From: a virus
Direction: 5' to 3' (one strand)
Length of the DNA stretch: 28,117 nucleotides
Virus record (IMG/VR): IMGVR_UViG_3300032242_003806
Span: 1 to 28,117 of that record
Made by a program: the position numbers and the translations under genes. The notes beneath the pieces were generated by a model. It was given only the letters and a program-made list of their open reading frames with translations. It was not told where the DNA came from and did no database searches. Of the stretch, positions 1 through 28,117 are shown piece by piece; position 1 is the first letter of the stretch, and the number at the start of each line of letters is the position of its first letter.

Positions 1-1
1 C

Positions 2-454
2 CATGCCCGGCTTGTTAAGATGGGCCTTGCCAAGTCCCTTAAGGAATGGGACGATGAGCTATTATCAGCGGCTCAAAATGATCCCAATTGGCGGCATATT
101 GATGTCCCAGTCGAAGTCCTTTCACAATTAGCAAGGACCGGTTCTTACTACGCTAAACAGCTAATAGCTAGATACCCAAAAACTCCAATTGAAGCTTTGG
201 AACATTTACTGGAGACTGCGGACTCATCGACTAAATTAGACATAGTCGCGAACCCAAATGCAACACCTGAAATATTAGATCAAATAGCTAAAGATGATTA
301 CTATTGGTGCAGGTACCATGTCGCTAGGCATCCAAACACGTCAGTTAAAACTTTGATTAATTTGGCTGGAGACTTCGACGCGAAAGTTAGAACTCAAGCT
401 CTTAATAACCCAAAATTGGTACAATACCAAAAAGAAAATGCACCAAGTAGTTAA
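2..454 (+). CDS. LRV/HEAT-like helical-repeat protein, 5' end outside window
   Basis: The reading frame is open to the left edge, and the residues before the first in-window ATG (position 20) read HARLVK, so that ATG is internal: the stretch ARLVKMGLAKSLKEW aligns with DRLVKMGLAKSESEW in the next gene. After this module come about four repeats of roughly 24 residues with the pattern LAxDxxxxVRxxVAxNPNTPxExL (for example IARYPKTPIEAL, VANPNATPEILDQIA, VARHPNTSVKTL). This is the pattern of the leucine-rich-repeat-variant (LRV, PF01816) family, an alpha/3-10 helical solenoid related in shape to HEAT repeats and likely to bind a protein. No catalytic residues are visible. The end overlaps the start of the next LRV gene by 17 bases. 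The true N-terminus, which may carry a capsid-targeting signal as in its neighbours, is not in the window. Function in infection unknown. Confidence 0.8.
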   Translation, partial: HARLVKMGLAKSLKEWDDELLSAAQNDPNWRHIDVPVEVLSQLARTGSYYAKQLIARYPKTPIEALEHLLETADSSTKLDIVANPNATPEILDQIAKDDYYWCRYHVARHPNTSVKTLINLAGDFDAKVRTQALNNPKLVQYQKENAPSS

Positions 455-878
455 ATGGATACGGGAAAAGGATAATTATGATCGATTGGTCAAGATGGGT
501 CTTGCAAAATCAGAATCAGAATGGTGTAAAGAAATTCTAGAGTTATACTTTGAAGATGAAATCTGCTTATCAGTATTAATCGATATCCCACCACACATTC
601 TAGATAGACTAGCTTACGAATGCAGCGATTTTGTTAGAATGATTGTCGCCAGGCATCTAGCCACCAGGCAACACACTCTAAAAAAATTAGCAAAGGATCA
701 CTCAGTTATTATTAGGTTAGCAGTTGCTCACAATCCGAATACCGAATCTGCAACATTGGTTGAACTCTCAACCGATGAAGATGTTAAAGTTAGAGAAGCT
801 GTTTTGATCAACGCTAACACACCGGTTGAGGTTCGTAATGAATTACGATCGATGTTAGTCTATAACTCTAATAAATAA
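438..878 (+). CDS. LRV/HEAT-like helical-repeat protein with capsid-signal-like N-terminus
   Basis: 146 residues. The N-terminus MHQVVKWIREK resembles the capsid-targeting consensus found across this window (compare KYQDWIKES at the start of the gene ending at 6764). It is followed by DRLVKMGLAKSESEW, shared nearly residue for residue with the preceding gene and with the minus-strand LRV gene at 4125-4823. About four LRV-type repeats then follow (HILDRLAYECSDFVRMIVAR, HTLKKLAKDHSVIIRLAVA, ATLVELSTDEDVKVREAVL). It overlaps the previous gene by 17 bases, which suggests coupled translation. The two adjacent paralogues probably arose by tandem duplication. A role as packaged adaptor or binder of a host protein is inference; the repeat fold is read from the sequence. 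Confidence 0.8.
   Translation: MHQVVKWIREKDNYDRLVKMGLAKSESEWCKEILELYFEDEICLSVLIDIPPHILDRLAYECSDFVRMIVARHLATRQHTLKKLAKDHSVIIRLAVAHNPNTESATLVELSTDEDVKVREAVLINANTPVEVRNELRSMLVYNSNK
870..878 (+). promoter_or_regulatory. ATAAATA box before the 885 gene
   Basis: AATAAATAA lies six bases before the ATG at 885 and overlaps the stop of the upstream gene. It matches the ATAAATA core seen before other late-type genes here and the T4 late promoter TATAAATA. The spacing to the ATG is short for a -10 box, so it may instead be an A-rich translation-start signal. Confidence 0.3.
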
Positions 879-884
879 ACTCGT

Positions 885-1256
885 ATGAAACTAGTAGAAT
901 CATTTAACGAATTCTTTTTTAGGGCAAGCAAGCCAGTATTAGAGGACGAGAACCTGAAAACCGATGGGCCTGAAACCGATGATCAAAAGCTTGAAAGATT
1001 ACGTAAAATGGGACTTGCTCCAAAAATGGACTTTTACGAGGCCTTGTCTAAGGCACAGGACGAATGGGAAGAGGACCAGGAAATCCAAGATGCAATTTCA
1101 ACCCTAAGTACCAGAACCTCGGAAATACTTGAGAAATGTATCAAAGACGACGAATACGCCGACGAGTATAACGAGTACTGTGAACAGCTAGCGAATGATA
1201 CTTCTCTTTATGACCTTGGATACTTGGAGTACATGATGGCATCCGGTGCAGTGTAA
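885..1256 (+). CDS. Predicted capsid-internal protein with RLxxMGLA module
   Basis: 123 residues, very acidic (many Asp and Glu), no recognised fold. The start MKLVESFNEFFFRAS has the Lys-x-x-Ser-Phe-x-x-Phe pattern of the capsid-targeting sequences in this window, although the hydrophobic-x-Glu cleavage site is less clear than elsewhere. Residues 37-46 read LERLRKMGLA, the same module that follows the signal in the gene at 7516 (VVRLRKMGLA) and in the three LRV genes. The remainder is predicted mostly helical and rich in charged residues. It is the last gene of the leftmost plus-strand run and ends just before a bidirectional hairpin terminator. A role as internal head protein is inferred only from the N-terminus. 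Confidence 0.75.
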   Translation: MKLVESFNEFFFRASKPVLEDENLKTDGPETDDQKLERLRKMGLAPKMDFYEALSKAQDEWEEDQEIQDAISTLSTRTSEILEKCIKDDEYADEYNEYCEQLANDTSLYDLGYLEYMMASGAV

Positions 1257-1275
1257 TTCAAAAACATAATCACAT

Positions 1276-1306
1276 AAAAAAAGCAATCCGTTATGGATTG
1301 CTTTTT
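1276..1306. terminator. Bidirectional intrinsic terminator
   Basis: A perfect stem of A-rich tract plus GCAATCC (1276-1289), loop GTTAT, and GGATTGC plus T-rich tract (1295-1306) lies between the convergent genes ending at 1256 (+) and 1325 (-). It has a run of T on the exit side of both strands, so it should stop transcription from both directions. Confidence 0.85.
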
Positions 1307-1324
1307 CAGTTTAAGTAGATTAGC

Positions 1325-1627
1325 TTAGCGAGATATTCCGATCTTCACCTTACGTGCACGAACTTTATCGTACATTCTATTAACTATTTTTGAGTTTTCA
1401 TGAACTCCAGTCGTAACCTGACTTACGTAGGTTGACGTGTAGTTCAGCTCGTTCGCAATTGCCTGGTTGTCACCACGACGTTTACGAGAAGCAATGATCG
1501 CTCTTTTTTGGTCCTGGCTCAACTTAGTATAGCTCATGCCCTTACGGTTAGCATTACGACCAGCAGCAACCGTTGGTTTAACGGTTTTCTCAGTTTTTTT
1601 CATGTTATTTGATTTTTGGTTTAACAT
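1325..1627 (-). CDS. Small basic helix-turn-helix protein
   Basis: 100 residues if started at 1627, or 92 from the internal ATG at 1603 (MKKTEKTV). The N-terminal 30 residues are Lys/Arg/Asn-rich and probably disordered. Residues 35-75 (KLSQDQKRAIIASRKRRGDN, then QAIANELNYTSTYVSQVTTG) form a plausible helix-turn-helix, with the recognition helix near TSTYVSQV. The C-terminus is again basic. This suggests a small DNA-binding regulator, or a nucleoid-associated protein of the phage. A TATAAT box sits directly before the 1627 ATG; if this is a -10 element, transcription would begin inside the longer form and the 1603 start is preferred. It is a single-gene unit, transcribed away from the gene at 1735 and ending at a shared terminator. 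Its target is unknown. Confidence 0.8.
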   Translation of the reverse strand: MLNQKSNNMKKTEKTVKPTVAAGRNANRKGMSYTKLSQDQKRAIIASRKRRGDNQAIANELNYTSTYVSQVTTGVHENSKIVNRMYDKVRARKVKIGISR

Positions 1628-1628
1628 G

Positions 1629-1634
1629 ATTATA
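1629..1634 (-). promoter_or_regulatory. TATAAT box
   Basis: TATAAT on the minus strand, one base before the 1627 ATG and 25 bases before the 1603 ATG. It is one of several TATAAT boxes near minus-strand early-type genes. No clear -35 hexamer was seen. Confidence 0.4.
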
Positions 1635-1685
1635 TCATACCAATTGCTAGAACTAATTGGCCTTAATTAGAGTAGAACTATTCAA

Positions 1686-1694
1686 GATAAATAA
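1686..1694 (+). promoter_or_regulatory. Late-type promoter box GATAAATAA
   Basis: GATAAATAA followed by C, 40 bases before the ATG at 1735. The same spacing and sequence occur before the gene at 11862 (40 bases). It resembles the T4 late -10 element TATAAATA, which needs no -35 sequence. Confidence 0.5.
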
Positions 1695-1734
1695 CTTCAT
1701 AGAAATAAAAGATGCATTCAAAAACACAACATAA

Positions 1735-2913
1735 ATGAAATTTACACTAATTAAAAGTTATGCCAGGTGGCTAAACGAGGAAGCTGACTACTTAGCCAGC
1801 ACAGCAAAACCAGAACAACCTTCACAAAATACAGCAGCGGACGGAGTTGCATTCATTGAGGCATCGACTAGCTCAACTAACATCACAGATGATCTAGCTC
1901 AACGGCTTGGCCTTAAGACTGGAACTCTATACACGCTAAACCTTAAGAGCCTAAGTCAATTAAAGTACTTAGCCGATGATGGTAAGTACGGAGGTCCTGC
2001 CATTTCTCAGGGTCTGGCACAACCATTCGACGCTACAGGCACTTTAACTAAACCGGGTGATAACATCATAACGGTTAACGGAAAGACGATCAATGGTTCA
2101 GGGTCTTTCATCATTTTAAAATCTGAAATTCCTCAGGGAACACCAGTCCAGATCCAATTTGCAGGAAATGGAATGTTACTATTAATGAGGTTGGCTGGTG
2201 CTCTAAAGGACATGGCAGAAAAGGACAAATTCCAACTCGGTTACGCTAAGGCGTACGCGATAAAGTTCACACTTGGAGGTAGTGTGGATCAAAAAGACTC
2301 TCGAGGATTCTCTTACCAGTTGGCAACACCTGGCGGTCAATTAAACTCACAGTCTGACGCACTAATTGGTATGCTATCCATCAACTTACTAAATGCAGCA
2401 GGTCATACAGACCAAATTGCAGTTAATGATAAAGTATTTGGTCCGTTATTCAACAATTACATTAAGGGCAATGACGGACAAACGGCTACTCGGAAAATAG
2501 CAGAATTTGTTGCTAACAATCTAACTAAGCTCAAAATGCTCGCAACTGTTCCGCCAGCGGATACATCTGCTGCATGGACACAACTTGGTGATATTAATAA
2601 ACTAATGGTTTCTGATAATTCCAAGAAAAAATGGGTGCTAACTAATGATGGAGTTGCTAAGTTTAAGTTCCTAATGACAGAAGTTTCCAAGGCAATTCTA
2701 CCAACGACTTCTTCTGCAGGGTTTGGCAATGAAGCCTCTAGCGTTATGTCAGAATATTCTAAAACCATCAATGCTGGCCTATTAGGCGGAGTAGATAAGA
2801 TCCAATTCATATTCGAAGTGGTGCAGAGCTCCCAAAATTGGGGTTCCCCAGTTAATGTGCCTAAAGGTGTGACGGCTAAAGGAACTGAACAACACGGAGA
2901 GGGTCAATTCTAA
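1735..2913 (+). CDS. Predicted capsid-internal protein, 392 aa, unknown fold
   Basis: The N-terminus MKFTLIKSYARWLNEEA fits the capsid-targeting pattern: Lys-Ser-Tyr-x-x-Trp-Leu-x-Glu, with predicted prohead-protease cleavage after LNE. A Thr/Ser/Gln/Ala-rich linker (residues 20-50) leads into a domain rich in Leu, Gly and Asn without a motif I recognise. A hydrophobic stretch near residues 148-160 (GMLLLMRLAGALKDM) may be a buried helix. The C-terminus is polar and Gly-rich. It stands alone between a GATAAATAA late-type box and a small palindrome, with convergent and divergent neighbours. I cannot assign a function; a structural or ejected head protein is the best inference. Confidence 0.8.
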   Translation: MKFTLIKSYARWLNEEADYLASTAKPEQPSQNTAADGVAFIEASTSSTNITDDLAQRLGLKTGTLYTLNLKSLSQLKYLADDGKYGGPAISQGLAQPFDATGTLTKPGDNIITVNGKTINGSGSFIILKSEIPQGTPVQIQFAGNGMLLLMRLAGALKDMAEKDKFQLGYAKAYAIKFTLGGSVDQKDSRGFSYQLATPGGQLNSQSDALIGMLSINLLNAAGHTDQIAVNDKVFGPLFNNYIKGNDGQTATRKIAEFVANNLTKLKMLATVPPADTSAAWTQLGDINKLMVSDNSKKKWVLTNDGVAKFKFLMTEVSKAILPTTSSAGFGNEASSVMSEYSKTINAGLLGGVDKIQFIFEVVQSSQNWGSPVNVPKGVTAKGTEQHGEGQF

Positions 2914-2918
2914 ATTAC

Positions 2919-2937
2919 CTAATATTTAAAATATTAG
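2919..2937. terminator. AT-rich palindrome between convergent genes
   Basis: CTAATATT-TAA-AATATTAG is a perfect 8-bp inverted repeat with a 3-base loop, placed 6 bases after the stop at 2913 and 14 bases from the opposing stop at 2952. Its position suggests a terminator, but the stem is AT-only apart from the outer pair and no T-run follows, so it may be a weak terminator or a protein-binding palindrome. Confidence 0.4.
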
Positions 2938-2951
2938 CGTGTTTTCCGGGT

Positions 2952-3314
2952 TTATAGGTAAGGATTTCCATCAATTACTTCAAGAGTTATTCCGTCTATT
3001 GTATAAATCACTCGATAGTAGATGAAAGGTTTTTTAATTTCTTTCATGAATGCTTCACCAGCACCACCAATCATGTGAGGTTCGCTGATTTCAGAACCGA
3101 CGAACTCGAAAGTTGACCTACAATAGCTGATATTGGCCCTGTTAAGTGAATCAATAAGAGCCTCAAAATTAGAATTAAGTACTGGTAACTGTCCTTTGTT
3201 AAAAGAGATTTCATGTGACTCTAAGAACTCATTAACTTTTATTTGGTTTTGAGTTTGAGCGTTTACCGCTGAGAAGCTGAAAGCTAAGGCAATGATTATA
3301 ATTAACTTTTTCAT
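2952..3314 (-). CDS. Small exported protein with signal peptide
   Basis: 120 residues. The start MKKLIIIIALAFSFSAVNA followed by QTQ is a classical Sec signal peptide with an A-x-A cleavage site and Gln at +1, the common pattern in Bacteroidota. There is no lipobox cysteine, so it should be released into the periplasm or outside the cell rather than anchored. The mature region of about 100 residues is charged and contains a single Cys; it matches no family I recognise. It is divergently transcribed from the exported nuclease gene at 3391, sharing a 76-base intergenic region, so the two exported proteins may be expressed together, for instance as nuclease and partner or inhibitor. That link is speculative. 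Confidence 0.75.
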   Translation of the reverse strand: MKKLIIIIALAFSFSAVNAQTQNQIKVNEFLESHEISFNKGQLPVLNSNFEALIDSLNRANISYCRSTFEFVGSEISEPHMIGGAGEAFMKEIKKPFIYYRVIYTIDGITLEVIDGNPYL

Positions 3315-3316
3315 GT

Positions 3317-3322
3317 ATTATA
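3317..3322 (-). promoter_or_regulatory. TATAAT box
   Basis: TATAAT on the minus strand, two bases before the 3314 ATG. If it is a -10 element the transcript would start inside the gene, so it may be a coincidental AT-rich start context or imply a different mode of use. Confidence 0.3.
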
Positions 3323-3377
3323 TTGAGTTAATGATAAGCTTAATATACTGTTCTCGACTAAAAGTTGGCTACTAACT

Positions 3378-3386
3378 AATAAATAA
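3378..3386 (+). promoter_or_regulatory. ATAAATA box before nuclease gene
   Basis: AATAAATAA, four bases before the ATG at 3391. It has the same core as the late-type boxes elsewhere, but the short distance leaves open whether it acts in transcription or translation. Confidence 0.3.
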
Positions 3387-3390
3387 TCTT

Positions 3391-4044
3391 ATGCGACTAC
3401 TAAAATACATATCACTAGCGTCATTAGTATTGCTGTTAATGGCGATGACTGGTTCGGGTCCAACCGGGGTAAAACTCCAACATGCTAGATACACGAGTCT
3501 TTACAGCACGACACTTCATTATCCAATAAAGGTTGAATGGTGGGAGACCAGAAATAGGGTCGGTTGCACAAATCCATTGCCCAGAAAGGATGCATTCGGG
3601 CCTGACCCCCAATTAGTTAATGAAACTAACTTGGCAAAGGACTATGTCGGTTCAGGATTGGACAGAGGTCACATGTGCCCGGCTGCAGATAATGAATGCG
3701 GCGACAGTAGATTACTAATTGAATGCTTTTATTTTTCCAACATGGCACCACAGTACCATTCGTTAAATGCTGGAGACTGGAAAAAATTGGAAGAAAGAAC
3801 TAGACACCTTGCGCTACAATACGACTCGGTGATGGTATGGTGTGGTTCAGTGGGCTCAGCTAAAAGAATCGGTACAACAACGGTACCCACTAAATGCTGG
3901 AAGGTCATCTACGTTAAGAGCACCAAAACCTGGGAATGCTACATCTTTAACAATACTCCAGACAAGCCGGTTGGACTTCCTCATTGGTCAGTTAATAAGG
4001 ACGTGGTTGAAAAATTAACTGGATACACGTTCGTAATTAACTAG
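3391..4044 (+). CDS. Exported DNA/RNA non-specific endonuclease (NucA/Serratia type)
   Basis: 217 residues. A hydrophobic N-terminal segment (residues 4-20) is a signal peptide or membrane anchor. The catalytic core is that of the beta-beta-alpha-metal non-specific nucleases (PF01223): DRGHMCPAAD at 91-100 contains the catalytic His94 of the DRGH motif, FYFSNMAPQ at 113-121 supplies the conserved Asn117, and LNAGDWKKLE at 125-134 carries the Asn126 expected to bind Mg2+. Length is close to the bacterial family norm, so the enzyme looks intact. It would degrade DNA and RNA outside the cytoplasm, which protects phage DNA from it during replication. Possible roles are destroying DNA of competing phages during entry, scavenging nucleotides, or clearing extracellular DNA. 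The family call is from motifs; the role is inference. Confidence 0.9.
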   Translation: MRLLKYISLASLVLLLMAMTGSGPTGVKLQHARYTSLYSTTLHYPIKVEWWETRNRVGCTNPLPRKDAFGPDPQLVNETNLAKDYVGSGLDRGHMCPAADNECGDSRLLIECFYFSNMAPQYHSLNAGDWKKLEERTRHLALQYDSVMVWCGSVGSAKRIGTTTVPTKCWKVIYVKSTKTWECYIFNNTPDKPVGLPHWSVNKDVVEKLTGYTFVIN

Positions 4045-4144
4045 TTAGATTAGCCGCACCTTGTCTCTGGTCTATTTGTTCTCGAGCTGACTTTTTAATG
4101 TCAGTTCTCTCATCGTTAAGTAATTTATACAGGGCTTCGATTGT
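4037..4144 (-). pseudogene. Frameshifted C-terminal LRV repeat of the 4125-4823 gene
   Basis: Downstream of the stop of the LRV gene, in the +1 frame, an ATG-less stretch encodes TIEALYKLLNDERTDIKKSA followed by a short polar tail and stop at 4037-4039. It fits the next LRV repeat exactly in register (compare KTPIEALEHLL in the gene at 2-454). A one-base deletion near 4141-4150, in the run AAAAATTTAAAC, would explain the break. The restored stop would overlap the convergent nuclease gene by 8 bases, like other tail-to-tail pairs here. A sequencing or assembly error, or programmed frameshifting, could give the same picture. Confidence 0.65.
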
Positions 4145-4823
4145 TTAAATTTTTCAGGGCCTCATGTCTAATCGAGAACATATCATCGCTTTTCCATTTG
4201 GCCTCCAGTATCTCTATTGGAGTTTTTGGATTCCTGGCAACCGCTAGTTCAACCCAATAGTTAGAATCATCTGCTAATTTACTAAGAATGTCAGCAGTAG
4301 TTTTATCATCTTCGGCCACTTTAATTCTAACTCCTGGCATTTCATCATTGGCCAATTTTGTCAGTATCTTAGCTGACGTTCTTGGATTTGTTACAACTGC
4401 AAACCTAATTAGTGAGTCTTGATCATTTGCTAATTTTGATAGAAACCTGACAAGTACATTCGGATTCTTGGCAACAGCTAACCTAACCTCATGCTTTGAG
4501 TCCAGCGTTAACCTGCTAAATATTTCAGAGCTAATGTTCAGGTTAGTTGCAACGTGCTCCCTAACTTTATAATTGGAATGATACGATAGCTTAGTTAACG
4601 TTTCCGGATCTGTTTTTGGGTTACAGGCAACGAAACATTTAATAAAATCTTCTGGTCGTTCGGCCAATTGGGATAGCTCAAATTCTGGAACTTCAAGGTC
4701 GAACCCGTATTCGTATACGTCGTTCGCCCAATCTGAGGTGGACTTCATGAGACCCATCCGGACTAGACGATCTCTTGTTTCTTTGAATTGATCTGTATAT
4801 GTTGAAGCTTCGTTCATTAACAT
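4125..4823 (-). CDS. LRV/HEAT-like helical-repeat protein, apparently damaged at both ends
   Basis: 232 residues. Residues 18-32 read RDRLVRMGLMKSTSD, matching the RLxxMGLA module of the LRV genes at the left edge. About seven LRV-type repeats follow (for example TLTKLSYHSNYKVREHVATN, FLSKLANDQDSLIRFAVVTN, ILTKLANDEMPGVRIKVAED), which makes it the longest of the three paralogues. The upstream sequence in the same frame, from an ATG at 4850, reads MTSKFY-stop-GQMLMNEA, i.e. a capsid-targeting sequence interrupted by TAA. Downstream a further repeat is found in another frame. The gene is therefore probably a decaying copy or a recoded one. It is still open over most of its length and could be translated from 4823. 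It is a solenoid protein of unknown partner. Confidence 0.7.
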   Translation of the reverse strand: MLMNEASTYTDQFKETRDRLVRMGLMKSTSDWANDVYEYGFDLEVPEFELSQLAERPEDFIKCFVACNPKTDPETLTKLSYHSNYKVREHVATNLNISSEIFSRLTLDSKHEVRLAVAKNPNVLVRFLSKLANDQDSLIRFAVVTNPRTSAKILTKLANDEMPGVRIKVAEDDKTTADILSKLADDSNYWVELAVARNPKTPIEILEAKWKSDDMFSIRHEALKNLNNRSPV

Positions 4824-4850
4824 TTGACCTTAGTAAAACTTCGAAGTCAT
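4824..4850 (-). pseudogene. Capsid-signal-like N-terminus with in-frame TAA
   Basis: From ATG 4850 the frame reads MTSKFY, TAA (4830-4832), GQ, then enters the downstream gene at MLMNEAS. Joined together, SKFY-x-GQMLMNE-A has the shape of the capsid-targeting sequences here (Lys-x-Phe/Tyr, hydrophobic-x-Glu, then a small residue), so a single nonsense change would explain it. Confidence is limited by the short length. Confidence 0.5.
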
Positions 4851-4854
4851 GTTA

Positions 4855-4860
4855 ATTATA
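4855..4860 (-). promoter_or_regulatory. TATAAT box
   Basis: GGTATAATT on the minus strand, four bases before the 4850 ATG. The same GGTATAATT occurs before the glycosylase gene (16432-16437). Confidence 0.35.
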
Positions 4861-4868
4861 CCAAAGAA

Positions 4869-4937
4869 TTACAGCCCTCTTTTTAATTGGCTCATGATAG
4901 CCCGGTTTCTAACTGCTGGATCCCACGGAGTCATCAT
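4869..4937 (-). CDS. Possible 22-aa peptide or gene remnant
   Basis: A short frame reading MMTPWDPAVRNRAIMSQLKR-GL lies in the 221-base gap between two minus-strand genes. The amino-acid composition looks protein-like, and DPAVRNRAI resembles the helix of an LRV repeat (compare TPVEVRNELRSML at the end of the 438-878 gene), so it may be the tail of a lost LRV copy. The frame extends a few codons upstream without an ATG. Apart from this and the terminator at 5004-5027 nothing else is visible in the gap. Confidence 0.25.
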   Translation of the reverse strand: MMTPWDPAVRNRAIMSQLKRGL

Positions 4938-5003
4938 GGCCACATTTAGATCCAACTGATACTAAGTAAATCATAAAATAATAGATCGTCCCAGATCACA
5001 TTA

Positions 5004-5027
5004 AAAAGCCGGAATTTTCCGGCTTTT
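5004..5027 (-). terminator. Intrinsic terminator
   Basis: AAAAGCCGGAA-TT-TTCCGGCTTTT is a perfect 11-bp stem with flanking A and T runs, 17 bases beyond the stop of the minus-strand operon 5045-6764. It should terminate that operon. Confidence 0.85.
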
Positions 5028-5044
5028 CTTATTTAGCTATTAAC

Positions 5045-5827
5045 TTAAACCTTTGCTTTAGGTTTGACTGGCTGTTTTAATTGAGCAATTTGTTGATTCG
5101 TATTTTGAGTTGTTTGAGCGATCACAGTTAATCCTAAATTCGACGACTGACTTATCGTGTAAGCTTTCGCTACTTGCTTTAGCGCAAGTTCCTCAGCCTC
5201 TCCACCAGCAGCGTGTGCACCGACCGCTGTTGGATTTAGTTTAGCTAACATCGATATGAATTGCTTTATTGTATTAGGAACAGAAACCGTTAAGTACTTG
5301 GTTATTGCAGTCTCAGCCGCTTGTAGAGAACCGAACTTACTTAATAGCCATTTGCCTACTTCCGAATTAGCAATGGATTTTATTTTTGAACCCAACCATT
5401 TTGCCACATCCTGTAAAAGTTTTAGAATTTGATTGGCATGACCAGCGGCTTTGCCGGCCGAGCTCTTAGCCAAATTTATTACGCTTTGACCTGCGCCTTT
5501 TTTAAATGCATCAACTATTATCTTTATTTCGGATTTAAAGGAAACTGCCGCCGCTTGAAATGCTCCGATTGCAACAACTGATCCGAGCGTAACCACACCC
5601 TGTAAGTTTAGTGACATTTTCTCAAGTTGACCTTCAGTTGCATCGGATTGAATGAAGTAGCTAATTGCATGAATTATGTCAATTATCGATCCTGCGCCTG
5701 GCACAACTGAGTCGGCTACCGCACTAACCACATCAGTAAATAAATGAGCCCAATCACCGACTGACCAGTCTTCATCCAGTTCAGAGTATCTTTCGACCCA
5801 TTCCTTATATTCTAAAATGTATTGCAT
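5045..5827 (-). CDS. Predicted capsid-internal protein with hydrophobic Gly/Ala-rich domain
   Basis: 260 residues. The start MQYILEYKEWVERYSELDED has the Tyr-x-x-Trp-Val-x-Arg pattern of a degenerate capsid-targeting sequence. Residues 30-60 (VVSAVADSVVPGAGSIIDII) and 75-98 (GVVTLGSVVAIGAFQAAAVS) are Gly/Ala-rich amphipathic to hydrophobic segments; the VVPGAGxxID pattern recalls the segment preceding toxin domains in some polymorphic toxins and lytic proteins. The middle is Lys-rich and helical; the C-terminus (about 225-260) is Gln/Thr-rich and polar, ending in PVKPKAKV. It might insert into or cross a membrane on ejection. It is the last gene of a three-gene late operon and starts on the last base of the preceding stop (TAATG), implying coupled translation. 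Function not established. Confidence 0.75.
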   Translation of the reverse strand: MQYILEYKEWVERYSELDEDWSVGDWAHLFTDVVSAVADSVVPGAGSIIDIIHAISYFIQSDATEGQLEKMSLNLQGVVTLGSVVAIGAFQAAAVSFKSEIKIIVDAFKKGAGQSVINLAKSSAGKAAGHANQILKLLQDVAKWLGSKIKSIANSEVGKWLLSKFGSLQAAETAITKYLTVSVPNTIKQFISMLAKLNPTAVGAHAAGGEAEELALKQVAKAYTISQSSNLGLTVIAQTTQNTNQQIAQLKQPVKPKAKV

Positions 5828-6276
5828 TAAACGTCCTTTGGCTCCTTGCCAGTTGCTTTTTTGATGTATGCAGCTGCTGCCGCTTCTGGATTATCTGCCC
5901 AGCTAAAGTTCTTTTTGGCTTTAGTTTTGAAGTCCTTGCCCTTCATGTGTGAAAGACTCTTCTTCATTGATTTAGGTTTAAGATTTGGGTACTTTTCTTC
6001 AGCGTCCTGCATTACTTCTTTACGAGACTTTTTCGCCGCTTCATCAAGGCCTTCAGCATCTCTTTGTGCTCTAACCCATTCGTCAGAATTGTACATTCGG
6101 TCATGCGCAGTTAAGCTGTCATCGTGTTTAGCTTCACAGTGTTCTCCACAGTCGGAACAAATATCGCCCATCATTATTGGAGCACCGCAGCAATTCGATA
6201 AACCTTCCTCGTATGCATCTCTTGGATCCCAGCTTTCAGCAATGAACTGGTTAAATGATTTTACTTGATTTTTCAT
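5827..6276 (-). CDS. Predicted capsid-internal zinc-ribbon protein
   Basis: 149 residues. MKNQVKSFNQFIAESW is one of the clearest capsid-targeting sequences in the window, with cleavage predicted after IAE; it differs little from T4 IPIII (MKTYQEFIAEA). Residues 27-49 form a small zinc ribbon, SNCCGAPIMMGDICSDCGEH, with Cys29, Cys30, Cys40, Cys43 and possibly His46 or Cys47 as ligands. The C-terminal half is highly basic (KKSRKEV, PKSMKKSLSHMKGKDFKTKAKK) and would suit binding to packaged DNA. It is the second gene of the operon 5045-6764 and overlaps its successor by one base. I infer a DNA-associated head protein delivered into the host. Confidence 0.8.
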   Translation of the reverse strand: MKNQVKSFNQFIAESWDPRDAYEEGLSNCCGAPIMMGDICSDCGEHCEAKHDDSLTAHDRMYNSDEWVRAQRDAEGLDEAAKKSRKEVMQDAEEKYPNLKPKSMKKSLSHMKGKDFKTKAKKNFSWADNPEAAAAAYIKKATGKEPKDV

Positions 6277-6296
6277 TTTATATAAAGAATGATTTT

Positions 6297-6764
6297 TTAC
6301 GGTTCGTAATTCTCGTCCTCCTCGTCCTCCTCATCGGAAATTCCAAGAGTCTCAGAGTTAAATTTATCCCATTCCTTAATCGCAGTTTTCATTGTGGTAT
6401 TTAGCTCAATGAGTTCAGTTTTTAAGGTTTCAACCTTGGTCCGATCAGCATCGTCAGTTGGATTCTTACGAACTTCTTCCGGAATTTCTAAGAATTCTTG
6501 TTGCTTAACCTTAAAAGCTTTAATGGCGTCCTTACGAGCTGTGTCTAATTTCTTGTACTGTTCAATCTCGCTCTCAGCTGAGCCATCTGGGGTTGAAACA
6601 CCGGTGGTCTCTTCCTCAGGCGTCGTTGGCATCGGAGTCATTGGCTCTGGGGTGGCAGCTGCCGGATTTGTAAGATCTGTGGTTACGTTAGGCGTGATTG
6701 ATGCATCCGGTGATGCTTCGACCTTTTCGGATTCCTTGATCCAGTCTTGATATTTACGAATCAT
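6297..6764 (-). CDS. Predicted capsid-internal protein with Pro/Thr linker and acidic tail
   Basis: 155 residues. MIRKYQDWIKESE carries the capsid-targeting consensus, with cleavage after IKE. Residues 18-65 are a low-complexity Pro/Thr/Glu linker (for example PEPMTPMPTTPEEETTG). Residues 68-140 are predicted coiled coil, with many Lys and Glu. The last 15 residues are strongly acidic (DEEDEEDENYEP), encoded by a tandem CTCGTCCTC repeat at 6312-6329. The architecture resembles small scaffolding or core proteins, but also other internal proteins. It is the first gene of the operon and is preceded by a GATAAATAA late-type box 17 bases upstream. Confidence 0.75.
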   Translation of the reverse strand: MIRKYQDWIKESEKVEASPDASITPNVTTDLTNPAAATPEPMTPMPTTPEEETTGVSTPDGSAESEIEQYKKLDTARKDAIKAFKVKQQEFLEIPEEVRKNPTDDADRTKVETLKTELIELNTTMKTAIKEWDKFNSETLGISDEEDEEDENYEP

Positions 6765-6781
6765 TGTATTTTACTTTTTTG

Positions 6782-6790
6782 TTATTTATC
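6782..6790 (-). promoter_or_regulatory. Late-type promoter box GATAAATAA
   Basis: GATAAATAAC on the minus strand, 17 bases before the ATG at 6764. Together with the plus-strand box at 6800-6808 it forms a compact divergent control region for two capsid-signal genes. Confidence 0.5.
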
Positions 6791-6799
6791 AAGATTCCT

Positions 6800-6808
6800 A
6801 ATAAATAA
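6800..6808 (+). promoter_or_regulatory. ATAAATA box before the 6815 gene
   Basis: AATAAATAA, six bases before the ATG at 6815; same core as the other late-type boxes, short spacing as at 870-878. Confidence 0.35.
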
Positions 6809-6814
6809 AAGTAC

Positions 6815-7150
6815 ATGAAAGCTATACTCAACTTTTCAGGTTGGCTGACCGAAAATGAGCAGGCCAGACCTCTTAGACAAATTCATGAATTGGGAATCAA
6901 CCGTAAATTCGGTAGAGATCCATTCACCGGTGACAAGTACGAGACCGAACTGTTTCCGATGTTCAGACGGTTACAGCCTAGGATAGATGCTCTGCCCAAG
7001 AAACCAACGCTAGAGGAATTCTTTGAGCTAATGCAGAACTCTGATAATCAGTTCTACTCAATGGTTCAAGCTGATACGCTGGCCCAACCTGACGTTAGGG
7101 AACTTTGGAGGGATCTTACCGGTCGTAGAGCTTCCAAGATTGAGTATTGA
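6815..7150 (+). CDS. Small predicted capsid-internal protein
   Basis: 111 residues. MKAILNFSGWLTENEQ contains the capsid-targeting pattern (Asn-Phe-x-x-Trp-Leu-x-Glu), with predicted cleavage after LTE. The segment RQIHELGINRKFG at residues 21-33 loosely resembles the RLxxMGLA module that follows the signal in other members. The rest is charged, with several Arg and Pro residues, and matches no family I know. It is the first gene of a plus-strand group of three (with the membrane protein at 7182 and the signal-bearing protein at 7516), so the group is probably expressed late. Confidence 0.75.
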   Translation: MKAILNFSGWLTENEQARPLRQIHELGINRKFGRDPFTGDKYETELFPMFRRLQPRIDALPKKPTLEEFFELMQNSDNQFYSMVQADTLAQPDVRELWRDLTGRRASKIEY

Positions 7151-7181
7151 GTAGAAACCTATAAACATAATAATTAATGAT

Positions 7182-7514
7182 ATGACAGAGCCAATGAAAA
7201 AGACCTACTTCTTTGGATGGACCAACGTTAAAAAAGTAATCACCGAGCTGGTAAACATCTACAGCAACCGTGATTCCTTCTTTTCAAAAAAGAGAATTGA
7301 ATCCGGAGTAGCTTTCCTAATAGGTCAGTGGGGAATGATAACTTTTTTAGTTCAAAAAATGCCGACGATGCAAGTTAGCGACCTATTAATGTGGGCCGGT
7401 GTTGAATTCGCCATTGCGGGATTCATCATAAACCAAATTCAAAAGGAAAAATCATCAACTCCAGAAGCTAGTTCTAGCACGGAGACCGATCAGCCTACTC
7501 AAATCAATTCATAA
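7182..7514 (+). CDS. Two-helix membrane protein, holin-like
   Basis: 110 residues. Two hydrophobic segments, about 43-60 (GVAFLIGQWGMITFLVQK) and 67-85 (LLMWAGVEFAIAGFIINQ), are joined by a short loop in a hairpin. The N-terminus is mixed and aromatic (FFGWTNVKKVITEL); the C-terminal 25 residues are polar Ser/Thr/Glu-rich. Size and topology resemble class II holins, but many small phage membrane proteins share these traits and no family motif is visible. TATAAACA at 7160-7167, a near match to the late-type box, lies upstream. ATG 7182 is used here; the ATG at 7194 (MKKTYFF) is an alternative start. It sits between two capsid-signal genes and nearly touches the next ATG at 7516. Confidence 0.7.
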   Translation: MTEPMKKTYFFGWTNVKKVITELVNIYSNRDSFFSKKRIESGVAFLIGQWGMITFLVQKMPTMQVSDLLMWAGVEFAIAGFIINQIQKEKSSTPEASSSTETDQPTQINS

Positions 7515-7515
7515 C

Positions 7516-7959
7516 ATGAAATCGTTTAAGCAGTTTGTTTTGGAAAGCTCTGATCAAGTTGTTAGGCTTCGAAAAATGGGTCTAGCTTTTGTACCCATGA
7601 ACGTTCAATCTAATGATGGAACCTTTGACCAAGATAAAGAAGAAGAAGTTGCCACTATATGGAGGTCAACTAATGATGGGTTAGTTATCAAATCAGTAGA
7701 AGGTCGAGTTGAAGAAGATAGAGCACTATTGGACATTAAATTAAGTAATGATGATCTCATTAAAATAGTAGTGTCTTACATTGAATCTGATCCTGAAGAT
7801 CTAGCTATTATGTACATCATTAAGTTAGATGGTACTCGTAAAGCGATAGGCTTGAGAACGGATCTTTATAATGAATGGCATGATGAATTTAGTGACAAAT
7901 TTGCGTCAAGCGGTTCATTTATTAAAGCTGCATTGGACCTATACGAAAAGTATCGTTAA
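7516..7959 (+). CDS. Predicted capsid-internal protein with RLxxMGLA module
   Basis: 147 residues. MKSFKQFVLESSDQ is the most canonical capsid-targeting sequence in the window: Lys-Ser-Phe-x-x-Phe-Val-x-Glu-Ser, with cleavage predicted after VLE. It is followed at once by VVRLRKMGLAFVPM, the second shared module. The remainder is acidic, with a likely beta-rich core (LDIKLSNDDLIKIVVSYIES) and a helical C-terminus. No known fold is recognised. It follows the membrane-protein gene by one base and its stop overlaps the stop of the convergent gene at 7956 within the four bases TTAA. It probably is co-expressed late with its upstream neighbours. Confidence 0.8.
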   Translation: MKSFKQFVLESSDQVVRLRKMGLAFVPMNVQSNDGTFDQDKEEEVATIWRSTNDGLVIKSVEGRVEEDRALLDIKLSNDDLIKIVVSYIESDPEDLAIMYIIKLDGTRKAIGLRTDLYNEWHDEFSDKFASSGSFIKAALDLYEKYR

Positions 7960-8138
7960 TCTACGCTGTTATAGTATTCCCATAGTTCTTGGCACTTCTC
8001 ATACTCCTCCTTGGTCTCTAGAAACTTTATGACCTCTAGAACTTCAGTCCAGTGCTTGGAGTTAACACCTAACTTATCGATGTCCTTGTACTTTTTATAA
8101 AAATCCTTTTCTTGATCTGCTGGATAACCTGGGTTCAT
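7956..8138 (-). CDS. Small acidic protein of unknown function
   Basis: 60 residues, rich in Lys, Glu and aromatic residues (MNPGYPADQEKDFYKKYKDI at the start). It is predicted to be largely helical and soluble, without Cys motifs or membrane segments. The frame has strong protein-like composition and fills the space between convergent stops. Its ATG follows by one base the stop of an ATG-less open stretch (8140-8265), so its transcript may begin further upstream. No family recognised. Confidence 0.6.
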   Translation of the reverse strand: MNPGYPADQEKDFYKKYKDIDKLGVNSKHWTEVLEVIKFLETKEEYEKCQELWEYYNSVD

Positions 8139-8217
8139 GTCAATTTGATTCTTTTAAGGTAAACACCTCTAGAGTATATTTAACCTTGACTTTCTGGAGT
8201 TCTTTACTCCATTCACC

Positions 8218-8247
8218 AAAAAAGCTCGACCTTATCGGACCGAGCTT
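8218..8247 (-). terminator. Intrinsic terminator of the 8287-9003 gene
   Basis: On the minus strand AAGCTCG...CGAGCTT (8241-8247 pairing with 8222-8228), with further G-C pairing inside, is followed by TTTTTT. It lies 40 bases after the stop at 8287. Besides this hairpin, 8139-8286 holds only the doubtful ATG-less open stretch noted elsewhere. Confidence 0.75.
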
Positions 8248-8286
8248 AATTAGAGTATGTTCGTTTCAGCGTTTAAGATAATGTAC

Positions 8287-9003
8287 CTATTCGTTTGGCT
8301 TTTGTGCAAGATAGTACTGATCCAGCTCTTCCAGGTGCTCAAATAATTGGGATACGGTTAACGGAGCGAATGCTAAGTTCTCAACTCCTGGCATGAGGCC
8401 CTTGATCAAGGCATACACTGCAAGCTCGCTAAACAGTCCACTAATGAATTGAAATAGGGTCCAATCAACCAATCCGCTAAAAGGTTCATCATCGGGATTA
8501 ACATCGTCATAGTACTCAACTAGCTCATCCAAGATGAATTGGGTGTCCAATAATTGTTTTACTGATATTTCAAGCACGCTATACAGGTCATCATCGTCCA
8601 CTCGATCTTCATCGATTATCTCAAAAGCCATTAGCCTGGGCTGAGTTATCAGTAAGGTCTCAGAATCCTCAATTTCCTTGATTTGACCAGCAAGCAGTAA
8701 ACAAATTGAGTCTATTTCGTTTGAATGTTCAATATCATCCGATTCAATTAGCACCGACACCAATTTTTCGTATGGAATTGTTTTTAAGTAATTCACGAAC
8801 ATGAAGTTTAGCTCGTCAGTATAGGCTGAAAGCAGAGTCAGCACGTCCCTAAGAGTGACATCTTCCTCAATCTTGACAGTGTACGGTAGGTACCAACTTA
8901 TGGGTAATTGAGAATCCGCTATATCACGATCGATCCAACCTAAGTTGGTCTGATCAAACGTCGAACATAGAATTGACGTTTTGGTGAAAGTAATCTTTTG
9001 CAT
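8287..9003 (-). CDS. Acidic protein of unknown function
   Basis: 238 residues, very rich in Asp, Glu and Leu, isoelectric point clearly low. No signal peptide, capsid signal or known catalytic motif. A strongly acidic middle (IIDEDRVDDDDLYSVLEI at about 129-146) separates two helical halves; residues 180-212 (LVDWTLFQFISGLFSELAVY) are moderately hydrophobic. It is a monocistronic unit with its own terminator and an AT-rich leader containing GTTAAATAAC at 9008-9017. The absence of the N-terminal capsid signal sets it apart from adjacent late genes. A regulator or host-takeover factor is possible but unsupported. Confidence 0.75.
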   Translation of the reverse strand: MQKITFTKTSILCSTFDQTNLGWIDRDIADSQLPISWYLPYTVKIEEDVTLRDVLTLLSAYTDELNFMFVNYLKTIPYEKLVSVLIESDDIEHSNEIDSICLLLAGQIKEIEDSETLLITQPRLMAFEIIDEDRVDDDDLYSVLEISVKQLLDTQFILDELVEYYDDVNPDDEPFSGLVDWTLFQFISGLFSELAVYALIKGLMPGVENLAFAPLTVSQLFEHLEELDQYYLAQKPNE

Positions 9004-9051
9004 CTTAGTTATTTAACATATTCTACTTGCAAGCATACGATGGGTTCAAAG

Positions 9052-9060
9052 AATAAATAA
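9052..9060 (+). promoter_or_regulatory. Late-type promoter box AATAAATAA
   Basis: GAATAAATAAC, 21 bases before the ATG at 9082, a spacing compatible with a -10 element and a short leader. Confidence 0.45.
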
Positions 9061-9081
9061 CCTAAAATCGATTTTTTAAAC

Positions 9082-11067
9082 ATGATTAATTCTTTCATTG
9101 ATCTCATAAATGAATCTAATTCTAATCGACTTGGTTTAGTCGATGAAATGGGGATCAAGCAGCCCGAAAGATTAACTGGGAGTCACATCGGCCGAGCAAG
9201 ACAACAAACGCTTGATCGAAATCGTGATCTTGCGAACCAACCTGCACGTAGATCGTACAATGAGGTCGCAGGTCAACTTGAAAATGCCCTAAAGACAATT
9301 CGCCGGTTGGACATCACAATGGAAAGACCCAACAACACTAGAAACTACTATCCAAGGTTTCCTGAACCGATCGTTAACTTAATGACCGAATTGAAGTCAA
9401 TTGACGAAAGCCGATTTAAAGCGGACTTTGGAAAATGGAGGGACGTTTACCCAACAGAATCCGATTCAATTTGTTTTAGGACAGACGGAGTTTCCGAATT
9501 TCAAAGAAGTCACTTTCCAAACGGAGGTATACCAAAGGCTCTTCGAGGAACCGGTCTTGGGTTCAAACTGTATAGAACCCTGCTTAAGTTCGCCGGTTAC
9601 ATTTCTTCAAACTCTTCCGGGACAGCAGAAAAGGACAAGGCCTGGGGATCAATGCTATCCTATAAATCTAACCCGGACGGCACTCCTTCCGTTGACGATG
9701 CACATGCCGTGATAGGCCCAGGTAACTGGATGGCAATAGACAAGGGTTACGGAACGTCAGAGAATAAATCTGAGCTTGTTGAAGAATTCATCCTTGGGTC
9801 CATTGGAATAGAAAATACCAAACCTGATAAATTTGACATGGACGATGAGCTGATTGCAATTTTACCGGACGAGTTTCTAACCAGACTAAACAGTGCCTAT
9901 CTTAATCAACTGGCTGAAGACGATCGAATTTCTCCTGAGAGAAAGGCTGCAATCATCGCTTCACGAACCGAATCCCAACGTCGAGAAGAAGAACGCAGAG
10001 CGGCAGCTGAGCAGGAAAACAGAGCTAGAATTGCACAACAAGAAGAGGCTCAGCGTCAGAGAGCAGAGGCTCGAATTCAGAAATACGGTGCTGAACCTGA
10101 AGCTGATTGGGAAATTGGTGACTTCATAGTGGTTAAACAGTACCTTTACGATACAGGTTACACAAGCTTGCCGATTAGAAGAGTGGTTGGTCGAATCGGA
10201 GAGGAATACGTTGCCGTTAAAGTACAAGATGCAATTCAAATAGATGCCGGCGACCTAACTATGGAAAATGCACCCGATACAAGGAAAACGACGGACAAGA
10301 CACGATGGGTCAAAGTGAACATTGAAAGAATTCCAAACCTGGATGAGGTTAACTTAACTAGGGCTGAGCAGTTGTACGTTAAGAGCCTAATGAATCCGGA
10401 AACTCAGGAACAACACGCCAAGGAAGAAACTCGAGTTGGAGCTGAGAGAATCGAATCTGAAAGAACCGCTAATCAGGACAGAGCAAGCGACCCAGAAACG
10501 TTCGGTGAATTGCCGCAATCCGGTCAGAGGTTAAAGGCAATGGTCGCAGCTAGAAATAATTTCCAGCACGTTAACTTACTTAAGAAATTTAGAAGCGGAG
10601 CGATTGATACTAATTTCATTATGTTAAACGGAGATCAGATGCAAGCATTACGAAATCCGTTCGGCACTCCAGTTTATGTCGCTTTTACTGGAGGACGGGT
10701 AAATTTAAACACGGCGACTTCGGTGGAGGATCCGAGCGACTTAATTGGCCCAGGCTCGGATAACATAACTGTGATAAACTTGGTAACAGGTCACATAATT
10801 AGGCCGCCGTTCACAGGTCTTGGACTAACTGCTTATCGATTAGCTAGAGTTGAAGAGGCTGATAAGTTAGCAGCTAGAGCCGGCGATCATTTTTACATCG
10901 CAAACCACATGAATAATTACGGAATCCTAGCGACATGCGATTACACGACTCGTAATACCGCAAGACAACCGTTCATCTACCTACGAACATTTGGAGGAAA
11001 CGAAAGATCTACTCCGGTTAGGTTAGACCTGCTGAGAAAGCTTGAAGGTTTCCCAATTACAATATGA
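9082..11067 (+). CDS. Large predicted capsid-internal protein with GNAT acetyltransferase-like domain
   Basis: 661 residues. MINSFIDLINESNSN is a capsid-targeting sequence with cleavage after INE, followed by MGIKQPERL, perhaps a divergent form of the MGLA module. Residues 90-225 resemble a GNAT N-acetyltransferase: LRGTGLGFKLYRTLLKFAGY (154-173) matches the acetyl-CoA-binding motif A (R-x-x-G-x-G), and SSNSSGTAEKDKAWGSML follows as in phage GNAT proteins. Residues 281-336 form a long Arg/Glu/Ala coiled coil. Residues 340-430 look beta-rich; near the C-terminus FTGLGLTAYRLARVEEADKL (577-596) echoes motif A and may be a degenerate second copy. By analogy with T4 Alt, an ADP-ribosyltransferase injected with DNA, it may modify host proteins on entry. 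The analogy is inference. Confidence 0.75.
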   Translation: MINSFIDLINESNSNRLGLVDEMGIKQPERLTGSHIGRARQQTLDRNRDLANQPARRSYNEVAGQLENALKTIRRLDITMERPNNTRNYYPRFPEPIVNLMTELKSIDESRFKADFGKWRDVYPTESDSICFRTDGVSEFQRSHFPNGGIPKALRGTGLGFKLYRTLLKFAGYISSNSSGTAEKDKAWGSMLSYKSNPDGTPSVDDAHAVIGPGNWMAIDKGYGTSENKSELVEEFILGSIGIENTKPDKFDMDDELIAILPDEFLTRLNSAYLNQLAEDDRISPERKAAIIASRTESQRREEERRAAAEQENRARIAQQEEAQRQRAEARIQKYGAEPEADWEIGDFIVVKQYLYDTGYTSLPIRRVVGRIGEEYVAVKVQDAIQIDAGDLTMENAPDTRKTTDKTRWVKVNIERIPNLDEVNLTRAEQLYVKSLMNPETQEQHAKEETRVGAERIESERTANQDRASDPETFGELPQSGQRLKAMVAARNNFQHVNLLKKFRSGAIDTNFIMLNGDQMQALRNPFGTPVYVAFTGGRVNLNTATSVEDPSDLIGPGSDNITVINLVTGHIIRPPFTGLGLTAYRLARVEEADKLAARAGDHFYIANHMNNYGILATCDYTTRNTARQPFIYLRTFGGNERSTPVRLDLLRKLEGFPITI

Positions 11068-11809
11068 TCGGAGGGTTCATCTCGTAAAATCTGGAGAGCC
11101 TTTCTCTAAACTTAAAGTAGTATTCACGCATGTCGGTGGATGACATCCTGAAATGTTGTGGGGTGATGGAGGCTTCATTTGAGATCCATATTCTGCAAGT
11201 TACTGACTTGACCTGCATTCTGTCCCAAACCGCAACCGAATAGGCTGCAACCTGGTGCTTATAATCTTCAATCCATTTCTCGTCCTTGGGCTTTCTGGCA
11301 GTTTTGAAGTCAACTATTCCAACCTCACCGTTAATTAATTCCGACACGTTATCCACCGTGCCAGCAAAACCTCCGTCCCTGGGAGTCCACAGAAATTTTT
11401 CCTGAGCAATGACTCTTTTAATTTCGTCGAACGAGTTTGACTTAATGAAATTATAGAACAACATTCCACCGACTATCTTAGCCCGATTATCGAACTGATC
11501 AATTTCATCGTCAAGCCTGGACAGCGATAGCGTCTCCTCCAGCCTGTCCTTTGCTGATAGCGAAGCTGGCAAGTTTAGGTAGATTTCGCATAACCTATGC
11601 ATCACGGTTCCACGATTGGCCGCGTCCCTTCCAATTAGGTCAGCCTTTTCGTGACCGATTCGGTTTCTCCATGAATCTAGGCCTGACTTATCTGAGGTCT
11701 CTCCAAGCACGGAAGTCACGCTCGGAAAGGTTCCAATTATTCCACTTGAATCAGATACTTCATAGTACCTAAACCCGTTTAACACCACCCTTTTTATAGA
11801 TTCTGACAT
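11057..11809 (-). CDS. PD-(D/E)XK superfamily nuclease (RecB/Cas4-like exonuclease)
   Basis: 250 residues. The motifs appear in the expected order: RGTVMHRLCE (66-75) with His71 preceding the core, GGFAGTVDNV (146-155) with metal-binding Asp153, GIVDFKTARKP (164-174) with Asp167 and catalytic Lys169, and QVAAY (186-190), the QxxxY motif typical of RecB-family and lambda-exonuclease-like enzymes. Glu137 (AQEKFLW) may help bind metal. Such proteins resect DNA ends in phage recombination and repair, acting in the cytoplasm. The gene lies alone on the minus strand between two late plus-strand genes; its stop overlaps the stop of the GNAT gene by 11 bases. No AddB- or RecT-like partner is seen in the window. 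The family call is confident, exact substrate uncertain. Confidence 0.85.
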   Translation of the reverse strand: MSESIKRVVLNGFRYYEVSDSSGIIGTFPSVTSVLGETSDKSGLDSWRNRIGHEKADLIGRDAANRGTVMHRLCEIYLNLPASLSAKDRLEETLSLSRLDDEIDQFDNRAKIVGGMLFYNFIKSNSFDEIKRVIAQEKFLWTPRDGGFAGTVDNVSELINGEVGIVDFKTARKPKDEKWIEDYKHQVAAYSVAVWDRMQVKSVTCRIWISNEASITPQHFRMSSTDMREYYFKFRERLSRFYEMNPPIIL

Positions 11810-11812
11810 ATA

Positions 11813-11821
11813 GATAAATAC
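11813..11821 (+). promoter_or_regulatory. Late-type promoter box GATAAATAC
   Basis: GATAAATAC, 40 bases before the ATG at 11862, the same distance as the box at 1686-1694 from its gene. Confidence 0.5.
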
Positions 11822-11861
11822 TTTTATAGGTATCTAATACGAGCCTTAGTTAGTAAAGTTT

Positions 11862-12221
11862 ATGAAATTAAAAACGTTCGAACAATTTGCAGACCCTGTG
11901 TCAGAGGGATTTTTTGACTGGCTTACCGGCAAGCAAGAAGACGGAGAGGTTAAGCCAAAGACCGGCACGCCTGATGTAACCGATGCAGCAATCAAGGATT
12001 TCTACGAAACTCTGCAGCAATTCGCTGACTCAGGTAAGTCAATCCTCGTTCAAAAATTCGGATCGATGCAATATTCCAAGATGGTTGAAGACATTCAGTT
12101 ATCTCTGGTGTTCTTGGGATACCCATTGCCCAAATACGGAATTGACGGTCTATTTGGAATAGAAACTGCAACTGCCATCAAAAGGTTTAATGATGCAACC
12201 AAAAAGAACCAAGAATCGTAA
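11862..12221 (+). CDS. Predicted capsid-internal peptidoglycan-binding protein
   Basis: 119 residues. MKLKTFEQFADPVSEGFFDW fits the capsid-targeting pattern with a slightly longer spacing before the predicted cleavage site VSE-G, the residues T4 gp21 prefers (E followed by A or G). A charged linker follows. Residues 75-110 match the PG_binding_1 repeat (PF01471): DIQLSLVFLGYPLPKYGIDG then LFGIETATAIKRF, with the hallmark D-G-x-F-G-x-x-T-x-x-A-I. It is the first gene of a two-gene late operon; its stop overlaps the ATG of the peptidoglycan hydrolase (TAATG), implying coupled translation and a joint job at the cell wall. Confidence 0.85.
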   Translation: MKLKTFEQFADPVSEGFFDWLTGKQEDGEVKPKTGTPDVTDAAIKDFYETLQQFADSGKSILVQKFGSMQYSKMVEDIQLSLVFLGYPLPKYGIDGLFGIETATAIKRFNDATKKNQES

Positions 12222-13459
12222 TGACAATAATTAAGAATTATCAAGGTTTCGTAAGGTCGCTTAATGAGTCCGCCTCCGATGATCTTAGATCAGAGCTTAC
12301 GGACTTGGGGTATTCCGAGAAATCCAAGGAAATTAGTTCAGGTGGAGAAATAACCGGAGACATTGAAAAGATAGTTGAGGTCGTTCTGGCTGAGTTTAAA
12401 AGAACTTCACCGACCTCTAAGGTAACGGTGACCAGCGGTAACGATAAGTTTCATCAACAGTTAGGTTATTCAAGTCGACACACAAAGGGTCAAGCGATAG
12501 ACCTTGTGGTAACGCCCGATTCGGGTGAGGTACGGAAAGCCTTCGTGGAAATCCTAAATAGGGTGTCAGCTGGTACTCCAGGTTTTAGCTACATCGATGA
12601 GTACACCAATCCATCGTCAGCAGCAACGGCGGGTCACTTTCACCTATCGTACGGACCAAAACCTGAGAATCCAAGCACTGCTAACTTAAATGCCCCTGAT
12701 CCAATAAAGGTTAGCGGGTTAACCGGCGCTGAAGTTGATCCAGCAGAAGTCAATGGTGTGATAATAGATTCTGATCTAATCACTCGACTAATAGATGAAT
12801 TAAAAAAGAAGAAATTTTCTCAGGCTGATCTAGCTAAATTTTCTAAAATGGCTAAGCCAAACGGTCAACCTTCAATTAATCTTGATTCAAAGGACTTCGC
12901 TGGTATTGTTTCCCAAGTAATTGATAAGCTGGAAGGAGGGTACTATCATCCTGACATGCTAAGGGACGGTCGAGTGACCGATTCACGATACGGTAACTCC
13001 GGCGAAACTTTATTTGGAATAGATCGAGCTGCTGGAGGAGAAATTAATGATACTCCTGAGGGAATTGAGTTCTGGAATTTAATAGACTCAGCAAATGCAA
13101 GAACCGATTGGAGTTGGGGATACCGAGGAGGTCAGCTAGAACCTAAGCTTAAGAACCTTGCTGGAAAGATGATTAAGAGGTACTACGATAAGTACTCTAA
13201 GATATACTTATCCGATGAGGCTCTAAAGATAGTTAATGAAAATCCAAAGCTACTCTTTAATTTTGTGTATGCAGTATGGAACGGACCGGGTTGGTTTAAG
13301 AAGTTTGCGACAACAATGGACTCGGCTGTTGCAAAAGGAATAACCGATCCCGAAGAACTAGCTAAGCTAGAGGTTCAAGATCGGTTAACTAGCGGAAATA
13401 GTTTAATTTCACAGGGCGGTAAAACCGTTGGAAATATTCTCGGAGTACAGACAGCTTAA
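12221..13459 (+). CDS. Bifunctional peptidoglycan hydrolase (M15-like peptidase plus lysozyme-like domain) with capsid signal
   Basis: 412 residues. MTIIKNYQGFVRSLNESAS is a capsid-targeting sequence, cleavage predicted after LNE. Residues 45-147 resemble an M15/VanY-type metallopeptidase: SRHTKGQAIDL (85-95) gives zinc ligands His87 and Asp94 in the HxxGxAxD motif, and GHFHLSYG (138-145) gives the final H-x-H. A linker of about 75 residues leads to a lysozyme-like domain, about 225-400: LEGGYYHPDM with probable catalytic Glu238, GNSGETLFGIDRAAGG (258-273), typical of GH108-type and related phage muramidases, and VYAVWNGPGW. It would cut both stem peptides and glycan strands. The N-terminal signal suggests virion packaging and use at DNA entry rather than as the lysis endolysin, but lysis cannot be excluded. 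Confidence 0.8.
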   Translation: MTIIKNYQGFVRSLNESASDDLRSELTDLGYSEKSKEISSGGEITGDIEKIVEVVLAEFKRTSPTSKVTVTSGNDKFHQQLGYSSRHTKGQAIDLVVTPDSGEVRKAFVEILNRVSAGTPGFSYIDEYTNPSSAATAGHFHLSYGPKPENPSTANLNAPDPIKVSGLTGAEVDPAEVNGVIIDSDLITRLIDELKKKKFSQADLAKFSKMAKPNGQPSINLDSKDFAGIVSQVIDKLEGGYYHPDMLRDGRVTDSRYGNSGETLFGIDRAAGGEINDTPEGIEFWNLIDSANARTDWSWGYRGGQLEPKLKNLAGKMIKRYYDKYSKIYLSDEALKIVNENPKLLFNFVYAVWNGPGWFKKFATTMDSAVAKGITDPEELAKLEVQDRLTSGNSLISQGGKTVGNILGVQTA

Positions 13460-14712
13460 TTACTTAAGTCGGCTTTAATCGTTGGATGATGCATGTAATT
13501 ACTAAGTGCAAAATCCGAAATATTTAATTTGGAAAAATCACAATCCTGAGAAATTATTTCGCGAACTTCTATCGGAGTTAGATCAGTCAAACCAGGTAGT
13601 TCAAAAGGTACCCTTGATCTTCTTGGAATTCCGTATTCGTCAAGTATTTCATGGCTCTTAGTTTCTTCAAGCTCGCCTATTCCGAAAGCATCAAGCGCAT
13701 CGAAGCTAGGTTCTGAGCTAGCAAGTACCAATCTTTCCTCAAAGGTTAAATCTCTTCCCAATTGTTCCTTTGCTTGTTCTACGTGATTTAAGTAAAGGTG
13801 AGTGTCTCCGAGATTTCCTATTAATTCATCAGGCACCATATTAACTACGTTAGCTATGATTTGTAAAAGCAGTCCATAACTTGCGATGTTAAACGGTAAA
13901 CCCAAAAATGTATCTACTGAACGTTGATTCCACATTAAAGAGATTGCTCTAGTTGGAACATTAGGAGCCCATTTTTCCATCCAAGATTTTATATGCGAAT
14001 TATCTTCTTCGTTTTCATAGACTATCATATCAATTAAATTAATCTCACAATTCGGACCACCATTTTTACCATACCATTCCCATCTTTCTTTTGTACTCAG
14101 CTCTCTTGTATAAACTTGAAAGCCGTAGTGACATGGAGGTAAGACTTGGTGAGGCAGGTCTGCTGGGTTCCAAGCTGTGACCATCAAACGTCTTGAATCT
14201 GGGTTTGTTTTAAGGTCTTTGATAAGGTTTGCAATTTGGTCTATAAATTTTCTACTTGGAATTTCGCCCATATATGATATAGATTCACCATATTCCCAAT
14301 TTCTCCATTGTTTACCGTATACTGGACCTAAATCACCCCATTTCTTAGCAAACTCATCATCTGTTTTAATTCGTTCGATGAATTCTTCTTTACTCATTTG
14401 TGCTGTATGATAATGTATTTTCTTAAATTCTTTTTGGTAATTAGAGAAACAATCTCCATCCCAAATATGACAGCCGTTATCGACTAAGAATCTAATATTC
14501 GTATCACCTTTGAGGAACCAGAGTAATTCTGTTACTATTCCCTTGAAGTACATTTTCTTCGTAGTTAGTAACGGAAAGCCGTCTCTCATTTTATGACGTA
14601 TTTGACGCCCAAATACACTAATAGTCCCGGTGCCAGTTCTATCCTTTTTTGTCACGCCGTTTTCCAAGATGTCCTTAAGCAGAGCTTGGTACTGTAAATC
14701 TAATTTGTTCAT
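13456..14712 (-). CDS. thyA: Thymidylate synthase with two insertions
   Basis: 418 residues, against about 264 for E. coli ThyA. Makes dTMP from dUMP using methylene-tetrahydrofolate. Conserved elements: DRTGTGT (24-30, phosphate-binding Arg25), LKGDTNI, catalytic Cys194 in LPPCHYGFQV, RSVD (264-267), LPFNIASYGLL (272-282), GDTHLYLNH (302-310), and the C-terminal HPTIKADLSN that replaces the usual HPxIKxPxAV. Extra length comes from about 50 residues after the Cys motif (about 204-256, including GGPNCEINLIDMIVYENEED) and about 45 acidic residues (322-366) after VEQAKEQLGR. Flanking core motifs are intact, so the enzyme is probably active. It begins a minus-strand group that may include the next three small genes upstream; its stop overlaps the hydrolase stop within TTAA. 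Confidence 0.95.
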   Translation of the reverse strand: MNKLDLQYQALLKDILENGVTKKDRTGTGTISVFGRQIRHKMRDGFPLLTTKKMYFKGIVTELLWFLKGDTNIRFLVDNGCHIWDGDCFSNYQKEFKKIHYHTAQMSKEEFIERIKTDDEFAKKWGDLGPVYGKQWRNWEYGESISYMGEIPSRKFIDQIANLIKDLKTNPDSRRLMVTAWNPADLPHQVLPPCHYGFQVYTRELSTKERWEWYGKNGGPNCEINLIDMIVYENEEDNSHIKSWMEKWAPNVPTRAISLMWNQRSVDTFLGLPFNIASYGLLLQIIANVVNMVPDELIGNLGDTHLYLNHVEQAKEQLGRDLTFEERLVLASSEPSFDALDAFGIGELEETKSHEILDEYGIPRRSRVPFELPGLTDLTPIEVREIISQDCDFSKLNISDFALSNYMHHPTIKADLSN

Positions 14713-14718
14713 AATTTT

Positions 14719-15018
14719 CTATTTTATCCTGTTTGTATAAATATTGAACTTGTCTCTAAATTTTTCCATAATCAGTTGTTCAGCTACGAGATGCCCGAAC
14801 GGAGTAAGCATAGCTTCACAGAGTTCGCATTCTAAGAAAACATTTTCTTCAAGATCGAACCAAGTCATTTTAATTGGTATACCAAGTTTTCCAATTGGAT
14901 AATGTTCAGATGGTTCAGTTCTCATCATTTCACCTATAAACTCCACTTCTAGACCATCATTAACCTGTTTCATTAAGTCAACTGCTGCGATAATAATAGG
15001 ACTGATTTCTTTACTCAT
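14719..15018 (-). CDS. Unknown 99-aa protein upstream of thyA
   Basis: 99 residues, mixed alpha/beta composition, acidic, starting MSKEISPIIIAAVDLMKQVN. Two Cys (ECELCEAM) are too close to the single pair to call a zinc site. It lies six bases upstream of thyA in the same direction, so co-transcription is likely and a role in nucleotide metabolism possible, but no family is recognised. Confidence 0.65.
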   Translation of the reverse strand: MSKEISPIIIAAVDLMKQVNDGLEVEFIGEMMRTEPSEHYPIGKLGIPIKMTWFDLEENVFLECELCEAMLTPFGHLVAEQLIMEKFRDKFNIYTNRIK

Positions 15019-15030
15019 AACTTTCTACTA

Positions 15031-15234
15031 TTATCGATTAAGTAAGTCTTCTATTTTTTTGTCAACGTAGGCTTCAAGCTCGCCAGCCGCTTCAAGGTAA
15101 GCTGTTCTAAGCCTGTGAAATTCCGGATCAATAATTTCTCCGAATTCAGAGTAATGTGCAAAGCAGTAATGCAAGCCCTCAGATCTTATTCGATACTGGA
15201 CCTGTTGAAATTCTTCTAGTTCGTCAGTTTTCAT
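15031..15234 (-). CDS. Small helical protein of unknown function
   Basis: 67 residues, rich in Glu, Tyr and Leu (MKTDELEEFQQVQYRIRSEG), predicted to be mostly helical. No motif identified. Its ATG overlaps the stop of the preceding gene (15231-15234), and it is 12 bases from the next, so it belongs to the tight minus-strand run from the glycosylase to thyA. Confidence 0.6.
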   Translation of the reverse strand: MKTDELEEFQQVQYRIRSEGLHYCFAHYSEFGEIIDPEFHRLRTAYLEAAGELEAYVDKKIEDLLNR

Positions 15235-15590
15235 AAACTAAAGTTTATTTCTCTAAATTCGCCTGAGCTCGCTCCGAATTCAACGATGTCACCATCCTTT
15301 AATTCTCTGGTGGAACCCTTTAACTTGCTAATTAATTGGTTCATTGCCTCCGTCTTTTTGGCATTAACGATCAGATGCCATTGATCGTGTAGATCAGTTA
15401 ATGCTTGATCCTCAAAGTTCATCGCTATTCCGTCAACTGTAACGGTGACCCATTTATCGCTATCAATTATTTGCCATGGAGTTCCCTGAGTTATTCCGTA
15501 CAAAAATAGCACCCTGGACTCCTCAAGTTCAGAGCATTGTTCAACTAGGTGATTGAACACTAAATTTCCTAAGTCAATTATATCATTCAT
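15231..15590 (-). CDS. Unknown 119-aa protein
   Basis: 119 residues, soluble, with an N-terminal helix (IIDLGNLVFNHLVEQCSELE) and a probable beta-rich centre (WQIIDSDKWVTVTVDGIAMN). The C-terminal part KDGDIVEFGASSGEFREINF could form a small beta barrel. No family recognised. It lies eleven bases downstream of the glycosylase gene and overlaps the following gene by four bases, so it is part of the same transcript. Confidence 0.65.
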   Translation of the reverse strand: MNDIIDLGNLVFNHLVEQCSELEESRVLFLYGITQGTPWQIIDSDKWVTVTVDGIAMNFEDQALTDLHDQWHLIVNAKKTEAMNQLISKLKGSTRELKDGDIVEFGASSGEFREINFSL

Positions 15591-15601
15591 AAAATCTTAT
15601 A

Positions 15602-16411
15602 CTAAAATTGTTCGCTCGGAACCCAGTGAGTCGTTCTTTTATCGGGAGTCGCTTCACGAACTACTGCATTACCAAGAGGATCGGTTCTTTGTGCATAGAC
15701 CTCAAACTCAAACACGAAATTTCCAAGGTTTCCGTTGACCCTTCGATAATTTCTAATACTGGCTCCTCCCTGTTCGTAAGAGCTTCTCATGATTAACGAA
15801 ATCCAGTAATACAGAGTCTTAAGTTGTTGTTCAGTTAGCTCATCAACTTTCCTATAAGGAGAAATCTTTGATCTGTATAAAACTTCGCACTTAATGTAAT
15901 TACCGACACCTGCACACACCTTCTGATTCATTAGGGCCTCACAAATTGTTTTTTTATGTTGACCATTTAGCTTGGATTTGAATTGATCAAAGGTCACCTG
16001 ATCATTTAATAGATCGACTCCAAGCTGGTCTAATTTCTTTTGCAATTCTGCCCTTGATCCGCTAAACTTGATCGTGCCGAATCTTCTCTGATCGACGAAG
16101 TACAAGTTTCGAACTGTCGTGCTGTCTGTGAATTCTAACCTAAAATGAGAGTGTTTTTCAGGTTCGGTCGACCATCGACCGCTCATCCCAAGGGTCACCC
16201 ACATGGTACATGAGTCACCGAGTTCGAACCACATGAATTTACCCTTAACTCCACCGCCAGTCACCCTAATAGGTGTGATAAGTAGATTCATTCCAACCGG
16301 TTGCTTTTTTTCGAATCTGCCTCCAAGCACTTCGACTGAAGTAATTGTTTTATCTTCAATTATGGAGATCACGTCTTCGTAGGTTCTACGTACTTCTGGA
16401 CTTTCTGGCAT
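15602..16411 (-). CDS. Fpg/Nei-type DNA glycosylase with zincless finger
   Basis: 269 residues, the usual Fpg length. Removes oxidised bases and cuts the abasic site by beta,delta-elimination. MPESPEV gives the Schiff-base Pro2 and catalytic Glu3 once Met is removed, which fixes the start. Lys58 (VKGKFMW) corresponds to the conserved lysine of the N-terminal domain. The H2TH region reads NQKVCAGVGNYIKCEVLYRS (162-181), with Asn171. The C-terminal finger, VYAQRTDPLGNAVVREATPD (238-257) then KRTTHWVPSEQ, keeps the conserved Arg259 but none of the four zinc cysteines. A cysteine-free finger is known from NEIL1, plant Fpg and mimivirus Nei, so activity is plausible. I cannot say whether oxidised purines or pyrimidines are preferred. 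It heads a minus-strand run ending in thyA. Confidence 0.9.
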   Translation of the reverse strand: MPESPEVRRTYEDVISIIEDKTITSVEVLGGRFEKKQPVGMNLLITPIRVTGGGVKGKFMWFELGDSCTMWVTLGMSGRWSTEPEKHSHFRLEFTDSTTVRNLYFVDQRRFGTIKFSGSRAELQKKLDQLGVDLLNDQVTFDQFKSKLNGQHKKTICEALMNQKVCAGVGNYIKCEVLYRSKISPYRKVDELTEQQLKTLYYWISLIMRSSYEQGGASIRNYRRVNGNLGNFVFEFEVYAQRTDPLGNAVVREATPDKRTTHWVPSEQF

Positions 16412-16412
16412 G

Positions 16413-16421
16413 TATAAATAA
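16413..16421 (+). promoter_or_regulatory. Late-type promoter box TATAAATAA
   Basis: TATAAATAA contains an exact match to the T4 late promoter -10 element TATAAATA, 23 bases before the ATG at 16445. Confidence 0.55.
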
Positions 16422-16431
16422 ATTTACTAAA

Positions 16432-16437
16432 ATTATA
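16432..16437 (-). promoter_or_regulatory. TATAAT box of the glycosylase gene
   Basis: GGTATAATT on the minus strand, 20 bases before the ATG at 16411, a normal spacing for a -10 element. It interleaves with the plus-strand late-type box, so opposite strands appear to carry different promoter classes in the same 33 bases. Confidence 0.45.
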
Positions 16438-16444
16438 CCAAACA

Positions 16445-16993
16445 ATGAAACAGTACGTGGCTCTTTTCGAGCATTTTGAGGAAGAATTCGATGACTTCTA
16501 TAGTAAACCTGATCCAAAATCGGATCAAACGTTTCACACCGTTGCCAATGAACTTATTGAGCTAGCGAATCAGTACACCGATCAAGAATCTCCAATTGAA
16601 ATGTACTCGGATAAGTACTCAACTCCGACCAGAGTTAGGGATTTACAGAGCGATCTAATCGCTCACATTAACGATACAATGGGTGAGAACATGGCCGAAG
16701 ACTTCATGATGGCATCGGACGATTTACTTAAATCATACGGTGTGATGGAATCCAAAAAGAAATTGGACCAAGACGGAGATGGAGACTCTGACTTCATTGA
16801 TGCTAAGATAGCTAAGTATAAAAAGGGAGGAATTGCGAAGGAGCCTGCAATTAAAAAGGCCAAGCTGTTCGCTAAGACTAATAACATTCCGGATAACGGA
16901 ATTTCAAAAACTTCGTCCAAAGCTTTAAATCTTGAAAAACCTACGGGCAAAAAGATTAACATGCGACCTCGACAAACTAAAAACCCAAGGTAA
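16445..16993 (+). CDS. Predicted capsid-internal protein with EF-hand-like Asp motif
   Basis: 182 residues. MKQYVALFEHFEEEFDD is a weaker capsid-targeting candidate (Lys-Gln-Tyr ... Phe-Glu-x-Phe-Glu-x-Glu). Residues 22-100 are acidic and helical. Residues 107-117 (LDQDGDGDSDF) form a DxDxDGxxD-type calcium-binding loop, followed by IDAKIAKYKKGGIAKEPAIK, a combination I know from phage-encoded proteins of unknown role. The C-terminal 50 residues are basic (KINMRPRQTKNPR), which would suit DNA binding. It has the best late-type promoter box of the window and precedes a DUF4494-like gene. Function unknown. Confidence 0.7.
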   Translation: MKQYVALFEHFEEEFDDFYSKPDPKSDQTFHTVANELIELANQYTDQESPIEMYSDKYSTPTRVRDLQSDLIAHINDTMGENMAEDFMMASDDLLKSYGVMESKKKLDQDGDGDSDFIDAKIAKYKKGGIAKEPAIKKAKLFAKTNNIPDNGISKTSSKALNLEKPTGKKINMRPRQTKNPR

Positions 16994-17026
16994 CCGTTTA
17001 GTATAAAAGCTATCTAAACACCAATT

Positions 17027-17224
17027 ATGTATTATTTAGCAAAATTAAGATTCGAAGCGGAAGACGACAAGGGCAAAATTAAGAAAATTCGTGAACATTA
17101 CTTGGTCGAAGCTACTTCGGTCGGGGATGCCGAGGAGAAATTATTAAAAAGGTTCGGAGAAGGAATTTCGCCGTGCCAATTGGAAGCGGTTCAGGAGTCT
17201 AAAATACTTGGACTAATCGAGTAA
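17027..17224 (+). CDS. DUF4494-like small protein
   Basis: 65 residues. The pattern MYYLAKLRFEAEDDKGKIKK, then IREHYLVEATSVGDAEEKLL, resembles DUF4494 (PF14902): an aromatic start, a strand with Lys/Arg, an E-x-YLV-x-A segment and a following helix beginning D/T-x-AE. That family is found mainly in Bacteroidota and their phages and has no established function. It is shorter than the usual members. TATAAAAG at 17002-17009 is a possible promoter. It ends immediately before a strong bidirectional terminator shared with the porin gene. Confidence 0.65.
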   Translation: MYYLAKLRFEAEDDKGKIKKIREHYLVEATSVGDAEEKLLKRFGEGISPCQLEAVQESKILGLIE

Positions 17225-17227
17225 AAC

Positions 17228-17256
17228 AAAAAAGGGAGCATTTAGCTCCCTTTTTT
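17228..17256. terminator. Bidirectional intrinsic terminator
   Basis: AAAAAAGGGAGC-ATTTA-GCTCCCTTTTTT is a perfect 12-bp stem with A and T runs on both sides, between the stops at 17224 (+) and 17280 (-). Confidence 0.9.
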
Positions 17257-17279
17257 CGTTTTGGTGTTTTAACTGTTAG

Positions 17280-18668
17280 TTAAAAATTTATGTGACTTCT
17301 AACTCCCCATACTCGAATGGATCCTCGGTTTGCATCGTATCCTGGATTAAGGATGTACTGAAAGTCAGGAGAGATCACAAAGTCCTGACCTAAGCTGTAC
17401 GAGTACTGTAGCTCAATAACGCACTCACTAGCGTACCTCATGTTAGGTTCGCCCAACATAAAACCGTATCCTCCGTGTAGTAAATAATCTCTATGTACGG
17501 TTGACACCTGATTGACCACGATCGCTGCCATGACTCTGTCATGATACCTGTGGTATGCTGTGCCATGTAGCACAAAACCAAGGCTTTCGGATTGGTCTAT
17601 TTCAGCGAAGGCAAATGACTCAGACCTTCCATCGTTCCAACTGAACCTGGCTAAAGCTCCGGCATGTGGACCTATCGGTTTCTCAATGTTTAAGGATGCA
17701 CCGTATTTTACAGTTCCAGGATTTCTAACGGATGCTATGGATAATGATCCATTGTTGACGAAACTGTCAGGTTTAGCCGTGTAGTAGGGTGATGCGATTG
17801 CATCTGAGTACTTACCTGAATTAGTTGAATTCGCAAAGACTAGAGCCCTGATTATCATAGGCTTACCGCTTTTCTGGCGGATCGGCTTTTCTACCTCAAA
17901 CTGCCAACCGTACCCGGTATTTTTATTTAAGTCGACCTCCATGTCCAACAGAGGAAATCTACCAATTTGTCTCCTGTATGACAACGGTCCATTTGAGTAA
18001 ACCGGTTCAACTCCAATCCCTGTACGTAACGATAGCTCTGGAGTTATTCTCTCAATTACAATTCCGTAAGTGTACCCCTTGGTGTTTGAAGCAAAGTCGT
18101 AAGCTCCGGAGTTCATGAGAGCCCAATTTAGAAATCTAGTCCTAGGGTCATGACTGTAGTGATTGCAGTCGAAAATATCGTTTAATGTGAATTTGCCAAT
18201 CGTTAGCTGTAGTCTATGTGTTGGAACGAATTCTCCCAATTGGTTCTGGTCAGATTCGGAATAAGAATAGCTTGTATTTTTTAGAGGTACGTAATGTCTA
18301 ATGAACGCTCTGGAAAAGTAGATTGCTGGTGCAGGATTACCGACCCTAAATATTTCGCCGTTTGGATAGGCTGCAATTCCCAAAGTCCCTCCGATCCCTG
18401 AGCCTCCAGCAATATCGGGATTGATGTAGAATTTGGTGTTTCGGCTAATCTTAAAACCCAAGTAGAATGTTGAGCTTAATGAAATCTTCATTTGATTATC
18501 AAAGAACGTGTTATGACCGACCGACCCCGGCACGGAAACGTCGGCGTACTGGCCGACTAGAGTCTCCTGTATGTGATACGAGAATCTTTCGACCGAATCT
18601 GCGGTTTTCGCCTGGATCATGGTAGACCCAAGCAAAATCAGTAAAATTAGAAATTTTAATTTTTTCAT
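17280..18668 (-). CDS. OprB-family outer-membrane carbohydrate-selective porin
   Basis: 462 residues. Residues 1-20 are a Sec signal peptide ending MIQA before Lys21. The mature protein matches the OprB carbohydrate porins (PF04966): FYINPDIAGGSGIGGTLGIA (80-99) followed by YPNGE, IGKFTLNDIFDCNHYSHDPR (157-176), FLNWALMNSGAYDF (179-192) and KGYTYGIVIE (197-206) are signature stretches. Alternating polar/hydrophobic strands continue to the end, and the last residue is Phe (HINF), the usual BAM recognition signal of beta-barrels. It should form a 16-stranded-type barrel in the host outer membrane and admit sugars. No truncation is visible. For a phage gene this is unusual: it may alter host nutrient uptake or block receptors to other phages. 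It is co-directional with the 74-aa gene immediately upstream and has its own terminator. Confidence 0.85.
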   Translation of the reverse strand: MKKLKFLILLILLGSTMIQAKTADSVERFSYHIQETLVGQYADVSVPGSVGHNTFFDNQMKISLSSTFYLGFKISRNTKFYINPDIAGGSGIGGTLGIAAYPNGEIFRVGNPAPAIYFSRAFIRHYVPLKNTSYSYSESDQNQLGEFVPTHRLQLTIGKFTLNDIFDCNHYSHDPRTRFLNWALMNSGAYDFASNTKGYTYGIVIERITPELSLRTGIGVEPVYSNGPLSYRRQIGRFPLLDMEVDLNKNTGYGWQFEVEKPIRQKSGKPMIIRALVFANSTNSGKYSDAIASPYYTAKPDSFVNNGSLSIASVRNPGTVKYGASLNIEKPIGPHAGALARFSWNDGRSESFAFAEIDQSESLGFVLHGTAYHRYHDRVMAAIVVNQVSTVHRDYLLHGGYGFMLGEPNMRYASECVIELQYSYSLGQDFVISPDFQYILNPGYDANRGSIRVWGVRSHINF

Positions 18669-18893
18669 TTATTTTGATTTTAAATTTCTTAGCTTTAAGT
18701 CCTCAATTATGTCATCATCTGACATTCCGTTAATTAATTGATCCTGGACCCTATTTAATATTGATATGCTTTCGGAGCTACCAATCACCAAATCATCCTT
18801 AATTCGATTTGCCATGAACCTGGTGGGTCCAATTTCGGTTAGCTGCTTAACTAAAAAGCCAGGCTCCGGCACGAAGTACTTATTAAAACCCAT
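18669..18893 (-). CDS. Small protein co-transcribed with the porin
   Basis: 74 residues, starting MGFNKYFVPEPGFLVKQLTE, soluble, no signal peptide or membrane segment. The C-terminal half is helical and ends in a basic tail (LKLRNLKSK). Its stop codon is directly adjacent to the porin ATG, so the two are almost surely one transcript. No family recognised. The 103 bases upstream contain only an AT-rich leader with TACAAT as a possible -10 box. Confidence 0.65.
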   Translation of the reverse strand: MGFNKYFVPEPGFLVKQLTEIGPTRFMANRIKDDLVIGSSESISILNRVQDQLINGMSDDDIIEDLKLRNLKSK

Positions 18894-18996
18894 TTATCGT
18901 GAGATTATTCAATTTCATTTCGATTATTGTACACCTAAAACACAAAAAATGGTTAGCTCTTACGAACTGACCATCATTAAATCTTCAGCGAATCAA

Positions 18997-19221
18997 TCAG
19001 CCTAGCTGATATTCCTTTTGAAGTTTTTCGGGTAACTCAAACTCGTTTTTGGAAATGAAGGCTGTGAAATTGGAGATCTCATAATTTATCATGTTCCTAG
19101 TTGTTAGGTGCCTAATTCCCAAGTAAAGCTTATTTAAGCAGGTAACGTACAATTTTTCAATACGGTACTCTTCATTTTTCTTTACTAGGATGAGTCCTAT
19201 TAGGGGTAAGCCGTCTTTCAT
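18997..19221 (-). CDS. Small protein of unknown function
   Basis: 74 residues (MKDGLPLIGLILVKKNEEYR at the start), with a short hydrophobic N-terminal strand and a charged remainder; probably soluble alpha/beta. Its ATG overlaps the stop of the upstream membrane-protein gene by one base (TAATG). No motif recognised. Confidence 0.6.
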   Translation of the reverse strand: MKDGLPLIGLILVKKNEEYRIEKLYVTCLNKLYLGIRHLTTRNMINYEISNFTAFISKNEFELPEKLQKEYQLG

Positions 19222-19442
19222 TATTGTAGTTTTTTATAGCGCCAGCGAAAGAAAATAGAGAGCCCAAAGAACAATCCCGCTAAGCAGTACAAAACGAAAT
19301 TCGCTCGCAACAAACTGCCAGTTAGCGTCATCAACCAATACTGGATTATGTCGAATCCGAACGGGTTGAAGAAAAGTGCGACCATCATGCTCCATGTCGC
19401 CAAATTGCCAATTAGGGTTTTTCTCCAAGTTTTTACTGTCAC
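19221..19442 (-). CDS. Two-helix membrane protein, GTG start
   Basis: 73 residues from GTG 19442. Two hydrophobic segments, about 12-28 (NLATWSMMVALFFNPFG) and 47-65 (NFVLYCLAGLFFGLSIFFR), with basic ends (KTWRKT, RWRYKK) that favour a cytoplasmic N- and C-terminus. No in-frame ATG exists upstream before a stop, hence the GTG. A different frame (19234-19500, with ATG at 19485 or 19449) is also open over the same bases and has its own upstream ATAAATAAC box, but its translation is less protein-like. The frame chosen ends TAATG with the next gene. A frameshifted fusion of the two frames cannot be excluded. Confidence 0.6.
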   Translation of the reverse strand: MTVKTWRKTLIGNLATWSMMVALFFNPFGFDIIQYWLMTLTGSLLRANFVLYCLAGLFFGLSIFFRWRYKKLQ

Positions 19443-19508
19443 CTTCCATGCTATTTAGTTTTTTCACGGTCGTTTTTGCGCCCATGGAAATTTTTACCAA
19501 ATTTCAAA

Positions 19509-19517
19509 GTTATTTAT
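19509..19517 (-). promoter_or_regulatory. ATAAATA box within end of zinc-binding gene
   Basis: ATAAATAAC on the minus strand, overlapping the stop of the 19517-19777 gene and upstream of the membrane-protein gene (67 bases before the GTG at 19442, 24 bases before an ATG at 19485). Confidence 0.35.
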
Positions 19518-19777
19518 TACCATTTAGGTTGCTCTCCAATTCGGTCCATTGCACAATGAAAAGCCACTAATCGAGTCTTTGCTTCTAGGAAACAGCCACA
19601 CAGTCCGCATTGAGTTAAAGTAGGTTTAAAATGTTCGCAGGCCTTGCATATTTCCATTCTACGAAGCTGCTCTTCATCGCTAACAAAGACCTTATTCATT
19701 ATTCGACTTAGCATTGTAGTTTTTGGAGCCGGATTTTTGGAACCGCACCCGCAGTCCTGAGTGGTTTGATCTGACAT
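19517..19777 (-). CDS. Small Cys-rich zinc-binding protein
   Basis: 86 residues. CKACEHFKPTLTQCGLCGCF (44-63) places Cys44/Cys47 and Cys57/Cys60 as a likely zinc ribbon, with Cys62 and Cys75 (FHCAMDRIGEQPKW) probably contributing. An extra CGCG lies at 9-12. The layout C-x2-C, CxxCGC, KTRL, C, ending in PKW recurs in small proteins of many large phages; its role is unknown, and single-zinc adaptor or nucleic-acid-binding roles are possible. It sits just downstream of the UV-damage endonuclease gene (5-base gap), in the same transcript. Confidence 0.75.
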   Translation of the reverse strand: MSDQTTQDCGCGSKNPAPKTTMLSRIMNKVFVSDEEQLRRMEICKACEHFKPTLTQCGLCGCFLEAKTRLVAFHCAMDRIGEQPKW

Positions 19778-19782
19778 TTAAT

Positions 19783-20748
19783 TTACTTATTTTCGAATAC
19801 TCTTTTATCATTAAAGTCCAAGTAGTTTTCAAGAAGACTTTGATGATCCTGACGGTATTTAAGTACGGCAAGGTCCTTGGCCTTGGCCTCAACCTCAACG
19901 TCTATCGTAAGTCCATAATTATTTATTTTTTCGTAAACGTAATCGGCATGGGATCGAGCAATGACGCTTGGGTCCTCGAAAGTTTTCTTGCAACTTGAGT
20001 AATGAGTTAGCTGTACATGCTTTCTCCAAGTTGAGGATGCCAGAATTAAAGCAGTTTCCTCGGTAAGACCACCCGTATTGAATCGGTGGTGGTGGAAGTC
20101 AAATGTAATTGGAGTACCGATCATAAGATAGATCATTGAATACAGATCGGAGACCGAGTATTGAGAGGCCTTATCATCATTCTCAACGACCAGCCTAGAT
20201 TTTGTGGTTGGATCAAGCAGCTGAAAGGATTCACAGAACCGATTAGCTGAAGCTTCCTTATCACCATAAGTTCCGCCTATGTGAATGTTAATTGGAAAAC
20301 TTGGGTTGCTGGGAAGTCCCATCAGGTCCATTATTTCTGAGTGTTGATTGAGGTCCTTGATTGTCTTTTGAACGACGGATTCCCGTGGAGAACACAAAAC
20401 GTCGAACTGGCCTGGATGCATGGAGACTCTCATCTCATTGGCTAATACGAATTCTCCGATCGCTCGCAGGTCAGGTAAAATTTCCGAAAAGTTTGGCAAT
20501 TTGCTAATTTCGTACTCGGACATCCATGGAAAAATATCGCTTGACATACGATACACCATAATATCATTGTTTAAATTCCAAACTAGGATTTTTAACACGT
20601 CCTTGATGTTTTGATGAGCGAGCTCGCCACAATAGGCTAACCCCTTTTCCTGAAAGGTCTTACGAATCATGCCTCTATTCGCGGTGATGCGCTGCTTTGC
20701 TAGGGATAGGTTAATGCAACAGTACCCAAGTCTCATTGATTGATTCAT
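19783..20748 (-). CDS. uvsE: UV damage endonuclease (UVDE/UvsE)
   Basis: 321 residues, TIM-barrel metalloenzyme that nicks DNA 5' of UV photoproducts. Signature stretches in order: MRLGYCCIN near the start, YRMSSDIFPW (about 66-75), RVSMHPGQFDVL (about 107-118), INIHIGGTYGDKEA (about 153-166), VVENDDKASQYS (about 187-198), TFDFHHHRFN (about 218-227) and DVEVEAKAKDLAVLKY near the C-terminus, which together supply the His/Glu/Asp metal ligands. Length is normal. Start: ATG 20748 gives MNQS before the conserved MRLGY; ATG 20736 is equally likely, especially because a TATAAT box lies only six bases before 20748. It gives light-independent repair of phage DNA, apt for a surface-water environment. 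Neighbours include ligase and exonucleases on the same strand. Confidence 0.95.
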   Translation of the reverse strand: MNQSMRLGYCCINLSLAKQRITANRGMIRKTFQEKGLAYCGELAHQNIKDVLKILVWNLNNDIMVYRMSSDIFPWMSEYEISKLPNFSEILPDLRAIGEFVLANEMRVSMHPGQFDVLCSPRESVVQKTIKDLNQHSEIMDLMGLPSNPSFPINIHIGGTYGDKEASANRFCESFQLLDPTTKSRLVVENDDKASQYSVSDLYSMIYLMIGTPITFDFHHHRFNTGGLTEETALILASSTWRKHVQLTHYSSCKKTFEDPSVIARSHADYVYEKINNYGLTIDVEVEAKAKDLAVLKYRQDHQSLLENYLDFNDKRVFENK

Positions 20749-20754
20749 GAAGCT

Positions 20755-20760
20755 ATTATA
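20755..20760 (-). promoter_or_regulatory. TATAAT box before uvsE
   Basis: TAGTATAATAG on the minus strand, six bases before ATG 20748 and eighteen before ATG 20736. The same TAGTATAATA occurs before the ligase gene and before the 24605 gene. A partial -35 (TTAACG) lies 17 bases upstream. Confidence 0.5.
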
Positions 20761-21000
20761 CTACGATTTAACTGATTCGTTAATCTTTGCCAAGTATAAT
20801 TCGGTGACACGATTGACCAATCGGGAATTCAAGCGTATTACGTAATGCAAGACATCATCTGGGGCCTCAGTTCTCATTCGGCTTTCAAATAATTGAACAC
20901 ATTTTCTGGCTACTCCGATTTGCTCACGAGTTTGACAAGAGTCAATTATTTTTTCAACCCATTTCGCAACGTCAACATAATGATTACTATTAGCTGCCAT
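20761..21000 (-). CDS. Small helical protein of unknown function
   Basis: 79 residues, predicted helical (VAKWVEKIIDSCQTREQIGV, then ARKCVQLFESRMR), soluble, moderately charged. No family recognised. The protein-like composition and co-directional placement upstream of uvsE support it as a gene. Its beginning overlaps by 55 bases the end of another possible frame (20946-21152). Confidence 0.65.
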   Translation of the reverse strand: MAANSNHYVDVAKWVEKIIDSCQTREQIGVARKCVQLFESRMRTEAPDDVLHYVIRLNSRLVNRVTELYLAKINESVKS

Positions 21001-21152
21001 ATTTTTCTTAATTTTAGTTTAGTTATGAGTAAAAGGTTCCGTTTGAGGTACCAAAGAGTTGTAGGATAATAATTCATAAAAATAAAATCCAGTAGATTAG
21101 TATGAGAAAGGTTATCTGGGCAGATCCCAAGTATATGAAGTATCTCGTTCAC
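20946..21152 (-). CDS. Possible small protein starting with GTG
   Basis: 68 residues from GTG 21152, which overlaps the TGA of the exonuclease gene by four bases (GTGA), a typical coupled arrangement. The first 25 residues, NEILHILGICPDNLSHTNLL then DFIF, look protein-like, and it would account for an otherwise empty 148-base gap. The later part is Leu/Lys-rich and less convincing, and it overlaps the next gene by 55 bases. The opposite strand also holds a 25-codon frame at 21102-21179. Confidence 0.35.
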   Translation of the reverse strand: MNEILHILGICPDNLSHTNLLDFIFMNYYPTTLWYLKRNLLLITKLKLRKIWQLIVIIMLTLRNGLKK

Positions 21153-21781
21153 GGTTTAATTAGATTGGCCTTTTTATAATCATCAGTAGCTGTTCGAATC
21201 ACCCGAATCACGTCTAATGCGTCGGATAGAGCATCATGTCTGACCGTTCCAGTTAATCCCAACCTGGTCATGCAAGTCTGTAAGCTAGGTAGTGTCTCAT
21301 CATTTTTCCAGTCTACCACCATGCATGATGGGTCAATTATACGTTGACGAATTTGAATTGCTGAACTCCAACCCGGTAATCTCTCCAGGAATTTTTTATC
21401 GGATGATGCAAAGTTTTTACCAGCACAGGTGATCGTGAGTCGACCGCTATCCGAATCAAAACCGTTTGATTTTAACCACAATGCCATTGATTTAGCGACC
21501 AGACCAACCGGTATGATGTTATTCTTCTTCCGATACTCTAACCTGGAATTACTGTCCATCGGCTTATCTAGGCCTCCTAAGATTCCCAAGGTCAAAAAGT
21601 TCATGTAAAGACCGGCAGGCTGACCTGAGTACTTCTCGTGCTCAACTATGCAGTTAAATTTAGGTAATTCATCTATTGGTCTGACGTTTACCGTGTCCTC
21701 AATGATCGCTCCGATCTGTAAAATTTGACAGGTCTCAACGTCAAGTCCGGTCATCTCAATATCAATGCTAACGTATTTCAT
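21149..21781 (-). CDS. DnaQ-like 3'-5' exonuclease (DEDDh)
   Basis: 210 residues. Exo I is SIDIEMTGLD (5-14) with Asp7 and Glu9; Exo II is probably AGKNFASSDKKFLERL (120-135), Asp128; Exo III is RHDALSDALD (181-190) with His182 and Asp187, the DEDDh spacing. This is the RNase T/oligoribonuclease/DnaQ-epsilon superfamily. Size is close to oligoribonuclease and RNase T (about 180-215), but the inserted middle (about 60-100) differs, so the substrate could be short RNA, tRNA ends or single-stranded DNA. It lies in the replication and repair cluster next to the DUF5522-like and SSB-like genes, favouring a nucleic-acid turnover role in the cytoplasm. Confidence 0.85.
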   Translation of the reverse strand: MKYVSIDIEMTGLDVETCQILQIGAIIEDTVNVRPIDELPKFNCIVEHEKYSGQPAGLYMNFLTLGILGGLDKPMDSNSRLEYRKKNNIIPVGLVAKSMALWLKSNGFDSDSGRLTITCAGKNFASSDKKFLERLPGWSSAIQIRQRIIDPSCMVVDWKNDETLPSLQTCMTRLGLTGTVRHDALSDALDVIRVIRTATDDYKKANLIKP

Positions 21782-21789
21782 ATTTGTTG

Positions 21790-22379
<590 letters not shown>

Positions 22380-22380
22380 A

Positions 22381-22860
22381 TTAAAAGTCAGAGTTAGTTA
22401 TTCTTAGATCAAAGTTTGTAAAATTCTCAAAATCAATTCGGTCAGCTTCTAGTCGGCGCTCAACTGAATCTCCTGGCATGCTTCGGTCGCTCATTCGTTG
22501 GCGACAGATTTCATCAGGTATGTCAAAATAGATAACAAATGATTGTTTTCGGTCTTCTGGCGAAACTTGAGCAAGCCCAGCCGGTGTCATGATGAACAGA
22601 TCGTCTCGGTGGAACTGCTCAACGGTTGTCGCGTATATCCAATTATTGAACGCGACCCATTCGTAAAATTTATCCATGTCAATCATGTCCTGAGCATTCG
22701 CCCTAGATATGAAGATGTAATCCTTTCCATTAACCTCTCCTGGTCTTGGAGGTCTGGTCGTGTAACTTACAGCGTAAGTGTAACCACGCTCCTGTAGTTT
22801 CTTTCTTGCGAAGTCCTTTCCGCTAGCGGCCTTGCCGACTAAAATGATTCGTTTATGCAT
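22381..22860 (-). CDS. Guanylate-kinase-like nucleoside monophosphate kinase
   Basis: 159 residues, shorter than cellular Gmk (about 200). P-loop GKAASGKD (9-16) with catalytic Lys15; the last position is Asp in place of the usual Ser or Thr. SYTTRPPRPGEVNGKDYIFI (32-51) is the GMP-binding signature of guanylate kinases. DRSMPGDSVERRLEADRIDF (about 125-144) corresponds to the lid and adenine-binding arginines. It probably phosphorylates GMP/dGMP, or several dNMPs as T4 gp1 does, feeding phage DNA synthesis together with thymidylate synthase. The ATG overlaps the ligase stop by one base, so it is translated with the ligase. Confidence 0.9.
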   Translation of the reverse strand: MHKRIILVGKAASGKDFARKKLQERGYTYAVSYTTRPPRPGEVNGKDYIFISRANAQDMIDMDKFYEWVAFNNWIYATTVEQFHRDDLFIMTPAGLAQVSPEDRKQSFVIYFDIPDEICRQRMSDRSMPGDSVERRLEADRIDFENFTNFDLRITNSDF

Positions 22861-24149
22861 TAAAATTGACGTTCTTTTTCGTAAATTGCTTTTATTACCG
22901 GAAAACGTAATGAATGTTCTCCGTGTTGGTCGGTCGTTTCTTCAAAGTACTGGACACATATTGTTTTACCTATAATTCCATCAGGGTTTTGAAAGTACTG
23001 GCGTCTTTGTTCTATTGAAAAGCCTGAACCTACTCTAACTACGTTGCCTTTGTGCTCGATCATCACGGCCCTTAGCATTTCTTCCTCAATCTCACGACCG
23101 TTATCAATGACCCTATGTATTCCATTTTCGACGTTAATTACAACGTACTCAGCATCATGCATCTTCTTAACCTTAAGAAGGTTCTTAGATCTTTTACCCT
23201 CGTATCCAACGCTCTTACGGATCATAATACCCTCATATCCCATTTCGGTAGCATCAGCCACGATCTTTTCGAATTCTTCACGCGATTTTATCTGGAATTG
23301 AGGTAAAGGTTGAGCGTACGTTAGGCCGTCAACTATTGCATTAAGCAGTATTAACCTAGCGGCTAATGTGACTTCTCCATGCATTTGATTAAATTCTTCC
23401 AGTTCCAGGAAGTCGAATACATGATATTTTGGAGTTTCGATCGTATGATTTTTACGACTAATTTCCTTGATTATGCCTTGAAAATCTTCAAGACCGTTTT
23501 GTCTCATGATGCATATTTCACCGTCCAATACCTTTGATCTTAAGTTAAGCTTTTTAATGTCTTCAGCTAACACTGACAGGGTTAAGAACTCATTTCCTCC
23601 ACGTGAATAGAACTTGATTGTTCCGTTCTCATCGATTATTGTGATGCATCTGACTCCGTCAAGCTTACGACTTGCCCACCATTCACCTGAATCAAAGTTG
23701 ATTCGTTTTTCGTTACCTTCGAACTTCTCAGCTAGCGCAACGTCAAATGTCGGTACGGTTCCGGGCATGACCTTATTAATTAATGAGGTCGTTGCTCTAG
23801 TTTTTAAGTTACGATCAATCACATCATAGATGATCTCTGCGAACTCCTTATGTCTTTCAATAAAACCATTAACACATTGAATTGCAGAGTGGCCTGTGAT
23901 GTCACGATCATTAAGATCATCAAGTAAGCTGAATAGATCTTCGTAATTATCAAAGCTTAAATCTGCTCTCTTTTTCAGGTTGTCTGAAGTAACGTAATAC
24001 TGTTTAAATGGAGAGTACGTGTACTTAAAAAGCTTTCTAAGAATCGGTGAATCGTACTTTTTAAGTATTGACTTCTTATCGTTGGTCGATGAAGTAGCCT
24101 TCATTTCTTCTATGAAGTCTACCACCATTTTAAAATCTTGATCGGTCAT
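22860..24149 (-). CDS. ATP-dependent DNA ligase
   Basis: 429 residues, similar to T4 and related phage ligases (about 490). Motif I KLDGVR (162-167) places the AMP-accepting lysine at 162; YSRGGNEF (181-188), LDGEICIM (208-215, motif III), HVFDFLEL (243-250, IIIa), YEGIMIRKS (305-313, IV) and NLLKVKKMHDAEY (323-335, V) follow in order. Residues 1-140 are a helical N-terminal domain; 335-429 is the OB domain with VGSGFS and a C-terminal HSLRFPVIK. It seals nicks in replication and repair in the cytoplasm. It begins a run of co-directional genes (kinase, SSB-like, DUF5522-like, exonuclease) with its own TATAAT box, and lies downstream of a terminator. Confidence 0.95.
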   Translation of the reverse strand: MTDQDFKMVVDFIEEMKATSSTNDKKSILKKYDSPILRKLFKYTYSPFKQYYVTSDNLKKRADLSFDNYEDLFSLLDDLNDRDITGHSAIQCVNGFIERHKEFAEIIYDVIDRNLKTRATTSLINKVMPGTVPTFDVALAEKFEGNEKRINFDSGEWWASRKLDGVRCITIIDENGTIKFYSRGGNEFLTLSVLAEDIKKLNLRSKVLDGEICIMRQNGLEDFQGIIKEISRKNHTIETPKYHVFDFLELEEFNQMHGEVTLAARLILLNAIVDGLTYAQPLPQFQIKSREEFEKIVADATEMGYEGIMIRKSVGYEGKRSKNLLKVKKMHDAEYVVINVENGIHRVIDNGREIEEEMLRAVMIEHKGNVVRVGSGFSIEQRRQYFQNPDGIIGKTICVQYFEETTDQHGEHSLRFPVIKAIYEKERQF

Positions 24150-24155
24150 GTTCCT

Positions 24156-24161
24156 ATTATA
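24156..24161 (-). promoter_or_regulatory. Sigma70-like promoter of the ligase operon
   Basis: TAGTATAATAG on the minus strand with GTGACA 18 bases upstream (5 of 6 bases of TTGACA). It lies six bases before the ligase ATG, which would make the mRNA nearly leaderless. It directly follows the terminator hairpin at 24169-24194. Confidence 0.5.
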
Positions 24162-24168
24162 CTAAATA

Positions 24169-24194
24169 AAAAAGGCCGTTGTCACGGCCTTTTT
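24169..24194 (-). terminator. Intrinsic terminator
   Basis: AAAAAGGCCGT-TGTC-ACGGCCTTTTT, a perfect 11-bp stem with T-run on the minus strand, 32 bases after the stop of the 24226-24477 gene and just before the ligase promoter. Confidence 0.85.
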
Positions 24195-24225
24195 AAGTTA
24201 TTTCAAATCAAAGTTATGCAACCAG

Positions 24226-24477
24226 TTAAAAATAGCCATGTGCTTTACCTGGACCCCTTTCCGGATGATCTTCTGAATTATCATTTTTGGTTTCTCCGTG
24301 TCGATTTACTAGTGGACTGTCTAAGACCTCATGTAATACGGTTGGCTCGGTCAGGTGCCTTAATTTTTCACAGATGATAGAAAGTTTGGTGGCCTTTTCT
24401 TCCAGCTCATATATTCGATCGTCTAACGTATTTATGTAATTTTCAAGCTCGGATATTCGATCTTCTAAAGTATTCAT
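24226..24477 (-). CDS. Small coiled-coil protein
   Basis: 83 residues. Residues 2-29 are two copies of a 14-residue heptad pair (NTLEDRISELENYI and NTLDDRIYELEEKA), giving an obvious coiled coil continuing to about residue 40. The C-terminal half is polar and probably disordered, ending PGKAHGYF. It is likely an oligomerising adaptor. The gene lies four bases downstream of the small membrane-protein gene at 24483. Confidence 0.65.
   Translation of the reverse strand: MNTLEDRISELENYINTLDDRIYELEEKATKLSIICEKLRHLTEPTVLHEVLDSPLVNRHGETKNDNSEDHPERGPGKAHGYF
24391..24474 (-). repeat. 42-bp tandem duplication in coiled-coil gene
   Basis: Two adjacent 42-base units encode the two heptad pairs. Over the first 33 bases the units differ at about five positions, so the duplication is fairly recent. 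Confidence 0.7.
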
Positions 24478-24482
24478 GTAGT

Positions 24483-24605
24483 TTATTGGCGAACTTCCCC
24501 GTCTTGTTTTACATCGTCCTCAGTAAAACCTTTAAACCTAACCATTAACATAACCGAGGCAGCTATCGTTAACCATACTATTATTGCTTGATAAATCGGA
24601 TTCAT
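24483..24605 (-). CDS. 40-aa single-helix membrane protein
   Basis: MNPIYQAIIVWLTIAASVML is a hydrophobic N-terminal helix (about residues 4-22), followed by MVRFKGFTED and an acidic-polar tail ending GEVRQ. One membrane pass with the tail probably cytoplasmic. It is short but has a clear start context, TATAAT and ATAAATA boxes 16-27 bases upstream, and a co-directional neighbour four bases on. Function unknown; small phage membrane peptides often act in host interaction or lysis timing. Confidence 0.6.
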   Translation of the reverse strand: MNPIYQAIIVWLTIAASVMLMVRFKGFTEDDVKQDGEVRQ

Positions 24606-24620
24606 TTTGTTATTTTTGTT

Positions 24621-24632
24621 ATATTTATTATA
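24621..24632 (-). promoter_or_regulatory. Promoter region with TATAAT and ATAAATAT
   Basis: TAGTATAATAAATATAAC on the minus strand contains both an early-type TATAAT (24627-24632) and an overlapping late-type ATAAATAT (24621-24628), 16 bases before the ATG at 24605. Confidence 0.45.
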
Positions 24633-24643
24633 CTACTCAATAA

Positions 24644-24671
24644 ATTTCCAAGGTTGGTTAACCTTGGAAAT
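24644..24671 (-). terminator. Hairpin downstream of the 24683 gene
   Basis: ATTTCCAAGGTT-GGTT-AACCTTGGAAAT, a perfect 12-bp stem, 11 bases after the stop at 24683. The following T-rich stretch on the minus strand is interrupted (TTATTG), so termination may be partial. Confidence 0.65.
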
Positions 24672-24682
24672 CTAGCTATTGA

Positions 24683-25249
24683 TTAGCTGGCAGGTTGAGA
24701 ATCTGGGTCAACTGCGTTCATTTCTTGTTCAGAATCGGCTGGCGATTGCTGTCTAAGTTCAGAGATTATCTGATCGAGAGTCTTCATATCCATGATTATT
24801 GGATTGAGAGCCATTGCGATTCTAAATACTCGTTGAGCTGAGTCCAATCCAGAGCCATTAAAATTGTTTAACAAAATTGCTGCAGCTTCAATTGCGGATG
24901 CCTGAACTTCGATGATACCTGTGTACTCAATTTTTTCTTTTGCTAAGTGTTCAACCTTAGCTACGGCAGATGAGAATCCCATGTAGCAGTTCATTACCAT
25001 GAAAGCTTCATTCGGTCCGGTGAAAGAGAAGGATCCGCTGTTGCACTGGTTCTTGATCCATTTAAGATCGGTCAAGTCCATTTTAATTGGGAATAATCCC
25101 GTGCGTCTATCGATCATTTGCTCGACTATGCTCTTAGTTGGTGGTGTTGGTCCCTGATCTTGGTCCTGATCTTGGTCGCTAGTTTCAACTTGCTCAAGCT
25201 GAGGATCAGTTTGAATTTGTTCAGTTTGTAGTTCTTGGGTGTTTTGCAT
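24683..25249 (-). CDS. Unknown protein with Gln/Asp-rich N-terminus
   Basis: 188 residues. Residues 1-40 are low complexity (QNTQELQTEQIQTDPQLEQV, then SDQDQDQDQ); the DQDQ part is coded by an exact 12-base tandem repeat at 25155-25178. Residues 45-160 look like a folded, mostly helical domain (QASAIEAAAILLNNFNGSG, SAQRVFRIAMALNPIIMDMK). The C-terminus is polar. There is no capsid signal and no recognised family. It is the last gene of the minus-strand run that begins right of the window; a 51-base gap separates it from the Nudix gene, with its own AT-rich leader. Confidence 0.7.
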   Translation of the reverse strand: MQNTQELQTEQIQTDPQLEQVETSDQDQDQDQGPTPPTKSIVEQMIDRRTGLFPIKMDLTDLKWIKNQCNSGSFSFTGPNEAFMVMNCYMGFSSAVAKVEHLAKEKIEYTGIIEVQASAIEAAAILLNNFNGSGLDSAQRVFRIAMALNPIIMDMKTLDQIISELRQQSPADSEQEMNAVDPDSQPAS

Positions 25250-25300
25250 TTGAATAAATTGTTTTTAGATAACTATTTTACTAAAAAATCACTCCAAGTT

Positions 25301-25768
25301 TTAAGAAAGTCTGTCTAAAATTAACAGTTGAGTATTTATGACCTTTGAATAAGCTTCAGAAATCTTTATGAACCCGGCCCAGTCTATTTCGGCACTTTGT
25401 AATTGAGATTTTGGAACCTTTAGTGAGTCTAGCCCAATCTCTGATAAATCATTGATCTTACACTCCAGGTAGTGTAGAGAATTACGGTACTTATCGCCCT
25501 TCCAAATTTCAACGCTTTGAACTGCTGGACTAAGTTTATCAGGTCTTATTAAAATTCCGGTTTCCTCAAACGTCTCTCGAATTGCAGCATCCATCGGTTC
25601 TTCACCAGGTTCGATCTTTCCCTTTGGAATTCCCATTAACGGTTTTACCCAACTGCCATTAGCTGGATGAACCAGTAAAATCTTGCCATCGTACACAATC
25701 GCTATCCCAGCAGTATCCAGTAAGACCTTACTCTCTCCCATGAATTGTGAAAAAGTTTTAATCGACAT
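25301..25768 (-). CDS. Nudix hydrolase with capsid-targeting N-terminus
   Basis: 155 residues. MSIKTFSQFMGESK is a clear capsid-targeting sequence (Lys-Thr-Phe-x-x-Phe-x-x-Glu-Ser), cleavage predicted after MGE. The Nudix box is complete: GKIEPGEEPMDAAIRETFEE then TGI at residues 50-72, with Gly50, Glu56, Arg64, Glu65, Glu68, Glu69 and Gly71 in the GX5EX7REUXEEXGU positions. The fold begins at about residue 19 (DTAGIAIVYDGKILLVHP). Substrate cannot be read from sequence: candidates are NAD(H), ADP-ribose, nucleotide alarmones, capped RNA or oxidised dNTPs. The N-terminal signal suggests it is carried in the head and acts at once on infection, unlike cytosolic T4 NudE. It lies two bases after its upstream gene, in a late-type operon. 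Confidence 0.85.
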   Translation of the reverse strand: MSIKTFSQFMGESKVLLDTAGIAIVYDGKILLVHPANGSWVKPLMGIPKGKIEPGEEPMDAAIRETFEETGILIRPDKLSPAVQSVEIWKGDKYRNSLHYLECKINDLSEIGLDSLKVPKSQLQSAEIDWAGFIKISEAYSKVINTQLLILDRLS

Positions 25769-25770
25769 TA

Positions 25771-26448
25771 CTATGCCTTAAATTTGTAAGTTGAGTACTT
25801 TGAAATGATTTGATTTAGTTTACCAATTTCATCAGAGTTAAATAGTCCCGCTAACCAAAAGTCAAGCGGATGATTCCACTGATTAGGTTTTTCGTTTTTA
25901 TAGTTAGCGGCCGTTTTTTCAAGGCTTGAATCGTATCCAGGTATTCCTCCCTTTATGAACGGAATCTTTAATGATTTCCAATAAGCCAACAGAGATTTTA
26001 GATCGGCATCGGTCTTGATTAGGTCGGTGAATACTTTATAAACCGAGTCCTCATCTTCAGTGAAAGAGGATCCCTCTAGTGCAACCCATATTTGCTGAGC
26101 TGCATCTTTGATTGATTGTGGAGCATTGCTAACTGGTGTTGAACCAGCAGTTTGCGAAAGGCTTAATGTTATTTCTAAATTAGATTCATTCCAATCAACT
26201 GTTGCAATTAAGGCTCCATTTTGAACGTTTTTATCGTGATATACTTGAACTGTTCCGCTGGTTGTTGCTGGATTTTTGTCAATTTGAGACTTAATCGCAT
26301 TTAATATTTGATTCCACTGGTTCGCGTACATGCCGTCTCTACCGTTTTTTATTAGATCAAGAGGATTGGCCTGGGCTTCAGCAATGACCGATTCATTGAC
26401 TGTTTTATACTGATTTAATTCAAGTAACCTTGCGTAATTCGTTATCAT
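25771..26448 (-). CDS. Predicted capsid-internal protein, unknown
   Basis: 225 residues. MITNYARLLELNQYKTVNES followed by VIAEA reads as an extended capsid-targeting sequence, with possible cleavage after VNE or AE. Residues 45-95 are probably beta-rich (GTVQVYHDKNVQNGALIATV). Residues 115-155 (IWVALEGSSFTEDEDSVYKV then FTDLIKTDADLKSLLAY) resemble the annexin-like helix pattern G-x-x-T-D/E-x-E...V/I, which also occurs in some phage and bacterial proteins; the match is weak. The C-terminus is polar-aromatic. It sits between two other capsid-signal genes in the same operon. No enzymatic motif is visible. Confidence 0.7.
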   Translation of the reverse strand: MITNYARLLELNQYKTVNESVIAEAQANPLDLIKNGRDGMYANQWNQILNAIKSQIDKNPATTSGTVQVYHDKNVQNGALIATVDWNESNLEITLSLSQTAGSTPVSNAPQSIKDAAQQIWVALEGSSFTEDEDSVYKVFTDLIKTDADLKSLLAYWKSLKIPFIKGGIPGYDSSLEKTAANYKNEKPNQWNHPLDFWLAGLFNSDEIGKLNQIISKYSTYKFKA

Positions 26449-26469
26449 TATGGTTGATTTATTTTTAAG

Positions 26470-27561
26470 TTAGATTAAGATCTTTATTGTTCTACCTCCT
26501 GCCGTTATAGTTGTCGGTGAGCTTACTTTTTTTGTCGGAGATGCCTTCTGAGTTTGAGGTTGACCTTGACCGGTAGGTTTAGTTTTAACTACATAAGTGG
26601 CCTTAGCTTTTTCTAATTGTTCGGGAGTTACTTTAGCTAAGATTGGATTTAATTTTGCTGAAACTTCAGGAGTGATTAAATCTACTGGACCCTGACCTAT
26701 TAATTTTCCAATTGCAGTAGCAGTTTTATCTCCGTAATACCCATCGGCCCCATAAGCTGCCATTACCCCTATTACGTCGGCATTGCCAGTCGCTAGCAGT
26801 TTATACTGTAAATCCTGAACCTTTTGATTTTTTTGACTTGACTTAGCCAAGTTAGTGTAATCTCCGGTTGCTTGAGAATTTGAAGCGGCTGAAGGTTGAG
26901 AATCTCCATTTCCTGCGGTTGAATTACTGAGACTATCTTTAGCAATATCTTTTTTCGAGTTAATGTTGAGAATTTCTGAAGGCCCAGTTAGTTTAATTGA
27001 ATTAATGTTATACTTGGATGAGTCCAGATGTATTGGGCTTTCTGGGGTCATCTGTTTGAGATCCTTATCTGACCAAACCTTAAGCTTAACGTTTGAGGTC
27101 GGAACGGTTATCTCTCCGATCATTTTAGCTTTACTAACATCATAAAGTAGGTAGTTTTGACCGTTTTCGTATTCCAATAAAAATGGCTTGAATGCTATCT
27201 CGTATTTAGCAACCTCCTGTCCAATTAAGTTTGACCTTTTGTACTTGTTCTCCTGAGCAAAAGCAATTAGAGAAGAAGCTTTCACTGATTTATCTCCAGC
27301 CTTGGTGCTTGAACCCGGCAGAGACTCAGCATTCACCATAGTTTCCGAATTCCACCAAGTTTGAAACTTTGGCCAATCGACTAAAACTTTCAAAATTTGG
27401 CCTATTGGGTTCTTTTCAATGTCGGCCTTTGCTAGCTTTAGAATGATTTTAAACCTTGCAACGTCTCCAGATTCTGGGTTAATTTTAGTAACGTTAGTCA
27501 CATTTCGAGCCTCATTTATCCGCTCGTTATTAAATTGGTCAAATGATTTGATTAAGTTCAT
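26470..27561 (-). CDS. Predicted capsid-internal protein with peptidoglycan-binding-like domain
   Basis: 363 residues. MNLIKSFDQFNNERINEARN begins with Lys-Ser-Phe-x-x-Phe and has INE-A as a predicted cleavage site, the form closest to T4. Residues 25-200 form an unrecognised domain, with W-rich DWPKFQTWWNSE. A Ser/Asn/Gln-rich linker (about 205-245) leads to residues 250-295, where DLQYKLLATGNADVIGVMAA then YGADGYYGDKTATAIGKL resembles a PG_binding_1 repeat (D-G-x-x-G-x-x-T-x-x-A-I). The tail is Pro/Thr/Lys-rich and ends ITAGGRTIKILI. It probably is an ejected protein that touches the cell wall. TATAAAAA (27577-27584, minus) may serve as promoter. Confidence 0.75.
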   Translation of the reverse strand: MNLIKSFDQFNNERINEARNVTNVTKINPESGDVARFKIILKLAKADIEKNPIGQILKVLVDWPKFQTWWNSETMVNAESLPGSSTKAGDKSVKASSLIAFAQENKYKRSNLIGQEVAKYEIAFKPFLLEYENGQNYLLYDVSKAKMIGEITVPTSNVKLKVWSDKDLKQMTPESPIHLDSSKYNINSIKLTGPSEILNINSKKDIAKDSLSNSTAGNGDSQPSAASNSQATGDYTNLAKSSQKNQKVQDLQYKLLATGNADVIGVMAAYGADGYYGDKTATAIGKLIGQGPVDLITPEVSAKLNPILAKVTPEQLEKAKATYVVKTKPTGQGQPQTQKASPTKKVSSPTTITAGGRTIKILI

Positions 27562-27580
27562 TATTGTGTATGATTGTTTT

Positions 27581-28117
27581 TTATAAGAAAGAGAAAGGTT
27601 TGATGTTTAGAAAACCTTCATTTTGAGGACTTGTTTCGGCGGATTGGCTTTTAAAGTCAGGTGCCTTATCTTTTTCCATGTCATCTAGGACCGCTTGTTT
27701 AACGGCTTCACGCTCCTCAGCCTTGATCTTACCCTCCTTAATTAAAAGATCAAGCGTTTCATCTAGTCTTGAGTTTTCATTTGTGTTAAGTTCTATTAAA
27801 CCGTTCTTGGCATTATAAACGTCCGCAAAATAGAGAGCGTCCTTTGGATCGTTAAAGTCTAGCGCATGTTGTACCTCAATATCGTCAGGTAGACCGGCCT
27901 TTTGTAGAATTCCCTTTGAGTAGTTAGTCGTCTCCTCCTGTGAAATTTTTCTAGCAGAGTCAGCATTAGCATCATTTGAATAGTTAGAGGCGGTTGAAGC
28001 CTGTAAACCAAGGTTAGCGGTGGTTACCGGCGGCTTAACCATTTGAACTCCAATTGTCGCTTCTACTGCAGCTGCCCCTTTTGTACAGTCGTTCTTAGAT
28101 TCAGCTTTGATTTTATC
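27581..28117 (-). CDS. Unknown protein, 5' end outside window
   Basis: The minus-strand frame is open to the right edge: upstream of the first in-window ATG (28042) it reads DKIKAESKNDCTKGAAAVEA then TIGVQ, so the real start lies beyond 28117. About 178 residues are visible. They are polar and acidic, rich in Lys, Asp and Asn, mostly helical (LDETLDLLIKEGKIKAEERE), without membrane segments or known motifs. The C-terminus ends NIKPFSFL. It is the most upstream visible gene of the late-type run 24683-28117. No function can be given. Confidence 0.7.
   Translation of the reverse strand, partial: DKIKAESKNDCTKGAAAVEATIGVQMVKPPVTTANLGLQASTASNYSNDANADSARKISQEETTNYSKGILQKAGLPDDIEVQHALDFNDPKDALYFADVYNAKNGLIELNTNENSRLDETLDLLIKEGKIKAEEREAVKQAVLDDMEKDKAPDFKSQSAETSPQNEGFLNIKPFSFL

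Follow-up and report, generated by a model that had tools for sequence, protein, structure and literature searches.

The T4 internal proteins with a capsid-targeting sequence were reportedly described by Mullaney and Black in 1996, and we know of no T4 internal protein that is a wall hydrolase. IPI, IPII and IPIII are the internal proteins that carry this sequence (PMC3012670). T4 itself bears its entry lysozyme on gp5, and reviews place the entry lysins of contractile-tailed phages on the tail and those of short-tailed phages inside the head. In particular, the head-internal lysins listed in a review of virion-associated lysins all belong to short-tailed phages (PMC5380687), and a second review agrees with it in outline on lysin placement (PMC6116005). 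The head-internal hydrolases T7 gp16, SP6 gp36 and phiKMV gp36 are core proteins of short-tailed phages and very large, at 107-143 kDa (PMC5380687). Myovirus parallels to the proteins described below are P1 DarB (PMC9024508) and the ejection proteins of SPN3US (PMC5694885), cargo with N-terminal propeptides that direct it to the capsid or are cut by a protease. The available parts of these two accounts do not mention wall hydrolases as cargo (PMC9024508, PMC5694885) and, in that of P1, the transglycosylase domain sits on the tape measure protein (PMC9024508). We found no report of a capsid-targeted wall hydrolase in a contractile-tailed phage in the open-access literature.

The stretch of viral DNA analyzed here (the window, 28,117 nucleotides) is a 28-kb fragment, and the capsid, protease, tail and endolysin genes are known from its syntenic relatives only. 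We found these relatives, of up to 271 kb, by searching with the exonuclease that neighbors the operon under study. The syntenic ones span 252-271 kb and encode a gp23-type capsid protein, a gp21-type prohead protease and a contractile sheath. Two genomes that look complete, G004 (270,962 bases) and G006 (253,137 bases), are collinear with almost all of the window. Judged by thymidylate synthase (55%), the best annotated relative is Flavobacterium phage immuto (Immutovirus), which has T4-type head genes and distant similarity to the clade in capsid protein, protease and sheath. Unlike the clade, immuto has a genome of 160 kb, and its VanY domain ends a 938-aa protein of the tail gene cluster that is not capsid-tagged. 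We take the window to come from a large contractile-tailed phage, with Bacteroidetes bacteria as its probable hosts. As a side observation, two thymidylate synthase genes (L002:11860-13748 and L003:11602-13574) are split by a GIY-YIG-like ORF of 232 aa that is absent from the window copy and is probably a homing endonuclease insertion.

The two operon proteins

Two forward-strand ORFs, encoding proteins of 119 aa (positions 11862-12221) and 412 aa (12221-13459), are coupled by a one-base TAATG overlap. A previous sequence-only reading had described them as an operon of a peptidoglycan-binding protein and a two-enzyme hydrolase, both with capsid signals, and our analysis confirmed the ORFs, the domains and the tags. 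PG_binding_1 occurs at residues 74-109 of the 119-aa protein with a score (E=5e-4, 20.6 bits) below the Pfam cut-off of 23 bits for this family, and is matched by 13 out of 13 orthologues (best E 1.1e-7). These matches and the overlap bear out its description as a PG_binding_1 partner TAATG-coupled to the hydrolase. The protein starts with a capsid-targeting-type peptide, MKLKTFEQFADPVSE (11862-11906, + strand), with a predicted cut after E15; F6, F9 and E15 of this tag are unchanged in all 13 orthologues. Its structure model is poor (pLDDT 54.5) and was left out of the fold comparison.

The 412-aa protein begins with a peptide of the same type, MTIIKNYQGFVRSLNE (12221-12268, + strand), with a predicted cut after E16. 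On the same strand follow a putative M15/hedgehog-type Zn-peptidase domain (residues ~45-150, 12353-12670), a conserved linker, VIIDSDLITRLIDELKKKKFSQADL (12752-12835), which is kept when the modules on both sides are exchanged, and a predicted T4-lysozyme-fold glycoside hydrolase domain (residues 222-410, 12884-13450). The motifs of both domains are conserved in the relatives: HxxGxAxD (H87-D94) and HFH (H139/H141) in the first, LEGGYYHP and SGETxxGIDR, with E238, T263 and D268, in the second. Database searches with this protein returned only a chance-level match in Pfam, none in PHROG and, for its sequence profile against PDB, only spurious matches to RNA polymerase; Foldseek alone found nothing significant for its model. 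The lysozyme and hedgehog matches came from VIA-align on the predicted model, whose mean pLDDT is 70, with low values at the N-terminus and in the linkers. The structures aligned to residues 222-410 are SagA, endolysin R21, pesticin and T4 lysozyme (Z 5.8-7.4); for residues 33-173, it is the hedgehog N-domain, at Z 5.9 and 16% identity. With Z <8 both matches are moderate, and lysozyme-fold entries fill the list of the second domain. The hedgehog N-domain and the M15 peptidases have a common fold, and for the first domain the HxxGxAxD motif agrees with this match. The M15-like region is also 35-38% identical to a stretch in tail or contractile injection system (CIS) proteins of other phages.

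Conserved motifs and modest fold matches in the predicted model therefore confirm that the window protein probably joins an M15/hedgehog-type Zn-peptidase to a T4-lysozyme-fold domain, in agreement with the M15-type metallopeptidase and lysozyme-like domain proposed before. The peptidoglycan-degrading domain of a virion-associated lysin is indicated by motifs and predicted folds here, and by Pfam matches of the exchanged modules in the orthologues. Assignment of the hydrolase to T4 gp5 and to the T7 gp16-type core lysins was considered and rejected: it has no OB domain match and, at 412 aa, no SLT domain match in Pfam or PHROG.

Capsid-targeting-type tags and late-promoter-like boxes

We described the tag by a pattern, aromatic-x-x-F/W and, after it, an E that precedes a small residue. 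The pattern was drafted after these N-termini had been seen, and the ranking of T4 proteins given below is its only independent test. At the N-terminus of both operon proteins is a tag that follows the T4 pattern and is 10-20 residues long, and about a dozen more proteins of the window start with capsid-targeting peptides of the T4 type. Overall, the pattern fits 9 of the 46 window ORFs, as compared to a mean of 0.7 and a maximum of 5 in shuffled N-termini, in line with the capsid signals claimed for the operon proteins. It also fits 28 out of 317 ORFs in G004 (shuffles: mean 4.6, maximum 11) and 26 out of 309 in G006 (mean 4.7, maximum 12; 500 rounds in all three cases). When the threshold was set at the 25th percentile of N-terminal scores, a short-form weight matrix gave 1 match in 139,785 internal windows of G004 and G006. 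Trained without T4, the tag matrix put T4 ipIII and ipII equal first among 272 T4 ORFs, with a score of 15.3 against 9.8 for the next ORF. Since a T4-blind matrix places ipII and ipIII first, we consider the tags to be T4-type capsid-targeting sequences. The residue at the tag end, where the x-x-E site would lie, is E15 in the 13 partners and a glutamate in all hydrolases. Just below ipII/ipIII and Soc, the matrix ranks T4 gene 61.1 (L172:18966-19130, start MKTFKEFIKED), the product of which is possibly an unrecognized T4 head protein.

A feature of the relatives may explain the working of the tag. Their gp21-type protease forms one protein with a scaffold-like region in which YxxYLxE is repeated 8-9 times (L149/L150, G004:99883-101904; G006:64429-66411), and every other protein in G004 and G006 has at most one such repeat. 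This repeat resembles the tag core. In addition, the predicted cut of the capsid protein falls at residue 53, after the glutamate of S[IL]NE and before S, and the tags end in LNE before S or INE before A. From these two likenesses we infer that the tag mimics the scaffold repeat and that its glutamate is cleaved. The same observations bear on whether the peptide instead targets the baseplate, the tail or a replication compartment, so that the enzymes would be virion-associated and not head-stored. The tail-cluster position of the immuto VanY domain speaks for such a destination, as does Psychrobacter phage D'Alembert, in which a 'contractile injection system' protein carries an M15-like domain. 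We nevertheless regard it as very improbable, since the motif fits T4 ipII and ipIII best, the tag resembles repeats adjoining the protease and ends in a capsid-protein-like site, and the same tag occurs on many further proteins, a NUDIX enzyme among them.

Tagged genes are further marked by late-promoter-like boxes. The T4 late promoter is TATAAATA, and the box [AGT]ATAAATA is close to it; one copy, GATAAATA (11813-11820, + strand), lies 49 bases before the operon. The box precedes 15 of 28 tagged genes in G004, 14 of 26 in G006 and 5 of 9 in the window, as compared to 46/289 (16%), 47/283 (17%) and 4/37 (11%) of the other ORFs, respectively (P-value 2e-5, 5e-5 and 0.008, Fisher test). The antisense control showed no such excess in G004 and G006. 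Genes with the box upstream also include one tail gene and those for the protease, the sheath and the endolysin; it is absent before ThyA, the exonuclease, the ligase, SSB and NrdA/B. The operon thus resembles the T4 internal proteins in its late-type promoter, in the gp21-type protease and gp23 capsid protein of the relatives and in that a short tag of like pattern is conserved at the N-terminus, in front of variable cargo, as in IPI, IPII and IPIII. The T4 proteins differ in being small defense proteins, none of them a known wall hydrolase.

Among the other tagged proteins of the window, one encoded at 26470-27561 (- strand, 363 aa) had been proposed as a third signal-bearing protein with a peptidoglycan-binding repeat. 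The capsid-type N-terminus held, and is present also in the G004 orthologue; the repeat is weak, with a match of the stretch 200-284 to PHROG endolysin families (E=3e-4) and none in Pfam. A capsid-tagged NUDIX hydrolase (25301-25768, - strand) was identified with E=2.6e-13, and a tagged 661-aa protein (9082-11067, + strand), with a late box upstream, is conserved in all close relatives. The tag is kept in G004 and G006 in two proteins with no assigned function (5827-6276 and 6297-6764, both - strand), and in G004 in two further tagged proteins (6815-7150 and 16445-16993, both + strand). Function is likewise unassigned for the proteins at 1735-2913 (tag matrix and late-box scan), 7516-7959 (late-box scan) and 885-1256 (tag-like N-terminus, late box upstream), all on the + strand. 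An RLxxMGLA(K/P) motif close to the N-terminus, followed in some by LAxNPxT-type repeats, is common to the ORFs at 438-878, 885-1256, 4125-4823 and 7516-7959, which form a family of likely cargo. Two other ORFs were observed in the window: a DNA/RNA non-specific endonuclease (3391-4044) with a secretion-type N-terminus and a late box upstream, conserved in G004 and G006, and an ORF at 27581-28042, cut by the window end, that matches part of a 756-aa G004 protein.

Tail hub, endolysin and exchange of catalytic modules

We searched G004 and G006 for a gp5-like tail lysozyme. Their gp5-like hubs (266 and 270 aa, respectively) have only an OB domain (Phage_base_V) and no lysozyme; the lysozyme is in a capsid-tagged PF00959 protein (281 and 274 aa) encoded elsewhere, which aligns with T4 gp5 residues 179-331. 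A tagged PF00959 lysozyme is present also in G007, where it lies within a row (L184:419-4474) of tagged leucine-rich-like proteins resembling tandem duplicates. Like T4 gp5, the clade's enzyme has a lysozyme-fold domain with a presumed role in wall passage, and the tagged protein of G004 and G006 aligns to the gp5 lysozyme itself. Unlike T4 gp5, the enzyme has no OB or beta-helix in its chain and is head-tagged, while the clade's own gp5-like hub is lysozyme-free. The sister-clade genome G013 shows the reverse arrangement, with a hub composed of OB and GH19 and an untagged T4-type lysozyme of 172 aa standing alone. Together with immuto, this indicates that catalytic families which are tail-borne in some phages are the same ones that lie behind a capsid tag here.

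The search for a separate endolysin returned an untagged GH19 enzyme in G001, G004, G006 and G015, the G004 copy with PG_binding_1. The operon could in principle encode an endolysin of the ordinary kind, or an auxiliary enzyme of lysis, together with a peptidoglycan-binding helper, its likeness to capsid tags being incidental or vestigial. Its fold and modules are of endolysin type, the GH19 modules of the relatives resemble endolysins of other phages, and the untagged endolysin likewise has a late-type box. We consider this improbable, given that the relatives have their own untagged GH19 endolysin, that tags are enriched over shuffles and retrieve T4 ipII and ipIII, and that the tag stays constant while the adjoining catalytic module changes. 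Consequently, we did not class the tagged hydrolase as an ordinary endolysin.

The constancy of the tag is best seen in the 13 close relatives examined, all of which have a tagged peptidoglycan-binding protein followed by a tagged hydrolase at the same place; the operon is absent from this place in the more distant G012 and G013. In the hydrolases of the relatives, the tag and the linker VLIDSDLIKRLIxKLKEKNFSQ are constant and the catalytic modules vary. We distinguished four N-modules, M15-like, VanY (E 1e-12), Amidase_2 (1e-8) and M23 (6e-23), and three C-modules, lysozyme-like, GH19 (1e-7) and a third type without family, which occur in seven natural combinations. For example, the window and L132 hydrolases are 62% identical over residues 1-208 and share nothing beyond, and those of L132 and L130 are 82% identical over the C-terminal 285 residues and share nothing before the linker region. 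A tagged CHAP protein is additionally found in G006 and G015, and a tagged Amidase_2 protein in G008. Overall, the tag is kept across unrelated enzymes (M15, VanY, Amidase_2, M23, CHAP and PF00959). We conclude that tag and linker form a fixed chassis on which catalytic modules are exchanged between phages, and this exchange probably matches the chemistry of the host wall.

Some arrangements outside this scheme were also observed. In L142:6987-8393 a single ORF encodes both the peptidoglycan-binding protein and the hydrolase; the tag-like stretch that divides them, FGAYFKNIYEAANG, looks like a place where the protease could separate the two. The lysozyme-like domain of the window also occurs stand-alone or differently fused in large phages of up to 270 kb (L008:9860-10705, L004 and L006), and some phages sharing it have gp23 and gp21 and other N-terminal peptides, such as MRNRLNEQVNRFKQIMN. 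In L005, L013 and L017, proteins with this domain have N-terminal parts that look tail-like by eye and matched no family, and for this reason we do not claim them as a tail-borne counterpart. Such a counterpart is claimed only for GH19, in G013, and, by gene position, for VanY, in immuto.

Probable storage in the head and proposed role in passage through the wall

The reading we prefer, and hold to be quite probable on the sequence evidence, is that the operon encodes head cargo, loaded through the capsid-targeting sequence (CTS) and ejected to open the wall in place of a gp5-borne lysozyme. Both proteins would be made late and drawn into the prohead core by the N-terminal CTS. The gp21-type protease would probably trim them after an x-N-E or x-S-E site, and the trimmed proteins would be packaged together with the DNA. 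Once the sheath has contracted, they would pass through the tube to the periplasm, and there the peptidoglycan-binding protein and the peptidase/muramidase-type hydrolase would open the wall locally. The head-stored enzymes would in this way take over from the gp5-spike lysozyme that is missing on the clade's hub. Late synthesis and tag-driven entry into the prohead are suggested by the boxes and the tags, and storage of the enzymes in the head is probable; packaging, cleavage, ejection and the role in wall passage are proposed by analogy with T4 biology (PMC3012670) and in view of the missing gp5-borne lysozyme. The head-stored route in a contractile-tail context put forward by the sequence-only reading finds good support at the sequence level in the bare gp5-like hub, the tagged lysozyme, the separate endolysin, gp21, gp23 and the sheath of the relatives. 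Two points count against head cargo: a two-domain protein of 412 aa must fit through a narrow tail tube, and the tail of G004 and G006 could hold an unrecognized hydrolase elsewhere.

The proteins might also be packaged in the head and have no part in entry. Entering with the DNA, they would then counter superinfecting phages, remodel the host wall or prepare lysis later on, much as T4 internal proteins serve in defense and in takeover of the host. T4 CTS proteins of known role serve defense or takeover (PMC3012670), and many tagged proteins of the clade have no wall domains. This seems unlikely, although it carries some weight, because peptidoglycan is accessible from the periplasm and delivery to the cytoplasm would be useless without export, and because a lysozyme-less hub leaves the entry role vacant.

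As head cargo used in entry, the operon enzyme would resemble T7 gp16, SP6 gp36 and phiKMV gp36 in being a predicted head-stored hydrolase ejected before or with the DNA (PMC5380687). It differs from the T7 gp16 group in its size (412 aa), T4-type tag, contractile tail and exchangeable modules. The mechanistic parallel with T7 that had been drawn earlier was given up, as the loading signal is that of T4 and no gp16-like domain was seen.

On balance, we lean towards the view that in this clade of T4-like jumbo phages the task of penetrating the wall has shifted away from the tail spike. It would now fall to head-stored, tag-loaded and interchangeable hydrolases (peptidases, amidases and glycosidases) and their wall-binding partners, which would be ejected through a contractile tail with a lysozyme-free spike. 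If this is true, a capsid-tagged, domain-swapping hydrolase in a T4-type phage would unite two systems that have been held separate, and ejection of an enzyme through a contractile tail onto the wall would become directly testable. The tag-linker chassis with its seven module combinations represents a natural series on how phages adapt the cutting of the wall, and, through the tag, dozens more proteins of these genomes become candidates for ejection.
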